A DNA stretch of 64,000 nt, taken from assembly GCA_023250955.1 (NCBI GenBank), contig JAHEZQ010000006.1, positions 186,001-250,000 of the forward strand, read 5' to 3'. This document shows positions 1 through 64,000 of the stretch, piece by piece. This DNA comes from Melioribacter sp. GTDB taxonomy: Bacteria; Bacteroidota; Ignavibacteria; Ignavibacteriales; Melioribacteraceae. Made by a program: the position numbers and the translations under genes. The notes beneath the pieces were generated by a model, which saw only the letters and a program-made list of their open reading frames with translations, had not been told where the DNA came from and ran no database searches. Within the stretch, counting starts at the first letter, position 1; the number at the start of each line of letters is the position of its first letter.

Positions 1-261
1 AAAATTTTTGATGAACTCAACTAATGGGCGTTGAATTTGTCCCCAGGCAACTTTAGCTTCTTTTTCGATCGTGATAAATTTATCCATATAAAAGACAGAA
101 ACAACTCCAGCTATTTCAAAAATACCTTTTGCCAGCGGATCATTCTTTGCCTCATCCTTTGAACCGAAATTACGTGTTTCTTTTAGCAAGAGTTTTTCAT
201 TTAGAATAAACTTCAACGCTTGAGGGTTCGGTGTCAGATCAACATCTTGAACCATTAACAT
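1..261 (-). CDS. NifU N-terminal-like (Nfu-N) domain protein, 3' end outside window
   Basis: The minus-strand frame is open from an ATG at 261 to the window edge (87 codons seen). The start reads MLMVQDVDLTPNPQALKF, and TPNPxALKF is the hallmark of the Nfu N-terminal domain, the part of NfuA/Nfu1-type iron-sulfur carriers that lies before the CxxC scaffold domain. A stretch NDPLAKGIFEIAGV follows, then VFYMDKFITI, both typical of this domain. No CxxC is visible; many members of the Chlorobi/Bacteroidota group are stand-alone domains of about 90 residues, so the stop may lie just beyond base 1. AGGAG ends six bases before the ATG and supports this start; an internal ATG lies two codons later. 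A role in Fe-S delivery is inferred from the family. Confidence 0.75.
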   Translation of the reverse strand, partial: MLMVQDVDLTPNPQALKFILNEKLLLKETRNFGSKDEAKNDPLAKGIFEIAGVVSVFYMDKFITIEKEAKVAWGQIQRPLVEFIKNF

Positions 262-360
262 ATTTAACTCCTTTTCTACCTAAACAAATGATAATTCTAA
301 TAAGTTTCGTTGTAACATTATCAAAAAATGATTTGGGATTCAAGGAAACCGATCAATTAG

Positions 361-810
361 TTACACTCCAAACTGTGAAAGATGATGATCAAGATGTTTA
401 TACTGCAGCACGCCCCATTCAGCCGGTGTTAATTTTCCGAAAAAAGAATGCGGATTGGTGGTACATTTTGCCTCTCCGCCTTGATGAAAAATATTAATTT
501 GGTTGAGAAGATTCTGCTTTTCTTTTTCAAATCCCTCAGTATCAACAAAAATAAAAGCTGGATTTGTTGGACTATTTTTCTTAATCGGTTTTTCTCCAAC
601 TCCAAAAGACTTGAAGAATCTACCGACTAACTTTCCCATTAAAAGTTGAGGAAAATATTTAGAACCAATTGCGGATTCCATTGCTATTGAGCAATGTGCC
701 AGCATTTGATTTACATTCATCTTGCCCCATTGATGCTGAGTACTTGCAGAAAGTTTATTTACCCTGTTAAGAATTTCATTAACAGTTTCTTTTTGAAATA
801 AAGATTTCAT
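361..810 (-). CDS. DUF1569 family protein (DinB-like fold)
   Basis: About 150 residues. The opening MKSLFQKETVNEILNR, then WGKMNVNQMLAHC near residue 35, and the C-terminal HLDHHLSQFG match DUF1569, a relative of the DinB/YfiT four-helix family in which scattered histidines bind a metal. His residues in MLAHC and HLDHH are candidates for that site. A start six codons upstream (828) is possible, but AAGGA lies about 10 bases before the ATG at 810 and the family begins at MKSLF, so I prefer 810. The stop of the upstream lipoprotein glycosidase is only about 24 bases away, so they are probably co-transcribed. The substrate is unknown. Confidence 0.7.
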   Translation of the reverse strand: MKSLFQKETVNEILNRVNKLSASTQHQWGKMNVNQMLAHCSIAMESAIGSKYFPQLLMGKLVGRFFKSFGVGEKPIKKNSPTNPAFIFVDTEGFEKEKQNLLNQINIFHQGGEAKCTTNPHSFFGKLTPAEWGVLQYKHLDHHLSQFGV

Positions 811-834
811 AGTTAGCGGTTCCTTCATTTATTT

Positions 835-2202
835 TTATTTAGATAAAATTATATACTGATAAGGAGAAAGGGTTAATTCTGTTCCTGTCGTATAATTTGA
901 GTTATCAATAAGATTTGTCCAAGTAATATTCTGAAGCGAAGCATTTAGCTGAAACGTTTGCGTTGTTCTTCGCGTATTGATCAAGACTAAACAGTCTCTG
1001 GATTGATACGATTTTGTAAAGGCCACAATATTCACATCAGAAAAATCTGTGATGGCTCCTTTTTTCAATACAGAGTTAGAATTGTAAAGAGAAAAAAGCT
1101 TTTTGTAAGCAACTTTCATATCAGGATTAATATTCCAGTTTATTGGACTACGACTGAAAAATGGAAGCTTGGTCGGGTAGCCTATTTCCTGTCCGCAGTA
1201 TATAAGAGGGGCTCCGCCCATAAATATTGCGGCAACTGATGCAGCCAAAGCCCCCTGCTTTCCATTAAATATTACGACAGGAGGATTGTCCCAGGCAGAT
1301 TCATCGTGGTTTGTTGTAAACCTAAGTTTGTAACCGTTAGTTATACTTCTGTATTCATTTTGATGAGTAGTAAAAAGGTAAGAAGCATTATAGCCATCTC
1401 GGAAAACATTTTTGAGCATTGAATAATAATCCCAAGCATAATTAAGCTGAAAGCCTGCGGTAAAGTGATCGCTTCTGCTTCCTTCTGCTAACAAGATCAA
1501 TTTTTTATTTGGGATATTTTTGAGTGTATCAAGAGCTTGTTTCCAAAAAGAAAATGGAACATAGTCTGCAGCATCGCATCTGAATCCGTCCACACCAATA
1601 TCTTTAGCCCAATATTTCATTGCGCTTATCATTGCTAAACGCATTTCGGAATTATTGTAATTAAGATCTGCAACATCATTCCACCCGGTTCCCGCTGGAG
1701 AAATAATATTTCCGTTTCCGTCCTGCGTGTACCAGCTTTTATTCACAATCCAAGGATTATCCCAAGCGGTATGATTAGCAACCCAATCTAATACTATAGA
1801 TATTCCAAGATTGTGCGCTTTACTTATTAAATTTTTCAGATCATCCAAAGAACCAAATTCTGGATTTACAGTTAAGTAGTTTTGAACCGAGTAAGGAGAA
1901 CCAAGCTGTCCAACTGATTTAATGGCTCCAACAGGATGTATTGGCATTAGCCAAATAACATTTACACCTAAAGCTTTAATCGAATCAAGTCGGGCTGTAA
2001 TTCCATTAAATGTACCTTCGTTACTAAATGCTCGGAGATTTATTTCGTACATCACAATATCTTCTGTATTTGGAACAATGGAATTGAACGAAGGATTCTC
2101 GATCGGTTGAATAAGATCGTTATTTTTACAGCCGTTGAATGAAAAAACAGTAAAGAGAAATACAATCAAAATATATTTAGGAAAGAGTTTAATTGTTTGC
2201 AT
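835..2202 (-). CDS. Lipoprotein alpha-amylase family glycosidase (GH13)
   Basis: 455 residues. The N-terminus has a signal peptide ending in a lipobox-like FNGC at about residue 25, so the enzyme is probably anchored to a membrane facing the periplasm or outside. The GH13 TIM-barrel regions are in order: DWVANHTAWDN (region I, residues ~140), GFRCDAADYVP (region II, with the nucleophile Asp, ~205), LLAEGS (region III, with the acid/base Glu, ~240) and FTTNHDESAW (region IV, ~295). A short beta domain closes the C-terminus. The catalytic triad Asp/Glu/Asp is complete, so it should be active on alpha-1,4/1,6-glucans or maltooligosaccharides; exact specificity cannot be read from the sequence. 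It contrasts with the signal-less GH13 at 11512-12996. Confidence 0.9.
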   Translation of the reverse strand: MQTIKLFPKYILIVFLFTVFSFNGCKNNDLIQPIENPSFNSIVPNTEDIVMYEINLRAFSNEGTFNGITARLDSIKALGVNVIWLMPIHPVGAIKSVGQLGSPYSVQNYLTVNPEFGSLDDLKNLISKAHNLGISIVLDWVANHTAWDNPWIVNKSWYTQDGNGNIISPAGTGWNDVADLNYNNSEMRLAMISAMKYWAKDIGVDGFRCDAADYVPFSFWKQALDTLKNIPNKKLILLAEGSRSDHFTAGFQLNYAWDYYSMLKNVFRDGYNASYLFTTHQNEYRSITNGYKLRFTTNHDESAWDNPPVVIFNGKQGALAASVAAIFMGGAPLIYCGQEIGYPTKLPFFSRSPINWNINPDMKVAYKKLFSLYNSNSVLKKGAITDFSDVNIVAFTKSYQSRDCLVLINTRRTTQTFQLNASLQNITWTNLIDNSNYTTGTELTLSPYQYIILSK

Positions 2203-2232
2203 TTGATTTCTATAATTGTGAAAAATAAATGT

Positions 2233-2907
2233 TTATTTGTTATTAATGATTAGGACAAACTCACCTTTTAGATTTTTCTCGGATACCGTTTTTAATATTT
2301 CAAAAACTGTTCCCCTAAAATATTTTTCTGTTGGAAGTGTTAGATCGAATGCTACAACTATCTTTGCCGAAACACCGAATATTTTAGAAATATCTGTTAA
2401 TATTGCTTTTAATCTGTAAGGTGTTTCCATCAAAACAATTAGTTCTTTAATTCCTTTTAACCTAAGTAATTCTTTTTTTCTTATTTCGCTTTTCGGTGAA
2501 AGCCAGCCAGCATAATAAAATTTATCAAGATAAAATCCAGAACCTACAAGTGCAGGCAGTAATGAACTTGCGCCGGGAATTGCAACAACATCAATCTTAG
2601 CATCAATGCACATTTGAACAAGAAAATTTCCGGGATCGGAAAAAAGCGGAGTGCCGCAATCGGAAATTAATGCGGCTGATTTACCTTCTTTGATTTTTTG
2701 AAATATTTCTTCTGATGCTTCTTTTTCATTATGCTCGTTTAGTGAATGTAACTCTTTTTCGATTTGATAGCGAGAAAGTAATCGCCTCGCTTCTTTGAAT
2801 TCTTCACAGATAATAAAATCAACCGACTTAAGAACATTGATAGCACGTAAGGAAATATCTTCGTAGTTGCCGATTGGAGTTGAGACAATGTATAATTTTG
2901 AATTCAT
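2233..2907 (-). CDS. rsmI: 16S rRNA (cytidine(1402)-2'-O)-methyltransferase RsmI
   Basis: 224 residues of the tetrapyrrole-methylase (class III SAM methyltransferase) fold. It shows YIVSTPIGNYEDISLRA at the N-terminus, SDCGTPLFSDPG near residue 82 (usually SDAGTP.ISDPG) and AIPGASS near residue 113, all RsmI signatures. RsmI 2'-O-methylates C1402 in the 16S rRNA decoding centre. It is about 60 residues shorter than the E. coli enzyme because the C-terminal extension is missing; short forms are common in the Bacteroidota group. Some genomes of that group carry a second RsmI-like paralogue of similar length, so assignment to C1402 is likely, not certain. Confidence 0.85.
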   Translation of the reverse strand: MNSKLYIVSTPIGNYEDISLRAINVLKSVDFIICEEFKEARRLLSRYQIEKELHSLNEHNEKEASEEIFQKIKEGKSAALISDCGTPLFSDPGNFLVQMCIDAKIDVVAIPGASSLLPALVGSGFYLDKFYYAGWLSPKSEIRKKELLRLKGIKELIVLMETPYRLKAILTDISKIFGVSAKIVVAFDLTLPTEKYFRGTVFEILKTVSEKNLKGEFVLIINNK

Positions 2908-2918
2908 GTTTTTTAACC

Positions 2919-2994
2919 GCTAAGTTCACAAAGTCAAACGCAAAGATCGCAAAGTTTTTCTCCGCGAACTTAGCGTATTCTTTGCGGTCTTTGC
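2919..2994. repeat. Intergenic interleaved inverted repeat (CGCAAAG type)
   Basis: Two pairs of complementary arms alternate in the gap between rsmI and proS. GCTAAGTTC (2919-2927) is perfectly complementary to GAACTTAGC (2966-2974). GCAAAGATCGCAAAG (2940-2954) pairs with CTTTGCGGTCTTTGC (2980-2994) at 14 of 15 positions. The order is A-B-A'-B', so both helices could form together only as a pseudoknot; otherwise they are alternatives. It looks like a dispersed palindromic element rather than a simple terminator. Confidence 0.6.
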
Positions 2995-3003
2995 ATTTAG
3001 CTT

Positions 3004-4689
3004 TTAAATTAGTTCTTTGAGAATAGAATTTAATTGGGTTAGTTCTACAACTTTCTTCTCGCCGGTTTTTCTGTTTTTCACTTCAACTTTTCCATCTTTC
3101 AAATTTTTCTCGCCTACAATTAATTGAATCGGCATACCCAATAAATCTGCATCATTAAATTTGAATCCCGCGCTTGCTTCGAGACGGTCATCAAACAGAA
3201 CCTCATAACCTTCTGCGATTAAATCAATGTAAAGTTTTTCGCAAGCTTTGGAAACCATCTCGTTTTTCATATTCAATCCAATCAAATGAATATCGAATGG
3301 ATTGAGCGGTTTTTTCCAAATGATTCCTTTCTCATCATAATTCTGCTCAAGGAAGCACGCAAAAATTCTTTCAACACCAATTCCGTAACTTCCCATCACT
3401 ATCGGGCGTTCTTTCCCGTTTTCATCAAGATAAAGAACACCGAGTGCATCGGAATACTTTGTACCGAGTTTAAAAATATGTCCAAGCTCGATTGCCTTGA
3501 ACACATCTAATGTTGAACCGCATCGGATACATTTCTCTCCGTTCTCTGCCGTGCGCAGATCAAAGTATTCACATTTAGAAACATCACGCCTCAAATCTAT
3601 TCCGCCAATATGAAAATCATTTTTGTTTGCACCACTGTAAAGATTATTTCCATCCTTCAAAAGATTATCTGCAATAATTCTATGTGGAAAATCTATCGGA
3701 CCAATTGAACCGGCATCCGCACCGGAAATCTCTTTCAATTCTTCTGGATGAGCAGGACGAACATTTCCGCCAAGTACATTACCGAGTTTTGTTTCATTCA
3801 CTTCATCGTTGCCAAGCATTAATACAAGAATCGGTTTAGCATCATGAATATAAATTCTTGATTTAGCAGTTTCGTGTTCATCGATTTTTAAGAATGTACA
3901 AAGTTCATCTATTGAATGAACATTCGGTGTTGATATCTCAAAAAGTTTTTTTGATTCTTTTTGATGTGGAATCAATGCAGCAACAGATTGAGCAACTTCT
4001 GCGTTGGCAGCATATCCGCATTTCTCGCAGTAAGCAACAGTATCTTCACCGGCATCGCTCTTAACCATAAACTCTTCAGATTTACTTCCGCCCATTGCGC
4101 CGCTTGATGCACCTACAACAAAATATCTTAACCCGCAGCGGTCAAAAATTGCGCGGTAAGCTTTATCGTGTAGAGCATAGCCGACATCCAAACCGGCATC
4201 ATCACGGTCGAGTGTGTACGCATCCTTCATAATAAATTGTCTTCCGCGTATAACTCCGCTTCTTGGACGCGGTTCATTTCTAAACTTGGTTTGTATCTGA
4301 TACCAGATCTGCGGCAAGTCTTTGTAAGATGCAATAGCACCTTTAGCATGATACGCGACTATTTCTTCGTGCGTTGGAGCTAAAACATATTCACGGTTCT
4401 TAATATGAAAAAGAATATCTCCGAATGCTTCAACTCTTCCTGTCTGTTCCCAAATTTCTTTTGGATTTAATCCCGGAAAATGAAATTCCTGTCCGCCGAT
4501 TGCATTCATCTCCTCGCGGATGATATCAATTATTTTTCTTATAACTTTATAACCAAGCGGCAGCCACGAATAGATTCCGGCTGATAATTGTCTTACTAAT
4601 CCGGCACGGATCATTAAAATATGGCTTTGAATTACCGCATCATTCGGTACTTCTTTTAAGGTCGGAATAAATGATCTACTTACTCTCAT
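3004..4689 (-). CDS. proS: Prolyl-tRNA synthetase, bacterial type with editing domain
   Basis: 561 residues, the length of bacterial-type ProRS. It charges tRNA-Pro with proline in the cytoplasm. Class II motifs are present: motif 2 as FRNEPRPRSGVIRGRQF (residues ~137-153) with the TxE-type APTHEE loop just before it, and motif 3 as GSYGIGVERI (~445). Between motifs 2 and 3 lies the inserted YbaK-like editing domain (roughly 230-390), which deacylates Ala-tRNA-Pro. The anticodon-binding domain forms the C-terminus. No clear ribosome binding site precedes the ATG at 4689, as often in this lineage. Confidence 0.97.
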   Translation of the reverse strand: MRVSRSFIPTLKEVPNDAVIQSHILMIRAGLVRQLSAGIYSWLPLGYKVIRKIIDIIREEMNAIGGQEFHFPGLNPKEIWEQTGRVEAFGDILFHIKNREYVLAPTHEEIVAYHAKGAIASYKDLPQIWYQIQTKFRNEPRPRSGVIRGRQFIMKDAYTLDRDDAGLDVGYALHDKAYRAIFDRCGLRYFVVGASSGAMGGSKSEEFMVKSDAGEDTVAYCEKCGYAANAEVAQSVAALIPHQKESKKLFEISTPNVHSIDELCTFLKIDEHETAKSRIYIHDAKPILVLMLGNDEVNETKLGNVLGGNVRPAHPEELKEISGADAGSIGPIDFPHRIIADNLLKDGNNLYSGANKNDFHIGGIDLRRDVSKCEYFDLRTAENGEKCIRCGSTLDVFKAIELGHIFKLGTKYSDALGVLYLDENGKERPIVMGSYGIGVERIFACFLEQNYDEKGIIWKKPLNPFDIHLIGLNMKNEMVSKACEKLYIDLIAEGYEVLFDDRLEASAGFKFNDADLLGMPIQLIVGEKNLKDGKVEVKNRKTGEKKVVELTQLNSILKELI

Positions 4690-4872
4690 TACATTATTGT
4701 TTTTGTTAGAAAATTATGGACAAAGATAAGAAATGAACGTGCGATATGAAAAATTTTATAAAAAGATTTTCTGTCCAAGTAGAAAAATAAATTTAATTGT
4801 AATTTATGTTATGGTTCACTATGTTGAAGTGGGAAACAAAATAAACCGCAAACAAACCTTATAGGGGGAACT

Positions 4873-6048
4873 ATGAAAGAGGTCGGCAGTAAATCAATCC
4901 ATTTTTTTACTTACTTCTTAACAGCTTCTTTAGTAATTCTAATTTTTAATTTCTGTGCAGAGAAAAAACCAACAGAACCAAATGAGTTACAAACAAAAAC
5001 AATTTTATCTAAACTTGGAGGAGCTAGATCAGAGTTAAACCTTAGCGCTGATTCAACGAAAACAAAAGATAAAGACAAGAAAAAAGGAGGCGGAGGTATT
5101 GGACCCAATCTCCCTGATTGTAACCTACCACTAGAAAAATATTATTGGGAACTTGAAAAATATATTCCAGTAGAAGGGAAAAGACTTGGTATATGGTTCC
5201 ATGAAGATTATTGGAATAATGAATTTCTTAATCGTATAAGGAACTTTTACGGATTCTCTTTACTAGCTGTAACTTGGCCTTCCGATAATAATCCTCCATC
5301 AAATATGATAAATAGAATCTCATTGTGTGAATCTGTTGGATTTTACAAGAGTACAGATTTAATGGAAATAATTGATAGCAAAAATAATATTTGGGTAACT
5401 CACCCTGCAATAAGAGATTTTTCTTTACATTATACTGACGAACCTCTTGATAGGGAACAAAGCTCAGACAGATGGTCTGTTCAAGATCTTGTTACTGTCT
5501 CAAATAGCATTTTGGGGCAAAATCCTACAGCAAAGTTCCTTGTCGGTACCCCCAAAAATCAATATACTGTATTTGGAAATACTTTACCAGATTATCGTAG
5601 CTTTATTAATCAAACAATAAATTCTTTTATAATGTATACAGATTACGAAAGTGGGGCTTTCAACAATATTAATGATCAAAGTAGTTGTTGGACTTATTTT
5701 GATAACTACTTTGGGAATAACCGAGTTATCACTCAATGGATAGGTCTCGAAGAAGATTATCATGGTATTGGGGATATTGAATATGGTAATTTACTTGGAA
5801 TAGCAAATGATCACGGATATAATCAAATATGGTTGTATGCTGCAGGAACTCATAATATTGATAGAATTGACATCTATTGTGGTTATGCTTTCCAAAAGAG
5901 ATGGTTGAAAAGATTTGAAAGACAATATATTTACACATATACATGCTTTAAACCAAATCCATGTGATTGCGATAGAAATAACTTAACTGATGGTTGGTCT
6001 CTACCTACAAAAACCCCCACTCAAAACACTAGAATTGTTACTTATTAA
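4873..6048 (+). CDS. Putative lipoprotein of unknown function (possible TIM-barrel)
   Basis: 391 residues, not recognised. A hydrophobic N-terminal segment ends in FNFCAEKK, a lipobox-like Cys at about residue 28. A low-complexity Lys/Gly linker (DKDKKKGGGG, ~68-77) follows. The body is rich in aromatic residues, with WFHEDYW, VTWPSDN and HYTDEPLD; the YTDEP pattern on a likely beta-strand end resembles the strand ends of glycosidase-like TIM barrels, but I cannot name a family. The C-terminus has paired cysteines (CFKPNPCDCD). AGGGGG six bases before the ATG is the strongest ribosome binding site in this part of the window. It heads a plus-strand run with four small barrel-like proteins, so a surface role is inferred. 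Confidence 0.6.
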   Translation: MKEVGSKSIHFFTYFLTASLVILIFNFCAEKKPTEPNELQTKTILSKLGGARSELNLSADSTKTKDKDKKKGGGGIGPNLPDCNLPLEKYYWELEKYIPVEGKRLGIWFHEDYWNNEFLNRIRNFYGFSLLAVTWPSDNNPPSNMINRISLCESVGFYKSTDLMEIIDSKNNIWVTHPAIRDFSLHYTDEPLDREQSSDRWSVQDLVTVSNSILGQNPTAKFLVGTPKNQYTVFGNTLPDYRSFINQTINSFIMYTDYESGAFNNINDQSSCWTYFDNYFGNNRVITQWIGLEEDYHGIGDIEYGNLLGIANDHGYNQIWLYAAGTHNIDRIDIYCGYAFQKRWLKRFERQYIYTYTCFKPNPCDCDRNNLTDGWSLPTKTPTQNTRIVTY

Positions 6049-6064
6049 TAAATTGAGAAATAAT

Positions 6065-6628
6065 ATGAGAAATGGTATATATATTTTAACATTAACAGTC
6101 TTGTTCAATATTAATTTAATAGCGCAGTCATCGTTTGGATTTAGATATGAATTGTACAATCTGAACTATCATATATCATCAAATTCTGTTAATAACGAGA
6201 GTAGTGATTATAATGAAGTGTTTCCCTTCAGTTTTTATCTCTCATTATCACATCAATTTGATAATAAATTTACAATAACAGTAAGACCCGGAATATTATT
6301 AGCGTGGGGTCTATCACAATACAATGGACTTGAATTAAGTCTCTGTGCGAAATATAATATATCTGATAACTTCTACGCTCTGGTCGGTTTAAATCTTCAC
6401 GACAATTGGTACAAAATTGCACATAGCAATACAAAATATCCTGAAGAAGGATTATTCCAATTATTTCTTGTCGGAGGTGGATTTAAATTATTAAACGTCG
6501 CTTCAGTAGAATTGCAGTTCCTCTATCCATTCAAAAAACATTTTGGTAATTATTTTAATAATTATTTCAACCCCATTGATATGAATTATATTATAAAATT
6601 AGGAGTCGGTCTTGAATGGGAATTGTAG
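6065..6628 (+). CDS. Small outer-membrane beta-barrel-like protein, paralogue 1
   Basis: 188 residues. The chosen ATG (6065) is followed by a signal peptide ending at LIAQ-SSFG; the frame is open 25 codons further upstream, but that part lacks signal-peptide character and overlaps the preceding gene. The mature part alternates short amphipathic strands and turns and ends in IKLGVGLEWEL, a terminal beta-strand typical of outer-membrane barrels. It shares a layout with the next three genes: FRYE-like opening strand, a VRPGI strand in the middle, an FYALVGLN strand, and a final K/ILGLGLxW strand. Function unknown; a small eight- to ten-stranded barrel is inferred. Confidence 0.6.
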   Translation: MRNGIYILTLTVLFNINLIAQSSFGFRYELYNLNYHISSNSVNNESSDYNEVFPFSFYLSLSHQFDNKFTITVRPGILLAWGLSQYNGLELSLCAKYNISDNFYALVGLNLHDNWYKIAHSNTKYPEEGLFQLFLVGGGFKLLNVASVELQFLYPFKKHFGNYFNNYFNPIDMNYIIKLGVGLEWEL

Positions 6629-6637
6629 TTAAGATGC

Positions 6638-6703
6638 TTAAGGGATGAGCAATCAGCCCTTACTTTGATTTTTGAGAATACCACGGGTAAGTAGGAAACG
6701 ACA
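6638..6703 (+). repeat. Duplicated leader, copy 1
   Basis: About 66 bases between the stop of paralogue 1 and the start of paralogue 2, nearly identical to 7248-7314. The last part (TTTTTGAGAATACCACGGGT and onwards to GGAAACGACA) is identical in both copies and sits 3-4 bases before each ATG, so it includes the translation start region and possibly a shared promoter or RNA element. Confidence 0.75.
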
Positions 6704-6706
6704 TCC

Positions 6707-7246
6707 ATGAAAACAAAAACATTTTTTATACTCTTTTGCTTATGTATTTCTTCAAGAGTATCATCTCAAGTGTTGCTTGGTATTAACTATGAGCCGTTTC
6801 ATCTTTCTGCAGATATTGGAAGAGGTGAGATATCACCATATAGCATCTCTGTATTGTTAGAATATAAGTTCGACTCTACAAAATCTATTTGTTTTAGACC
6901 GGGTTTTTTAGCTAATGATCTGGATGGAAGATATTTTGCCGGTTTCAATTTTTCACTGCTAGGTAAATATCAATTTGATAACTCCTTTTACATCTTAACA
7001 GGATTCAATCTTCATAACAATAACGGAACAAGTTCTGGGTTTACTAAATCAAAAAATTGCCTAATTACATTTTGGGGATTGGGATTTGGATTTAAACCTT
7101 TATCATGGCTTCACATCGAAAATCTTTTTCTCCTGCCAATAAATAATAAAGATATTGCTAATGTTCAGTATTCTAATGGTAGTTTTGGTTCTTATAAAAT
7201 TTATTATTTAATTAAGCTCAGTTTAGGTTTTGAATTAGAATTGTAA
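6707..7246 (+). CDS. Small outer-membrane beta-barrel-like protein, paralogue 2
   Basis: 179 residues with signal peptide (MKTKTFFILFCLC.., cleavage near SSQ-VLLG). The mature chain has the family pattern: GINYEP opening strand, FRPGF strand at about residue 65, FYILTGFNLH strand at about 103, GLGFGFKPLSW and a final IKLSLGFELEL strand. FxLxGxNxHxN and terminal LGxxLxL recur in all four paralogues. The gene is preceded by leader copy 1 and followed by leader copy 2. No function can be assigned; the outer-membrane location is inferred from signal peptide and strand pattern. Confidence 0.6.
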   Translation: MKTKTFFILFCLCISSRVSSQVLLGINYEPFHLSADIGRGEISPYSISVLLEYKFDSTKSICFRPGFLANDLDGRYFAGFNFSLLGKYQFDNSFYILTGFNLHNNNGTSSGFTKSKNCLITFWGLGFGFKPLSWLHIENLFLLPINNKDIANVQYSNGSFGSYKIYYLIKLSLGFELEL

Positions 7247-7247
7247 A

Positions 7248-7314
7248 CTTAAGGGCTGAGCAGTCAGTCCATACTTTGGTTTTTGAGAATACCACGGGTA
7301 AGTAGGAAACGACA
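7248..7314 (+). repeat. Duplicated leader, copy 2
   Basis: Near-identical to 6638-6703: CTTAAGGG.TGAGCA.TCAG at the 5' end and an uninterrupted identical core from TTTTTGAGAATACC to GGAAACGACA at the 3' end. It again ends a few bases before a MKTK start codon, so the duplication unit was leader plus gene. Confidence 0.75.
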
Positions 7315-7317
7315 ATT

Positions 7318-7875
7318 ATGAAAACAAAAATACTTTTTCTGTTTACTTGTTTAATATTTACATCAGAGGTTTATTCACAGTCACTTAAAATCGGTCTTCG
7401 TTATGAACCGGGTATACTGCTTACCGAACAAAATTCAATTAAGGAAGTTGTACCGGTTTTATTCTGCATAGCATCTAATATAACTTTTGAACCCAATTCG
7501 TGGTCTGGTTTAATAATTCGTCCGGGAATAACTTTTATTGACGAACAATATTCCGGTTATGAAATCGGTGCATTTATAAAACTAAAATTATTCTCCTCAA
7601 AGTTTTACTTCGTCACCGGAATAAATAATCATTCTAATAAAGCGACTGGGCATAATAGTGCTGGTGGTTATGGAAAAGAAATGTTATTTGTAAGTGTAGG
7701 TTTAGGTTTTCAATCTGATTCAAAATTCGGAATTGATATTTGTTATTACTGGACAAATGATAAAGAATATGGATATGCAAAACTAACAGATGGTTTAACT
7801 TATTCCAGATTTATAAATAGGCAAATGAATGGGATTCTGAAATTAGGACTAAATCTTTCATGGGACATTTTTTAG
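7318..7875 (+). CDS. Small outer-membrane beta-barrel-like protein, paralogue 3
   Basis: 185 residues. Signal peptide MKTKILFLFTCLIF.. with cleavage near YSQ-SLKIG. Family strands: LKIGLRYEPGIL, IIRPGITF (~residue 65), FYFVTGINNHSN (~100), VSVGLGFQSDSKFGIDICYYW (~135-155) and terminal LKLGLNLSWDIF. It begins with the same MKTK as paralogue 2 behind the same leader, and its mature part is closest to paralogue 4 (RPGI.., GxGFQxDS, and a final SWDI/AWDI strand). Function unknown. Confidence 0.6.
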   Translation: MKTKILFLFTCLIFTSEVYSQSLKIGLRYEPGILLTEQNSIKEVVPVLFCIASNITFEPNSWSGLIIRPGITFIDEQYSGYEIGAFIKLKLFSSKFYFVTGINNHSNKATGHNSAGGYGKEMLFVSVGLGFQSDSKFGIDICYYWTNDKEYGYAKLTDGLTYSRFINRQMNGILKLGLNLSWDIF

Positions 7876-7913
7876 ATATACAATTCCAACTGGTTATTGC
7901 GTGGAATACTTAC

Positions 7914-8402
7914 ATGAAGAAATTTACATTTATTGTTTTGTCGTTAGTTTTATTAACTACAAGTGTAAGCATTCAAGCCCAATCACTAAAACTTGGTTTC
8001 GGCGCTGCACCATCGTTGCTTTTCTACAATAATAAAAAAGAATCTTCAATTTCATTTATACCGTATAGTGCAAATCTAAAAATATTAGTTGCGCCTTTAA
8101 ATTGGTTGAATCTTGAGGTACGCCCAGGAATATTTTTTGGGGGTGAGGATTATAGCTGGATTGAGTTTGGAGGATATGCCCGATTAAATATTCTTCCAAC
8201 AAGGTTTTATATAATTGTAGGTGTAAATGATCACATTAGAGGTGGTTATGATGATATTCTTTATAATGGAGTAGGAATTGGATTCCAGAAGGATTCAATT
8301 GCTAGTTTTGATCTTATCTTCTATTGGAAGACTTTTAAAAATAATGAACGAATAAATGGGATACTAAAAATAGATATTAGTTTCGCATGGGATATTTTAT
8401 GA
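7914..8402 (+). CDS. Small outer-membrane beta-barrel-like protein, paralogue 4
   Basis: 163 residues from the ATG at 7914 (MKKFTFIVLSLVLL.., cleavage near QAQ-SLKLGFG). The frame is open 18 codons upstream, but that part overlaps paralogue 3 and lacks signal character. Strands match paralogue 3: LKLGFGAAPSLLF, LEVRPGIFFG, FYIIVGVNDH, GIGFQKDS and terminal LKIDISFAWDIL. No copy of the leader precedes it, only a 38-base gap. Fourteen bases of leader copy 1 (AATCAGCCCTTACT) reappear after its stop at 8424-8437, perhaps a remnant of another duplication. Confidence 0.6.
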   Translation: MKKFTFIVLSLVLLTTSVSIQAQSLKLGFGAAPSLLFYNNKKESSISFIPYSANLKILVAPLNWLNLEVRPGIFFGGEDYSWIEFGGYARLNILPTRFYIIVGVNDHIRGGYDDILYNGVGIGFQKDSIASFDLIFYWKTFKNNERINGILKIDISFAWDIL

Positions 8403-8529
8403 ACATTTATTTAGAATAATAGAAATCAGCCCTTACTATTTACTACAAATCTTTTCTCCAGTAATTTCAGACAAATCTTTTTCTGCTTATCTTTGAAAGG
8501 AAGAAATGACAAATGGCAAGGTATAACCA

Positions 8530-9369
8530 ATGACAGATTTTGATCCTGTAACTCAAGATAATCCTAAAGCAGATTCGAAATTTCCGGCTTCATTATCCCC
8601 CGCAGTTTTTATTAGCGGTGGATCAAAAGTTTTGGGAACAATGTTTATTACTTCCGGCGATGGGCTACATCCAACTGTATTGCTCTTAACAGGTTTCCCC
8701 GGAAATGAAGTGAATTTCGATATTGCACATATGCTTCAACGTCAAGGATTTAATGTATTCACGTTTTACAGCCGCGGTTCTTGGGGAAGCGAGGGCGAAT
8801 TTTCCTGGAATAATCTTATTGAAGATATACCAGCGGCAATAACATTTTTAAAAGATGATTTATGTAGAGAAAACTTTCATGTAGATAAAAATAAAATTGT
8901 GTTTGTTGGTTATAGCATGGGTGGTTTCTCGGCTTTCTTTAATTCAATTCAATTTGATGATATAAAAAATATTTGTGCGATTGCACCGTTTAACATGGGA
9001 ATGTTCGGACAATTATTAACAATGAATGAAGAAATAAAAAATATCACCACAGAAAGAATGCTGCGGGCAAAAGATTTTATAAACTGTCCCTCTCCGGAAA
9101 AACTTTATGATGAAATGATCCTTCATAAAACTGATTGGAATCTTATTAATCACACTGAGAAACTATCTAAGAAAAATCTTCTTATAATTAGTGCAGCACA
9201 TGATACAACCGCACCGGTAGAATTACATCATAAACCCTTGGTTGGTGCACTCAAACTCGCTAACTCCGATGTTAAAGAGTTTATACTCGATACCGGTCAT
9301 TCGTTTTCCGATAAACGGATTCAACTGATGAGATTGATTTCCGATTGGATAAGCAAAATTAAATTTTAA
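8530..9369 (+). CDS. Alpha/beta hydrolase
   Basis: 279 residues without signal peptide. The nucleophile elbow GYSMGG is at about residue 128, an acidic position in ISAAHDTTAP at about 223, and the catalytic His in DTGHSFS at about 257, giving a complete Ser-Asp-His triad. The oxyanion region is the LLTGFPGNE loop (~residue 55), and a YSRGSWGSEGEFSW segment follows as in the dienelactone hydrolase/prolyl-oligopeptidase-like esterases. A lipase, esterase or peptidase cannot be distinguished. The PLP decarboxylase starts 15 bases downstream, so the two are probably co-transcribed. Confidence 0.85.
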   Translation: MTDFDPVTQDNPKADSKFPASLSPAVFISGGSKVLGTMFITSGDGLHPTVLLLTGFPGNEVNFDIAHMLQRQGFNVFTFYSRGSWGSEGEFSWNNLIEDIPAAITFLKDDLCRENFHVDKNKIVFVGYSMGGFSAFFNSIQFDDIKNICAIAPFNMGMFGQLLTMNEEIKNITTERMLRAKDFINCPSPEKLYDEMILHKTDWNLINHTEKLSKKNLLIISAAHDTTAPVELHHKPLVGALKLANSDVKEFILDTGHSFSDKRIQLMRLISDWISKIKF

Positions 9370-9384
9370 GGAAAGTGTAAGATC

Positions 9385-10836
9385 ATGATCAAGAGCAAGA
9401 ATTATGGTGATATGCCGGCAGAAGAATTTAAAAAATACGGCTATGAATTAATTGATTGGGTTACAAACTATTTAGAAAATGTAGCTTCCTTCCCCGTTCT
9501 GCCAAACGTTAAACCCGGTGATGTGAAAAACAAATTACCAAATCATGCACCGCAATCCGGCGAATCGATAAATAAAATTATTGAGGACCTAAATAAAATT
9601 ATTTTACCGGCTACAACTCACTGGCAGCATCCGAACTTTATGGCGTATTTCAATTCAACAGCAAGCGGACCGGGAATTTTTGGAGAACTAATCAGCGCAG
9701 CATTAAATGTTAACTCAATGCTTTGGAAATCAGCTCCTGCATCAACCGAACTTGAAGAAACAGTGTTAAACTGGTTCAGAGAAATAATTAATCTTCCAAA
9801 AGAATTTTGGGGAATCATTTACGATACCGCTTCGGTAAGTTCTATGCATGCAATTGCCGCAGCACGCGAGAATGCCGGATTTGATATTCGTAAAAAAGGA
9901 ATGAGCGGTGTTCCTAAACTGCGTTTGTATAGCTCGGAACAAGCACATAATTCAATAGATAAAGGGGCGCTAACACTCGGCATCGGTTTGGACGGAATTA
10001 GAAAAATTCCGGTAGATTCGGAATTTAGAATGATTCCATCAGAGTTAGAGAAAGTGATTAAAGAAGATCGTGCAAATGGAATTGTTCCATTCTGTGTTGT
10101 TGCAACAATTGGAACAACATCAACAACAAGTGTTGATCCTGTTGAAGAGATAGCTAAAATATGTACACGGGAAAAAATTTGGCTTCATATTGATGCCGCA
10201 CATGCCGGCGTGACTGCAATGCTGCCCGAAATGAAAAAACACTTTAAGGGTGTTGAACATGCCGATTCGTTTGTTGTTAATCCGCACAAGTGGCTTTTTG
10301 TACCGATTGATCTAAGTATCCTATATACGCGCAAACCGGAAGTTCTTAAGCGAGCATTTTCACTTACTGCAGAATATTTGAAGACTGCAGAAGATTCAGC
10401 TGTGAATAATCATATGGATTATGGAATACAGCTAGGACGTAGATTCAGATCATTAAAATTCTGGTTTGTACTGCGTTACTTTGGTGTTGAGGGATTACAA
10501 TCAAGATTAAGAGAGCATATTCGTCTCGGACAGCTATTTGCAAAATGGATTGAAGAACATCCTCAATTTGAAAGAGTTGCACCAACACCATTCAGTACTG
10601 TTTGTTTTAGAGCGAAACCAACCGGTCGGAATGATGAAGCTAAAATCAATGCACTAAACGAAAAATTGTTGAACGACGTAAACGCAACCGGAAAAGTTTT
10701 TATTACTCATACAAAATTGAACGGAATATTTACAATAAGATTAGTCATTTCGGGATTACGTACCGAAGAGAAACACGTTATACTGGCTTGGAATGTAATT
10801 CAAGATACATTTCAAAAAATTTTGAATGAAGGTTAA
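9385..10836 (+). CDS. Pyridoxal-dependent decarboxylase (aromatic-L-amino-acid decarboxylase family, group II)
   Basis: 483 residues, the length of the AADC/tyrosine-tryptophan decarboxylase family. N-terminal MPAEEFKKYGYELIDWV and TTHWQHPNFMAYF are the family's opening motifs; HIDAAHAG (~residue 270) has the PLP-binding Asp and NPHKW (~305) the Schiff-base Lys. The C-terminal RFRSLKFWFVLRYFGVEGL is also characteristic. Expected reaction: decarboxylation of an aromatic L-amino acid to the amine, though some members act as aldehyde synthases or on other substrates. Preceded by an alpha/beta hydrolase and followed after 5 bases by marC, suggesting a three-gene operon. Confidence 0.88.
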   Translation: MIKSKNYGDMPAEEFKKYGYELIDWVTNYLENVASFPVLPNVKPGDVKNKLPNHAPQSGESINKIIEDLNKIILPATTHWQHPNFMAYFNSTASGPGIFGELISAALNVNSMLWKSAPASTELEETVLNWFREIINLPKEFWGIIYDTASVSSMHAIAAARENAGFDIRKKGMSGVPKLRLYSSEQAHNSIDKGALTLGIGLDGIRKIPVDSEFRMIPSELEKVIKEDRANGIVPFCVVATIGTTSTTSVDPVEEIAKICTREKIWLHIDAAHAGVTAMLPEMKKHFKGVEHADSFVVNPHKWLFVPIDLSILYTRKPEVLKRAFSLTAEYLKTAEDSAVNNHMDYGIQLGRRFRSLKFWFVLRYFGVEGLQSRLREHIRLGQLFAKWIEEHPQFERVAPTPFSTVCFRAKPTGRNDEAKINALNEKLLNDVNATGKVFITHTKLNGIFTIRLVISGLRTEEKHVILAWNVIQDTFQKILNEG

Positions 10837-10841
10837 ACTTT

Positions 10842-11480
10842 ATGGATAGAATTTTCCAATTTTCTTTGCTGGCATTTACATCTCTGTTTACTATGGTTAC
10901 CCCGTTCGGAATAATTCCGCTTTTTAGTTCCATCACCGCCAAAATGAATAACAAAGAAGTGCACAAGATTGCATTTAAGGGAGTGTTAACAGCTTTTATA
11001 ATTATGGTTGTAATTGCTTTAGCCGGTAATTTTATTTTTGATTTTTTTCACATCTCGGTTAACGGTTTACGTATCGTTGGAGGAATTTTATTTTTCATGT
11101 CCGGCTATGATATGCTACAAGGAAAAATTGCTCGTATTAAAGAAGAGGGACAAAACTTTTCCGAATTTGTAAATGATTTCGCTATCACTCCCCTCGGCAT
11201 TCCAATAATTTGCGGACCCGGCTCAATTACGATGACGATGGTTCTTTATAGTGATGCAGTTGGTGCGACGGAAAAATTAATTCTGCTTTCCGTAATAGTA
11301 GTTGTATTATCATTAACCTATGTCATTCTTATAACTAGTAGAAAATTATTGAAATTCCTTGGAGACAGCGGTAACAAGGTATTGACGAGAATTATGGGAT
11401 TAATATTAATGGTTATTGCGGTTGAACTTGTTTTTGCCGGATTGAAACCAATAATACAAGATATGCTTAAAGTTCAGTAA
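10842..11480 (+). CDS. marC: MarC family integral membrane protein
   Basis: 212 residues with six predicted membrane segments. FTSLFTMVTPFGIIPLF at the N-terminus and FAITPLGIPIICGPGSIT in the middle are the repeated P-rich signatures of the MarC/NAAT (YchE/YhgN) family. The biochemical role is unsettled; some archaeal members were reported as amino-acid transporters, while E. coli MarC is not a multidrug pump. Its place right after an amino-acid decarboxylase would fit amino-acid or amine export, but that is inference only. Confidence 0.85.
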   Translation: MDRIFQFSLLAFTSLFTMVTPFGIIPLFSSITAKMNNKEVHKIAFKGVLTAFIIMVVIALAGNFIFDFFHISVNGLRIVGGILFFMSGYDMLQGKIARIKEEGQNFSEFVNDFAITPLGIPIICGPGSITMTMVLYSDAVGATEKLILLSVIVVVLSLTYVILITSRKLLKFLGDSGNKVLTRIMGLILMVIAVELVFAGLKPIIQDMLKVQ

Positions 11481-11511
11481 AGTCTTCAAAGAGAGCTGCA
11501 CAAAATTATTA

Positions 11512-12996
11512 TCAATAACTAAAAATGTGTGAATGGTAAGGTTTTAATTCAATATACAAACCGCTGTTGTAAACTTCCTCTGCAGAGCGTATATACGATT
11601 GATCATTCAATAAATCCTTTAGTGAAAAATCTTCCTGATAACCGCGCACATCTAGTTTTATTCTGCATGTTGAAATACTATCAGAATAATTTACAATCAC
11701 AAGACGTTTCTCATCCTTAAAAGACCAACCCCACGAAAAAATATTTATAAATGTTGTGTTACTATCCAAAGAAGGTACCGGTTCTAATAGAGTCCACTTA
11801 CCTCTATTAAATATTTCATGTGATATAATCGTTAGTAGTTTATTGTAAAAATATTTTAGCTCAGCATTCGCTTGTTCTTCCGGTTCCCTTCCAAGCTGCA
11901 CAGGAAGCTTTATTTTTTTCCCTTCGAATTGTCCATCATAATAAAAACGCAATCCTTGAATTGTGCTTATAATTACAGCCGCAGCTTTTGATTTCTCTTT
12001 CCCAAAAATTGCTATTGCCCGTTCTTCATCATGATTTTCAATGAACCGTAATGATTTTTTTTGATAATCACTTTCTGCAAGAAGATGATCGTGAATTTCA
12101 TTCACCAGTGCAAATTTTAAACGGTCGGTTAATTTCTTGTCATAGGTAAAATCAAATCCGATTTGTTGAAGATCATATTCAAGATCCCAATATGCTTCTG
12201 CGATAAAAAGAAAATCTGCCCTTTCATTCTTTACTTCCGAAATAGCTTCCGTCCAGAATTCCGACTCATGCTTATCAAAACCGTTTTTACCTAAGATTCC
12301 TCCCCAAGTATTCTTAAAAACATTGTTGAGTAAAAGCATGGACATATCGCAACGGACACCATCGCATATTTTTGATAAGGCAAGTAATGTGTTAATAAGA
12401 AATTTTCTGGCTTCTTTGCTGAAAATATTTACCTGGATAGTATCCTGCCATGCAGGGAAAAAAGGATCTCTTCCATGAGCAAAATATTTTTCTTCATTTT
12501 GAATTGGTTGGTAATACGTATGTGGATCGCGTTTGAAAAGTTCTTTATCAACTGAAAGAAAAATGCCATGATTAGTTTTGATTAATCTGGTGTCAGCACT
12601 AAAATGATTCGGAACAAAATCGAGAATCAGTTTCATTCCCTTTTTATTCAAGCGGGATTTTAATTCCAACAGGGATTTATGATCACCAAGTTCAGGATTG
12701 ATTTCGTAAACATCTATTGCATAAGGTGAACCAATTACATCTTCGGGTTTCCATCCTTTTAACGCACGGTCGTAACTTTTTTTTAATCGCTCTTCAAAAC
12801 AACATTTCTCAATTACCGAATTACACGTTTTCCAGATTCCCATTAACCATATGTAATCAATTCCTTTCTTAGCGAGATCATCCCAATATGAATTAGGAAC
12901 ATCGTTCAAGGTTGATTTGATAATTCCTTGATCGAATCTTCGGAGCCAGACGCGTGTATTAATTTCGTAAAGCGATTGGTGATATAGCATCTTCAA
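11512..12996 (-). CDS. Cytoplasmic alpha-amylase family protein (GH13)
   Basis: 494 residues with no signal peptide. GH13 regions in order: LDFVPNHFSADT (region I), DGVRCDMSMLLL (region II with nucleophile Asp), FIAEAYW (region III with acid/base Glu) and RFIENHDEERA (region IV). The start YHQSLYEINTRVWL is shared with a group of cytosolic GH13 enzymes related to trehalose synthase and glucosyl-/maltosyltransferases. The triad is intact. It probably acts on intracellular maltooligosaccharides or glycogen-derived sugars; substrate not resolvable. It lies 7 bases downstream of dnaG on the same strand, so it may be co-transcribed with it. Confidence 0.85.
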   Translation of the reverse strand: MKMLYHQSLYEINTRVWLRRFDQGIIKSTLNDVPNSYWDDLAKKGIDYIWLMGIWKTCNSVIEKCCFEERLKKSYDRALKGWKPEDVIGSPYAIDVYEINPELGDHKSLLELKSRLNKKGMKLILDFVPNHFSADTRLIKTNHGIFLSVDKELFKRDPHTYYQPIQNEEKYFAHGRDPFFPAWQDTIQVNIFSKEARKFLINTLLALSKICDGVRCDMSMLLLNNVFKNTWGGILGKNGFDKHESEFWTEAISEVKNERADFLFIAEAYWDLEYDLQQIGFDFTYDKKLTDRLKFALVNEIHDHLLAESDYQKKSLRFIENHDEERAIAIFGKEKSKAAAVIISTIQGLRFYYDGQFEGKKIKLPVQLGREPEEQANAELKYFYNKLLTIISHEIFNRGKWTLLEPVPSLDSNTTFINIFSWGWSFKDEKRLVIVNYSDSISTCRIKLDVRGYQEDFSLKDLLNDQSYIRSAEEVYNSGLYIELKPYHSHIFSY

Positions 12997-13003
12997 TTCA
13001 TAT

Positions 13004-14872
13004 TTACTTGTTTTTGGAACTGAGAAGCGATTTTTTTTCGTCCTGCAATTCTTGATTCCGTTTCATCATTTCCAAATGAAGCCGTTCATCTTTGGAATCA
13101 GTGATGAATTGATTGTTAAGCTTGATTTGCTGATCAATTTGAAATAGAAGAAAATTTTTTATTGTTTCAAGTGCATGATCTAATGTATCTTTTTCAATTT
13201 TGCCATTATAAGAAAGTTCATCCCATTTTTTACTTATTGATTCATCAGCAAGAGTTAATTCAAAAATAAATTCTTGTAAATCTTCGTCTTCGATCTTATC
13301 AATTAAATAGGCAGGAGAAAATTTCTGTTCACTGAATCCGTCTTGAACGATTCCGGCAAGTTTTCTTAAGCTATGATTATTATAATTTTCTATGGAAATC
13401 TTATCGAGAATGTGAGAAATAATTTCTTCTTCACCGCTGTAAAGTAGACGGATCAATTCTTTTTCGTAAGGATTTTCGTCTGTAGCTTTTGAAGCTAGTG
13501 CAAGCTGTGATTGAGTTTGTTGATCTGTACTTCTTTGTTCGGGGCGAGCGTTTGAAACAGTTCCTTTTTCTTTTTGCTGCTGTAAAAATGTATTGAGTTC
13601 GGACTCAATCAATTTTTCGCGTAAGTTAAATCGCTTCGCAATGGACTTCATTAATAAATTTCGCTTAAGTTCATCACCGACTAAAGCTAAAGTATTTACA
13701 AGCTCACGAATTGCTTTAGTCATTTCTGCCGGATCTTCAAACAATCCTTGTTCTTCAAACTGTGCCGTTTGATATTCTAAAAAATTATTTGCGCGCGATA
13801 CTTCTTCTTCAAATTTTTCTTTACCAAACTTAATGATATATGAATCTGGGTCTTCGCCTTTCGGCAATGCAATAACTTTAACCTCAAAATCTTGCTTCAG
13901 TAGAATTTCTATACTTCTAAGCGAGGCTTTCTGCCCAGCAGGATCGGCGTCAAAGAGAATTATAATATTTTTTGTAAACCGGGAAAGAAGCTGAACCTGT
14001 TCTTCCGTTAAAGATGTTCCGGAAGATGCAACTACATTTTTTACTCCGGCTTGATATAATGAAATCAAATCCATATATCCTTCAACAAGAATTGCACGGT
14101 CTAATTTTCTTATATCGTCTTTCGAATGGAACAATCCATACAGAGAACGTCTCTTAGAATAAATTTGTGATTCAGGTGAGTTTAAATACTTAGCGGCATT
14201 CTCTTGATTTTCTAAAATACGTCCGCCGAACGCAATTACTCTTCCATTTGGTGAAAAAATCGGGAATATTATACGCCCGCGGAATTTATCGTAATACTCG
14301 CCTTTATCGTTGATGTCAATCAGTCCAAGAAGTTTTACTTTAGCAAGATCAACTTTATTTTCTTTGGCGTGAGCAAGAAAATTATCCCACCCGTACGGAG
14401 CGTAACCTATTCCAAAGGTTTTTTGTGTTGGTTGTTTGATGTTTCTTCTTTTTAAATATTCCCGTGCTTCTTCGCCATCCGTACTTTTTAATAGGTTATC
14501 CGAAAAGAATCTTGCAGCAAGAACATTTAACTCATATAACTCTTCAAGTTCATTTTGCCGCGCATCGGAAGGATGGCTTTCGTAATCTATCTTTATTCCA
14601 AGATGTTCGGCAATTTCTTCAACAGTTTCAACAAAAGAAATATTTTTGAATTCCATTAAGAACTTAAAAACATTTCCTCCTGCACCGCAGCCGAAACAAT
14701 GATAAATCTGTTTGTCTTCACTTACTGTAAACGATGGAGTTTTTTCCTGGTGAAACGGACATAACCCAACAAAGTTTTTTCCGCGCTTCCGCAAATGAAC
14801 GTGACCTGAGATTACATCAACTATATCTGCAGCGTTTCTTATTTCTTCTATCTTTTGTTCGGGAATGCGCAT
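13004..14872 (-). CDS. dnaG: DNA primase
   Basis: 622 residues, near normal bacterial DnaG length. The N-terminal CHC2 zinc finger is complete (LCPFHQEKTPSF then HCFGCGAGG, residues ~37-70). The catalytic RNA polymerase core and the TOPRIM domain follow, with LVEGYMDL (~265) and ILFDADPAGQKA (~310) supplying the acidic metal ligands. The C-terminal ~150 residues are a helical helicase-binding region. It makes the RNA primers for replication. The start MRIPEQKIEEIR matches the family. Confidence 0.97.
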   Translation of the reverse strand: MRIPEQKIEEIRNAADIVDVISGHVHLRKRGKNFVGLCPFHQEKTPSFTVSEDKQIYHCFGCGAGGNVFKFLMEFKNISFVETVEEIAEHLGIKIDYESHPSDARQNELEELYELNVLAARFFSDNLLKSTDGEEAREYLKRRNIKQPTQKTFGIGYAPYGWDNFLAHAKENKVDLAKVKLLGLIDINDKGEYYDKFRGRIIFPIFSPNGRVIAFGGRILENQENAAKYLNSPESQIYSKRRSLYGLFHSKDDIRKLDRAILVEGYMDLISLYQAGVKNVVASSGTSLTEEQVQLLSRFTKNIIILFDADPAGQKASLRSIEILLKQDFEVKVIALPKGEDPDSYIIKFGKEKFEEEVSRANNFLEYQTAQFEEQGLFEDPAEMTKAIRELVNTLALVGDELKRNLLMKSIAKRFNLREKLIESELNTFLQQQKEKGTVSNARPEQRSTDQQTQSQLALASKATDENPYEKELIRLLYSGEEEIISHILDKISIENYNNHSLRKLAGIVQDGFSEQKFSPAYLIDKIEDEDLQEFIFELTLADESISKKWDELSYNGKIEKDTLDHALETIKNFLLFQIDQQIKLNNQFITDSKDERLHLEMMKRNQELQDEKKSLLSSKNK

Positions 14873-14968
14873 GTTAGTAAGTTTTTACCTTCGTAGTGAA
14901 CTTTATACAAACGAAATTAGAAATTTATTCCATCAAACCAAACTTCAAGAAGATTGCCCATCAAAATT

Positions 14969-14976
14969 TATATTTG
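14969..14976 (+). promoter_or_regulatory. Possible Bacteroidota-type -7 box (TATATTTG)
   Basis: TATATTTG fits the TAnnTTTG consensus exactly and lies 35 bases before the TTG start of the DJ-1/PfpI gene in the dnaG-pfpI divergent gap. The nearest upstream TTG (14954-14956) is only 12 bases away, shorter than the usual spacing, so support is partial. Confidence 0.3.
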
Positions 14977-15011
14977 TATTTTGATTACCGAAACAAGAAA
15001 GAGTTAAATTT

Positions 15012-15530
15012 TTGATTAAGAAAAGTGTTCTGCTGATCCTTCCGGCACAAAAATTCAATGAAGAAGAATATCTAATTATTACCAATGCTCTCGAAAGGGC
15101 TGAAATAAAAGTATTTCTTGCATCTGATTCATATTCACTCTGCGTCGGTTCAAACGGCTTAAAAGTTAAGAATGATGTCCAACTTTATAACATTCACGAA
15201 AGTAATTTTGCCGGATTAATACTTATTGGCGGAAGCGGAATGAGAAATTATTGGAATGATCCTATTATACAATCAATCGTTCAAAAATTTTCTAAAAGTA
15301 AAAAGCCGGTCGGCGCAATTTGCAGTGCGGTAATTATTTTAGCTAAAGCCGGAGTGCTTTCCGAATGTGCCGCTTGCCATTTGGATGATCGAAAGGAACT
15401 TGAAAAACAAGGTGTTGATTATAAAGATTCACCTGTTGTTATACAGAAAAATATTATTACAGCACAAAATCCCCCAGCTGCTCCAGAGTTTATCAAAACA
15501 TTTTTATACGAACTTGCAAAATCAAATTAG
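15012..15530 (+). CDS. DJ-1/PfpI family protein
   Basis: 172 residues, starting at a TTG codon (translated as Met) behind AAAGAG. The fold signature VGAICSAVIILAKAGVL holds the nucleophile-elbow Cys at about residue 102, and an acidic residue in FNEEEY (~16) matches the DJ-1 glutamate that holds it. GLILIGGSGMRNYW (~68-80) is the preceding strand and loop. DJ-1/PfpI proteins act as proteases, glyoxalases/deglycases or stress proteins, so function cannot be fixed. The next gene, ispG, starts 38 bases downstream on the same strand. Confidence 0.8.
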   Translation: MIKKSVLLILPAQKFNEEEYLIITNALERAEIKVFLASDSYSLCVGSNGLKVKNDVQLYNIHESNFAGLILIGGSGMRNYWNDPIIQSIVQKFSKSKKPVGAICSAVIILAKAGVLSECAACHLDDRKELEKQGVDYKDSPVVIQKNIITAQNPPAAPEFIKTFLYELAKSN

Positions 15531-15568
15531 AACTTCTTGCCATTTATTTTTGTTAAATATGCTATCTC

Positions 15569-17527
15569 ATGATTGAAAAATTTACGAAATATTGTAATAG
15601 TTTAACTCAATATTCCCGCTACAAAACCCGCGAAGTTTTTATTGGTGATGTTCCTCTCGGTGCAAACAATCCGATCAGAATACAATCAATGACAACTACA
15701 GATACGATGAATACAATTGCGACTGTTGAACAATCAATAAGAATGATTAAGGCAGGCTGTGAATACGTACGTATTACCGCACCAAGCATCAACGAAGCAG
15801 AAAATCTTCGCAACATCAAAAATGAATTACATAAGCGCGGGTATAAAACACCGCTGATTGCTGATATTCATTTCACACCGAATGCGGCGGAACTTGCTGC
15901 GCGAATTGTTGAAAAGGTAAGAGTGAACCCCGGCAATTATGCCGATAGGAAAAAATTTCAAGTTATTGAATACACAGATTTAGAATATAATTCCAAGCTC
16001 GATCGAATAAGAGAAAAATTTTCTCCGCTTGTAAAAATTTGTAAAGAGTACGGAACTGCAATGCGGATTGGGACCAATCACGGTTCATTGTCGGACCGTA
16101 TTATGAGCCGCTACGGAGATACACCGCATGGAATGGTTGAATCTGCTTTAGAATTTCTACGCATTTGTGAAGACTTAGATTATCACAATATTGTTTTATC
16201 AATGAAGTCAAGTAATCCTCAAGTTATGGTTCAAGCATACCGTTTACTGATTCAAAGAATGGAATCTGAAAACATGAATTACCCGCTACACCTTGGAGTA
16301 ACAGAAGCGGGTGATGGTGAAGATGGAAGAATTAAATCTGCTCTTGGAATTGGAACATTACTTGAAGACGGAATTGGTGATACAATCCGTGTTTCATTAA
16401 CCGAAGAACCGGAATTTGAAGTGCCGGTTGCAATTTCGTTAGCACAGAGATATAAAGGAAGAGAAAAACATTCGCCAATTATTTCAATTATTGAATCACC
16501 AAAAGATCCTTTCATTTATCAACGAAGAGAAACATTTGAAGTTGTGGGAATCGGTGGTGCAACTGTTCCAAAAGTAATTTCTGATTTTAGCAAAGAAAGA
16601 AATATCAATTACAAAGATTTAACTCAAATCGGGTACACTTACGATTCCATAACAGATAAGTGGAATATGACGGATCAGGCAAGCGATTTTTTATTCATAG
16701 GAAATAATGATTTACATTTTGAACCGCCGATCACACTAAAAATTATTTACAATTATGAAAAATGGTTATCACTTAAAGATAAAACCAAAGGATTCCCATT
16801 CTATTCTTCAATCGAACAATACAAGTCTGCTGGAAATAAATCATTTGTACTAAATTTTGCTGAAATGAATCAGCAATCAGCTTTCAGCAATCAGCTTTCC
16901 GTAATAACAAACGATCAAACTATCGTTCCAGTTTTATCAACAGTTAATCTTCACGGTATGGCTGAACAGCGCCGTGTCTTTTTTGAGTTGATACTTAGAA
17001 ATATAAAAAATCCGGTTATCCTAAAACGATCATATAAGAAAACAAATGATGATAATTTCCGTTTATATGCATCAACAGATTTTGGTTTTTTGTTAATAGA
17101 CGGCTTTGGCGATGGTGTTTGGTTAACCGGGAAAGATCAATCGAATAATTATTTTGAAAAAGAATTTATTAACAGAACTTGTTTTGGAATTCTACAGGCA
17201 GCAAGGACAAGAATTTCTAAAACAGAATATATCGCATGTCCTTCCTGTGGAAGGACTTTATTTGATCTCGTTGAAGTAACAAATAAAATCCGTAAGCGTA
17301 CAGAACATTTAAAGGGTGTTAAAATTGCAATTATGGGTTGCATCGTAAACGGTCCAGGAGAAATGGCCGATGCGGATTTTGGATATGTTGGTTCCGGACC
17401 AAATAAAATAACGTTATACCACGGAAAAGATATTGTGCGTAGAAATGTGAATTCAGACAATGCTGTAGATGAATTAATTGAGATTATCCGTGAAAAAGGA
17501 AGCTGGATTGAACCGGTTAAAATTTGA
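15569..17527 (+). CDS. ispG: 4-hydroxy-3-methylbut-2-enyl diphosphate synthase, long form
   Basis: 652 residues, the long IspG type (Bacteroidota, Chlamydia, plants) with an extra domain between the TIM barrel and the Fe-S domain. It converts MEcPP to HMBPP in the MEP isoprenoid pathway. IRIQSMTTTDT starts the barrel, and the C-terminal domain has CPSCGRTLFDL and IAIMGCIVNGPGE, giving the three [4Fe-4S] Cys ligands and the NGPGE active-site loop. In the insert (residues ~434-446) lies a tandem 14-base repeat that encodes a Gln/Ser/Asn-rich patch, described separately. All catalytic motifs are intact, so the gene should be functional. Confidence 0.96.
   Translation: MIEKFTKYCNSLTQYSRYKTREVFIGDVPLGANNPIRIQSMTTTDTMNTIATVEQSIRMIKAGCEYVRITAPSINEAENLRNIKNELHKRGYKTPLIADIHFTPNAAELAARIVEKVRVNPGNYADRKKFQVIEYTDLEYNSKLDRIREKFSPLVKICKEYGTAMRIGTNHGSLSDRIMSRYGDTPHGMVESALEFLRICEDLDYHNIVLSMKSSNPQVMVQAYRLLIQRMESENMNYPLHLGVTEAGDGEDGRIKSALGIGTLLEDGIGDTIRVSLTEEPEFEVPVAISLAQRYKGREKHSPIISIIESPKDPFIYQRRETFEVVGIGGATVPKVISDFSKERNINYKDLTQIGYTYDSITDKWNMTDQASDFLFIGNNDLHFEPPITLKIIYNYEKWLSLKDKTKGFPFYSSIEQYKSAGNKSFVLNFAEMNQQSAFSNQLSVITNDQTIVPVLSTVNLHGMAEQRRVFFELILRNIKNPVILKRSYKKTNDDNFRLYASTDFGFLLIDGFGDGVWLTGKDQSNNYFEKEFINRTCFGILQAARTRISKTEYIACPSCGRTLFDLVEVTNKIRKRTEHLKGVKIAIMGCIVNGPGEMADADFGYVGSGPNKITLYHGKDIVRRNVNSDNAVDELIEIIREKGSWIEPVKI
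16871..16898 (+). repeat. Tandem 14-base repeat inside ispG
   Basis: Two exact, adjacent copies of CAGCAATCAGCTTT lie inside the ispG insert domain. Because the unit is 14 bases, the two copies are read in different frames, giving QQSAFSNQLS. The flanking sequence stays in frame, so the gene is not broken. Confidence 0.75.
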
Positions 17528-17582
17528 CATTGTATATTAGTTTGAATCTGATAATCGTTTATGGTATATTTTGTGAGCAAAT

Positions 17583-17648
17583 ATGAGAAAATTTTTAATC
17601 AAATCAGGCAGAAGAAAGACTACAGAACTTACAAATAGAAGTTTCTGA
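17583..17648 (+). CDS. Possible 21-residue leader peptide upstream of the nif3 hairpin
   Basis: ATG at 17583 opens a short frame ending at TGA 17646-17648, encoding a basic peptide that begins MRKFLIKSGRRKTTEL. It stops 7 bases before a strong terminator hairpin that itself abuts the next gene's start codon, the layout of a leader-peptide attenuator. No good ribosome binding site is visible and I recognise no homologue, so it may simply be untranslated RNA. Confidence 0.25.
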   Translation: MRKFLIKSGRRKTTELTNRSF

Positions 17649-17655
17649 TTACCAA

Positions 17656-17688
17656 ATGCACTCACAATATCATGAGTGCATTTTTTTT
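17656..17688 (+). terminator. Rho-independent terminator or attenuator directly before nif3
   Basis: ATGCACTCA (17656-17664) and TGAGTGCAT (17673-17681) form a perfect 9-bp stem with an 8-base loop, followed by eight T residues. The start codon of the NIF3 gene is at 17693, 5 bases after the T run. It is plus-strand oriented and either ends the ispG transcript or controls read-through into nif3. Confidence 0.8.
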
Positions 17689-17692
17689 ATAT

Positions 17693-18805
17693 ATGACTGT
17701 TGGAGAATTGACAAAATATCTGGATGATTGGGCACCACCTGGAGCCGCTTGGGAGAAGGACAATGTTGGACTTCAAATTGGCTCAAGGAGGCAAAAAATT
17801 AAAAGCATCTTGCTCTGTCTTGAGCTTAATGATGAAGTCCTAAAAGAAGCCCTTCAAAAAAAATGTAACTTTATATTTACGCACCACCCTCTCATTTTCA
17901 AACCAATAAAAAAATTAGATTCCGAAAATAACTACGTATCAAAACTGATTGAAAAATTATTTAAGCATAATGTTAGTGTTTATTCTGCCCACACAAATTT
18001 CGATTCTATAAAAGAAGGTGTGTCATTCGAACTTGCTAAAACTTTAAAATTGAAAAATATACGGTTTTTAGAAAATCAAAATTCCAATCAATTCAAGGTA
18101 GTTACATTTATCCCGGCGTCAAGCTTAGATAAGATCTCTGATGCTGTATTTACAGCAGGAGGAGGAATTATTGGGGAATATGAAAATTGCAGTTTCAGAT
18201 CTTCAGGAGAAGGGACTTTTAAAGGTTCAGCAAAATCTAATCCTTTGGTTGGAAAGAAAAATCATTTTGAAAATGTAAATGAAATTCGGCTGGAAATTTT
18301 AGTTGATTCATGGAAATTAAATAATGTGTTGTCTGCAATTCTAAAAACTCATCCTTATGAGGAACCGGCGTATGATATTTATCCTCTTAAAAATAAAAAT
18401 GTAAATTTTGGTGCCGGTGCAATAGGTGAACTAGAAATCGAAATGAATGAAAATAAATTTTTGTCATTCGTTTCAAAATCGTTAAAAACAAAAGCGCTTA
18501 AATACTGCAAAGGAAAAGGAAAAACAATTAAGAAAGTGGCGGTTTGCGGAGGATCTGGTTCCGAACTTTTGGAACAAGCGATAGCAAACGGTGCCGGTGC
18601 ATTTGTTACGGCGGATATAAAATATCATACGTTTCAAGATGCTGAAAAAAAAATTTTATTGATAGATGCTGGCCATTATGAAACAGAGATCATTTCACTT
18701 CAAGCCGCGCAACGAGTGATTAGTAAGTTTGCCTATCAAAGCAGGGAAATAAAAGTTTTAAAATATTCGGGGACTACTAACCCGGTAAAATTTTATAAAC
18801 AATAA
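17693..18805 (+). CDS. NIF3-like dinuclear metal-centre protein (YbgI/YqfO family)
   Basis: 370 residues. The start MTVGELTKYLDDWAPP matches the family; an in-frame ATG at 17672 lies inside the terminator stem and is unlikely. KDNVGLQIGS, FTHHPLIF and YSAHTNFDS carry the conserved His/Asp metal ligands; the C-terminal part has the matching DIKYHTF and DAGHYETE ligands. The middle (~residues 130-235) is the extra YqfO domain found in Gram-positive and Bacteroidota homologues. Members form hexameric toroids, and some are described as GTP cyclohydrolase I type 2 homologues, but the role is not settled. The zinc-ribbon protein starts 10 bases downstream, so they form an operon. Confidence 0.9.
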   Translation: MTVGELTKYLDDWAPPGAAWEKDNVGLQIGSRRQKIKSILLCLELNDEVLKEALQKKCNFIFTHHPLIFKPIKKLDSENNYVSKLIEKLFKHNVSVYSAHTNFDSIKEGVSFELAKTLKLKNIRFLENQNSNQFKVVTFIPASSLDKISDAVFTAGGGIIGEYENCSFRSSGEGTFKGSAKSNPLVGKKNHFENVNEIRLEILVDSWKLNNVLSAILKTHPYEEPAYDIYPLKNKNVNFGAGAIGELEIEMNENKFLSFVSKSLKTKALKYCKGKGKTIKKVAVCGGSGSELLEQAIANGAGAFVTADIKYHTFQDAEKKILLIDAGHYETEIISLQAAQRVISKFAYQSREIKVLKYSGTTNPVKFYKQ

Positions 18806-18815
18806 GGAGTCTAAA

Positions 18816-19553
18816 TTGCTAGAAAAACTCTCAATTCTATATGAACTTCAGTTGATCGATAACCAACTCGATGAACTTGAAGAATTACGCGGTGATCTTC
18901 CCGCGGCAGTTAATGATTTGAAATTTCAAATCAATGCTATTGAAGAGCAAATTGAGACTAAAGAAGCTGAAAAGAAAAGCTCTCTCAGTAAACGGAAACA
19001 GAATGATGAAGATGTTGACCGTATGAAAGCAAATCTTAAAAAATTCAAATCGCAGCTTTACCAGGTCCGTAATAATAAAGAGTATGACGCTCTTACTAAA
19101 GAGATTGATCATAGCGAAGAACAGATTACAAAACTTGAAGCGGAAAGTTCTGCGCTTGAAGATCTTGTACAGAAATTGAAAAAAGAAATTAATGAGGTTG
19201 AACCCCAGCTAGATACACTTTCAAAAGATTTAAAAGAAAAAGAAACTGAGCTAAAACAAATCATCAAAGCTAATGAGCGCGAAGAAGCGCGGTTAAAAGA
19301 TAAACGTGATAAAGTTGCAGCTAAAGTCCGCAAACCAGATTACAATACTTACAGCAGAATTCGAAAAGCTCTTGGAGGAAAAGCTGTAGTTACAATTATT
19401 AGGGCCGCGTGTTCTGGATGTCATAATGTGGTTCCTCCGCAAAGACAATTAGAAATTAAATCAAGCAAAAGATTGTTTTCTTGCGAGTCTTGCGGTAGAA
19501 TTTTAGTCTCACCTGATGTTGCTGCTGAGGTTGAAAAGAAAATTAAGTTTTAG
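18816..19553 (+). CDS. Coiled-coil protein with C-terminal C4 zinc ribbon
   Basis: 245 residues starting at TTG, supported by AAGGAG 8 bases upstream. Residues ~5-180 are almost entirely heptad-rich, charged coiled coil. The C-terminus has ACSGCHNVVPP and then FSCESCGRILV, a four-Cys zinc ribbon. This is the architecture of the CT398/YbbE-type zinc-ribbon family, which nearly always follows a NIF3-family gene, as here. Some members are reported to interact with flagellar or secretion/sigma-factor proteins, but the function in this lineage is unknown. A strong terminator follows. Confidence 0.85.
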   Translation: MLEKLSILYELQLIDNQLDELEELRGDLPAAVNDLKFQINAIEEQIETKEAEKKSSLSKRKQNDEDVDRMKANLKKFKSQLYQVRNNKEYDALTKEIDHSEEQITKLEAESSALEDLVQKLKKEINEVEPQLDTLSKDLKEKETELKQIIKANEREEARLKDKRDKVAAKVRKPDYNTYSRIRKALGGKAVVTIIRAACSGCHNVVPPQRQLEIKSSKRLFSCESCGRILVSPDVAAEVEKKIKF

Positions 19554-19564
19554 TTTATAATGCT

Positions 19565-19591
19565 AAAAACCCCGATTAAATCGGGGTTTTT
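19565..19591. terminator. Bidirectional Rho-independent terminator
   Basis: AAAACCCCGATT pairs with AATCGGGGTTTT around a tiny loop, with A and T runs on either side. It lies between the convergent zinc-ribbon gene (plus) and pabC (minus) and can serve both. Confidence 0.9.
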
Positions 19592-19597
19592 CATTCA

Positions 19598-20194
19598 TCA
19601 CAGAATAATTCTCTCAATTGGTAATTTATTTTCCTCATCTAAATCCAACAATGCATTGATCAAATAAAAGCTCTTGAATTTTGAAATATCTTTCAATTTT
19701 ATCTCTTCTTCTTGAATAATATCTTCTGCAATAAGTTTTGCTCTTTTAGTCCCTTTGAGCAGAGGTGTTGAAGACGTGAAATATTTTATCCCGTCAGAAA
19801 AAACAACATTTGAAAAACTTATATCAGTAACAAGTTCGTTTTTGATAATTAATATTTCGTCTGCCTTAGCTTTTGTAAGATATTTTTCAAACTTTGTTCT
19901 GTCTTCAAATTTATGTGAATATGTGATCTCGTTATCATGAACGATTTGCAAGCAATCCACTTTTCTTTTTTTATATCTCTGAAAATCTACACTAATAATT
20001 TTTTCGGAATAAATTACGCGGCATTTATAAAGTTCGTTTAATAAATCATCCGGTAATAAAATGATTTTGCTAAGATCAATTTGATCTTTTGAATTGAAAA
20101 GCTCAGCACGAGAGTTATTCATTCGAGCATTATGGTATTCGATATTATACAATCTCTTGTTATATACTTTTATGCTTTCAATTAATCGGGACAT
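19598..20194 (-). CDS. pabC: Aminotransferase class IV, probable 4-amino-4-deoxychorismate lyase
   Basis: 198 residues, short for the family (about 270). The PLP Lys is probably in TYSHKFEDRTKF (~residue 92), and VTDISFSNVVF (~131-141) corresponds to the E/DxSxxNxF strand that holds the cofactor. STPLLKGTKRAKL matches the phosphate-binding loop region. It overlaps the end of pabB by 17 bases, which supports a role in folate p-aminobenzoate synthesis (ADC to pABA plus pyruvate). The N-terminal domain is reduced, as in other Bacteroidota PabC proteins. Confidence 0.85.
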   Translation of the reverse strand: MSRLIESIKVYNKRLYNIEYHNARMNNSRAELFNSKDQIDLSKIILLPDDLLNELYKCRVIYSEKIISVDFQRYKKRKVDCLQIVHDNEITYSHKFEDRTKFEKYLTKAKADEILIIKNELVTDISFSNVVFSDGIKYFTSSTPLLKGTKRAKLIAEDIIQEEEIKLKDISKFKSFYLINALLDLDEENKLPIERIIL

Positions 20195-21155
20195 AAACTT
20201 TATCTATTAATTCTTTGTATTCTGATTTTGCATCACTCAAAAAAGTAATTCCGCCACCACTCTTATAGAAGTATTTTTCATCCTCCCTTTCGATGAATCG
20301 TATCATTACAGCGCTATCTAGAACTGAGCCATCATAGTAACCGGAAATGCCGGTGTAAAAACCTCTTGAGTATGTTTCCGCATCTTTTATTATTTCAATA
20401 GTTTTTTTCTTCGGCGCGCCGCTTATTGAACCGGCCGGAAGTAAAGAAAATATTATTTCCCCAATTTTTGCATTGTAATTATCTTTCAGTGTCCCGGTTA
20501 TTTTAGAGCTTACCTGCAATAACGATTTATCATTTGTAATTATTTTTTCTACATAACGGTATTTCTCAACTTCAACATTACTTGCGATCATACTTAAATC
20601 ATTCCTGATTAAATCTACAATTGTATTATGCTCAGCAGTTTCTTTTTTATCGTTAAGAATGATTTCTTCAGCATTAGGAATTGAATTATCTATCGTTCCT
20701 TTCATGGGATATGATGAAATAGTATTCCCTTCTATTCTTATAAAAGATTCCGGCGAAAATACAACAAATTTGTTTTTATAGAACAATTTATATTTTGCAT
20801 TACTTAACAAAAATGTTTCTTTGAGCGTTAGATTTATTTTTATCTCAGTAGGAAAAGTTAAATTGAGAAGATATGTGTTGCCATCTTGAATTTGTGTTAA
20901 TACTTTGTCAAATGATTTTTTGTAAACCTCAACCGGCACCGGATATTTTTCAAATTGAATTTCTTTGTGTGGAAGTACTTGTACTTCGTAATTTTTTCTC
21001 CCGTTAATATTGAATAAAATTTCCGACGGATTGACTTCGTTCAGTTTAATGATTTGCGGTTCGAGCATATCAAAATCAATAATGAATAGAAAAGGGATTT
21101 TATTTTTCCCAAGTTCGTTCATTATTTTTTCTGCATGTGATTTATTAATCTTCAT
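20178..21155 (-). CDS. pabB: Aminodeoxychorismate synthase component I
   Basis: 325 residues containing the chorismate-binding domain but little of the N-terminal domain, so it is a short PabB. Signatures include YLLNLTFPT, FSPESFIRIE, YPMKGTIDNS (chorismate contact), EHNTIVDLIRNDL and LPAGSISGAPKKKT, the last with the Lys/Ala region that distinguishes the enzymes. Together with PabA it converts chorismate and glutamine to 4-amino-4-deoxychorismate. It overlaps pabC downstream, and its start is 12 bases from the divergent pabA start. Confidence 0.92.
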   Translation of the reverse strand: MKINKSHAEKIMNELGKNKIPFLFIIDFDMLEPQIIKLNEVNPSEILFNINGRKNYEVQVLPHKEIQFEKYPVPVEVYKKSFDKVLTQIQDGNTYLLNLTFPTEIKINLTLKETFLLSNAKYKLFYKNKFVVFSPESFIRIEGNTISSYPMKGTIDNSIPNAEEIILNDKKETAEHNTIVDLIRNDLSMIASNVEVEKYRYVEKIITNDKSLLQVSSKITGTLKDNYNAKIGEIIFSLLPAGSISGAPKKKTIEIIKDAETYSRGFYTGISGYYDGSVLDSAVMIRFIEREDEKYFYKSGGGITFLSDAKSEYKELIDKVYVPIN

Positions 21156-21167
21156 ATATTAAAGATA

Positions 21168-21740
21168 ATGAATAGCAAAATATTAATAATAGATAATTAC
21201 GATTCCTTCACTTATAATTTACGCCAAATCGTTGAGGAATTTCATTACGATTATACAATTATAAAAAATGATGAAATTACTTTTGATGGGATCCGTAAAT
21301 TTTCAAAAATATTAATTTCACCAGGACCCGGAATCCCAGAACAAGCCGGACTAGTGAAAGAAATTATCAAACAATTTGCACCAACGAAAAGCATATTGGG
21401 GATTTGCCTCGGTCATCAAGCAATAGCTGAGGTCTTCGGCGGAAACCTTTATAACTTTTCTGAAGTCTGCCATGGTACTTCAACCAACGTAAAAGTAACA
21501 GATTCAAATGATTACTTGTTCAATAGTATTCCCCGAAATTTTGATGCGGGTTTGTATCACTCATGGGCTGTTTCTATGAATAATTTTCCGGATTGCTTAA
21601 AAATCACCTCCGTAAGTGCAGATGGGGTTATAATGTCTCTCTCACATACTGAATATGATACTAAAGGAGTTCAGTTTCATCCTGAATCAATTATGACCAA
21701 ACACGGTAAGCAGATTATTAACAATTGGCTTGAACATTAA
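21168..21740 (+). CDS. pabA: Glutamine amidotransferase, aminodeoxychorismate/anthranilate synthase component II
   Basis: 190 residues of a class I (triad) glutaminase. IDNYDSFTYNLRQ opens the domain, ILGICLGHQAIAEVFGG holds the nucleophile Cys (~residue 82), and GVQFHPESI the catalytic His/Glu (~167-169). It provides ammonia to PabB. No trpE/trpD is nearby, so PabA is the better name, although such subunits can be shared with tryptophan synthesis. It is transcribed away from pabB-pabC with only 12 bases between the start codons. Confidence 0.9.
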   Translation: MNSKILIIDNYDSFTYNLRQIVEEFHYDYTIIKNDEITFDGIRKFSKILISPGPGIPEQAGLVKEIIKQFAPTKSILGICLGHQAIAEVFGGNLYNFSEVCHGTSTNVKVTDSNDYLFNSIPRNFDAGLYHSWAVSMNNFPDCLKITSVSADGVIMSLSHTEYDTKGVQFHPESIMTKHGKQIINNWLEH

Positions 21741-21748
21741 ACCGATTT

Positions 21749-22624
21749 TTATTTGCTGGAAAAGTTTTGTAATAACTTTTTTTGAAAATCTCCATCCCAA
21801 ATTTCTTTTACCTTTCCGTCTTTTAACCAATAAATTCTCGGCGGTGATTGCCCGATAAGATTTAGAAACTCGTTCATTCCAATCATATGATAAGGAAAAT
21901 TAAATTTGGTCATAGTCTTAAATGAGTCAACTGTAACATTTCCTTCCTTAAAAAGAAGTGCATATAACTTAGGAAGTTTATTAGTTTGATTTTCTAATAC
22001 GGATAACTCTTTTGCAAGATTTTGGCAGTGATCGCATTCCAAATTTAATATCACCAACAGCTTTTCACCGTTAGATAAATCTACCCTTCCTTCTCCTTCA
22101 AAGTTCGTGTAGATGGCAAATTTAAATTCTTTCTGAGAATTAATCGGAAGAAAGACAAAAACTACAGCTACACAGAGTATTGCGGCCACAGGCGTTATAA
22201 AATAATTTCTTTTCTCATTTGAAAATTTGAAAAGTAAAATCAATAATAAGATCAAAACAATATTTTTAATAATAGATTCAAGTGGAGACATTTTAATCAT
22301 TTCGCCAAAACACCCGCAGTTTTGGGTATCTTTTAATATGAACCCGGTGTAACCTAAATACCCGGTAAAAATGATTAGGAACAGAATTGAAGTTGGTATA
22401 ACTATCGTTTTTAATGAGTAGGGCAATATGAGAAGAATACCTAACGCAAATTCAAAACTTATTAATAACCGAACTACTAAAGCGGCGGTTTCACGTGTGG
22501 AAACAATTCCGTGATCAATTAAAATTATTTCTGTTAAACCGGGAGAAATAAATTTTGTGTATGCCGAGAAAAGAAATACTCCACCCAATATAAATCTGAG
22601 CAGAAGTCCAAGCTTAGGTTTCAT
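21749..22624 (-). CDS. MauE/DoxX-type membrane protein fused to a thioredoxin-like domain
   Basis: 291 residues. The N-terminal half has four membrane segments and the NCGCFGE motif at about residue 102, typical of MauE/DoxX redox-associated proteins. Another segment (~145-160) leads to a periplasmic thioredoxin-like domain with LECDHCQNL, a CxxC at about 197-200, and a C-terminal SPPRIYWLKDGKV strand holding the cis-Pro. The pairing suggests periplasmic thiol-disulfide traffic with electrons crossing the membrane. Start and upstream GNAT stop overlap as ATGA, so they are translationally coupled. Confidence 0.75.
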   Translation of the reverse strand: MKPKLGLLLRFILGGVFLFSAYTKFISPGLTEIILIDHGIVSTRETAALVVRLLISFEFALGILLILPYSLKTIVIPTSILFLIIFTGYLGYTGFILKDTQNCGCFGEMIKMSPLESIIKNIVLILLLILLFKFSNEKRNYFITPVAAILCVAVVFVFLPINSQKEFKFAIYTNFEGEGRVDLSNGEKLLVILNLECDHCQNLAKELSVLENQTNKLPKLYALLFKEGNVTVDSFKTMTKFNFPYHMIGMNEFLNLIGQSPPRIYWLKDGKVKEIWDGDFQKKLLQNFSSK

Positions 22625-23031
22625 TTCAACTCGTTAATATCATTCAGTAAATAGCAGTGATTATGCTTTGTCATTCCAATCTTCGGGTAATATTCAATTG
22701 CAGCTGGCGCTGAAAGAAGAATTATTTTTGCTTCACCGCTCTCAATTTTTGTCCGTTTTATTAATTCTTTGCCAATTCCAAGTTTTTGATAATTCTTTCT
22801 AACAGCTAAATCGGAAAGATAAGTACAGTAAGAAAAATCCGTAAGTGACCGAGAGACACCAACAAGTAAATCGATATCACGCGCAGTAATAATCAAGTTT
22901 GCGTGATTTAACATTTTAGAAATTCGTTCTCGGTTATTTACTGGTCGTCGCTCGCCAAGTGTTGAATCCACAAGACAATCAATAAATTCATCTATGCTTA
23001 ATTCATTTTCTATTTGATATTCTATTTGCAT
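22621..23031 (-). CDS. GNAT family N-acetyltransferase
   Basis: 136 residues from the ATG at 23031 (MQIEYQIENELSIDEF). An upstream in-frame ATG at 23106 adds 25 residues unlike any GNAT start. The acetyl-CoA binding motif A is YLSDLAVRKNYQKLGIGKELI, with the Q/RxxGxG/A loop, and ILLSAPAAIEYYPKIGM is the usual strand and helix after it. The acyl acceptor is unknown. It overlaps the MauE-thioredoxin gene by 4 bases. Confidence 0.85.
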   Translation of the reverse strand: MQIEYQIENELSIDEFIDCLVDSTLGERRPVNNRERISKMLNHANLIITARDIDLLVGVSRSLTDFSYCTYLSDLAVRKNYQKLGIGKELIKRTKIESGEAKIILLSAPAAIEYYPKIGMTKHNHCYLLNDINELK

Positions 23032-23157
23032 TCTATACTTAATATTATAATTGAAATATAATAAATAAATTTTTCGCTTGATGGTGATAACCTGATGAGG
23101 AACCAAATACTTAAAAAGTATAATTAATAATTATTTGACGAATGGTATTAGTATCAT

Positions 23158-25017
23158 TTATAAGTTCTCCACTTTCACACGATTGCGCATAGCTGCGAAT
23201 GTGGATTTAAGTGTGTTTATGAGCGATTTATATTTCCCATCATTACGAAGCGATGTCATTAATGGATCAATCAACGCCCATCGGTATTCCCGGAATCCAA
23301 GTTCAAGCGATCTCTGAAGAAATTTAAGCGCCATTTGGTTCTTTTGTGTTAAACAATATGCAGTTGCTGTGTAATATGTCATACTTCCATCAGAAAACTG
23401 ATTCGGATCTTCCATATCGGGAGTAAGATAGTTACGGAGTATCTTTTGAGCTTCAGCATGTTCGTTTAACTTTATGAGTACGTATGAGAGCTTAATTCCT
23501 GCAGCACTCATAAATGAAGTAAGCTTTGCAGTTTTCTCATAATATTGTTTTGCTAATTTATAATTGCCGGCAACAAGCTCTATATCACCTGCTGTTTCAG
23601 ATATGGCTGGGACATCAGGATAATTAGATTGTAATTTATCAATACGTGCAAGTGCTGCATCAAATCGGTTTGCGTATAAATCAATATAAGCTAAAATTAT
23701 ATTTGGGAAAAAGAATTCCGGTTGAAGTACTAGCGCTTTATGCAGCCAAACCGAGGCAAGACTATCATAACCTAAGCTGAAATATTGCAATCCTACATTT
23801 GAAGACCATCGAGCAAATCCGGGATCTCTAACCACAGCTTTCTTCGTCCATTTCAGCGCTTCATCAAATGAACCATACTGATAATATATATACCCGACGT
23901 TTGCAAGAGCAGCACCATAATTAGGATTCAGTTCAACAGCTTTTATATATTGAGCTAAAGCTGACGGATTATTTCCTTTACTTGTATATGCATCGCCCAA
24001 TGCTTTGTATCCTTCGGCGAGATTAGGGTTGATTGAAATTACTTTGTTGCTGAGTGTTAATGCAGAGTCAATCCATTCTTTGGAGTAGTCATAATATTGT
24101 TTTCTGCCATAGGCGCCTGCTAAACCGGCATATGCTAAAGCATAGTTTGGATCAAGCTTAAGGGCGCTTTTAAAAAGTTCGATTGCTTTTTCATTATCCT
24201 GATTTGTATAATGGTAAAAATAATCACGGCCTCTGAGATAGAATGTATATGCATCTAAATTAGCTGTGCTTTTATTTTCAATTTGCTCGAGTTCTTTTGG
24301 CGAGAGAATAGCTTGTAAAGATGATGCAATATTTTTTGCAACTTCAGTTTGGATTGCAAAAACATCTTTCAATTCACGGTCGTATGTTTCAGCCCATATA
24401 TGTTCATCTTTTTTTGCATTGATTAGCTGACCTACAATTCTTACCCTGCCGCCCGCGCGACGGACACTTCCTTCCAAAATTGTTGCAACATTAAGTTCTT
24501 CGCCTATCTGACGTAAGTTTTTCTTTGTATTTTTGTATTGCATCATGGACGTACGCGAAATTACCCTAAGATCACTAATTTTTGAAAGCTGTGTAAGAAT
24601 ATCCTCCATTATACCATCGCTGAAATATTCATCTTCTTTATTATCGCTAAGATTTTTGAATGGAAGAACTGCAATAGTTTTTGCATCGCTGGGAAGAAGT
24701 CGTACACTGCTAATACCCGCTATCAATACAATTATTACAACAGTAACTAACAGTGAAATAGAATAAATGATAACTTCTTTCTTCTGAATTTTCTGTTTAC
24801 CATCTATATTATGATGCCATGCATATACTATTGCGGAAGGAATACCACAGATAATTACGGCTAGAACACAATCAAACATGAACAGAGGAAGGTGATAAAC
24901 TCCTGAAAATAGGTTGACTACACCAAGTGTAGTAATTCCTGAAGTAATATAAATTATTAGCGTTTTACGAAGTTTACGCGTTTTTATTTCTTGATATATC
25001 TGCTTAAAAGAAAGCAT
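23158..25017 (-). CDS. Membrane protein with FlgO-like domain and TPR repeats
   Basis: 619 residues. Three membrane segments lie at about 18-40, 45-67 and 85-105. They are followed by KTIAVLPFKNLSDNKEDEYFSDGIMEDIL, the start of the FlgO-like/TolB-N-like domain often found after adenylate cyclase or winged-helix modules (~110-240); here no such signalling domain is present. From ~250 to the end are about nine TPR units (for example NPNYGAALANVGYIYYQYG). It probably is a periplasm-facing scaffold. Such proteins are numerous in Ignavibacteria-like genomes; individual roles are unknown. Confidence 0.8.
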   Translation of the reverse strand: MLSFKQIYQEIKTRKLRKTLIIYITSGITTLGVVNLFSGVYHLPLFMFDCVLAVIICGIPSAIVYAWHHNIDGKQKIQKKEVIIYSISLLVTVVIIVLIAGISSVRLLPSDAKTIAVLPFKNLSDNKEDEYFSDGIMEDILTQLSKISDLRVISRTSMMQYKNTKKNLRQIGEELNVATILEGSVRRAGGRVRIVGQLINAKKDEHIWAETYDRELKDVFAIQTEVAKNIASSLQAILSPKELEQIENKSTANLDAYTFYLRGRDYFYHYTNQDNEKAIELFKSALKLDPNYALAYAGLAGAYGRKQYYDYSKEWIDSALTLSNKVISINPNLAEGYKALGDAYTSKGNNPSALAQYIKAVELNPNYGAALANVGYIYYQYGSFDEALKWTKKAVVRDPGFARWSSNVGLQYFSLGYDSLASVWLHKALVLQPEFFFPNIILAYIDLYANRFDAALARIDKLQSNYPDVPAISETAGDIELVAGNYKLAKQYYEKTAKLTSFMSAAGIKLSYVLIKLNEHAEAQKILRNYLTPDMEDPNQFSDGSMTYYTATAYCLTQKNQMALKFLQRSLELGFREYRWALIDPLMTSLRNDGKYKSLINTLKSTFAAMRNRVKVENL

Positions 25018-25206
25018 AATAATTAATCGGTTAGGTAACTTTTTGCTTGGATTTATATTTTACAGCACTTAATTCAAAATTAAACCTAGCAACTCTTCGG
25101 ATACAGTCGGATAATGTTACAAATAAATTAACAGAAAGAAGTTTGTTTAGCAATAAGAATATGTGCGATAATAATTTCTTTCGTTAATCAAAAACACTTT
25201 AAAAAT

Positions 25207-26556
25207 TTATGAAAGAATTTCTTTTATAGCTGAGGGAAGATTTTCAATGGGGATTATTTCTATAGATGTTTTGCCCTTTATTGCCTTGAAATTATTTGAG
25301 GGAATAACAACTTTCTTAAAACCAAGTTTTGCCGCTTCCTGAATTCTTTTATCAATATTACTTACACTTCTTACCTCGCCCCCAAGACCAACCTCACCAA
25401 TTACAACCGTATCATTCTTTGCAAACTTATTAGTAAAGTTAGAAGCAATTGCACAGCAAACTGCAAGATCAACTGCAGGTTCATCTATTCTTATTCCGCC
25501 AGCAATGTTTAGAAAAACGTTTTGTGCAGATAACCGAAGGTTGGCTCTTTTTTCCAACACAGCGAGTAATATTGAAAGTCTACGGTAATCAAATCCTGTT
25601 GCAACTCTCTGCGGATTTCCATACGAAGAAGGTGTTACAAGAGCTTGTACTTCAAGAAGGATAGGACGAGTACCTTCTATACTGGAAGTTACAACGGAGC
25701 CTGTAATTTCTTTTTCACGCTCGCTTAAAAATATTTCGCTCGGATTTTTAACTTCCTGCAATCCATCATCATGCATTTCAAAAATGCCGATTTCATTTGT
25801 ACTTCCAAAACGATTTTTCTGGGCCCTTAGTATTCGGTATGAATAACTGCGCTCTCCTTCAAACTGTAAAACGGTATCAACAATATGTTCAAGAACTTTT
25901 GGTCCTGCGATTGAACCATCTTTTGTAACATGTCCTACAAGTATCATAGCACAATGTTTTTTCTTGGCAAGTTGCATCAACTCGGAAGTGCATTCACGGA
26001 TTTGTGTAATTGTTCCGGGTGGGTTATCAAAATCCGGTTTATATGTTGTTTGTATTGAATCAACAATCACTACTTCCGGTGCATATTTTTCAATTGCATT
26101 CAATATAATATCAAGATCTGTTTCGGTGAGAACAGAAATTTTTTCAGAATATGATTTCAATCTTTTTGCGCGGAGATTGATTTGATTTGCAGATTCTTCA
26201 CCTGTCACATACAAAACATCACCGTTAATTTTGGCCGCTGCCTGCATAACTAAGGTTGATTTACCAATTCCAGGATCGCCGCCAAGCAACACAACTGAAC
26301 CCGGCATTAATCCGCCGCCAAGTACACGGTCAAACTCAACAATATTGGTTTTTATTCTTTCTTCACTTTGCTCTGTGATTGAGTTCAATTTAGAAATATT
26401 TAATTCACCGCTGTATTTTTTTTTGTTACCTTTTTTTTCTTCGATCAATTCTTCAGTAAATGTATTCCAACTATCACAAGTGGGACACTTACCCAGCCAC
26501 CGTAACGATTCATGCCCGCAATTTGAACAAATATATTTTATTCTGCTCTTAGCCAT
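25207..26556 (-). CDS. radA: DNA repair protein RadA
   Basis: 449 residues, standard length. The N-terminal zinc finger is CSNCGHESLRWLGKCPTC. The RecA-like core has Walker A GGDPGIGKST (~92-101), Walker B VVIVDSIQT, and the RadA-specific KNRFGSTNEIG motif (~250). The C-terminal third is the Lon-protease-like domain (VFLNIAGGIRIDEPAVDLAV..). It promotes branch migration and D-loop processing in recombination. Its start overlaps the stop of the upstream ABC ATPase gene by one base (TAATG). Confidence 0.97.
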   Translation of the reverse strand: MAKSRIKYICSNCGHESLRWLGKCPTCDSWNTFTEELIEEKKGNKKKYSGELNISKLNSITEQSEERIKTNIVEFDRVLGGGLMPGSVVLLGGDPGIGKSTLVMQAAAKINGDVLYVTGEESANQINLRAKRLKSYSEKISVLTETDLDIILNAIEKYAPEVVIVDSIQTTYKPDFDNPPGTITQIRECTSELMQLAKKKHCAMILVGHVTKDGSIAGPKVLEHIVDTVLQFEGERSYSYRILRAQKNRFGSTNEIGIFEMHDDGLQEVKNPSEIFLSEREKEITGSVVTSSIEGTRPILLEVQALVTPSSYGNPQRVATGFDYRRLSILLAVLEKRANLRLSAQNVFLNIAGGIRIDEPAVDLAVCCAIASNFTNKFAKNDTVVIGEVGLGGEVRSVSNIDKRIQEAAKLGFKKVVIPSNNFKAIKGKTSIEIIPIENLPSAIKEILS

Positions 26557-27287
26557 TAAAATCCCGTGCGTTGAATGAATTTTTGTATTACATGGTCCTT
26601 ACTGCTGAGCACTTCCTCGTACGTTCCGGTAAAATAAATTTTCCCTTCGTGCATCATAGCAATTACATCGGCCGTGTTCTTTACGCTAAACATATCGTGT
26701 GTTACAATAATTGAAGTTACATGAAGTTTTTCATTTAATGATTTAATCAGCTCATCAATGGAATCCGACATTATCGGATCAAGTCCTGTTGTAGGTTCAT
26801 CATACAAAATATAATCAGGGTTTGTTACAAGAGCGCGGGCAAGACCAACTCGTTTTTTCATTCCCCCGGAAAGTTCTGAAGGTTTTAATTTTTGTGTTCC
26901 AGGTAAACCAACAAGCTCAAGTTTTTCTGCAACTATTGAATGAATCTTTTCTTTTGGATAGCTGAAATTATTTTCTACTAAAGCAAGAGCAACATTTTCC
27001 TCAACAGACATAGAATCAAAAAGGGCTCCTCCTTGAAACAAATATCCAAACCGTCGGCGGACTTCATAAAGTTCTTTTCGTTCAAGTTCATTAACAATTT
27101 TACCTTCAAACTTTATAAATCCTTCATCTGGGAATAATAAACCGACAATATGTTTTAGGAGAACACTTTTTCCGCAGCCGCTTCTACCAATTACAGCAAG
27201 AGATTCACCTTCTTTAATATTTAGATTTATCCCGCGTAAAACGTGATTGTTTCCAAAACTTTTGTGAAGATTATTAATTTCTATCAT
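26556..27287 (-). CDS. ABC transporter ATP-binding protein, MlaF-like
   Basis: 243 residues of a single ABC ATPase. Walker A is GRSGCGKSVLLKHI, signature LSGGMKKRVGLARAL, Walker B ILYDEPTTGLDP and the H-loop THDM. GYLFQGGALFDSMSVEENV is the Q-loop segment characteristic of the MlaF/Ttg2A phospholipid-transport ATPases. The usual partner genes (MlaE permease, MlaD MCE protein) are not adjacent: upstream lies a terminator and then the cytochrome cluster, and downstream radA is coupled to it. It probably works with subunits encoded elsewhere. Confidence 0.85.
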   Translation of the reverse strand: MIEINNLHKSFGNNHVLRGINLNIKEGESLAVIGRSGCGKSVLLKHIVGLLFPDEGFIKFEGKIVNELERKELYEVRRRFGYLFQGGALFDSMSVEENVALALVENNFSYPKEKIHSIVAEKLELVGLPGTQKLKPSELSGGMKKRVGLARALVTNPDYILYDEPTTGLDPIMSDSIDELIKSLNEKLHVTSIIVTHDMFSVKNTADVIAMMHEGKIYFTGTYEEVLSSKDHVIQKFIQRTGF

Positions 27288-27382
27288 CGTGTACAGAAAC
27301 TTGTTAATATCTTAAGTGAATATATAAAAGAAAAGAATTCAATTCGACTTGTGTTTTTACTCGAAAAATGTGCGCTGAAATA

Positions 27383-27418
27383 ATAAAGCCCGATTAGTAT
27401 TTGTAACCGGGCTTTATT
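27383..27418. terminator. Rho-independent terminator between cytochrome cluster and mlaF-like gene
   Basis: AATAAAGCCCG and CGGGCTTTATT form an 11-bp stem around a 15-base loop. It lies just after the stop of the last gene of the cytochrome cluster (minus) and 95 bases upstream of the ABC ATPase start, so it separates the two transcripts. Confidence 0.8.
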
Positions 27419-27437
27419 CATCTATAATAATTTACAA

Positions 27438-28946
27438 CTAAGGATTTAATCCTGTATGGCACTCTGCACACGACATTTCTTTCCAAGAATCTCCAGCTTC
27501 AGTACCCGGATGTTTGAATTGCAGAAATGAAATAACCGGAGAAAGTTCAAGCTTATCGGGTGGTCCTTGTGCATTTATACTATGGCACAGATTACAATCT
27601 TTTTTTATCAATCTATTTTGTGGAGTTGCGTGATTATCATTGTGGCACCGGAAGCATCCCATAAATTCCATATGTCCTATGTTGTTCGGGTAAACACTCC
27701 ATTTAACTTTCATTTCGGGAAAAATATTTTTCTTATAGGCTTCTTGAATTCCGCTTACAGCTCTATCAACCAAATATTTTTTATTGGTGTATATCTCCGG
27801 ATATTTTTCTTTATAAAATGAATAGAGCTTATTTTTAATAATAATCATTGCTGTATCAGTTGTTGAATAATCAGTACCTAAAATATCCATTGCTTTAGAT
27901 TTGATAAAAGGAAGTTCTTTTGGAATGGATCCCGAAGTGATTGCGTTATTAATAAAGAACGCCGGTGGTTGATAATTATGTGACGGACGATTATGGCAAT
28001 CCATACAATCCATCACACGTGTTGTCATAGTATCAAGTGATTTAGCATCTACACTTTCATTCTTGTCTTGATAGATAAATACCTCACCCGACTTTAGGTT
28101 AGTGTATCTAACCCAAGGAATTTTATCACGTTTATTATCTGAAGATTTGTATTCGATTTTAACATTGGGATTTATATGCCAGTGAATCCCTTCTTGTAAA
28201 CCTAATGCACTTAATGGCGCACCAATCTTCATTGTTAATGTAACATCCCACTCGCTGTTATTTTCATCAGCCAGATAATGTTTTTGTGTAACAAGTTTTC
28301 GTGAGTAAAATTTTTGAGGCCAATGACATTGTTCGCAAGTCTCGCGTGCAGGACGCAAATTTGATATCGGTGTTTCTATCGGTCTCGGTACTGTTCCAAG
28401 CGTAACAGCATAAACCTGATACATACCCGAAAGTTTTGAACGTACATACCAGTTAGCACCGGAACCGACATGGCAATCAACACATGCTACCCTAGCGTGC
28501 GGAGAGTTTTGATATGCGGTATATTCGGGTTGCATAACACTATGACAAAGTTTGCCGCAAAACTCTACCGACTCCGTATAATGAAATGCTTCATAACTTC
28601 CGAATGCAGTAAGGAAAAGAAAAATTGTTGTTCCAATTGCAAAGATAAAGAATGCATGTCTGTGGTGAATATCATTTAGATTAACTTGTGGCCATTCAGT
28701 TGGTGGAAGAAGATGTTTTTTTCTATCACGCCGTACTTTCAAAAACATTCCAACCGGAATAAGTACCAGTCCAAATACCAGAAATCCCGGAAGGATTATA
28801 TATACAACCAATCCTAAGTAAGTTCCGCCACCGGACGTGAAGGTTATTACAAATAAAAAGATTATCATAAAGAGACTTATCAATGCAATCGTGGCGCCAA
28901 CAAGTGAAATCCAGTTCTGGGTTGAATGAGGTAATTTAAGTTTCAT
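27438..28946 (-). CDS. NapC/NirT-like membrane cytochrome c with seven heme sites
   Basis: 502 residues. Three membrane helices (~12-36, 44-69, 95-117) are followed by a large periplasmic domain. Heme sites: CGKLCH (~130, a CX3CH spacing), CVDCH (~155), CEQCH (~204), CMDCH (~314), then CFRCH, CNLCH and CAECH near the C-terminus, seven in all. HSVMQPEYTAYQNSPHARVACVDCH resembles the quinol-oxidising NapC/NrfH start, where a Met/His ligand sits near the quinone. It is much larger than NapC (about 200 residues) because of the C-terminal half. It is the last gene of the respiratory cluster and probably passes electrons between the quinone pool and periplasmic cytochromes. Confidence 0.85.
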   Translation of the reverse strand: MKLKLPHSTQNWISLVGATIALISLFMIIFLFVITFTSGGGTYLGLVVYIILPGFLVFGLVLIPVGMFLKVRRDRKKHLLPPTEWPQVNLNDIHHRHAFFIFAIGTTIFLFLTAFGSYEAFHYTESVEFCGKLCHSVMQPEYTAYQNSPHARVACVDCHVGSGANWYVRSKLSGMYQVYAVTLGTVPRPIETPISNLRPARETCEQCHWPQKFYSRKLVTQKHYLADENNSEWDVTLTMKIGAPLSALGLQEGIHWHINPNVKIEYKSSDNKRDKIPWVRYTNLKSGEVFIYQDKNESVDAKSLDTMTTRVMDCMDCHNRPSHNYQPPAFFINNAITSGSIPKELPFIKSKAMDILGTDYSTTDTAMIIIKNKLYSFYKEKYPEIYTNKKYLVDRAVSGIQEAYKKNIFPEMKVKWSVYPNNIGHMEFMGCFRCHNDNHATPQNRLIKKDCNLCHSINAQGPPDKLELSPVISFLQFKHPGTEAGDSWKEMSCAECHTGLNP

Positions 28947-29086
28947 TACTTGCCTTATATATTAATGGTTCATTGATGTTATTAAAGCGATATCACTTCC
29001 GAAAATTAATTAGAGCGAGAAGAAATTCCAACTGATAATTATTGGAATAATTTCACTTCACACGGTAGGAAAATATTTTCTTTTGT

Positions 29087-30337
29087 TTATGAAGTTTTTT
29101 TCTCTTTATCCTTAATCTTAAAATAGAGAGCTATAACAAAAACCAAAAAAGCTAAAGTAGCTATAGCAAATCCATTTCTTCTAGTAGAATAGTCGTCAAT
29201 TTCTTTCTGGGCCAACAGAGACGCTTTATTCGAAAATTCAATTCCTTCTTTTGTCTTAGCAACCACTTTAGTTGTATCGAATGTGTGGATCAACGTTCTT
29301 GATTGTATCAAAGCTTGCTTAGCATCTTGAAGCTGGAACCCAATTTCTACATCGTTCATTCCTTTTTGTCTTACTTCCAAATACTTTGCATTAGCAGCAT
29401 TGTATCCATTTTTCAATTGAGTAAGTGATGAATATATTTTTTTAGAAACCGCAAACCCTTTATCACCTTCAGTATGGCAATCAATACACTTTGAATCTTT
29501 TCCCACACCGATCATTTCATCGTTTGGTTTTTGAACACCATGATTTCCATGACATTGCTCACATCCGTGAAAATCTTGTTCCTCAAATGCCTTGGCCATT
29601 CTTGTAGCGTTGAAATATTCCATATTGCTTACGTGACATGTTCCGCATACGTGTGAGATAGATTTGAGTCCGGGAGGAGTGGCACCATGATTACCATGAC
29701 AATCATTACAAGCCGGTGCACTTATATCTTTATTTTTAAGCAATGCAATACCATGTACACTTTTTGAATATTCTTCCAACTGATTTACAGGAATATTATA
29801 ATTTTTCATCAGCACAGAATTACCATGGCATTTATTACATGTATTCGGAACATTTAATGCATATACAGATGAACGCGGATCTTTTGCGGGAAGTATTGAA
29901 TGTGCCGTATGACAGCTGGAACATTCAGCAACGTTTTCATCTCCGGCTAAAAGTTTTTTGCCGTGAACACTTGTGTAATATTGTTCAACTTGATCTGTCG
30001 CGATTCTCGGCTGAAATACTCTCATGATATTAATATTCGAATGACACTTTCCGCAAAATTTAGGAATGTCTTTTCTTTTTGGTACGCCAACAAAACCTTT
30101 AGAAGGACTCATTGCAACATCTTGATCATCACTATTGGGATCCCCGCCGTGACAGGAAGAACATGAAAGATTTGCGTGGCGGTGAATGTCATTTTCGGAA
30201 AAATCTTTTGGTAGATTATCAATTTCTTTATGGCATGTAAAACATTGATCTACTTTCTGATTTTGATCTGCCTTTTTATTTTCTTTTTCAGAGTAAGCAA
30301 AACCAAAAAGAAAAGAAACCGTTAAAGAGCATAACAA
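29087..30337 (-). CDS. Nonaheme cytochrome c with C-terminal membrane anchor (start frameshifted?)
   Basis: 416 residues from a TTG at 30337. Nine CXXCH sites: CFTCH (~32), CSSCH (59), CGKCH (95), CSSCH (139), CNKCH (167), CNDCH (210), CGTCH (231), CEQCH (259) and CIDCH (284). A helical stretch (~295-375) precedes a C-terminal membrane helix (~388-408) and a KIKDKEKK tail. The annotated start is poor: it lies inside the signal peptide. A proper ATG at 30361 with an AGGGA site 8 bases upstream is one frame off; adding one T to the T6 run (A336-A341 on the plus strand at 30336-30341) would give MGKRFIIFLLCSLTVSFLFG, a perfect signal peptide. Most similar in layout to periplasmic multiheme electron-transfer proteins. 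Confidence 0.85.
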   Translation of the reverse strand: MLCSLTVSFLFGFAYSEKENKKADQNQKVDQCFTCHKEIDNLPKDFSENDIHRHANLSCSSCHGGDPNSDDQDVAMSPSKGFVGVPKRKDIPKFCGKCHSNINIMRVFQPRIATDQVEQYYTSVHGKKLLAGDENVAECSSCHTAHSILPAKDPRSSVYALNVPNTCNKCHGNSVLMKNYNIPVNQLEEYSKSVHGIALLKNKDISAPACNDCHGNHGATPPGLKSISHVCGTCHVSNMEYFNATRMAKAFEEQDFHGCEQCHGNHGVQKPNDEMIGVGKDSKCIDCHTEGDKGFAVSKKIYSSLTQLKNGYNAANAKYLEVRQKGMNDVEIGFQLQDAKQALIQSRTLIHTFDTTKVVAKTKEGIEFSNKASLLAQKEIDDYSTRRNGFAIATLAFLVFVIALYFKIKDKEKKTS

Positions 30338-30370
30338 AAAATAATAAATCTCTTTCCCATAATATTGTCC

Positions 30371-31453
30371 CTATAAAATGTAACCTAAGACTGTCATTAT
30401 CACGATAAACGCAACAATAATAATTCCGATTAAGGTTAATGGTTGAATTTTCCAATTAGGTCTATGCTTCATTTTTATGTAAGGAATTAACATCCAAATA
30501 AAACCGGCGACACCAAAGAATAATACACCGAGCAATTCACCTTCTAGAAATAAAATATGAGCGGGAAGAAGTTTTAACGATTGGAACATGAACATAAAAT
30601 ACCATTCGGGTCTAATACCGGATGGAGCTGAAGCAAACGCATCTGCTTTGTTTCCCAATTCCCATGGAGAATAGAGTGCAAGAAAAATTAAGATATTAAA
30701 AACGACAACCCATAGAAGAAGATCCTTTAACGCAAAATCCGGGAAGAATGAAATATATTTTTTTTTCTCTTCGGGTAAGTTCTTGAAATGTTCCGGTTCA
30801 TGCATTCCCTGTCGTTGGATAAATAATAAATGCATGGTTAGAAAAATTGTAAATATGGCCGGAAGAATTGCGACATGTATACCAAAGAATCTCGAAAGCG
30901 TTGCCCCGGTTACCTCTTCTCCACCTCTTAAAAATGTTTTGAGTGGTTCCCCAATTACAGGAACTACTCCAACTATATCAGTTCCAACCTTTGTTGCAAA
31001 AAATGCTAATTCATTCCATGGCAACAAATATCCGCTAAATCCGAATGCGAGTGTAAAAACCAAAATAATAAATCCGGTAATCCATGTTAACTCTCTTGGT
31101 TTTTCATATGCCTTAGAAAAGAATACGCTGAACATATGAATGAACGCAAAAAGAACTAATAGATTAGCAGACCAACTATGAACATTTCTTATTAACCAAC
31201 CAAATTTAACTTCTGTTACTATGAAGCGGACACTTTCATACGCGCTGTCTTCACCAGGTCTATAGTATAAAAGAAGAAGTATCCCGGTAAATAGCTGAAC
31301 TAAAAATAGGAAGAGTGTTACACCTCCCATATAATACCAAACAGAGTGTCTATGTTCCGGAACTTTTTTATGTAAAAGTAAATTACGCACCGGAGTCAGA
31401 TCATACCGTTCATCTATCCAATCAATTAATTTTGATCCGATTTTCTTCATCAT
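30371..31453 (-). CDS. Cytochrome b subunit of a Rieske/cytochrome b complex
   Basis: 360 residues with about eight membrane helices. Heme b ligands appear as paired His in RNVHSWSANLLVLFAFIHMF (helix B) and FFGIHVAILPAIFTIFLTMHLLF (helix D), 14 residues apart in each. The Qo-site motif is PEWY in GIRPEWYFMF, and LPWNELAFFATKVG matches the cd-loop region. The N-terminal half is b6-like and the C-terminal half corresponds to a shortened subunit IV, in one chain. It starts 3 bases after the Rieske stop, and the next gene's ATG lies 9 bases after its stop, so it is in an operon. Confidence 0.93.
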   Translation of the reverse strand: MMKKIGSKLIDWIDERYDLTPVRNLLLHKKVPEHRHSVWYYMGGVTLFLFLVQLFTGILLLLYYRPGEDSAYESVRFIVTEVKFGWLIRNVHSWSANLLVLFAFIHMFSVFFSKAYEKPRELTWITGFIILVFTLAFGFSGYLLPWNELAFFATKVGTDIVGVVPVIGEPLKTFLRGGEEVTGATLSRFFGIHVAILPAIFTIFLTMHLLFIQRQGMHEPEHFKNLPEEKKKYISFFPDFALKDLLLWVVVFNILIFLALYSPWELGNKADAFASAPSGIRPEWYFMFMFQSLKLLPAHILFLEGELLGVLFFGVAGFIWMLIPYIKMKHRPNWKIQPLTLIGIIIVAFIVIMTVLGYIL

Positions 31454-31456
31454 TTT

Positions 31457-31888
31457 TTAACCCACTTTAGTAATAACAATTTCATCTTTAATTATTTTTA
31501 CTTCGTATTCTTCCAGAGGTCTGGGCGGCGGACCGGAAATATTACGGCCGCTTAGATCATAAATACCGTTATGACAAGCGCACCAGATCTGCTTTGTATC
31601 ATTCTTATATTGAACGATGCAATCTAAATGAGTACAACTGGCAGATAATGCTTTATATTGATTATCCTCGGTCTTAATAAGTATTACAGGTTTTCTTCCA
31701 AACTTAATTATCTTGGAACTATTGGGAGGAAATTCAGCACTCATTCCTGCTTTAACAGAATTTACTTTGGGCTCTGTAGTTTTGGGTGGAATTAAAAATG
31801 AGAAGACAGGATAAAAAACGGAAAGAATGCCTCCTATACCGCCAAATCCCAAAAGCATGTTTAAAAATTTTCTTCTATCCAATTTCAT
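31457..31888 (-). CDS. Rieske [2Fe-2S] protein
   Basis: 143 residues. DRRKFLNMLLG at the N-terminus is a twin-arginine motif, followed by an uncleaved membrane helix (~10-32), the usual topology of bc-complex Rieske proteins. The cluster-binding motifs are CTHLDC (residues ~84-89) and CACHNG (~103), giving two Cys and two His ligands plus the disulfide Cys pair; GPPPRPLEEY is the Pro loop. It takes electrons from quinol at the Qo site and passes them to a cytochrome c. Its immediate partner is the cytochrome b gene downstream. Confidence 0.95.
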   Translation of the reverse strand: MKLDRRKFLNMLLGFGGIGGILSVFYPVFSFLIPPKTTEPKVNSVKAGMSAEFPPNSSKIIKFGRKPVILIKTEDNQYKALSASCTHLDCIVQYKNDTKQIWCACHNGIYDLSGRNISGPPPRPLEEYEVKIIKDEIVITKVG

Positions 31889-31943
31889 ATCTAATTCTAT
31901 TTTTTAATGATCAATTCGATTATTTAGCCGTTCAAATTTTTTA

Positions 31944-33137
31944 TTAAGGATTTCTTGCCTCTTCCCATGGCGGGAGAACCTTTGTAAGAATATAAAGTAA
32001 TATAAACGGAAGACAAAATACGATTACAGAAGCAAAAAATCCTTCCAACCCAAAAAAAGTTATTTTGTAAACAGTCAATCCTCTAAAACTTTTTGAAAAC
32101 AATTGTCCTCCAATAACAATATTCCAGCGAGTTGAAAAAATTCCAACTTGCACAAGAATTGCAGAGATAAAATAAACCATTTTCTTTAAATCCGGCGGCG
32201 ATTTCATAATTTTAATGAGTGCAATCATGGCAAGCGGAATAAGCATGCCCATGAAGAGTTGAATTACAACTAAACTGATGAATAATTTATTCGAGACAAG
32301 ATATGCTAAGATTTTAATGGATTCTTCTGATTCATAAACACGATGCACAAAATCTAATGCTTCCAACGAAAAATCTATTATCATTACATAGAATAAGTAG
32401 CTTGCTAATTTATCCAAGCATAAAATATCCAATTGCTTTCCGCGAACGGGAGTTATAATCATATATAGAATTAAAACCATTGCAATACCAGATACAATTG
32501 CCGAGAATAAGAAAACGATCGGCATGAGCACGCTTGACCACCATGGATTTGCTTTGATCGAACCAAAGATAAATCCTACATAACCGTGTAATAAAAATGC
32601 TGAAGGAATACCTATAATTGTAATAATCTTTACCCATTTTTTATCAAAGTGAATTGCCTTTTCTGAAATATCTTTTGAAAAGAGAGAAATAATTTTGTGA
32701 ATCCATTTTTTAATTCCTGTTTCTTTCTGCGCCCAAAGAATTATATCTCTTCTATACTCAAACCAAATTTCCAAACACAATACCGCCATTAAATACCAAG
32801 CATAAACAAATCCAAACATTGCCATTGCTGATGTGCTGTTCGGAGTAATCAAAATTTCGTAAGCTCTTTCAGGATGACCTAAATGAGCAAGTAAAGGAAG
32901 AGGTGCAACAATTAAAAATGCCATAGCAGTAAGCATTGCTAAACGGTATGTCGGTTGAAGTTCTTTTACGTTGAATACTTTCACCAGAGATGCCAGGATA
33001 AAAGCGCCGGCAACTAATCCTGTTAAATAAGGATATAATACTATAAGAATTCCCCAATGGAGTTCAATTTCGTTTGGAAAAATGTAGCCCCATACTTCTT
33101 TTAGTATTGGCGTCAAATGTTGAATGAGCTCTTCCAA
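31944..33137 (-). CDS. NrfD/PsrC family quinone-interacting membrane subunit
   Basis: 397 residues with about ten membrane helices. LHWGILIVLYPYLTGLVAGAFILASL opens the first NrfD-type helix pair, and PLPLLAHLGHPERAYEI is the HLGxPxR motif typical of PsrC/NrfD/ActC. NrfD proteins bind quinone and exchange electrons with an adjacent FeS subunit; some are proposed to move protons. Its stop is 55 bases from the Rieske start, and it starts 2 bases after the FeS gene stop. Its partners here are the four-cluster ferredoxin and an octaheme cytochrome. Confidence 0.9.
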   Translation of the reverse strand: MEELIQHLTPILKEVWGYIFPNEIELHWGILIVLYPYLTGLVAGAFILASLVKVFNVKELQPTYRLAMLTAMAFLIVAPLPLLAHLGHPERAYEILITPNSTSAMAMFGFVYAWYLMAVLCLEIWFEYRRDIILWAQKETGIKKWIHKIISLFSKDISEKAIHFDKKWVKIITIIGIPSAFLLHGYVGFIFGSIKANPWWSSVLMPIVFLFSAIVSGIAMVLILYMIITPVRGKQLDILCLDKLASYLFYVMIIDFSLEALDFVHRVYESEESIKILAYLVSNKLFISLVVIQLFMGMLIPLAMIALIKIMKSPPDLKKMVYFISAILVQVGIFSTRWNIVIGGQLFSKSFRGLTVYKITFFGLEGFFASVIVFCLPFILLYILTKVLPPWEEARNP

Positions 33138-33139
33138 TT

Positions 33140-33937
33140 CTATTTTACCTCCATATCTAAATTAGCATAATAAACTTTTGGTTCTGTGTTAAGTGATGGT
33201 TTAAGAATTCCAATTTTGTTCATTCGTAAGAAACGTACTAACGGACTTGATTTTTTGTTCAGCTCGCCAAAAACCCTTGCTTGAGTGGGGCATACTTCAA
33301 CGCACGCCGGCAATTTGTCTTGAACAATTCTATGATAACAAAAAGTACATTTCTCGGCAGTATGTGTCTCTGGATGTAAGAATCTTGCACCGTACGGACA
33401 TGCTTGTATGCAATATCTGCAGCCGACACAGTAATCTGAATCCACAAGTACAACTCCATCCTCACCTTTAAATGTTGCACCCACAGGACAAACTTGAACG
33501 CATGGGGGATTATCACAATGATTACAAATTTTTGGCACGAAAAAACTTCTTAACATTTTTTTATTTGTTGTACGGATATTATCGAAACCATCTATAGAAC
33601 CGTTTGGACTATCAACTTGAACATCACCATCTTCATAAATTCTGTAACGTTCAACCCATGTTCTGAAAAAGAATGGCTCTTTTGGAACATTATTTTCGTT
33701 TTTACATGCAACAGCACATCTTCCGCATCCGATACATTTGCTAATATCTATTCCCATTCCCCATTTATGATTGCTTGGTATGTAACCGTTTTCGAGCATC
33801 CATTTTTTCACGGTTTTTAATTTATCCGTTGAACCAAGAAATCCAAATGCGATTGGTGCAAGAGCAAGTATGGCAATTTTTTTTAGAAAACTTCTTCTCT
33901 CAACTTTTTTATCTGTTTCAATTATATTGTTTTTCAT
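33140..33937 (-). CDS. Four-cluster [4Fe-4S] ferredoxin-like protein, TAT-exported
   Basis: 265 residues from the ATG at 33937, which overlaps the upstream stop as TAATG; a start further upstream (33979) would run into the cytochrome gene. ERRSFLKKIAIL is a twin-arginine signal, so the protein is exported folded. Cluster motifs: CIGCGRCAVAC, CNHCDNPPCVQVCPVG, CVGCRYCIQACPYG and CTFCYHRIVQDKLPACVEVCPT, the four-cluster set of PsrB/NrfC/DsrO/HybA-type subunits. It should relay electrons between the NrfD subunit and the multiheme cytochromes on the periplasmic side. Confidence 0.93.
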   Translation of the reverse strand: MKNNIIETDKKVERRSFLKKIAILALAPIAFGFLGSTDKLKTVKKWMLENGYIPSNHKWGMGIDISKCIGCGRCAVACKNENNVPKEPFFFRTWVERYRIYEDGDVQVDSPNGSIDGFDNIRTTNKKMLRSFFVPKICNHCDNPPCVQVCPVGATFKGEDGVVLVDSDYCVGCRYCIQACPYGARFLHPETHTAEKCTFCYHRIVQDKLPACVEVCPTQARVFGELNKKSSPLVRFLRMNKIGILKPSLNTEPKVYYANLDMEVK

Positions 33938-34686
33938 TATTGTGCCTCCGGTAAATGTGGATAGTGACATTGCCAGCAAACGTATCTTGGTTCGTGTGTC
34001 GCCATGTTAATTCTTGGAATAAATTTATCACCCTTAGCATCTTGGGAATGGCACTGTCCGCAAAATTCTCTGTTCGCCGGTTTGGTCGGTAAATATTCTC
34101 TCGGGTGTAATTTATGTTTATCCGATGCTTCATGACATTTAGTACAAGGAATATCCATATGACTCGAAACCGATTTTGCACTTGAAATTTCAGCATGGCA
34201 TGCCGAACATTCTTTTGGTGTTTGTGGTGGAGTTGGATTATGTGGGTTATGGCATGTTACACAAATTCTTCTGGGATTGTGCGATGCAGATAGAATCTGT
34301 GGAAAGCCTGTGGGTCGAGAAGGATTATATTCATGACAAACAGGGCAAAAAATTCTATCTCGCGGTTTATCCGGTTTGAATTGATCTGGTTCATTAACGT
34401 GATTAAGCGAAGGTCCGTGGCAAACTTCGCAAGAAAGATTTTTATGAAAACCTGCATTTTTCGTTTTCCACATATCATCATGGCAATCGGCACAAGCTTC
34501 CTGTCCTGCATATTGCATTTTTTGATCAGCATTAATTTTAATAGCACTGGCACGGTAATGACCAACCAGACCAAAATCTTTGGGAGTGAGAAGCGAAGTG
34601 GCTACAATAAATACAACTATTACTACAATTAAAAGTACTGACAACCGTTTAACTTGTTCCGGAATCTTTTGTAAAAAATTTTTCAT
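33937..34686 (-). CDS. Octaheme cytochrome c, N-terminally anchored
   Basis: 249 residues. One N-terminal membrane helix (~15-33) is followed by eight CXXCH sites: CADCH (65), CEVCH (86), CPVCH (114), CVTCH (142), CSACH (160), CTKCH (181), CGQCH (209) and CWQCH (237). The spacing differs from octaheme nitrite/tetrathionate reductases and no CXXCK or extra catalytic site is seen, so it is probably an electron carrier like ActA-type or MFIcc-type subunits. It is the first gene of the cytochrome cluster, 48 bases after the DUF2339 gene, and overlaps the FeS gene by one base. Confidence 0.88.
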   Translation of the reverse strand: MKNFLQKIPEQVKRLSVLLIVVIVVFIVATSLLTPKDFGLVGHYRASAIKINADQKMQYAGQEACADCHDDMWKTKNAGFHKNLSCEVCHGPSLNHVNEPDQFKPDKPRDRIFCPVCHEYNPSRPTGFPQILSASHNPRRICVTCHNPHNPTPPQTPKECSACHAEISSAKSVSSHMDIPCTKCHEASDKHKLHPREYLPTKPANREFCGQCHSQDAKGDKFIPRINMATHEPRYVCWQCHYPHLPEAQ

Positions 34687-34733
34687 GAATACGCTCGCCT
34701 TTACTTTAAGTATTTTGATTTATTTCTATCAGT

Positions 34734-36377
34734 TTAATTATTTATTAGTTCGCTTCCTTTCTTACGCTTTGCATATAAAATTGAAATTGCCAACAGCACA
34801 ATTCCTAAAAACATGAAAGAAATAATCCGGTAGCTTGGATCTAAATTTGTTGTTCCAACAAATAGAATGTACACCACAGTTAATAAAAATGTTAAAAGCG
34901 CCAGCCACCGATATTTTTTATTCTTAAGAATAATGCTCATTACATAGTAACCGATTGCAACTATCGTCCAAGAGAGACCAACATAATCTTTAGGAACTAT
35001 ATGATAGAGTGCATAAGGAAAGATGAAAAATGCTGAGCCGAGATATGACAATCTCATTGCATCAGTTGTTAAATCGAGTCTATGTTTTTGCCAGTTTAAA
35101 ATACGGGCGCTTATTAATGCAACAACACCAAAGCCAAGTGCAATTGCGCCAATTTTTTCTTCTAAAACTAAATAGGAAAAGAATATCATCAGATACATTA
35201 TAAAGTTTGCAACTATTATTATTTTCGAACGGAACCAAAGTGCGGTGGCCACAACAACTAAACTTTGCCAGCTTAACCAAACAAAGTATTCCGGCTTCGA
35301 AAAATTATTTACAATTGCAACACTCAATGCGGTGTAACCAAGAATAGCATAAAAGAAAGTTGAATACTTACTTTTTTGTTTTTCATAAAACATAATTGAA
35401 AGAATTAAGAAAACACTCGAAGCAATTAATTCGGATAAAGCTACCGTGCTGTTGAATTTAGAAAGTGCGATAATTAGTAACAGAAAAAAACAGAGAAATG
35501 AATTCAATAATGTGTTTAGTACTGAATTAATCTGCTCTTTTTCACCTCGATGACCGGATAAATTGCCGAAGGCATAAATCAAACAGTATAAAAGAAGAAA
35601 ATAAATATTAATTAGTGGTGAACTTTGGAGAGCAATTTTATTACCTGCGACAGGGTTACCAATGAACCAAACAAAGTGAGTAATGTAAACCAAAAGAATT
35701 GCATAAGTGTAGAATGAACTCCAGTCCAAACTTCTTTTTAAGTAAACTGACCAGCCGCTAATCAAAACTAGTATAAAAAATATTAGCCAATAAGAATCAC
35801 TAATCAAAGCTGTAATGGAGATTAGTATAATGCCAAAGGCCATTAGATATATAGATTTCCTTTTAAAAGAAAAAGAAATGTGAAGAACTGATACCGCCAA
35901 CAGCATAATTAATTCAATCGTTGGATTTTCAATTGTGGGATTGTTTGAAAAAAAGTGTAGCCGTAAAGTTGAAAAGAAAAGAAGAAGTAACGCGCCACCA
36001 AAAACATATTGGGATATAAACTGAAGTGAACCTTTCCAATAATTTGATAACCAAAAAAGAATTCCAACTAGAATATATCCTGCCAGACTAGGAAAAAAAG
36101 AAGGAAGATTTTGATACGGAAATGTCATCAGAAAAATTATTCCGAGAGCAAGAATTACAATTCCAACTTTAGCAAACCAGAATTGTCCTATCTGTGTTTC
36201 TAATGAATCTGCTCGTTCTGAAATATTTTGAGGCATCAATGAAGGTAATTCAAAATTATCTTCTGAAGAAAGATTTTCTAGATTAAGTTTTTCCTCAATC
36301 CGGGAAATTCTTGCTTCCAAATTTTTCAAGTATGTAATTAATTGATTGTTTGCTTCTGACTCGGAGGAAGAATCCAT
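34734..36377 (-). CDS. DUF2339 family multi-pass membrane protein
   Basis: 547 residues. The start ESEANNQLITYLKNLEARISRIEEKLN is a short coiled coil, followed by about fourteen closely spaced hydrophobic helices covering the remainder. This layout matches the DUF2339 family of large membrane proteins of unknown function. QIGQFWFAKVGIVILALGIIFLM is its first helix and a typical DUF2339 beginning. It lies on the same strand 48 bases before the octaheme cytochrome and could share a transcript with the respiratory cluster. Confidence 0.75.
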   Translation of the reverse strand: MDSSSESEANNQLITYLKNLEARISRIEEKLNLENLSSEDNFELPSLMPQNISERADSLETQIGQFWFAKVGIVILALGIIFLMTFPYQNLPSFFPSLAGYILVGILFWLSNYWKGSLQFISQYVFGGALLLLFFSTLRLHFFSNNPTIENPTIELIMLLAVSVLHISFSFKRKSIYLMAFGIILISITALISDSYWLIFFILVLISGWSVYLKRSLDWSSFYTYAILLVYITHFVWFIGNPVAGNKIALQSSPLINIYFLLLYCLIYAFGNLSGHRGEKEQINSVLNTLLNSFLCFFLLLIIALSKFNSTVALSELIASSVFLILSIMFYEKQKSKYSTFFYAILGYTALSVAIVNNFSKPEYFVWLSWQSLVVVATALWFRSKIIIVANFIMYLMIFFSYLVLEEKIGAIALGFGVVALISARILNWQKHRLDLTTDAMRLSYLGSAFFIFPYALYHIVPKDYVGLSWTIVAIGYYVMSIILKNKKYRWLALLTFLLTVVYILFVGTTNLDPSYRIISFMFLGIVLLAISILYAKRKKGSELINN

Positions 36378-36596
36378 TATGTTGCCTCCTGTATATTCTT
36401 AATCCTTTCTAAAATTTGTTGGTGGTGATATTGGAATCATTCTAAAGAAGCATTCTCAGTTAAATCAGATATAGACACACGAATTCCTATTTGAAAAAAT
36501 AATTTTATCTGCTTCTGAAATCAACAGAAAACTAAAAAACATTTACTACAAAAAGATGTTTGGTCTGAAAAACATAAAGAAGAAGTTCTCATTAAT

Positions 36597-36625
36597 AAAA
36601 AAGGGAATCTTATAGATTCCCTTTT
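36597..36625 (-). terminator. Rho-independent terminator after the Cys-cluster protein gene
   Basis: AAGGGAATCT (36601-36610) pairs with AGATTCCCTT (36614-36623) around TAT; on the minus strand it is followed by six T residues. It serves the gene ending at 36651. The rest of the 36378-36650 gap shows nothing recognisable. Confidence 0.85.
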
Positions 36626-36650
36626 CCTTGCAGTAAAAAAATAAAATATT

Positions 36651-37352
36651 TTATTTCTTGTCTACTTTCTTGTCAACTTTTTCGGACTTTTCATCGTCTT
36701 CTTTTTCTTCAATAATAATATGCTTCATACCTTTGTCGGAAGAATGGCTCCGCATCATCATCTTATTACCGCCACAGCAGCAGCAACCGCAATTATTACC
36801 ATCCATTTGTTTGTAAAACATTACATTGCCTTTCGGCATATCTTCATTGCCATCAACTTTAATATTAAAATGTTTCATCCCATTTTCTTCTTTCAAAAAC
36901 TTTTCAGCTGCCTCACCCTCATAAACTTTTGTTTCTTCTTTGCCGTCTTTCATTGTAGTAACTGTAATTTTTTTATTACCATCGTTTACTTCAACTTTCA
37001 CTTTCTTATTATTTTCGCTATCCTTTTCATCAGCATCATTATCATCAGATCTAAACATTACAACATTGCCTCCGCCCATTTTCATCTTCTTTCCGTCTTT
37101 ACTTTGAAACGTGAACTCTTTACGTGGGCCGTTTTTTAACATACTAACTAATTTTTCTGCATCTTTTCCTTCGAATACAACATCTTTACCATCGGCTTTA
37201 ATCGTAAGCTTTTCAATCTTACCCTTCACATTATCTAACTTGGATTTTGCCTCGTCTTTTTCCTGAGCAAAGATTGCCATTGAGAAAAGTCCAAGTGTAA
37301 GAATGATCATTATTGCGAAGAACTTTGATTTGTCTGTTTGAAGCATTTTCAT
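36651..37352 (-). CDS. Secreted Lys/Asp-rich protein with CGCCCCGG cysteine cluster
   Basis: 233 residues, not recognised. A signal peptide ends near IFAQ-EKDE. The mature chain is strongly charged (many K, D, E) with several short strand-like repeats of the type KITVTTMKDGKEETKVYEG, VVFEGKDAEKLVSML and KGNVMFY; near residue 188 comes NNCGCCCCGGNKMMMRSH, six Cys/Met-rich metal-binding-like residues. AGGAG lies 6 bases before the start. It is transcribed away from a histidine kinase/response regulator pair whose start is 127 bases off, so it may be a target or partner of that system, perhaps in envelope or metal stress. That is inference. Confidence 0.6.
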   Translation of the reverse strand: MKMLQTDKSKFFAIMIILTLGLFSMAIFAQEKDEAKSKLDNVKGKIEKLTIKADGKDVVFEGKDAEKLVSMLKNGPRKEFTFQSKDGKKMKMGGGNVVMFRSDDNDADEKDSENNKKVKVEVNDGNKKITVTTMKDGKEETKVYEGEAAEKFLKEENGMKHFNIKVDGNEDMPKGNVMFYKQMDGNNCGCCCCGGNKMMMRSHSSDKGMKHIIIEEKEDDEKSEKVDKKVDKK

Positions 37353-37479
37353 ATTATTCTCCTAATTATTTGTGTAAATATACTTTTGTTACAACTCAAA
37401 TATGAAAACGATCCTTAACTATTAGTTAAAAATTGTTAAAGAAAAGATTTCTTATATAGATTAAGTTAAATTTACAACT

Positions 37480-39051
37480 ATGAAAGAGCAAAAATTAAAA
37501 ATTATTATTGCTTTGATGACTGTTTCCGTAATTGGACTAATTGCTGTACAGTTTTATTGGATGGCAAACATTATCAAAGTGGAAGAAGATCGTTTTCGAA
37601 GAACTGTTTTTCGTTCTCTAAGAAAAGTTTCCGAAGAACTTGAAAAGAAAGAAGCTGCTACTACAGTTGTTAAAAAAGTCTCCAATGGAAAAGGAAATGT
37701 TTTATTCTTTCTCCAAGATCAATTCAAAAATAAACCCATACATTTAGATTCACTTAGAAAAATGAGTTATCTAAGAATAGACACAAACAACCATGGATTT
37801 AATTATGAGGTAAAATATTTTGCCGATAATGATACTATGGTTGATAGGTTAAAAGCTTTTTCTGGAAGTAGTAGATTTGCAAAATACTTTATTCCGCCAT
37901 CTTCAATTAGCAACTCAGTAAAAGATACATCAATACAAAAACGTCACTTGCTCGTTCAAAATGTTGTAACAGAACTTATGGCAATTAATGCACGTAAAAA
38001 GATCGAGGAAAGGGTCAGTTCTGATCAGCTTGAAAAGGATTTGTCACTAGAGTTTAACAGCAATGGAATCTCGTCTGAATTTTATTTTGGCGTAAACAGA
38101 GCAAATAAAGATAGTTTAACATTATTAAAAACCGGTACCGATACTACAGAATTAAAGAAATCCATTTTTAAAGTGAACCTATTTCCTGACGAAATCTTTT
38201 TTAATCCTAATCAACTTATTGTTTATTTCCCCCACCAAAAGAGATATATACTTGCAAGTGTCGGCGGAATGCTTGTTCTTTCGGTTGGTTTAATCTTAGT
38301 TATAGTTGGTGTTTTTTACAAAACTGTTGAAATGTTTTTAGGCCAGAAAAAAATAACCGCAGTAAAAAATGATCTTATAAATAATATTACTCACGAATTT
38401 AAAACTCCGATTTCAACAATTTCCATCGCTTGCGAAGCACTAAACGAACCCGGTTTGTTAATTGAAAAGAATTCCGTTACCAGGTATTCTAAAATTATTA
38501 AAGAAGAAAACGACAGATTGAAGATGATGGTTGATGCTCTTCTTAATACTGCAGCTCTTGAAAAAAGCCAGTTTAATCTATCTAAAGAGAAAATTGATCT
38601 CCATGAACTTATTCTTTCTGCCGCATCAAAATTTGAAAATATTATTAGCCAACACGGTGGAAAGATTATTTTCGAATTAAAAGCATCTAAGGCTGTTGTA
38701 ACAGGCGATAAATTTCATTTGACAAATATTATGAATAATCTTATTGATAATGCGATAAAGTACAACGAAAGACCGCCTGAGATAATATTATCCACCAGAG
38801 ATGAATACAAAACAATAATAATTACTGTAAAAGATAACGGTATTGGTATTTCAAAAGAACATCAAACAAAAATATTCGAAACTTTCTACCGGGTTTCCAG
38901 CGGGAATATCCAAAACGTACGTGGAAACGGAATTGGTTTGAGCTATGCTAAAAAAATTGTTGAAACATTAGGTGGTGATATTTCCGTGACAAGTGAGGTC
39001 GGCATTGGCAGTGAATTTAGAATTATCCTTCCAAATAATGGTGTTGAGTGA
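37480..39051 (+). CDS. Two-component sensor histidine kinase
   Basis: 523 residues. A membrane helix (~8-28), a periplasmic domain of about 230 residues without recognised fold, and a second helix (~263-287) lead directly into the dimerisation domain without a clear HAMP. The H-box is NITHEFKTPISTI (phospho-acceptor His ~306), followed by N-box NIMNNLIDNAIKYNE, G1 KDNGIGIS and G2 RGNGIGLSYAKKI. It is coupled to the response regulator by a 4-base GTGA overlap. A secreted Cys-cluster protein is divergent from it. The signal is unknown. Confidence 0.93.
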   Translation: MKEQKLKIIIALMTVSVIGLIAVQFYWMANIIKVEEDRFRRTVFRSLRKVSEELEKKEAATTVVKKVSNGKGNVLFFLQDQFKNKPIHLDSLRKMSYLRIDTNNHGFNYEVKYFADNDTMVDRLKAFSGSSRFAKYFIPPSSISNSVKDTSIQKRHLLVQNVVTELMAINARKKIEERVSSDQLEKDLSLEFNSNGISSEFYFGVNRANKDSLTLLKTGTDTTELKKSIFKVNLFPDEIFFNPNQLIVYFPHQKRYILASVGGMLVLSVGLILVIVGVFYKTVEMFLGQKKITAVKNDLINNITHEFKTPISTISIACEALNEPGLLIEKNSVTRYSKIIKEENDRLKMMVDALLNTAALEKSQFNLSKEKIDLHELILSAASKFENIISQHGGKIIFELKASKAVVTGDKFHLTNIMNNLIDNAIKYNERPPEIILSTRDEYKTIIITVKDNGIGISKEHQTKIFETFYRVSSGNIQNVRGNGIGLSYAKKIVETLGGDISVTSEVGIGSEFRIILPNNGVE

Positions 39052-39740
39052 AACCACTTACTAAAATCCTTTTAGTTGAAGACGATATAAACCTAGGAAC
39101 TATTTTAAAAGAATTTTTATCCGTTAAGGGATTTGAAATCGTGCAAGCAATTAATGGTGAGGAAGGATTTGAGCAATTCAGGAAAAAGAAATTCGATATT
39201 TGTTTAATAGATGTTATGATGCCCAAAATGGATGGTTTTACACTTGCAAAAAAAATTCGAATGGTAGATAAACAAACACCGTTTCTTTTTCTAACTGCAA
39301 AAGCAATGATTGATGATAAGATCGAGGGTTTCAAAATCGGCGCGGATGATTATGTTACGAAACCATTCAGCATGGAAGAATTAATTTTACGTATCAATGC
39401 AATCTTAAAACGAAGTAAAATACCGCAAGACGAAATTGAAAAAACAGAATTTAAGATCGGTTCTTATATATTTAATTATGATAGACGTACATTAGTTAGT
39501 CAACAAATTGAACAAAAACTAACACCAAAAGAATGTGAGCTGCTTCGGTTGTTATGTCTATATGAAAATAAGGTTCTTGAAAGAACTGAAGCATTAACTA
39601 GAATATGGCACGATGATAATTATTTCAATGCAAGAAGTATGGATGTGTATATAACAAAACTTCGCAATTATCTTAAACAGGATAAATCAATTGAGCTGGT
39701 AAACGTTCATGGCACCGGCTACAAATTGATGACCAAATAA
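39048..39740 (+). CDS. OmpR-type response regulator
   Basis: 230 residues starting at GTG overlapping the kinase stop. The receiver domain (~6-118) has LVEDD acidic residues, the phospho-acceptor Asp in DICLIDVMMPKMDG, LFLTAK and DYVTKPFSMEEL. The C-terminal winged helix (~135-230) has LTPKECELLRLLC and SMDVYITKLRNYL. It is the cognate partner of the upstream kinase. Targets could include the divergent secreted protein at 36651-37352. Confidence 0.95.
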   Translation: MKPLTKILLVEDDINLGTILKEFLSVKGFEIVQAINGEEGFEQFRKKKFDICLIDVMMPKMDGFTLAKKIRMVDKQTPFLFLTAKAMIDDKIEGFKIGADDYVTKPFSMEELILRINAILKRSKIPQDEIEKTEFKIGSYIFNYDRRTLVSQQIEQKLTPKECELLRLLCLYENKVLERTEALTRIWHDDNYFNARSMDVYITKLRNYLKQDKSIELVNVHGTGYKLMTK

Positions 39741-39741
39741 A

Positions 39742-41055
39742 TTATTTCTTTCCCACCAATAATTTTTTCTTTTCATTCGTGAATGGTTTAGTTAGATATA
39801 CATTTGCACAAATTCTTCCTAAGGTATAAGCGACAACCGCTGCAATTACTCCAATAAAAGATAAAAATCTAATAGTAATGATTAGAGTTAAAGTAATTCC
39901 CACAACTTCAATAATGGTTGCATAAGTAATTGGTTTTGTTCTATGTGAATAAACAAGCAGAGATCTTTGAAAGTTTATCCAAACTTCGTTCGCAGGAAAT
40001 AATGTATATATTATCAATGGAACCAGTGAGAACTTGGATAATGTTAATGATAAACCGGCAACTTTTTGAAACCATATCATAGATAACGGAGTAAATGAAA
40101 TTATTCCTAATCCTAGTGTAACCGCAATTGAAAGTCCAATTGCAAAATTTCTAAGTTTATGATAACCGTTTTGTTGACCCATAAGCGCTATTCCAACTTC
40201 CTGGAATGAAAGTCCAAAACTTTTAAAGAAAAAAACCAGAGAGTTAAGAACCGGCAAAACAGCAAGTGATTCTAACGCTCTGTTACTTTGTCCTATAAAA
40301 AAAGTTATAACTGGGTGAATACCAAGTGAGATTAGAGAAGTTAATACCAGAGGATAATAAAATTTTATTATTGCATTGTATGATAAATTATTTTGATCGC
40401 TAAAACTTTTTTTCTGATTAACATTTTTGATGAATTTATGTGCCATAAATCTGCTTGTTACCGCTTCCATTATTACTCCTGATGATAATGCGGACGCACC
40501 TATTACCACTCCATCAAGATGGAAGAAATAATTTTGAATTATAGCAACAGAAAACATTGAAGACATACGTATAACTGTTCCGTAAGCAACTCTTCGGGTT
40601 GCATTATTGCTTATCATAATACCTTGATAAAATCTTCTATATCCAATTGATGCCGGCCAAGGAATTAGTAAGATCACAGCTTTGTGTGTAAGTTCGGCTA
40701 CTTGCTGTGGGAGGTTCATAAAATCAATTGTTAACGCATAAAAAATCTGTGGGACAATTAATATTAAAATGCAAAGTGTTATCAAAAAATTTACCGAGTA
40801 GACAAAATTACGCAGCTTATAAAATGTATAATTATTTTTTACCAAAGCTACCGAAGCACTCATCATCATTATCACCGGTGATTCAACAATTAGTGCTAAT
40901 GCGAATGCAACTCCGTATGCTGCAAGATTGTATTCAGGATTGGGCAACCGGGCGATCAACGCTGTCAAAAAAGGACCTTCGATGGACATCATTAACCACG
41001 TGGCCGAAAGAGGTGTCCAGAACTTGAATATTTTTTTATAAGAAAGAGATTCCAT
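39742..41055 (-). CDS. MATE/MOP-superfamily multi-pass membrane transporter
   Basis: 437 residues with about twelve membrane segments. FWTPLSATWLMMSIEGPFLTALIARL is a MATE-like first helix; PWPASIGYRRFYQGIMISNNATRRVAYG resembles the loop region of MOP flippases of the ANKH-like branch. The substrate is unknown. It starts at the stop of the trpF-like gene (sharing base 41055), so the two are coupled with the GNAT gene in one operon. Confidence 0.7.
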   Translation of the reverse strand: MESLSYKKIFKFWTPLSATWLMMSIEGPFLTALIARLPNPEYNLAAYGVAFALALIVESPVIMMMSASVALVKNNYTFYKLRNFVYSVNFLITLCILILIVPQIFYALTIDFMNLPQQVAELTHKAVILLIPWPASIGYRRFYQGIMISNNATRRVAYGTVIRMSSMFSVAIIQNYFFHLDGVVIGASALSSGVIMEAVTSRFMAHKFIKNVNQKKSFSDQNNLSYNAIIKFYYPLVLTSLISLGIHPVITFFIGQSNRALESLAVLPVLNSLVFFFKSFGLSFQEVGIALMGQQNGYHKLRNFAIGLSIAVTLGLGIISFTPLSMIWFQKVAGLSLTLSKFSLVPLIIYTLFPANEVWINFQRSLLVYSHRTKPITYATIIEVVGITLTLIITIRFLSFIGVIAAVVAYTLGRICANVYLTKPFTNEKKKLLVGKK

Positions 41056-41711
41056 TATTTGTTAACTGATCTTACTCTATCAAAAAATGATTTCAATTTT
41101 TCATCATCAAGTTTTGAGTTTGTTCTAACCCCCGAACAAACATCAACTCCATAAGGTTTTACCTGTAAAATAGCTTCATCAACATTTTGCGGATTTAATC
41201 CGCCTGCTAAATGAACCGGAATTTTTACCGACTCAACTATTTTCCTGCTGATATTCCAATCGTGTACTCTTCCTGTACCGCCAAGTTCTTTCTTAGCTAA
41301 TCTTTGATTCCCTGAATCAAGTAAAATGGCATCAACAAATTCAGAAACTTTAACAGCTTCATTAATAGATTCCTTTTCAGCGACATGAACCACTTGGACA
41401 ATTTTGATTCCTGGTAAAGCTTTTTTTAATTGAAGATATGAACCATTAATTATTTTATCACAAAGTTGAATTGTATTTGTTCCGCAGCGATGGTGTTGTT
41501 CAATAATTTCACCTACTATTTGTTTGCTTGTAAGTAGAAATGTTGAAATCGATGCGGGAATTTGTTTAGCAATTTCTTTTATTGTCTTCTCAGAAATTAC
41601 GCCCGGTCCGCTTGGCATTTTCGAAACTAACCCGATGGCAGACGCTCCATACTTGATCGCCAAGTTAGCTTCTTCAATACTAGCAATGCAGCAAATTTTC
41701 ACATGAGTCAT
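41055..41711 (-). CDS. trpF: Phosphoribosylanthranilate isomerase-like protein
   Basis: 218 residues from the ATG at 41711, which overlaps the GNAT stop as ATGA; a start four codons earlier is less likely. A TIM barrel. HVKICCIASIEEA holds the general-base Cys (normally KICGLT), and VDAILLDSG the general-acid Asp; HLAGGLNPQNVDEAI and YGVDVCSGVRT match the phosphate-binding end. Unlike classical TrpF it has MPSGPG where FxxxSPR is usual. No other trp genes are near, so it may be an orphan TrpF or a related isomerase. Confidence 0.75.
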   Translation of the reverse strand: MTHVKICCIASIEEANLAIKYGASAIGLVSKMPSGPGVISEKTIKEIAKQIPASISTFLLTSKQIVGEIIEQHHRCGTNTIQLCDKIINGSYLQLKKALPGIKIVQVVHVAEKESINEAVKVSEFVDAILLDSGNQRLAKKELGGTGRVHDWNISRKIVESVKIPVHLAGGLNPQNVDEAILQVKPYGVDVCSGVRTNSKLDDEKLKSFFDRVRSVNK

Positions 41712-42274
41712 AATTTTTCCCATTCTTTATTAAGTATGGAGTACATTTTCATCGAGCGGAATCTTTCTTTAATAAATACTTTTTCCCGGAGTGTGCCTTC
41801 ATATTTCATTCCACACTTTTCCATCACTTTCCACGAACCAATATTTTCTTCTTCACAATGTGCTTCAATTCTATGCAGGTGTAACTCCTTAAATCCGAAT
41901 TTAATTACTGCCTTCATAGCTTCCGAAACATATCCTTTATTCCAATATGTTTTTGAGATTACATAGCCAACTTCACCACATTTATGAATTGCTTTCCAAT
42001 TACGTAGATCAATAGCCCCGATTAATTTTTTTTCACTCTTGATTTCAATTCCTAAAATGATCGATATGTTATTATCGAATTGCCCCTCGGCAAATTTTAT
42101 AAAGTCGAATGAATCCTGTTTAGTCTTATGTGTATCCCACAAAACAAATGTTGTCACTTCAGGAACTGAAGCGTATTCGAAAATATCATTCACATCAATA
42201 GCGGTAATTTTTCGTAGTATTAACCGTTCCGTTTCAATTTTAGGAATTTCCAGTAATTCTTTGGTTTGTAACAT
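41708..42274 (-). CDS. GNAT family acetyltransferase, RimJ/RimL-like
   Basis: 188 residues. IPKIETERLILRKITAIDVNDIFEYA is the standard RimJ/RimL start, and the acetyl-CoA motif is VGYVISKTYWNKGYVSEAMKAVI (with the NKGY loop), then HRIEAHCEEENIGSWKVMEKCGMKYEGTL. Such enzymes acetylate N-terminal amines of proteins (for example ribosomal S5/L12) or small amines. The stop overlaps the trpF-like start. Confidence 0.9.
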   Translation of the reverse strand: MLQTKELLEIPKIETERLILRKITAIDVNDIFEYASVPEVTTFVLWDTHKTKQDSFDFIKFAEGQFDNNISIILGIEIKSEKKLIGAIDLRNWKAIHKCGEVGYVISKTYWNKGYVSEAMKAVIKFGFKELHLHRIEAHCEEENIGSWKVMEKCGMKYEGTLREKVFIKERFRSMKMYSILNKEWEKL

Positions 42275-42372
42275 AAAATGGCTCGAATATTTGTAAGAAA
42301 ATTAGTTAGATTTATTGGAGAAAATCTTAACATAAATTTACCAATTAAACCGATTAATTTTGAGAGGCAATT

Positions 42373-42588
42373 ATGATTTCAAATGAACTTTTAGGTATTC
42401 TCTGCTGTCCGGAGACAAAAGCAGATTTAGTATTAGATGATAATTATTTGGTATCAACGGATAAAGTTACACGAAGAAGGTACCGGATTGAAAATGATAT
42501 ACCTATTATGCTTATTGACGAATCCGAACAACTTGATATTGAAGTTTGGAAAAAAATAATGAAGAAACACGGTAAACCAACTGAATGA
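42373..42588 (+). CDS. Trm112 family small protein (UPF0434)
   Basis: 71 residues. Start MISNELLGILCCPETKADL and later DIPIMLIDE are typical of the Trm112/YcaR family, zinc-ribbon-like activators of methyltransferases; the CCPETK site has the first Cys pair, but the second Cys pair is lost as in many bacterial members. AGAGG lies before the ATG. It overlaps the GlcD-type gene by 4 bases (ATGA), an unusual but clear coupling. Confidence 0.85.
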   Translation: MISNELLGILCCPETKADLVLDDNYLVSTDKVTRRRYRIENDIPIMLIDESEQLDIEVWKKIMKKHGKPTE

Positions 42589-44066
42589 TAATTAAGAACG
42601 ATCCCGAACAATTTCAAAACTATTTATCCGACGCTTCAAATTATAAAGGTAATGCAGATTCAATTTATTTCCCTGAAAGTGAGGATGAGATAGTTGACCT
42701 TCTTAAAAAATTTAACAAAGAAAATATTAGAGTTACAGTTTCAGGCAATGGTACTGGATTAACCGGCGGTCGTGTGCCAGAAGGTGGAATAATTATTTCT
42801 CTTGAAAAGCTTAATCGTATTCTTGAATTGGACATAGAAAAAAAATTTGTAATCGCTCAACCTGCTGTTGTGTTAAAAGATCTTCAAGATTTTGTTGAAG
42901 AACAAAATTTATTTTATCCGCCAGATCCAACGGAACGAAATTGTTTTATCGGTGCTACTGTCGCAACAAATGCATCAGGAGCTAAAACATTTAAATACGG
43001 TGCTACCAGAAACTATGTGTTCGGGTTAAGAATTATTTTGTCGGATGGAGAAAAAATAGAAATCGAGCGCGGACAATATTTTGCGAATGAGAATGAAGCG
43101 AATATTAGGACTGAGTCAGGTAAAGTTATTCCGTTGGAAATTCCAAATTATAAAATGCCCAAAACAAAAAACGCAGCCGGATACTATTGTAAGGAAAATA
43201 TGGATCTGGTCGATCTTTTTATTGGATCAGAGGGAACACTTGGAATAATTTCAGAAATAAAATTAAAGTTGATTGATCTGCCTAAAAAGGTTTTATCGTG
43301 TGTGGCTTTTTTCCCGCAGGAAGAAAATGCTTTGTCTTTTATTGATGAAGCGAGAGAGCTTAAACAAAACAATTCTTCATTTTCAAAAGCACGCGCATTG
43401 GATTTTTTCGACGCAAATGCGCTTAAACTCTTACGAAATGATTACCCCAATATTCCAATTCTCTCACAAGCTGCTGTTTGGTTTGAAGAAGACAGTGATA
43501 CTGATAATGCTGATATCATTGAAAATTGGATCTCACTATTAAATAAATTTAACTGTAATGAAGATTCTGTCTGGTTTGCATTCGATAAAATTGAACGGGA
43601 AAAATTTCATGAATTTCGTCACGCAATTTCTTTGATGGTAAATGAGTTTATCTTCCAACACAATTTTAAAAAGGTAGGAACAGATGTATCCGTTCCGGTA
43701 ACTCATTTCAGATCATTTTATTATTGGATGAAGGAAACTGTAGATAAAGAAAATATTGATTACGTTGTATATGGACACTTTGGTGATTGCAATCCCCATC
43801 TTAATATGCTGCCAAAGAATGAACAGGAATATCTTAAATCAAAACAGATTTACGTAAATATTTGCAAAGAAGCAGTCAGACTGAATGGAACAATTTCTGC
43901 CGAACACGGTATAGGCAAAATGAAAAGGGATTATTTAATAACGATGTATGGAGAAGATAATATTCTACAGATGGCAAAACTAAAATTGTTTTTTGATCCG
44001 AATAAAATTCTTAATGTTGGAAATATTTTTGACGAAAAATATTTAAGCTCCGCCTATGACAGTTAG
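42585..44066 (+). CDS. FAD-linked oxidase, GlcD / D-lactate dehydrogenase-like
   Basis: 493 residues. The FAD-binding PCMH domain has VSGNGTGLTGGRVPEGGIIISL and FIGATVATNASGAKTFKYG, and the C-terminal cap ends in YGHFGDCNPHLNMLP and GTISAEHGIGKMKRDYL, the metal- and substrate-binding signatures of GlcD/Dld2/LDHD. It probably oxidises a D-2-hydroxyacid (glycolate, D-lactate) to the keto acid. No GlcE/GlcF or LldF subunit is adjacent, so it may use a quinone or soluble acceptor alone. Confidence 0.9.
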   Translation: MIIKNDPEQFQNYLSDASNYKGNADSIYFPESEDEIVDLLKKFNKENIRVTVSGNGTGLTGGRVPEGGIIISLEKLNRILELDIEKKFVIAQPAVVLKDLQDFVEEQNLFYPPDPTERNCFIGATVATNASGAKTFKYGATRNYVFGLRIILSDGEKIEIERGQYFANENEANIRTESGKVIPLEIPNYKMPKTKNAAGYYCKENMDLVDLFIGSEGTLGIISEIKLKLIDLPKKVLSCVAFFPQEENALSFIDEARELKQNNSSFSKARALDFFDANALKLLRNDYPNIPILSQAAVWFEEDSDTDNADIIENWISLLNKFNCNEDSVWFAFDKIEREKFHEFRHAISLMVNEFIFQHNFKKVGTDVSVPVTHFRSFYYWMKETVDKENIDYVVYGHFGDCNPHLNMLPKNEQEYLKSKQIYVNICKEAVRLNGTISAEHGIGKMKRDYLITMYGEDNILQMAKLKLFFDPNKILNVGNIFDEKYLSSAYDS

Positions 44067-45903
44067 ATCAGTTTTCATGTTAGTTATTTTACTTACTACT
44101 GCATTAAACGCACAGGACACAAATGCTGATACACGTCTGCGTCTTGCACAGGCTTATGAACAGGCCGGGCAATTTGATAAAGCAGAAGCAATTTATCGTG
44201 AATTAATAAAAACCCAACCGCTTAATAATATCATCATAGAATTACTAAACAAAAACCTTATTTCACAAAAAAAATATAATGAATCTCTCGAACTGCTTAA
44301 TCAAAGAATTAATCAAGCTCCAAATGATTATAATCTCTACGGCCTGATGGGTTCAACATATTTTATTATGGATCAGTCGGAAAAAGCGTTTGAGTCGTGG
44401 GAAAAAGGGATAGCCATAAATCCCTCTTCTTATATAGGTTATAGAGTAATTGCAAATTATGCAATTGAAAATAGAGCTTATGAGAAAGCAATTGATATTC
44501 TGAAACGCGGCAAAAAGATTTCGGGCGATCCGATCATGTTTTCAATGGATCTTGCTAATATTTATGCAGCAAACATGAAATTTTCGGACGCTGCAAATGA
44601 GTTTTGTAGTCTGATTGAAGTTCATCCTGAACAGGTCCAATCTGCAAAAGCGAGAATAATTAGCTATTTAAACAGACCCGGTGCTTCAGAACAAACTATT
44701 AATGCAATAAGAGAATTTTCTGAATCTAAATCACAAATCGAACTTTCCGATTTATTAACGTTTGTTTACCAATCAAGCGGTGATTACAAAGATGCTTTTG
44801 AAAACGTAATTGAAATAGAGAAAAAATTTAAAGTTAACGGCACTTATGCTTTTCTATTTGCTCAGGAAGCTTACCGTAATAAACAATTTAACTGGGCTTC
44901 TGAAGCATATAATTTTATTGCAAAAAATTATTTAACCTCTCCATATTACCAGATGTCAAAAATCGGTTATGCAAAAACTTTGGAAGCTGCGTTGGATCAA
45001 AAATTTTTAGAAAGTAATGATTCTTGGAAACCATTCATTAAGTACGAACCACTTTTTACTGAGGAGTATAAAAAAATAATTAATGCATACGAAGAATTTA
45101 TAACAACAACACGGGGAAATGCTGTTAATGTTGAAGCATTATTTAGAATTGCTGAAATTTATAAAACAAGGATTTTTGATTATCATAAAGCCGATTCACT
45201 CTACAAAAAACTTTCACAAATATCTCCAAACACTAACTATGATGTTCAATCGAATATTGCACTGGGAGAAATTGCAATACAAAGAGACAGTTTAGATGTA
45301 GCGAAGAATTATTTTCAAAAAACATTATTGTCCCAACGTATTGAGCCGAATGATTTATCAAAAACAAATTTTTATCTAGCAAGAATAGAATTTTGGAAGG
45401 GCAATTTTTCTAAATCAGTTAACCTATTTAGAGAAGTATCAAAAAATCTTTCTACTGATTTTGCAAATGATGCAATAGAACTTTCATCAATTATAAGTAC
45501 AACTAAAAAAGATTCATTGAATCTTAGTCTGTACGCCAGAGCTGACTTCCTTGCGATACAAAATAAGTACAAACAAGCCGCGATTGAATTTAAAACTCTA
45601 AGTGATCGTCCCAACTTATTTGTTCTAAATGATTTCGCTAAAATTTATTTTTCTGAAATGTTGCTGACAGAAAATGATCTACGAGCTGCTATCAATAATC
45701 TAGAAGACATAACAAAAACAGAAAATAATTCGATTTTTGCCGAAAAAGCCACTTTTTTGCTCGCTCAGTGTTACCAATATGGGACAAAAAATCTTCAAAA
45801 AGCCGCACAAATCTACCAGAAATTACTTGAAACTTTCCCAAACTCACTCTATTTTGACCGTGCGCGTGAAGCGCTAAATAGTATTCCAACAAAAAACGGT
45901 TAA
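44056..45903 (+). CDS. TPR-repeat periplasmic protein
   Basis: 615 residues. A signal peptide ([20 protein letters not shown]) is followed by at least ten TPR-like helical pairs, for example [42 protein letters not shown] and [24 protein letters not shown]. No catalytic domain is visible. The start overlaps the end of the upstream oxidase by 11 bases, and clpX follows after 2 bases, so it is in a tight operon. A scaffold or assembly role is inferred. Confidence 0.8.
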
Positions 45904-45905
45904 AA

Positions 45906-47159
45906 ATGAGCGATCCTCGAGAACCTCGTACAGTAAAATGTTCCTTTTGCGGAAGGGATGGCAGCGAAGTCACATCAATGGTTGCTGGTCCTGACGTCTA
46001 TATTTGTGACATCTGTATTAAGACCAGTGTAGATATTTTAAAAAATAATATTACTGCAGCACCCAAAAAAGAGACGTATCATTCATCACTAACTCCAGAT
46101 CTAATCAAGAAAAGTTTGGATGAATATGTTATAGATCAAGATTTGGCAAAGAAAATTCTCGCAGTGGCAGTTTACAATCATTACAAAAGAAGTAATGCAA
46201 CAAATTCCCTTTTTGAAATGGATGAAGTTGAAATCGAAAAAAGCAATATCCTTCTGATAGGACAAACAGGCGTTGGCAAAACATTATTAGCCCAAACACT
46301 CGCAAGAATTCTTGATGTTCCGTTTGCAATCGCTGATGCAACAACTCTTACTGAAGCCGGTTATGTAGGAGATGACGTTGAGACAGTTTTAGTTCGTCTG
46401 CTTCAAGCCGCCGATTATAATTTAGAGAAAGCTCAAAAAGGAATTGTTTACATAGATGAGATTGATAAAATTGCTCGAAAGAGTGAGAGCACCTCAATTA
46501 CGAGAGATGTTTCAGGTGAAGGCGTACAACAAGCACTTTTAAAAATTTTAGAAGGAACCGTTGCCGGTGTACCACCGCGCGGTGGAAGAAAACATCCGGA
46601 ACAAAGTTTAATAAATGTAAATACGAAAAATATTTTGTTTGTCTGCGGTGGCGCTTTTGACGGCATCGAATCTATAGTTGCTTCACGCATAAATAAGAAT
46701 ACGATTGGTTTCGATACCAGCATTTCTAATCCGGCAGAAACGGATAGAGATAATTTAATTCAGAAAGTTCAGCCGGAAGATTTGGTTAAGTACGGATTGA
46801 TTCCTGAATTGGTTGGAAGATTACCAATAATTGCCCCGCTAGCTTCGTTGAATTCAAAAGCAATGAAAAATATTCTAACTGAACCAAAGAATGCTATAAT
46901 TAAGCAGTATCAAAAATTGTTTATGATGGAAGGTGTTGAATTAACTTTTGATCAAAATGCTTTGGAAGAAATTGTAAAAAAAGCAATTGAAAGAAAAACA
47001 GGCGCACGTGCACTTCGTTCTATTGTTGAAGGAATTTTGCTAGATATTATGTATGAACTTCCAACAAAAGAAAATGTTGATAAGTGTATGGTTACCCGCG
47101 ATACCGTTACTAAAGGAGAAAAACCGGTTTATATAGAAAGCGACCGAAAGACCGCATAA
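45906..47159 (+). CDS. clpX: ATP-dependent Clp protease ATP-binding subunit ClpX
   Basis: 417 residues. The N-terminal zinc-binding domain is [18 protein letters not shown]. Walker A GQTGVGKT, Walker [12 protein letters not shown], pore loop GYVGDDVE, sensor [11 protein letters not shown] and arginine-finger region are all present, with [12 protein letters not shown] at the C-terminus. It unfolds proteins for ClpP and acts alone as a chaperone. No clpP or tig is adjacent. A terminator follows. Confidence 0.97.
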
Positions 47160-47175
47160 GAACTTGATATAATTT

Positions 47176-47226
47176 ACCCGGCTTGATTTATTTATCAATT
47201 GAATATGGATTAAGCCGGTTTTATTT
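47176..47226 (+). terminator. Rho-independent terminator after clpX
   Basis: CCGGCTT (47178-47184) pairs with AAGCCGG (47212-47218), with extra pairs (AACCGGCTTAAT-like) in the flanks, followed by TTTTATTTT. It ends the operon trm112-glcD-TPR-clpX. Confidence 0.75.
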
Positions 47227-47251
47227 TAAGCCCGCCAATTAAATTTATTAA

Positions 47252-48505
47252 ATGAAAAAAATTCTTTTCATAATTCTATTTGTTTCATCCTCAGCTTTTG
47301 CTCAAGCGAAGCTCCTTATTTATATGGATCTCCAGCAAACAGATCATCTTAAAGCATATGGTATCACTTTCAATGCTCTTAAAGACGGAATAACTTCTGA
47401 TTGGCTTCTTAACTACCGCGGCGGTTCTTTTCTGTTCGATTATTCTGAACAACTTGCTATGCGATGCCGATTAAAAGGTGTTTCCTTCATGCCTCTTTCA
47501 AATCAAGACGCTGTACAGATTTATTCACTCGTTCAAAGCGAAGATCAAAATATGGAAGTGATGCGTTTAGAAAAAGCACCAAAGATAGCAGTTTACATTC
47601 CTCCCGGTTTTCAACCATGGGATGACGCAGTTACATTGGCTCTCAATTATGCAGAAGTTTCCTACGATAAAATTTGGGTAGAAGAAATACTCCGCGGTGA
47701 TCTTGAAAAATATGATTGGCTTCATTCTCATCACGAAGATTTTACTGGTCAGTATGGAAAATTTTATGCGTCATTCAACGGTGCGCAATGGTATATTGAA
47801 CAACAAATCCTCTACGAAAATGAAGCTAAGAAATTAGGATTCAAGAAAGTATCGGATATGGAAAAAGCAGTTGTTCAGACAATCAAAAATTATGTGGCAC
47901 AAGGCGGATTTATGTTTGCTATGTGTTCTGCGACTGATTCATATGACATTGCACTTTCGGCTATAAGTGTTGATATAGTTGACCGGATGTACGACGGCGA
48001 TCCCCCCGATCAAGACGCACAAAACAAATTAGATTTCTCCAACACTTTTGCATTTGAGAATTTTAAATTGGAGATGAATCCACTTATTTATGAATACAGC
48101 GATATTGATATTCAACCATTGGAAGTTGGCGATCAAAGAAATGATTATTTCACATTATTCGATTTCTCGGCAAAATATGATCCAGTACCTACAATGTTGA
48201 CGCAAGATCATGTGAATGTAATACATGGTTTTATGGGTCAGACAACAATGTTCCGAAAAAAGTTTATTAAGAATTCTGTTTACATTTTAGGTGAGCGTGC
48301 TGGAACAGATCAAGTAAAATATATTCACGGCAATTATGGGAGGGGTACATTCACATTTTATGGCGGTCACGATCCTGAAGATTATCAGCATGCGGTTGGT
48401 GATTCGCCAACAGATTTGAGTTTATTTAAAAATTCTCCCGGCTACAGATTAATCCTAAATAATATTCTTTTTCCCGCCGCTAAGAAAAAAGAACAGAAGA
48501 CCTAG
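47252..48505 (+). CDS. Secreted protein of unknown function (homologues often labelled asparagine synthetase B)
   Basis: 417 residues with a signal peptide (MKKILFIILFVSSSAFAQA). HLKAYGITFNALKDG, WLLNYRGGSFLFDYS and the C-terminal GTFTFYGGHDPEDYQHAVGD recur in Bacteroidota/Ignavibacteria proteins that databases often name asparagine synthetase B. Neither the N-terminal Cys of a glutaminase nor a PP-loop (SGGxDS) is present, so that name is not supported. KIAVYIPPGFQPWDDAVTLALNYAEV, FMFAMCSATDS and YGGHDPED suggest a flavodoxin/glutamine-amidotransferase-like periplasmic domain. Function unknown. Confidence 0.75.
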   Translation: MKKILFIILFVSSSAFAQAKLLIYMDLQQTDHLKAYGITFNALKDGITSDWLLNYRGGSFLFDYSEQLAMRCRLKGVSFMPLSNQDAVQIYSLVQSEDQNMEVMRLEKAPKIAVYIPPGFQPWDDAVTLALNYAEVSYDKIWVEEILRGDLEKYDWLHSHHEDFTGQYGKFYASFNGAQWYIEQQILYENEAKKLGFKKVSDMEKAVVQTIKNYVAQGGFMFAMCSATDSYDIALSAISVDIVDRMYDGDPPDQDAQNKLDFSNTFAFENFKLEMNPLIYEYSDIDIQPLEVGDQRNDYFTLFDFSAKYDPVPTMLTQDHVNVIHGFMGQTTMFRKKFIKNSVYILGERAGTDQVKYIHGNYGRGTFTFYGGHDPEDYQHAVGDSPTDLSLFKNSPGYRLILNNILFPAAKKKEQKT

Positions 48506-48540
48506 AAACCTAATTCAATAACTATCATCTAATAAATATC

Positions 48541-49200
48541 ATGAAATATCTAAAATTCAAAAATCCTAGTGAACAAGTTCCAGTTGGTAAGCTAGTCTGT
48601 GTAGGTAGAAATTATGCGGCACATGCTAAAGAGCTAGGTAATGATGTTCCAGAATTTCCAATTATCTTTTTGAAAACCGCATCTAATATAATTTACTCGG
48701 GTGAATCGGTTGTTCACCCGACTTACTCTCAAGATTTACAGCATGAGGTTGAACTTGTTTTATATATCGGTGAACTAGTTAAGAATGCTAATAACGAACA
48801 GGCCGAGAACGCAATTCAGGGTTATACAGTTGGACTGGATATGACTTTGCGTGATCTTCAATTCGAGTTTAAGAAAAAAGGCGAGCCGTGGACACTTGCA
48901 AAATGTTTTGACACAGCAGCAGTTCTTTCAGAGGTTGTGCTTAAGAAAGATTATCAGTTACGCGGCAATGAAAACATTTCCCTTTCTGTAAACGGAATAA
49001 AAAAACAAAATTCATCAATTAAGAATATGATCTTTTCTCCGGGGGAGATAGTAAAATATATTTCAGCACGAATGACATTAGAAAAGGGAGATCTAATTTT
49101 TACTGGAACTCCTGAAGGTGTTAGTCGTGTAATAGCGGGAGACAAGATTGAAGCTGAAATAGAAAATATTGGAAAGATTTCAACACACGTAATAAAATAA
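48541..49200 (+). CDS. Fumarylacetoacetate hydrolase family protein
   Basis: 219 residues, the length of the short FAH/HHDD family. KLVCVGRNYAAHAKELG, then HEVELVLYIG (Glu ligands) and GLDMTLRDLQFEFKKKGEPWTLAKCFDT (Asp ligand and catalytic loop) and FTGTPEGV are family hallmarks. Members hydrolyse or decarboxylate acylpyruvates and oxaloacetate-like compounds in aromatic or central metabolism. The actual substrate cannot be told. Confidence 0.92.
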   Translation: MKYLKFKNPSEQVPVGKLVCVGRNYAAHAKELGNDVPEFPIIFLKTASNIIYSGESVVHPTYSQDLQHEVELVLYIGELVKNANNEQAENAIQGYTVGLDMTLRDLQFEFKKKGEPWTLAKCFDTAAVLSEVVLKKDYQLRGNENISLSVNGIKKQNSSIKNMIFSPGEIVKYISARMTLEKGDLIFTGTPEGVSRVIAGDKIEAEIENIGKISTHVIK

Positions 49201-49234
49201 ATTTATAAATCGTAAATTGTAAATTGAGGTAACA

Positions 49235-49483
49235 ATGCCAATTTTTGAATACAAGTGCAATGATTGCAATAAAAAGTTTGAAGTGCTTCACAAATCATCT
49301 ACTAATCTTGAAGAAGTGATTTGTCCTGATTGCCAATCGAAGAATTATAAAAAACTTCTTTCATCGTTCAGCGCTTCAACCGGTTTATCAAATTTTGATA
49401 GCAGCCCATCTTGCTCAGATGGAACCTGTGGCGTGCCTTCTTACGGCGGAGGTTGTGCTAACGGAATGTGCGGACTAAACTAA
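49235..49483 (+). CDS. FmdB-type zinc ribbon protein
   Basis: 82 residues. MPIFEYKCNDCNKKFEVLHKS with VICPDCQSKNYKKLLSSFS gives the CxxC..CxxC zinc ribbon of the FmdB regulatory family. The C-terminal CSDGTCGVPSYGGGCANGMCG tail is Cys/Gly-rich, as in many members. AGGT precedes the start. FmdB-like proteins are small putative regulators; the target is unknown. Confidence 0.9.
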   Translation: MPIFEYKCNDCNKKFEVLHKSSTNLEEVICPDCQSKNYKKLLSSFSASTGLSNFDSSPSCSDGTCGVPSYGGGCANGMCGLN

Positions 49484-49484
49484 A

Positions 49485-49513
49485 TTCGGTCTAGTAAATA
49501 TTTTTAGACGGAA
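49485..49513. terminator. Possible terminator hairpin between convergent genes
   Basis: TTCGGTCTA (49485-49493) pairs with TAGACGGAA (49505-49513) with one mismatch around an AT-rich loop, in the 31-base gap between the FmdB-type gene and the convergent FISUMP gene. No long T run follows. Confidence 0.4.
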
Positions 49514-49514
49514 C

Positions 49515-50471
49515 TTATTTTACTAATATCATTTTTTTTGTATCTGAATACTCCCCGGCTTGGATTTTATAAAAATAAATCCCACTGGTTAATTTACTTC
49601 CATCAACGTTGATTTCGTGATAACCTGCTTCAAGTTCTTGATTGACCAAGGTAGATACTTCTTTCCCTTGAATATCATAAACAACAAGTCGAGTAATTGT
49701 CTTTTCGGGTAACCTGAAACTTATTTTTGTTGTTGGATTAAACGGATTAGGATAATTCTGAGAAATCGAATATTCAGCATTAAGCTCATTTCGATTTGGT
49801 TTTTCCGAAACTGATGTGACTCCTTCGCCTTTGAGGCAACGTAAACTAAAAGCAGCCCCCTTACCGTTAGCGAACAAATCAATATAATTATTGATGTAAT
49901 CTAAATTGATAATGTAAGTGTATGTAGCATCATATTCGGTTGAGCTCCAAAAGTAAGCATGGACTTCAATATGACTGAAATGACCGCCGTAACCGCGAGT
50001 GCCGGAAAGCAACGCAGAAAAACCACTTGTATTTGTTCCCTGTACATGACCTAACACCGGAGTTGTATCTTTTAGTGCATTCCCATCATAACCAACTGCT
50101 GCTTGTAAATCTCTAAACTCATCAATCGTTGGCAGCCGCCAGCCGCTGGGACAAATCCCCTGCACTTTGGCTCCACTGGGTGAATACTTCATCGCTTCAT
50201 TCCAATTATACAAACCACCATACTTTTCACAGTTTAAAGGATCATCATCATAACAATACTTTTCAATTATATTATTATTTGTCTGATCTTGTACACCACT
50301 TATCATTGTGCCAACATCTATATTCTCTTTTAACCAGCATTGTGTACCAATCTGTACAGTGTGATATGTCTTATTCGCATATGTAACTGTCGTAGTTCCA
50401 GAACATGAATTTTGTGAGTGGTTAATTGTGGTAAAGGCTAAAAATATTACAGTAATAAATTTACTATTCAT
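49515..50471 (-). CDS. FISUMP-domain secreted protein with T9SS sorting domain
   Basis: 318 residues with a signal peptide. The FISUMP (Fibrobacter succinogenes major paralogous) domain covers ~28-215: TVQIGTQCWLKENIDVGTMI, EKYCYDDDPLNCEKYGGLYNWNEAM and GICPSGWRLPTIDEF. Residues ~235-318 are a type A T9SS C-terminal sorting domain, with SISQNYPNPFNPTTKISF at its start and KKMILVK at its end. The protein is therefore expected to be exported across the outer membrane and anchored on the surface. Function unknown. The same FISUMP domain is in the neighbour at 51911-53779. Confidence 0.9.
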   Translation of the reverse strand: MNSKFITVIFLAFTTINHSQNSCSGTTTVTYANKTYHTVQIGTQCWLKENIDVGTMISGVQDQTNNNIIEKYCYDDDPLNCEKYGGLYNWNEAMKYSPSGAKVQGICPSGWRLPTIDEFRDLQAAVGYDGNALKDTTPVLGHVQGTNTSGFSALLSGTRGYGGHFSHIEVHAYFWSSTEYDATYTYIINLDYINNYIDLFANGKGAAFSLRCLKGEGVTSVSEKPNRNELNAEYSISQNYPNPFNPTTKISFRLPEKTITRLVVYDIQGKEVSTLVNQELEAGYHEINVDGSKLTSGIYFYKIQAGEYSDTKKMILVK

Positions 50472-50543
50472 ATGATTTCTAATTTATTTATTGTCTAAAG
50501 GTGTGTACTAAGGATTCACAATTCAAAATTACAAAAAATATTA

Positions 50544-51899
50544 TTACAAACTATTTTTCAACTCATCAAATGTCATCGGCTTGCTTATAATTTTTTTATC
50601 CTTATCAACTAGAAACATTGTAGGAGTTGCGTAGATGAAATAATCTGTTGCGGCTTTTCCTTCCCATCCTTTTAGATCCGATACATTTATTAAAGATGGG
50701 CAATTTGTATAAATAAAATTTTGCAAGTCATCGTTTTTTGAGTCCAGAGAAACGGCAAGTACTTCAATTTTATTTTCTTTCAGAGCTTTGTAATACTCAT
50801 TCAGTTTTGGTAAAAGCTCTTTACAATGCGGACACCAGCTTGCATAAAACACAATTAATGTTTTCTCAGCTGAAATATTTTTAAGTTCGATTTGCTTGCC
50901 TGATAAATCAGAGATAATAATGTTTGGGACAACATTTCCAATTTTTAAAAACTTGGCTTGTTCTATTCTTCTTTTTATTAATCCTTCAGTCTTTACATCA
51001 AGGCAGAGATCATCTTTTATTACATAGTTCTCAACTATGTAATCCAAAACTTTATCAAAACCGAATTTCTTAAATCCATCAATCAGATATTCAACAATAT
51101 GCTGATAAACAAGCTGGTTTACTTTTACTTTGCTAAGAATTGAATCAACTGCAACCATAAATTCTTTTTCTAAAAGTTCAAGCGGTAATTGCGGATTGCG
51201 GTAATAAGTTAGGTATTCAATAGTTTTGTTTGAAAAAAGATCAGAATTAATTAACAAGGAATTATTAAAATCAACATTGTCCAATGCGTGAGACTTTAGA
51301 TATGCGAGTTGCTTATCAATCGGGATTAAAGAATCAACAACCGGAAGCTGAGCAGAACGAATATACCTTGCAATAAATGATTGCGGTTTTTTCTGAGCGG
51401 TTACATTTACAAATTCAATGTATTCGTTTTGTAGTTGAGTTAATCTGTTCAGAGTAGTTTTGTAGTAACCATCTTCTTTGGGGTATCGTGTTAAAATAAG
51501 CTCAAGCAATTCTGTTTTGGTTTTGTATTCTTTATTGAGTTTACTGAAAGTATAATACAGTTTGTTGTTTTCCGAACTTGCTACTCGAAGACTATCTAAA
51601 ACATTATTTGCATTCGTAGAAATAGAAATGTTTTCGTCATCATTTACAAAATCGATCCATTTGTTTTTATTGAGAGATAGACGGTAAAAGCCGGCGTGAT
51701 ATTTTGGATTGTTAAGATTGAACTGAAATTTTTCTTTTCCGATTGCGTTTACAGAATCAATAAGTGTAACCTTCTCACCGCTTAACGATGATATGTATGC
51801 TTTCTCGTTATCTAAGTATTTTATTTTAATTTCAACCGTCTGAGCAAATACAAAGCCGAGAGAGAAAAAAAAGAAAAATGAAAAAATAAATTTATTCAT
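50544..51899 (-). CDS. TlpA-like thioredoxin-domain protein
   Basis: 451 residues with a signal peptide. Residues ~20-110 are strand-rich and resemble the DUF4369-like domain found in front of TlpA-like proteins; ~115-310 are helical. The C-terminal ~140 residues are the thioredoxin fold with LIVFYASWCPHCKELLPKL (CxxC ~357-360) and YATPTMFLVDKD (cis-Pro). It probably reduces or shuttles periplasmic disulfides. It starts 12 bases after the stop of the upstream FISUMP protein gene, so the two are an operon. Confidence 0.85.
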   Translation of the reverse strand: MNKFIFSFFFFFSLGFVFAQTVEIKIKYLDNEKAYISSLSGEKVTLIDSVNAIGKEKFQFNLNNPKYHAGFYRLSLNKNKWIDFVNDDENISISTNANNVLDSLRVASSENNKLYYTFSKLNKEYKTKTELLELILTRYPKEDGYYKTTLNRLTQLQNEYIEFVNVTAQKKPQSFIARYIRSAQLPVVDSLIPIDKQLAYLKSHALDNVDFNNSLLINSDLFSNKTIEYLTYYRNPQLPLELLEKEFMVAVDSILSKVKVNQLVYQHIVEYLIDGFKKFGFDKVLDYIVENYVIKDDLCLDVKTEGLIKRRIEQAKFLKIGNVVPNIIISDLSGKQIELKNISAEKTLIVFYASWCPHCKELLPKLNEYYKALKENKIEVLAVSLDSKNDDLQNFIYTNCPSLINVSDLKGWEGKAATDYFIYATPTMFLVDKDKKIISKPMTFDELKNSL

Positions 51900-51910
51900 A
51901 GAATATTTAT

Positions 51911-53779
51911 CTAATCTTTAATGCACCTAACACTAAAACCGGTATTTTTTCCTCCTTCCTCTAAAGTGATAGTGTTATTGTTAGCAGTTAGAACCATAGT
52001 AAATGCAAATAAAGGCTGATCAGCACGCGAACTCCAAAAAGTAGTTGTACTCCCTAGATCCTGGAATTCACTTGTAGTCCAACGCATACCAACAAGTAAT
52101 GCAGAAAAACCGCTGGCATTTGTACCGGTTCCGTTTGAAGTTGGCTGTATAGCTGCCTTTAATAAGTTACTGTTACCATTTACAGTGGCACTTAATGTTT
52201 GGAAATCAGTTTGTGTGGGTATATGCCATCCAGTTGGACAGATACCTTTATTGTTCGCTGTTGAATATTGCATTGCTTCATCCCACAGGTACAATCCGCC
52301 ATAAGCAGCACAATTATTCTGGTCGTTATTGACACAGTATTTTTCTATTGTTCCATTATCACTTTGGTTTTGGCTTCCTTGTACCATAGTTCCCACATTA
52401 AGGTTTTCTGCTAACCAACATTGATTTCCTATTTGTACTGTGTTGTATGTTGTACCTTCATAATAAACTGTAGGTGTTCCCGGGCATGACGGTCCTCTTG
52501 TCGTAGTAAACAACCATTGAAGAGAATAAGGAGAAGTACCGTAAGTATTTGTTGCGCTTACACGCCAAGAATATTTTGTAGAATAATAGAGATCCGTTAT
52601 TTGCTGGCTAGTATTATTTCCTACATTCTGATTATAAACAATTCTGTTTTCATTAAAATTATTTGCGTTGTCTGAAATTGATACTTGTAATGTATAGCTT
52701 GTTGCGTAATTGCTAGCATTCCAACTGAGCGTGGGAGAAAGCGAAATATTTGTAGAGTTATTTGCTGGAGACGATAATAAAGGTGCATTTGGTGGAAATG
52801 GTGGCGGTGGTGGTACTTCTTGCGTAGTAAATGACCAAGGTAATGACCAATTGGAAGTAACGTTATTATTGGTCGCACTTACTCGCCAGTAATATGTTGT
52901 AGAATAATTGAGCCCGGTTATCTGTTGATTAAAAACATAGCTAACATTTTGATTAAAAATAAGAGGATCAGAAAACGAACTGTTTGTAGATACTTGTAAT
53001 GTATAACTTGTTACACCACTACCGGCTAACCAACTCAGTGTTGGGGGAATAGAAATATTAGTTGCGCCATTTACTGGAGTATTTAATTCTGGAACTCGTG
53101 GAGGTATTCCAATAATTAAATTGCCGAGATTCAAAGGGCTGCCTGTAAAATCTGACAGATTAGTAAATACTTTTCTTGATATCGAAGTGCCGGTAACTAC
53201 AAGACTATCAATTTTTGCATGAAGTGTTGACTTGTTTAATCGGAAATTTGATGCGCCATTTGAAGGTGATAAATGCTGGCTTCCGTAAATTAACATCAGT
53301 TTTTTAAAAACTGAATATTTTTCATTTAATGTTATTCTAGCAAGATAAAAACCATTTGGTAATCCGTTAAGTTCTAAATCAATGTAACTTTCACCAGCAC
53401 TAAAATATTTTTCAATCTCATCTCGAACGCTTTGACCAAGCAAGTTGTATACATTAACTCTAACACTACCGCTGTTCGGTAAAGTAATACCTATTCTTGT
53501 CTTGGGATTAAAAGGATTTGGAAAATTATCTGAAACAATATAACCGGTTGGAAGTTGTTCATCTTTAACATTAGAAATGTTATTAAAAGTAAAAGAGCCG
53601 TTCGGCATTGATGTAACCGGTGGATAATCTCTTGAAGAGATGTAAAGCTTAAGCTGCAAATTTCCTAAACCATTTCCGTTTTGATCAACTAATTTACCGG
53701 TTATAGTTCCAATGTCTTGTGCAGATAGAATGAGAGTTTGTAATAACAGCAAAGTAAGTATTAGAAAACACTCCTTCAT
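51911..53779 (-). CDS. Secreted multidomain protein: internal T9SS-like domain, two FN3 domains, C-terminal FISUMP
   Basis: 622 residues with a signal peptide ending near ILSAQ. Residues ~22-70 are a carboxypeptidase-regulatory-like strand domain. Residues ~78-165 look like a T9SS sorting-domain (GYIVSDNFPNPFNPKTRIGI .. NGFYLARITLNEKYSVFKKLMLI) but are internal. Two FN3-like domains follow (~225-320 and ~330-425, each with SYTLQVS and YYWRVSATN motifs). The C-terminal ~435-622 is a FISUMP domain (QIGNQCWLAENLNVGTMV, GICPTGWHIPTQTDF). It has no sorting domain at its C-terminus. A surface role, such as polymer or protein binding, is inferred. Confidence 0.85.
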   Translation of the reverse strand: MKECFLILTLLLLQTLILSAQDIGTITGKLVDQNGNGLGNLQLKLYISSRDYPPVTSMPNGSFTFNNISNVKDEQLPTGYIVSDNFPNPFNPKTRIGITLPNSGSVRVNVYNLLGQSVRDEIEKYFSAGESYIDLELNGLPNGFYLARITLNEKYSVFKKLMLIYGSQHLSPSNGASNFRLNKSTLHAKIDSLVVTGTSISRKVFTNLSDFTGSPLNLGNLIIGIPPRVPELNTPVNGATNISIPPTLSWLAGSGVTSYTLQVSTNSSFSDPLIFNQNVSYVFNQQITGLNYSTTYYWRVSATNNNVTSNWSLPWSFTTQEVPPPPPFPPNAPLLSSPANNSTNISLSPTLSWNASNYATSYTLQVSISDNANNFNENRIVYNQNVGNNTSQQITDLYYSTKYSWRVSATNTYGTSPYSLQWLFTTTRGPSCPGTPTVYYEGTTYNTVQIGNQCWLAENLNVGTMVQGSQNQSDNGTIEKYCVNNDQNNCAAYGGLYLWDEAMQYSTANNKGICPTGWHIPTQTDFQTLSATVNGNSNLLKAAIQPTSNGTGTNASGFSALLVGMRWTTSEFQDLGSTTTFWSSRADQPLFAFTMVLTANNNTITLEEGGKNTGFSVRCIKD

Positions 53780-53874
53780 TTTACCCTCAACTTTTTAACT
53801 CAATAAAAACTAATGAAGTAAGATCATTCAAACAATCAAAATCAAATATCACACAAAGTCTTTTTAATTGATAT

Positions 53875-53903
53875 CCTTGAACGTCAAGCGGAGACCTTCA
53901 AGG
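53875..53903. repeat. Inverted repeat in the gap upstream of the FISUMP-FN3 gene
   Basis: CCTTGAA (53875-53881) and TTCAAGG (53897-53903) are perfectly complementary around 15 bases. It lies between the start of the 51911-53779 gene and the stop of the response regulator gene. No T run follows on either strand; nature unknown. Confidence 0.4.
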
Positions 53904-53956
53904 TTTTAAGGGCGTACATTTCAAAGTTTTGAGTAATTCTTTAAATGGAGAGGTAA

Positions 53957-54673
53957 TTATTTTTCATCAACAAAAGAATATCCGGCACTGCGAATACTTT
54001 TTATATAAACCGGGTTATTAGGATCGGGTTCAAAATATTTTCGCAGACGTGCAATAAAATTATCAACTGTTCTCGTTTCAATTTCCGGATTGAGATGCCA
54101 AACATTTTCCAAGAGCTCTTTTCTGGAAACGATTTGCCCTTTTCTTTCGATTAAATATTTTAATACCATTGCTTCGCGCTGAGTTAACGCAAATTTTTTT
54201 GATCCGCTTGTGCAATTCAAATTTGCAAAATCAATTTTCTTATTTCCAAATTGATATAATGCGGGTAATTCGGTAAATGATTGATACCACATCTTTCGCT
54301 TTAACATTCCTTTTACACGAAGTAATAGTTCCTGTAGATTAAAAGGTTTTGTTAAATAGTCATCAGCACCGGCTTCAAGTCCTCTTACTTTATCTTCAGC
54401 AGTAGTTCTTGCCGTTAACATAAGAATCGGCATTTGAGGAGATTTAGCACGTACCTTTTCCGCTATTTCATAACCATCAAAATACGGAAGCATAATATCA
54501 AGAATGATCAGATCATAAACCTTTGATTCAAAAAAATTCAATGCTTGCTTTCCATCCTTTGCACAGTCAACAATATAACCTTCATCGGTTAAATTATATT
54601 CAAGACCAACAGCAAGTGTTTCTTCGTCTTCAACCAATAAGATTTTTGAATTCTTAAACGAATTATTCTCCAT
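53957..54673 (-). CDS. OmpR-type response regulator
   Basis: 238 residues. The receiver (~9-125) has VEDEETLAV, DLIILDIMLPYFDG with the phospho-acceptor Asp, LMLTARTTAEDKV and DYLTKPFNLQELLLRV. The winged-helix domain includes ALTQREAMVLKYLIERKGQIVSRKELLENVW and TRTVDNFIARLRKYF. It overlaps the upstream kinase gene by 11 bases. Neighbouring FISUMP/TlpA genes may be targets, by inference. Confidence 0.95.
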   Translation of the reverse strand: MENNSFKNSKILLVEDEETLAVGLEYNLTDEGYIVDCAKDGKQALNFFESKVYDLIILDIMLPYFDGYEIAEKVRAKSPQMPILMLTARTTAEDKVRGLEAGADDYLTKPFNLQELLLRVKGMLKRKMWYQSFTELPALYQFGNKKIDFANLNCTSGSKKFALTQREAMVLKYLIERKGQIVSRKELLENVWHLNPEIETRTVDNFIARLRKYFEPDPNNPVYIKSIRSAGYSFVDEK

Positions 54674-55688
54674 TTGTTTTTTCCAAATACTTATGTTTTT
54701 TAGCTGTTTGTCTTAGTAATGAATTAATATAAAACTTTTTAGACGTTTGATATATTGGCAATTCAATTCTTATGCAAGTACCTTTATCTTTCCCTTCGCT
54801 AAAAGCCGAAACTTTTCCGCCATGTTGTTTTATTATTCCTTTCACCCAATATAAACCAAGACCGGTGCCTTTAACATTAGGAATATTTTTATTACTTATT
54901 CGTAAAAATTTATAAAATATTTTTTTCTGATCCTTTGCTGTTATACCAACACCTTTATCAATGAACTCTATCAATATGTGTTTTTGATGTTTGGATAACC
55001 TAACAAAGATTTCAACCACACTAGAAGAATATTTTTTTGCATTGTCGGTTAAATTATCAAATACTATCTGCATCGAGTCTTTATCAATCACGCAATTACA
55101 CTGAACACTTCCTTCAATTTTTATATTTGTCTTGGGAATCCTGAATTGTTCAATTGAATTTTCAACTAATTGCCGCAATATGCTATCTGCATCATATACT
55201 TGGTAATTGTGCACAATTCTTTTTTGTTCAAGATGTGATAGCTCCAAAATTGAATTAATAAGTTTCTTAAGTCGGTTTGCATCACGGGTCATCAAGGCGT
55301 AAAATTCTTTTTGTTTTTCTTTCGGAACGTCTTTGGTATCTAAAGTTTCCAGATAAAGTTGAATAGACGCAAGCGGGGATTTTAATTCATGTGTTACATT
55401 TGCTATAAAATTATCATAAAGACGAGTAAGTTTCATCTGCACTGTTAGATTTCTAAAAAACAAAAAAATTGCAACGGCAACACAAACAATTAAGATAATG
55501 CCAAATACAAAAACTGCAACATTTGGGCTGTCCAAAATTATTTTCGGAGAAAGTTTATCGCCAACCTGCTTAAAAATTAGATAATTGGAGACATACCAAT
55601 AAATCCACAATCCCAATAATCCCATCCAGGCAATTTGTGCAAATACAAATGCAAATATTAAAAATAAAAGAGAACGGCTTTTTTTCAT
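54663..55688 (-). CDS. Two-component sensor histidine kinase
   Basis: 341 residues. Two membrane helices (~8-30 and ~55-75) enclose a very short periplasmic loop of about 20 residues, so the signal is probably sensed in the membrane. H-box NVTHELKSPLASIQLYLETL, N-box IVFDNLTDNAKKYSSS, G1 DKGVGITAKDQKKIF and G2 KGTGLGLYWVKGI are complete. It is the partner of the response regulator that overlaps its end. The upstream 223-base gap (55689-55911) separates it from the divergent radical SAM gene. Confidence 0.93.
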   Translation of the reverse strand: MKKSRSLLFLIFAFVFAQIAWMGLLGLWIYWYVSNYLIFKQVGDKLSPKIILDSPNVAVFVFGIILIVCVAVAIFLFFRNLTVQMKLTRLYDNFIANVTHELKSPLASIQLYLETLDTKDVPKEKQKEFYALMTRDANRLKKLINSILELSHLEQKRIVHNYQVYDADSILRQLVENSIEQFRIPKTNIKIEGSVQCNCVIDKDSMQIVFDNLTDNAKKYSSSVVEIFVRLSKHQKHILIEFIDKGVGITAKDQKKIFYKFLRISNKNIPNVKGTGLGLYWVKGIIKQHGGKVSAFSEGKDKGTCIRIELPIYQTSKKFYINSLLRQTAKKHKYLEKTNGE

Positions 55689-55911
55689 TTAGTAATTCTG
55701 ATTGTTAGATACTCTAAGATGAATTTCATTCTTACACAAATAACCTCTAATAAAACCAATTGTCAAATTTTTTCACTTCAATATTTTTTACACTTCTTTT
55801 ACAAAAATACAATAAAATATTTACCATAATACAAGTACAAATAAATTTAACTCGTTCAATGATAGAAATCCGTATTACTTTATTCTTTCTTTAATCTTAG
55901 AGGGATTTGCG

Positions 55912-57390
55912 ATGAAAATATTATTAGTATACCCGGAAACGCCGTCAACTTTCTGGAGTTTTAAGGATGCGCTGAAATTTGTTTCTAAAAGATCTGCCGA
56001 ACCACCATTAGGTTTAATAACGGTAGCGGCAATGCTTCCTCAAGAATGGCAAAAAAAATTGATTGATTTGAATGTAACAACGCTTGACGACAACGATCTT
56101 CTTTGGGCAGATTTTGTTTTTTTAGGCGCAATGAATGTTCACACTCATTCAGTAAAAGAAATAATTAAACGATGCAATAGACTAAGTGTTAAAATTGTTG
56201 CCGGTGGACCGTTATTTACAACTCAATATCAAGATTTTTTAGGAATAGATTATTTTGTTTTAAATGAAGCTGAAATTACTCTTCCTCAATTCTTACGGGA
56301 TCTGGAAAAAGGAACACCAAAACATTTATATACCACAGATGAATTCCCTGATATATCCCTGGCGCCAATGCCAATGTGGGAATTGTTAGATAGAAAAAAA
56401 TACGCTTCTTTAAGTCTTCAGTACTCACGTGGTTGCCCGTATGATTGTGAATTTTGCAGCATCACTATGTTAAATGGCAGAATACCCCGCACAAAAACTA
56501 AAGAACAATTTTTAGGTGAGTTAAACAAATTGTATGGGTCGGGTTACAGAGGCGCAGTTTCTGTCGTTGATGACAATTTCATCGGCAATAAAAGAAAATT
56601 GAAGGAGGAAATTCTTCCCGCATTAATTGAATGGTTGAAAGAAAGAAAATATCCGTTTCATTTCCTTACCGAAGTATCCATTAATCTTGCTGATGACGAA
56701 GAGTTAATGAACCTAATGGTTAAAGCAGCATTTCACAGCATCTTTGTAGGTATTGAAACGCCAAACAATGATAGCTTAACAGAATGCGGTAAAGCTCAGA
56801 ACCAACGGCGGGATTTAGTACTGTCTGTTAAAAAATTGCAGCAACACGGCATGGTTGTTTCAGCTGGATTTATAATTGGTTTCGACAATGATCCGCCAGA
56901 TATATTTAATCAGCAAATTAATTTTATTCGTAAAAGCGGAATTGCAGCAGCAATGGTTGGATTATTAAATGCACCAAGCGGAACACATTTATTTAATCGT
57001 TTGAAAAAAGAAAACAGACTATTGGATGGATGGAGCGGAAATAACATGGATGGTGCAACTAATTTTATTCCTAAGATGAACTACAGTGATCTCATTGCCG
57101 GTTATTCAAAAATTATTCGCACTATTTATTCGCCTCAGGAATATTATAAACGTGTAAAGTTATTTCTCAAGGAATACACGGTCCCTTCATGGAAATCACA
57201 GATGTTAACTTTTACAGAGATTAAAGCTTTTGTAAAATTGCTTTGGTTGATTGGTGTTCTTGAAGAAGGAAGAAAATATTTTTGGCAAACACTTGTCTTT
57301 AGTTTTTTTAAATATCCTAAAAAATTTTCGCTTGCTATGACTTTGGTAGTATATGGATATCATTTCAGAAGAATTGCTGCTACAATTTAA
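55912..57390 (+). CDS. B12-binding radical SAM protein (DUF4070 family, HpnP-like)
   Basis: 492 residues. The N-terminal cobalamin-binding-like domain (~1-140) starts MKILLVYPETPSTFWSFKDAL and contains PPLGLITVAAMLP. The radical SAM motif is RGCPYDCEFCSI (CxxxCxxC, ~172-180). The C-terminal ~150 residues match the DUF4070 region. The whole architecture and the SAEPPLGLITVAAMLPQEW start resemble hopanoid C-2 methylase HpnP and relatives; substrate is unproven. AGAGG lies 8 bases before the ATG. A hairpin follows. No other hopanoid gene is in the window. Confidence 0.85.
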   Translation: MKILLVYPETPSTFWSFKDALKFVSKRSAEPPLGLITVAAMLPQEWQKKLIDLNVTTLDDNDLLWADFVFLGAMNVHTHSVKEIIKRCNRLSVKIVAGGPLFTTQYQDFLGIDYFVLNEAEITLPQFLRDLEKGTPKHLYTTDEFPDISLAPMPMWELLDRKKYASLSLQYSRGCPYDCEFCSITMLNGRIPRTKTKEQFLGELNKLYGSGYRGAVSVVDDNFIGNKRKLKEEILPALIEWLKERKYPFHFLTEVSINLADDEELMNLMVKAAFHSIFVGIETPNNDSLTECGKAQNQRRDLVLSVKKLQQHGMVVSAGFIIGFDNDPPDIFNQQINFIRKSGIAAAMVGLLNAPSGTHLFNRLKKENRLLDGWSGNNMDGATNFIPKMNYSDLIAGYSKIIRTIYSPQEYYKRVKLFLKEYTVPSWKSQMLTFTEIKAFVKLLWLIGVLEEGRKYFWQTLVFSFFKYPKKFSLAMTLVVYGYHFRRIAATI

Positions 57391-57397
57391 AATCAAA

Positions 57398-57419
57398 AGG
57401 GCGACTCTTTGGTCGCCCT
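57398..57419. terminator. Terminator hairpin between convergent radical SAM and DPP III genes
   Basis: AGGGCGAC (57398-57405) and GTCGCCCT (57412-57419) form a perfect 8-bp stem with a 6-base loop. T residues follow on the minus strand and are sparser on the plus strand, so it mainly serves the minus-strand gene but can act both ways. Confidence 0.8.
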
Positions 57420-57447
57420 CGCTTTATAAATTACATCTTAAAATTTA

Positions 57448-59493
57448 TTAATTATACGTAGGTAGAAAAGAAAATTCTTTTGCGTATTCCAACATTTGTT
57501 TTGTAAAATCTTCAGGGTATTCAATTTTAATATCAATAATCTGGCTGCCATTCATCACTGGAACTAACTTAGGATTTATAAATCCGGCATAAGGTGAAAT
57601 ATTTAGTTTCTTATATCGTTCAAGAACTTCTTTATGAATTTCCTGATCTACTTTCACTCCGTAATTTTCAACTAAGTTTTTTCCTGCTGTATAATCTCCT
57701 TCTGATTTAATCCTCTGTATTTCACGCAGTAATTGTCCAAACAATATTTTCAATTTATTATAATCATTAATTACAAAGTAAGTTTTACCGTCTTTAACTT
57801 TTTTCTCAATAACTTTTTCTGGTAAACCTTTTTCATAAACCCACTTTGCAATAAGCTGTCTGTTTCTCATGTGTGCTTCTTCAACATTTTCACCGGGTTG
57901 AATTCGCGCAAGCTGAATCAATAACCCATTTTTTATAAATGCATCATATTCTGATTTCCCTGCTTCCAGGCTTGGCATAACTCCAATATCAACAAGTTTT
58001 TGATCAAACACATAATAGAGTGCAACAAGATCTGCGCGTGCTTCTTCCAATGTTGATGCATAATTCTTAAGTGTTTCATTTGTCTCTCCTACTCCAGGAT
58101 TAATCTGGCCTGAGGCATGGCCTATTACTTCATGCATATCTGTGTGAAGATCATCAGAAAGGGCGCCGTATTTTTTTGTGCGTTCAATTTCCTCGTTAGA
58201 AAAAGCAAATTCTTGCAATACTCCGCTTGTAGTAGCAAACATATTGTATGAGTGAACTATGTTTCCAAGATTAACGGATTTAGAACCATGTTCTTTACGG
58301 ATCCAATTTGCATTTGGTAAGTTGATGCCGATTGGTGTTGACGGTGAGGCATCCCCAGTTTCAACAACAACAGTAATTACTTTTGCGCTGATGCCTTTAA
58401 CATTTTTCTTTTTATGTTCAGGCATAATTGGTGAATTATCTTCAAACCACTGAGCATTATTGCTAATTGCTTTTATGCGTTTAGTTGCTTCATTATCTTT
58501 AATGGAAACAATTGATTCATAATTTGCGCGGTAACCGAGCGGATCGTTATATGTTTCTATAAATCCATTTACCAAATCAACCACAGAAGTTGTGTCTTTA
58601 ACCCAAGCGATATTGTATTCGTCCCATTTTTTTAGATCCCCGGTTTCATAATATTCTATTAGAAGTTGGAAACATTTCTTCTGTGGTTCATTTTCTGCTA
58701 CTTCAACTGCTTTTTGCAACCAATAAATAATTTTCTTTATAGGAGCCGCGTACATGCTGTTTTCTTTCCAATGCCGTTCGAATACTTGCCCTTTTTCTCT
58801 CAACAGCTTTGAATTTAATCCGTAAGAGACCGGTTCGGGATCGTTAGAGTTAATAATTTTTTTATAAAAAGCTTCAACTTCTTTTTGTGTTACTCCTTCA
58901 TAAAAATTTACTGCAGAAGATTTAATCATGTCTGTGTTAGGATCTTGATTAACCTTCATTCCGTTAACTTTAGGATCGAAAAGAATTGGTGTGAGTTTTT
59001 TTATCAAATCATTTGGCGTTTCCATATTTTGGAGCGGTAGTTCAAATTCATCGGATCCGGCTACAAGTTCTGCAAAATATTCTTTTGAGAATTCAGGAAT
59101 AATTTTTTTGTTGGCGTAGTGGTGATGTATCCCGTTGGAAAACCAAACTCTTTTTACATACGTCATATATTTTCGATAATCCGCTATTGATTTATCGCCA
59201 TTGTAAGTTTTTACAATTGCTTCAAGTGTGCGCCGAATATATAGATTGTGTTTATAGTTTTGATCGTAGATCATATCACGCCCTGAAAGCGAAGCTTGAT
59301 ACAGATAATATGCCAACAGTTTTTGTCTTAAACTGAGTTCTTCAAAACCCGGAACTTGGTACCTCTGAATTCTAAGATCGGCAAATTGCTCGATTGCATA
59401 CTTAAAATTGTCTTCTTTATTTTTTTGATCTTGGGAACAACTCATAATTGTAATTCCGATTATAATGAATAAAATTTTAGATAGTTGCCGCAT
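57448..59493 (-). CDS. Dipeptidyl peptidase III-like metallopeptidase (M49), lipoprotein
   Basis: 681 residues. A signal peptide ends in a lipobox-like MSCSQ (~residue 19). The M49 zinc motif HEVIGH (in HTDMHEVIGHASGQINPG, ~residue 452) is followed by EEARADLVALYY (~490), which gives the third ligand Glu. NNAQWFEDNSPIMPEHKK is the usual upstream region. DPP III releases dipeptides from the N-terminus of peptides; lipoprotein forms are common in Bacteroidota and are assumed to work in the periplasm. All catalytic residues are present. Confidence 0.93.
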   Translation of the reverse strand: MRQLSKILFIIIGITIMSCSQDQKNKEDNFKYAIEQFADLRIQRYQVPGFEELSLRQKLLAYYLYQASLSGRDMIYDQNYKHNLYIRRTLEAIVKTYNGDKSIADYRKYMTYVKRVWFSNGIHHHYANKKIIPEFSKEYFAELVAGSDEFELPLQNMETPNDLIKKLTPILFDPKVNGMKVNQDPNTDMIKSSAVNFYEGVTQKEVEAFYKKIINSNDPEPVSYGLNSKLLREKGQVFERHWKENSMYAAPIKKIIYWLQKAVEVAENEPQKKCFQLLIEYYETGDLKKWDEYNIAWVKDTTSVVDLVNGFIETYNDPLGYRANYESIVSIKDNEATKRIKAISNNAQWFEDNSPIMPEHKKKNVKGISAKVITVVVETGDASPSTPIGINLPNANWIRKEHGSKSVNLGNIVHSYNMFATTSGVLQEFAFSNEEIERTKKYGALSDDLHTDMHEVIGHASGQINPGVGETNETLKNYASTLEEARADLVALYYVFDQKLVDIGVMPSLEAGKSEYDAFIKNGLLIQLARIQPGENVEEAHMRNRQLIAKWVYEKGLPEKVIEKKVKDGKTYFVINDYNKLKILFGQLLREIQRIKSEGDYTAGKNLVENYGVKVDQEIHKEVLERYKKLNISPYAGFINPKLVPVMNGSQIIDIKIEYPEDFTKQMLEYAKEFSFLPTYN

Positions 59494-59588
59494 AAGTTTC
59501 CTGCCATTTATTTATAATTGTTCGGAAGAAAAATATAACTTTTGAAGTCTCTAAACAACGAAGTATATATGCACACTAAGGAAATATT

Positions 59589-59921
59589 ATGAACGTTCAA
59601 ATAATAGGTGTAAAAAGCTGTAGCGATACCCGAAAGGCGGAACGGTATTTTAAGGAGAGAAGAATTCAGTTTCATTTTCGCGATTTAAATGAAAAAGGTC
59701 TTGCTAAAGGTGAACTTGAAAATATTATCAGAGCTATTCCGTTAGAAGAGTTGATTGATCTTGAAGGAAAGCAATTCAAAAAACGAAATCTTCAATACAT
59801 GGTTTATAATATTGAAGAAGAATTATTAAACGACCCGCTTCTGTTTAAAACTCCTATTGTAAGAAATGGAAAAGAAGTTACTATCGGATATCAACCATCA
59901 ATATGGACTTCATGGCAGTAA
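59589..59921 (+). CDS. ArsC/Spx-family thioredoxin-fold protein
   Basis: 110 residues. VKSCSDTRKAERYFKERRIQFHFRDL is the ArsC/Spx/YffB start with a single redox Cys at about residue 10 and no CxxC partner. KTPIVRNGKEVTIGYQP contains the cis-Pro and the Arg typical of the fold. Members include glutaredoxin-linked arsenate reductases and Spx-type regulators; no ars genes are nearby, so YffB-like is the safer description. It ends 12 bases into the convergent HAD gene's end. Confidence 0.85.
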   Translation: MNVQIIGVKSCSDTRKAERYFKERRIQFHFRDLNEKGLAKGELENIIRAIPLEELIDLEGKQFKKRNLQYMVYNIEEELLNDPLLFKTPIVRNGKEVTIGYQPSIWTSWQ

Positions 59922-60524
59922 GATATTTTTTGCTTGAAGATCAACTACAAGCTGTTCGTAATTCTTAAATTGTACACCATCCCAACCACATTTTTTGGCG
60001 CCTTCAACATATTCTTGGATATCATCAATAAAAAAATGTTCTGCGGATTTCTTTTGCATAGAAGATTCCACCGCGCGGTAAATTTTTTCTTCTGGTTTTA
60101 CAGCACCAATTTCGTGCGAAAGAAAAATTTGATCAAACCAATTAATAAAATCAAGATGACCATATCCGTAACGTTTATGAATACTGTTGGTATTTGAAAG
60201 CAGAACTACTTTGTAATTTTCTTTTAGTTTAGGTATTAACTCAACAACTTTTTGGTTCACAGTAAAAATGTCGGAGAATATTTTACAGAATTGTTCTTCG
60301 GTAACCGTGTGTTCAAGCCAATCTAACATTGTTCTTAAGTATTGCACCTCGCTTAATTTGCCGCCTTCAAATTCTCTATGAACGTGATAGTTTTCCATAT
60401 ATAACTTCGTAAAGTTATCTCCCAATCCTTTTTTAATTCCATTGAAATAACCAATCGGCTTTGAGTAATCAAACGGAAGCAAAACGTTTCCAAGATCGAA
60501 AACAATTACGGAATATTTTTTCAT
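59910..60524 (-). CDS. HAD superfamily hydrolase (YihX-like)
   Basis: 204 residues. Motif I is VIVFDLGNVLLPFD (here DLG, where the second Asp is replaced by Gly, as is typical of the HAD-IA YihX/epoxide-hydrolase-like branch), motif II LLSNTNSIHK, motif III Lys in EIGAVKPEEKIY and motif IV FFIDDIQEYVEGA. It probably dephosphorylates a small phosphorylated metabolite. Its start is just beyond the terminator that follows the RND gene. Confidence 0.88.
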   Translation of the reverse strand: MKKYSVIVFDLGNVLLPFDYSKPIGYFNGIKKGLGDNFTKLYMENYHVHREFEGGKLSEVQYLRTMLDWLEHTVTEEQFCKIFSDIFTVNQKVVELIPKLKENYKVVLLSNTNSIHKRYGYGHLDFINWFDQIFLSHEIGAVKPEEKIYRAVESSMQKKSAEHFFIDDIQEYVEGAKKCGWDGVQFKNYEQLVVDLQAKNILLP

Positions 60525-60539
60525 ATGTATTTATGTAAT

Positions 60540-60569
60540 AAAAAACCGCAACCGGATTGATTGCGGTTT
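60540..60569 (-). terminator. Rho-independent terminator after the RND transporter
   Basis: AAACCGCAA (60543-60551) pairs with TTGCGGTTT (60561-60569); on the minus strand the stem is followed by a T run. It lies between the RND stop (60591) and the HAD gene start (60524). Confidence 0.85.
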
Positions 60570-60590
60570 ATAATTAATCGTTAGAAATGT

Positions 60591-63500
60591 TTATTTACTC
60601 AATCCTAAATCTTCCGCTACAGAGTTTGGTACAACACTTTTTTTCTTAATTCTTAAAAGCTCACTAACCCGTTTGAATAAGACAGGAATTCTTAATCGGT
60701 ATTCTTCAACTTTAGTATAAACAAGCGGAACAATTATCAATGTTAAGAGCAGCGAACTGATTAATCCGCCAATTAATGCCCACGCAAGACCGGATTTCCA
60801 TTCCGCACCTGATGCTGTTGAAAGTGCGACCGGAGTCATAGCAAAGATCATTGTTAATGTTGTCATAAAAATCGGTCTAATTCTCATTCTTACACCATCA
60901 ATCAAGGCATCAAAAACACTTTCACCTTGAGCGCGCATAAAATTAGTCCGGTCAACCAAAAGAATGGCATTCTTGGCAACAAGCCCCGTTAGCATTATGA
61001 TTCCAAGAATTGTAAATATGTTTAACGCTTTTAATGTTAAACCAAGCGCCAATAAAGCACCTATCATTGCAAGCGGAATAGAAAATAAAATTACAAATGG
61101 GTAAACAAAAGAATCATACAATGCAACCATAACCATGTAAGTAAAAAGGATTGCTGCAAGCATAGCTAGACCTAAGTCTCCAAAAGATTCGCGTTGATTC
61201 TTTACATCTCCTGAAAATGAATAAGTTACGCCCGAAGGAAATTTATAATTCTTGAATTGTTTTTCCATGTCTTGCGAAATTGCACCTGTTGTTCTTCCGC
61301 CTTGAACCTGAGAATAAACTGTCACGGCCGCACTTCTTGCCTGACGCGCTAATTTTGTCGGGCCTGTTGATCGGTAGATATTTGTAAATTGTTTTAAATA
61401 AATTTGTTGTCCTTTTCGATTCATAAAACTGATATTACCTATGTTATCCGTTTTAGAACGGTCAAATTGATCGAGAGCAATTCGAATATCGTATTCAGTG
61501 TCGCCATCGCGAAGTTTGGAAGCATCATCGCCGGTAAGCGCAATCTGTAGAGCTTGCCCAACTTCAGCAACGGTTAGTCCGAAGCTTGTTAATTTTCTTC
61601 TGTCAATTTCGATTCTTGTTTCCGGATTTCCGTCCTCAGCAGAAAGACGAACATCTGCCGTTCCAGGAATTGTTTTTACAATTTTTTGGATATCATTAGC
61701 AGTTTTTACCACATCCGCATAGACAGGACCATTAATTATTAATATTATCGGCGTCTGATTAGCCACACCAAAAATACCAATCGGATTAATGCGCACCTTA
61801 ACACCTGGAATAGTTTGCACCATTTGTTTAATCTCATTTCCGACTTCATCGGTAGATTTAATCCTTTGATTTTTCGGAACAAGAGTTATAGTTATTTCCG
61901 TTGTATTGCTCGATGAGAAGCCAACCAAACCTTCGGAAGAAACACCAACATTAGAATACATTCTTTCAACTTCGGGCATTTTACCGATCATCTTTTCAAC
62001 TTTCTGCGAGGCTATATTTGTCTGTTCAATAGTTGTACCCGGAGCTAATTCTAATGTTACTGCAAATTCTCCGCGGTCGGTTTGAGTCATAAACTCAGCT
62101 CCAATAAACCCGAGAGGAATCAACGCAAATGTTGCTATAAAGGCTGCAATGGTTAACAGAGCAACTTTTATTCTATTTTTTAATGACCACTTTAATAGAA
62201 CAACATAATTTTCTGTAAGCTGTTTAAATTTCTTTTCGAACCAGACTGCAAAACTTCCAAGCAATGTTCTTGAAGTAAGTCTTTCCAATTTTGCAAATCT
62301 TGAAGCAAGCATTGGTGTAACAGTAAACGAAACGAACAAACTCATCAAAGTGGAAATCACTATTACAGCGGAGAACTCGCGTAAGATATTTCCAACCATT
62401 CCGCCTACTAGAGTTAGCGGAAGAAAAACCGCTACATCAACAAATGTTATTGCAAGAGCGGCAAAACCGATTTCATTTCTACCGCGTAAAGCTGCAACTC
62501 TACTCTCTTCTCCTTTTTCCAAATGGTGATAAATATTTTCCAGAACTACTATCGAGTCATCCACAAGAATCCCCACAACAAGAGAGAGTCCAAGTAAGGT
62601 CATCAAGTTTAAAGTAAAACCAAACGCCCAAATAGCAATAAAGGTTGAAATTAGCGAGCATGGAATTGCAACAAGAACAATCAATGAATTTCTTATACTA
62701 TGCAAGAACATTAGCATTACAATTGAAACTAACAAAACTGCAAGAGCCAAATCACTCTTTACAGCATCAGCAGCATCTATAGTAAACAGAGATCCGTCCT
62801 GTGCAATTTCAAATTTTAGATTATTGTTTTTGTAAACGCTTTCTATTCTCTTAATTTCATTTCTTACAAGCTTTGAAACTTCAACAGAATTGGCATCGGT
62901 TTGTTTCTGAAGAACAACACCTATCGTGTTGCGGAAATTTATCCGGGCAATATTTGTATAATCTTTTATTCCATCTTCAATTTCTGCAACCGCTGCAAGT
63001 TTTATCTCTCCGCCTGATCTTGATTCTCCTATTGTAAGATTTTTTAAATCCTCTACAGAAGTTAATTTACCTGCAATGCGAACAATAAACTGACCGTCTT
63101 TATCTTTAATCTTTCCGGTTGGAAAATCCAGATTGGCAGTTTTAATTACCTGTGTTACTTGCGGAATTGATAACCCATACGCACGTAATTTCTGCAAATC
63201 TAAATTGACTTTTATCTCGCGTTCTTCTCCGCCAACAAGTACAATCTGCCCTACTCCCGGTACGCGTGAAAGTAAAGGCTGAATTTTATCTTTGGCAAAT
63301 TGATAAAATTTCTTTGAATCCATATCTGCCGAAATACCCATTCTTAAAATGGGGATTTCATCTAATGCAAACTTAGAAATTGTTGGAGCTTTCGTGCCTG
63401 ACGGAAGTTGTGATGTAATTTGTCCAACTTTTCTTTGAGCATCCTGAAGTGAAAGATCCGTATTAGCTGATTGTAAAAGTTCTATAATAACAAACGATAC

Positions 63501-63761
63501 TCCTTCAGAAGATGAGGAACGTACATCCGATACTTTATCCATTCCTGAAACAGCATCTTCAATAGGTTTGGTAACACCGGTTTCAACTTCATTGGGAGAT
63601 GCACCGGGATAAATAGTTGTAATCGTAATAACCGGCGCGGAAATTTTCGGCAGCAATTCATACTTAAGCTGACGGAAGGCAAACAGTCCCAATACAATCA
63701 AAGCAGAGAATACAATGATTACAAGTGACGGCCGTTTTATTGATAATTCTGTAATTGTCAT
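60591..63761 (-). CDS. RND efflux pump inner-membrane subunit (HAE1/AcrB family)
   Basis: 1056 residues with twelve membrane helices. TELSIKRPSLVIIVFSALIVLG starts TM1, TM4 carries LGLSLVVGILVDDSIVVLENIYHHL with the paired Asp, and TM10 has LLTGLVAKNAILLVD with the proton-relay Lys, so proton coupling is intact. Two large periplasmic loops follow TM1 and TM7 (for example IYPGASPNEVETGVTKPIEDAV). HAE1-type members expel hydrophobic drugs, dyes or lipids with an adaptor and outer-membrane channel. The adaptor gene lies directly upstream (stop 63776). The substrate cannot be read. Confidence 0.95.
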   Translation of the reverse strand: MTITELSIKRPSLVIIVFSALIVLGLFAFRQLKYELLPKISAPVITITTIYPGASPNEVETGVTKPIEDAVSGMDKVSDVRSSSSEGVSFVIIELLQSANTDLSLQDAQRKVGQITSQLPSGTKAPTISKFALDEIPILRMGISADMDSKKFYQFAKDKIQPLLSRVPGVGQIVLVGGEEREIKVNLDLQKLRAYGLSIPQVTQVIKTANLDFPTGKIKDKDGQFIVRIAGKLTSVEDLKNLTIGESRSGGEIKLAAVAEIEDGIKDYTNIARINFRNTIGVVLQKQTDANSVEVSKLVRNEIKRIESVYKNNNLKFEIAQDGSLFTIDAADAVKSDLALAVLLVSIVMLMFLHSIRNSLIVLVAIPCSLISTFIAIWAFGFTLNLMTLLGLSLVVGILVDDSIVVLENIYHHLEKGEESRVAALRGRNEIGFAALAITFVDVAVFLPLTLVGGMVGNILREFSAVIVISTLMSLFVSFTVTPMLASRFAKLERLTSRTLLGSFAVWFEKKFKQLTENYVVLLKWSLKNRIKVALLTIAAFIATFALIPLGFIGAEFMTQTDRGEFAVTLELAPGTTIEQTNIASQKVEKMIGKMPEVERMYSNVGVSSEGLVGFSSSNTTEITITLVPKNQRIKSTDEVGNEIKQMVQTIPGVKVRINPIGIFGVANQTPIILIINGPVYADVVKTANDIQKIVKTIPGTADVRLSAEDGNPETRIEIDRRKLTSFGLTVAEVGQALQIALTGDDASKLRDGDTEYDIRIALDQFDRSKTDNIGNISFMNRKGQQIYLKQFTNIYRSTGPTKLARQARSAAVTVYSQVQGGRTTGAISQDMEKQFKNYKFPSGVTYSFSGDVKNQRESFGDLGLAMLAAILFTYMVMVALYDSFVYPFVILFSIPLAMIGALLALGLTLKALNIFTILGIIMLTGLVAKNAILLVDRTNFMRAQGESVFDALIDGVRMRIRPIFMTTLTMIFAMTPVALSTASGAEWKSGLAWALIGGLISSLLLTLIIVPLVYTKVEEYRLRIPVLFKRVSELLRIKKKSVVPNSVAEDLGLSK

Positions 63762-63775
63762 TTTTAAAATCCTTT

Positions 63776-64000
63776 TTACTTATTGAGAATCTCAACTTTT
63801 AAATTGTCCACTAAATTATTTTGTCCATTCACAACAATCGTTTCGCCTTCCATTAATCCCTGCAATACTTGAATATAAATTCCTGATTGATTTCCTACAG
63901 TTAAGCTGCGGAGTTTTGCAATTCCGTTTTCAACAACAAATACTTGAGGCTCTTTCACGCTTCCAACTAACGACTCGCGCGGAATTACAATTATGTCTCT
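63776..64000 (-). CDS. RND efflux periplasmic adaptor subunit, C-terminal end only
   Basis: The frame is open from the window edge to a stop at 63776 (75 codons seen; the gene begins outside). IIVIPRESLVGS .. QVFVVENGIAKLRSLTVGNQSGIYIQVLQGL and GETIVVNGQNNLVDNLKVEIL form the beta-barrel and membrane-proximal end of HlyD/AcrA-type adaptors. An internal GTG at 63958 is not a start. It ends 14 bases before the RND gene, its functional partner. Confidence 0.9.
   Translation of the reverse strand, partial: RDIIVIPRESLVGSVKEPQVFVVENGIAKLRSLTVGNQSGIYIQVLQGLMEGETIVVNGQNNLVDNLKVEILNK

Follow-up and report, generated by a model that had tools for sequence, protein, structure and literature searches.

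Switching by slippage is known chiefly from host-associated pathogens, and the slippage tracts of the contingency genes of Neisseria, Haemophilus, Campylobacter, and other bacteria lie in the first codons or in the upstream region. The gene family described here is similar, with tetranucleotide, octanucleotide, or poly-C tracts at these places and with ON and OFF frames. In contrast, it occurs in Ignavibacteria and in environmental genomes. In the literature collection searched, no full text pairs "Ignavibacteri" with "phase variation". The BSAPs of Bacteroidales are lipoproteins of the cell surface that bind their receptor through a C-terminal domain (PMC12853789), and the gene beside theirs encodes an ortholog of the target barrel that is itself not targeted (PMC4999547). 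The present locus is comparable: a lipoprotein, presumably located on the surface, stands beside a sequence-variable outer-membrane barrel, genes are swapped at a fixed locus, and the C-terminal part of the lipoprotein appears to be tied to partner specificity. On the other hand, a TIM barrel is predicted here and no MACPF domain was found, several barrels occur per array, and slippage tracts are present. The receptor of BSAP-1 is described as a predicted 14-stranded FadL-type barrel, whereas the barrels here are predicted to be 8-stranded. In CDI loci, a full-length gene and its partner gene precede an array of orphan 3' fragments, each with its own partner, an immunity gene, and strains exchange these modules (PMC3150448). 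This locus is alike in arrangement and exchange. However, the fragment kept here is a conserved tail of about 40–60 residues with no toxin domain, and the partners are outer-membrane barrels. Only the array layout is common with CDI/Rhs polymorphic toxins; the protein here is a 391-aa lipoprotein and not a large delivery protein with a polymorphic C-terminal toxin. The T7SS esaG/tipC immunity strings are likewise non-identical paralogues recombining through conserved blocks, but they encode Firmicutes immunity proteins (PMC9484751) rather than outer-membrane barrels. If an environmental family combines slippage and orphan-partner arrays with horizontal exchange, this would suggest that such loci can be selected by phages or rival bacteria alone. 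The finding also gives a precise target, namely one lipoprotein family that Pfam lacks, together with its barrels, at a site for which empty and occupied sister genomes can be matched.

The window is the whole stretch of 64,000 nucleotides of Melioribacter sp. DNA that was analysed. Between its proS and hydrolase genes lie five ORFs, all on the + strand: one lipoprotein-like gene followed by four small barrel genes. The features are as follows.

3004..4689, - strand: proS, conserved left-hand neighbour (ORF list; protein identity to relatives)
4757..8462, + strand: whole insert, with borders set by comparison with G007 and G008, where the site is empty
4863..4869, + strand: AGGGGGA, Shine-Dalgarno-like, before the P0001 ATG (sequence)
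4873..6048, + strand: P0001, lead gene, lipoprotein-like predicted TIM-barrel protein of 391 aa (sequence, AlphaFold2 model, relatives)
5437..5445, + strand: D189-E190-P191, where predicted strand 4 of the TIM barrel ends (model and alignment)
5905..6045, + strand: C-terminal tail of P0001, residues 345–391, two predicted strands after the TIM barrel (model, relatives)
6065..6628, + strand: barrel 1, P0002, 187 aa, presumed cognate partner of P0001 (sequence, alignment, tree, Mantel)
6637..6742, + strand: direct repeat copy 1, with hairpin, leader, and signal peptide start (84% identical to 7248–7353)
6639..6662, + strand: hairpin seam element after barrel 1, terminator-like (folding; unflagged by terminator scan)
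6707..7246, + strand: barrel 2, P0003, 179 aa, of a clade common to G003 and G067 (sequence, tree)
7248..7353, + strand: direct repeat copy 2 (84% identical to 6637–6742)
7253..7270, + strand: hairpin seam element after barrel 2 (folding; unflagged by terminator scan)
7318..7875, + strand: barrel 3, P0004, 185 aa, of a clade accompanying another lipoprotein type (sequence, model, tree, Mantel)
7914..8402, + strand: barrel 4, P0005, 162 aa, of a clade accompanying another lipoprotein type (sequence, tree)
8421..8437, + strand: degenerate copy of the seam element, close to the right border (repeat search)
8530..9369, + strand: alpha/beta hydrolase, right flank (ORF list)

The five genes are a single insert. 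Against G007 and G008, left homology stops at about 4756 and right homology restarts at 8463, and 18 bases separate the two in the empty site of G007. When the same locus was compared in the sister genomes, the site was empty in three of the four closest, and the contig of the remaining one ends at it. The proS protein is 94% identical to that of G007, 91.8% to G008, and 84.6% to G002. Adjacent proS and hydrolase genes with no module between them were found in 16 of the 20 genomes compared; in this set the G003 contig stops at the site, and G016 and G084 are without proS beside the hydrolase gene. Other genomes have other gene sets at the same locus. The G003 array contig and the contig of G022, which holds the nearest relative of P0001, show no proS-hydrolase flanks, and therefore these two may lie elsewhere than at this locus. 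An earlier note on this DNA had placed the set between housekeeping genes and regarded it, barrels and preceding lipoprotein together, as a lineage-specific surface cassette, and both descriptions fit. A mobile element with its own recombinase is unsupported, since no integrase- or transposase-like ORF of at least 80 aa was seen by eye from proS to the hydrolase gene. Rfam at gathering thresholds gave no match anywhere in the 64-kb window.

With a probability of roughly 55%, we read the insert as a two-part surface module of a lipoprotein and a small barrel, forming a recombining, often phase-variable cassette whose members are matched in pairs and would act at the surface. The barrels are predicted to be 8-stranded and OmpA/NspA-like. 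Their ORFs agree with those given before, and the lengths of 163–188 residues had counted the stop codon (the true ones are 187, 179, 185, and 162). Their alignment has 20 invariant columns, including R74-P75-G76, F103-Y104, G108, N110, and H112. The strand motifs RPG and FYxxxGxNxH were recovered as common, but the proposed final LGLxLxW was variable (GLEWEL, GFELEL, LSWDIF, FAWDIL). A profile of the four, searched against the whole genome, gave E <= 1e-50 for these four alone, and the next match had an E of 0.07. The AlphaFold2 model of P0004, the one of the four that was modelled, is a confident barrel (pLDDT 90.4), in line with the barrel-like form noted earlier. It is closed and 8-stranded, with a signal peptide, as in OmpA/NspA/OmpX-like proteins; strand count and closure were taken from DSSP and the structural matches, and the signal peptide was read by eye. 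Its best structural matches include OmpA, NspA, OprF, and OmpW (Z 14.6–15.8), among them the OmpA model 9a2m (Z 15.8, rmsd 2.8, 155 aligned) and NspA 1p4t (Z 15.4, rmsd 3.3, 144 aligned). The view that the set belongs to no known family was upheld by HMM search, in which Pfam and NCBIfam assigned none above cut-off. None of the four barrels reached a Pfam barrel model; OMP_b-brl (PF13505) gave no match to them at E <= 1, and 2 of 19 aligned barrel members matched it (best E 5.7e-5). The NCBIfam TDE1717 barrel (NF049866) gave 15.7 bits for P0002, 12.9 for P0003, and 17.4 for P0005, all far below its cut-off of 135, and no match for P0004.

The lipoprotein had been taken for an orphan. Instead, it leads the module and forms a recurring pair with the first barrel, with which it is co-inherited. 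At 20 of 24 loci (exceptions L047, L086, L092, L132) a barrel comes immediately after a lipoprotein that is full, broken, or cut by a contig end, a biased fraction because the loci were hand-picked from those with profile matches. Those with barrels too diverged for the profile (L086, L089, L094, L097, L101) or with none (L088, L090) were inspected by eye alone. In Mantel tests, lipoprotein distances correlated with those of the first barrel (r 0.39, p 0.0002, 17 pairs drawn from the 24 loci, G038 being represented by the longer fragment of its broken lipoprotein), a result partly confounded with species relatedness, and with those of the last barrel (r 0.24, p 0.018). For the six multi-barrel arrays the values were r 0.60 (p 0.014) for the first barrel and r 0.18 (p 0.13) for the last. 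The pair is not obligatory, because no barrel follows the lipoprotein in genus g17 (G027, G063, G062). The contigs of G003, G022, and G090 end within arrays, and therefore gene counts there are lower bounds. The C-terminal tail of P0001 is the part that persists alone between barrels in other genomes: tail-only fragments stand directly ahead of 6 of 41 barrels (G002, G003, G061, G085, G038). At four loci (G064 L085, G061 L093, G038 L104, and G067 L132) the lipoprotein has a break in its body or only its start left, and all nine profile-matched barrels there are intact ORFs. Decayed barrels also occur, as fragments in L042, L086, and L091 and as matches with internal stops in G082, G076, G013, and G060.

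According to the proposed mechanism, the module would pass between relatives through recombination in conserved flanks and seams. P0001 would be an outer-membrane-anchored TIM-barrel protein with a glycosidase-like predicted active site. Together with the first barrel, its C-terminal tail would form a matched pair, of which co-inheritance is observed and physical contact is presumed. On arrival of a new pair, the older lipoprotein gene would tend to vanish or to shrink to its 3' tail, while its barrel would be retained downstream, so that one array would mix barrels of several origins. Switching would come from slippage of repeats in the signal-peptide codons or upstream region of the lipoprotein gene, where tracts and frame states are observed. 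The cassette is likely to provide a variable surface layer that counters phages or rival bacteria, and surface glycans would be what the lipoprotein acts on.

It is possible, if on the unlikely side, that the locus is an antagonism system, in which a surface antibacterial lipoprotein recognises the barrel of its target through its tail, the co-encoded barrel is a resistant replacement or immunity factor, and orphan barrels guard against the lipoproteins of rivals, as in BSAPs or CDI arrays. The precedent of BSAPs, with a receptor-binding C-terminal domain and an adjacent non-targeted ortholog (PMC12853789, PMC4999547), argues for it, and so does the order of lipoprotein, barrel, tail, and barrel, which is the layout of the CDI arrays (PMC3150448). 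Eight of the 23 family genomes with a barrel match had no lipoprotein match at E <= 1e-5 (G013, G019, G026, G029, G030, G060, G076, G082; the match in G019 is partial and G029 is 68% complete). The orphan barrel of G026 is 87% identical in DNA to a G018 barrel over 670 bases, and it sits in what we take to be a double-glycine bacteriocin-like cluster. However, its insertion there may be chance, OFF copies suit surface antigens and are not known to us for toxins, and Pfam and NCBIfam scans found no MACPF or toxin family where a TIM barrel fold is predicted. MACPF (PF01823) was absent from P0001 by Pfam and from the structural matches listed by VIA-align, which alone proves nothing, and no CDI/Rhs family matched P0001 in Pfam or NCBIfam. 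A more elaborate version, which we hold to be rather unlikely, is a phase-variable surface weapon and shield of a new class in Ignavibacteria: the tail of a switchable lipid-anchored TIM-barrel enzyme would recognise small barrels, and the recombining barrel repertoire of each cell would mark self and resist rivals or phages.

In P0001, the presumed lipid anchor is Cys28. Its lipobox FNF-C is unusual, relatives having SNC, TGC, or TSC; the YTDEP motif and Lys/Gly linker described before are both present. The AlphaFold2 model is largely confident over residues 83–391 and has the (beta/alpha)8 fold of clan GH-A, by which P0001 is predicted to be a TIM barrel. In clan GH-A, the acid/base carboxylate ends strand 4 and the nucleophile ends strand 7. 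The DEP at strand 4 is GH-A-like in this sense and is conserved among 40 aligned relatives (E190 in 40, D and P in 38 each), but D295 near strand 7, the candidate second carboxylate, is Asp in just 29 of the 40. Three genomes of the genus also have a tail-less paralogue, set among genes that are presumably glycosyltransferase-like. It is unlikely that the locus is a nutrient module, in which a surface glycoside hydrolase has its own small channel and arrays broaden the range of oligosaccharide uptake. Besides the GH-A-like DEP, two of the TIM-barrel structural matches speak for it, a xylanase (2g4f; Z 15.3, rmsd 3.5, 238 aligned) and a cellulase (5e09; Z 15.4, rmsd 3.2, 222 aligned), but pyruvate kinases reach equally high scores (Z up to 16.3), and therefore the match is unspecific. 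Pfam matched no family in P0001 and gave two chance-level matches, with no GH family, for nine lipoprotein members; NCBIfam gave one chance-level match to P0001 (E 0.05), and a PDB sequence search found no relative. A scan of the genome contigs with P0001 alone as query found no relative, and two loci came up when three related sequences were used. In G041, two large relatives have CARDB domains that pass the cut-off, along with dockerin matches that do not, and these speak for the nutrient module. In G027 and G063 the lipoprotein gene comes after a TonB-receptor-like gene, which would also suit uptake. A SusCD-type pair was not found, since the partner barrel is 8-stranded, the lipoprotein has no Pfam family, and these two genomes alone have the TonB-receptor-like neighbour. 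To our knowledge, uptake loci do not typically show on/off switching or shuffled barrels.

The repeat tracts bear on the switching part of the two-part module. Tracts at the gene start or upstream were found in 9 of 33 lipoproteins, 1 of 41 barrels, and 4 of 439 other ORFs, the last four all being divergent neighbours that share the tract of a lipoprotein. The count omitted ORFs less than 300 bases from the upstream locus end, duplicates, and L105, and the broken, tract-bearing G064 lipoprotein is outside the 33. The paralogues of G093 have (ATTC)x8 in an ON frame and (ATTC)x6 in an OFF frame. OFF lipoprotein copies were found in G002, G064, G022, G058, and G020a, and G020b is ON; G020a and G022 have a later in-frame start codon, and therefore these copies need not be silent. 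The two copies of a duplicated G018 region differ as well, one reading C9 and the other C10. Two 21-base tetranucleotide tracts occurred at five places in the 79 genomes searched, three of them at these lipoproteins. Judging from such sequences, the lipoprotein may be switched by slippage in many relatives. The P0001 gene of the window is in frame and has no slippage tract, and therefore this copy now looks fixed ON. It is very unlikely that the tracts and the copies out of frame reflect mere pseudogenes or errors of assembly with no phase variation. The assemblies are mostly MAGs or drafts, so that single tract lengths may be consensus errors, and several lipoproteins also bear stops or frameshifts elsewhere. 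Nevertheless, the tracts concentrate at one gene family (p 7.7e-9; 1.4e-11 without the shared neighbours), units of 4, 8, and 1 nt share one position in the lipoprotein genes, and the two G093 paralogues differ in frame state.

The four barrels had been explained by duplication and divergence in place, but each groups with barrels of other genomes in the tree (supports 0.89–1.0): P0002 with G022, P0003 with G003 and G067, P0004 with G002 and G064, and P0005 with G002. A recent duplication of the window's four barrels is contradicted by this tree. About six barrel clades are combined and ordered differently among the arrays of G000, G002, G064, G022, G067, and G003. P0004 and P0005 look like orphans because they fall in the clade of another lipoprotein type; P0005 is 60% identical to the last barrel of G002, in the same clade and the same last position. 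Plain tandem duplication of outer-membrane proteins followed by drift is very improbable, since the direct repeat and the in-place duplications that the tree places in G061, G085, and G038 are outweighed for the window by nearest relatives in other genomes and by dS values of 1.3–1.9 in all seven barrel pairs compared, so near saturation that selection tests on the barrels are limited, and the empty site and the lipoprotein swap would be left unexplained.

A 106-bp direct repeat, 84% identical and absent from the earlier note, lies over the leaders of P0003 and P0004. The two seam hairpins of the window fold at -10 and -10.9 kcal/mol (z about -1.9), and two G002 copies reach a z of just about -0.9. 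A genome-wide repeat was rejected by a 14-mer search of 12 genomes of the genus: the seam 14-mer occurs twice in the G000 array, twice in that of G002, and three times in that of G003, and the three occurrences elsewhere, in G005 and G010, are each within a coding ORF. The idea that the leader repeat of the window is a decayed lipoprotein tail was also rejected, because 102 and 51 of 300 shuffles reached its scores. In the same shuffle test, both tails between the barrels of G003 outscored all 300 shuffles.

The module, a lipoprotein gene with small outer-membrane barrel genes behind it, lies in the window (G000:C22:186001-250000, from a genome of 3.26 Mb) between proS and an alpha/beta hydrolase gene. 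The ORFs bear out the layout in the earlier note, one lipoprotein-like gene and four barrel genes between these neighbours.

3004-4689, minus strand: proS, left neighbour of the module
4873-6048, plus strand: lipoprotein-like lead gene (product P0001), followed by barrels 1-4 (P0002-P0005)
8530-9369, plus strand: alpha/beta hydrolase, right neighbour of the module
835-2202 and 11512-12996: two presumably alpha-amylase-like proteins, one on either side of the locus

The comparison with sister genomes proposed in that note was informative, as the site is empty in G007 and G008 and filled in the window. The sister gap between proS and hydrolase is 151 bases (hydrolase identity 86%), and on the window its match stops near 4756 at the left end and resumes at 8463 at the right end. 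The intervening stretch of about 3.7 kb, the module, is therefore a clean insert. Module-free adjacency of proS and hydrolase was found in 16 of the 20 family genomes fetched for the locus (G007, G008, G011, G004, G091, G092, G065, G066, G006, G010, G005, G001, G068, G078, G018, and G083); in G004 and G068 the gap contains another small gene. Among the remaining genomes, the G003 contig stops at the site, and G016 and G084 have no proS beside the hydrolase. The locus is filled in G000, G002, and G064; for G022 this was seen on the hydrolase side (L040), the contig ending there. G067 retains a relic of the lipoprotein start and one barrel. In place of the module or next to it, some genomes carry a small gene that we take to be RidA-like, as in the L133 gap (8753-9349) and in those of G004 and G067.

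The lipoprotein had been regarded as an orphan. This was not borne out, because it recurs as a pair with a barrel, which lies directly downstream in 20 of 24 loci selected for profile hits, mostly within about 100 bases. Behind other lipoproteins, diverged barrel-like genes were recognised by eye; G027, G063, and G062 are exceptions with no barrel behind. A presumably TonB-receptor-like gene stands upstream of the lipoprotein in G027 and G063. The pairing is also reflected in the distance correlations. Lipoprotein distances correlated more with first-barrel distances (r 0.39, p 0.0002, 17 pairs) than with last-barrel distances (r 0.24, p 0.018). The values were 0.60 (p 0.014) and 0.18 (p 0.13) in six multi-barrel arrays, and 0.57 and 0.34 within family f1 alone (13 pairs). 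The nearest relative of P0001 is a G022 lipoprotein on contig C7 (56% identity), where the proS-hydrolase flank was not seen, and P0002 groups with the barrel behind it (support 0.98). Identity of P0001 to the lipoproteins of the same-genus G002 and G003 is 25% and 29%. At E <= 1e-5, 31 of 79 family genomes carry a relative of P0001; among 294 genomes sampled from the class, 33 carry one at E <= 1e-10. Both counts include a shorter type without the C-terminal tail. Barrel matches occur in 23 of the 79, eight of them without a lipoprotein match.

The structure model of P0001 is a TIM barrel with two additional C-terminal strands (pLDDT 75.6 overall, mostly >70 at residues 83-391). Strand 4 ends in D189-E190-P191; E190 is conserved in 40/40 relatives, D189 and P191 in 38/40 each, and D295 near strand 7 is Asp in 29/40. 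The structural matches, pyruvate kinases (Z up to 16.3), a cellulase (15.4), and a xylanase (15.3), are TIM barrels generally, so an enzyme class is not singled out. In a Pfam scan P0001 matched no family, and the other eight relatives gave only two chance-level matches. The presumed lipid cysteine of P0001 is preceded by an unusual FNF; relatives have SNC (G018), TGC (G027), and TSC (G020). In three genomes of the genus, a short tail-less paralogue (L049:6890-7762, L050:6849-7721, L053:6903-7733) stands amid genes which we take to be glycosyltransferase-like and UDP-GlcNAc-epimerase-like. G041 (L051:4082-10292) encodes two large secreted proteins with a P0001-type TIM barrel before CARDB domains; their dockerin matches are below threshold.

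The barrel nature predicted earlier agrees with the model of P0004, an 8-stranded barrel (pLDDT 90.4). Seven barrel pairs were compared, and they show coding constraint (dN 0.27-0.70 versus dS 1.3-1.9). In a 41-barrel tree, the arrays of G000, G002, G064, G022, G067, and G003 mix about six clades in differing order; the proS-locus position was seen for at least one array in five of the six genomes, the G003 array contig (3,087 bases) having no flanks. Window barrel 2 groups with the G067 barrel and barrel 2 of G003 (support 1.0). Barrel 3 groups with G002 barrel 2 (0.89), and the next deeper node adds barrel 2 of G064 (0.96). Barrel 4 groups with G002 barrel 4 (0.999). Since P0004 and P0005 fall in the clade of barrels that go with the G002/G085 lipoprotein type, they look like orphans in the window.

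Seams were found between the array units. A bare lipoprotein tail, in most cases of about 40-60 codons and in one case frameshifted, lies immediately upstream of 6/41 barrels (G002, G003, G061, G085, G038). Two bare tails of G003 start at most about 15 bases after the hairpin AGGGCTGAGCAATCAGCCCT and a T-rich sequence. The hairpin is identical behind three G003 barrels, and the G002 and window arrays carry versions of it with one to three differences. A search for its 14-base core in 12 genomes of this genus found only three other occurrences, all within coding ORFs. In the window, a direct repeat (84%) spans the seam hairpin, leader, and signal-peptide start, and the proteins behind its two copies, P0003 and P0004, share 23% identity. 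Recombination at the hairpin seam would be the simplest cause. Two features of other genomes are listed below.

L041:7389-7839 and 9677-10128: 452-base direct repeats of G018 (92.7%), enclosing a lipoprotein-barrel pair
L179:9557-10165: orphan barrel of G026, inside a presumably bacteriocin-like cluster

Each G018 repeat combines the final part of a neighbouring gene with the upstream region after it, as single-crossover insertion would leave. G026, of another genus, has the G018 barrel alone (87% DNA identity) plus a piece of the same neighbouring gene. Its cluster (L179:1989-16858) presumably comprises double-glycine leader peptides, a peptidase-ABC exporter, and a radical-SAM-like gene.

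At four loci with a lipoprotein broken in its body or cut to its start, all 9/9 profile-matched barrels are intact ORFs (three in L085, three in L093, two in L104, one in L132). Broken lipoproteins of G052, G010, G090, and G098 have no profile-matched barrel within the available stretch. Because barrels decay too, with fragments in L042, L086, and L091 and inner stops in G082, G076, G013, and G060, a bias toward lipoprotein decay is suggestive, not proven.

Slippage-type tracts mark the lipoprotein 5' ends: (TTCA)x5 in G002, (CTCA)x8 in G064, (ATTC)x8 and x6 in G093, (ACCGCAAT)x6 in G058, and poly-C of C8 to C13 in G020, G055, and G018. The two copies of the G018 upstream region, which lie in the 452-base repeats, differ in their poly-C run (C9 and C10). 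With one set of thresholds applied throughout (non-A/T homopolymer >= 8, tetranucleotide >= 5, octanucleotide >= 3; -300 to +100), tracts were found at 9/33 tailed lipoproteins, 1/41 barrels, and 4/439 other ORFs. Each of these four ORFs is the divergent neighbour of a lipoprotein gene and shares its tract (enrichment p 7.7e-9 with them, 1.4e-11 without). The lipobox is in frame with the presumed start codon in G020b and the first of the two G093 copies, and out of frame with it in G002, G064, G022, G058, G020a, and the other G093 copy, an OFF state that is a presumption where a later in-frame start exists (e.g. G020a, G022). The G067 lipoprotein has an in-frame stop. The window copy has no tract, and its presumed start is in frame. 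Among the papers searched, none combines 'Ignavibacteri' with 'phase variation', and the matches listed by a broader search concern other organisms.

Given the observed insert, lipoprotein-barrel pairing, barrel repertoire, relics, repeat tracts, and frame states, we favour, with a probability of about 0.55, a contingency-type surface cassette. Its proteins would be located at the surface, the lipoprotein tail would contact the barrel, and expression would switch within populations; the lipoprotein may act on glycans, and the module may be used against phages or rivals. A specific antagonism system, which overlaps with this reading, is a tentative alternative. The layout is similar to CDI orphan arrays (PMC3150448) and to BSAP/receptor replacement (PMC4999547, PMC12853789). 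However, it has neither the domain that defines BSAPs nor the CDI delivery protein.

Two 21-base tetranucleotide tracts were searched in the 79 genomes and occur at five places, three of which are these lipoproteins. At the remaining two places, long ATTC and CTCA tracts lie at the beginning of two different secreted-looking genes (L183, G083:C201; L192, G076:C56), and therefore the family may hold further switchable genes. In G061, a broken lipoprotein gene is preceded, at a distance of about 430 bases, by (TTTACGTC)x10 (L093:about 5620-5700), beyond the count limits.
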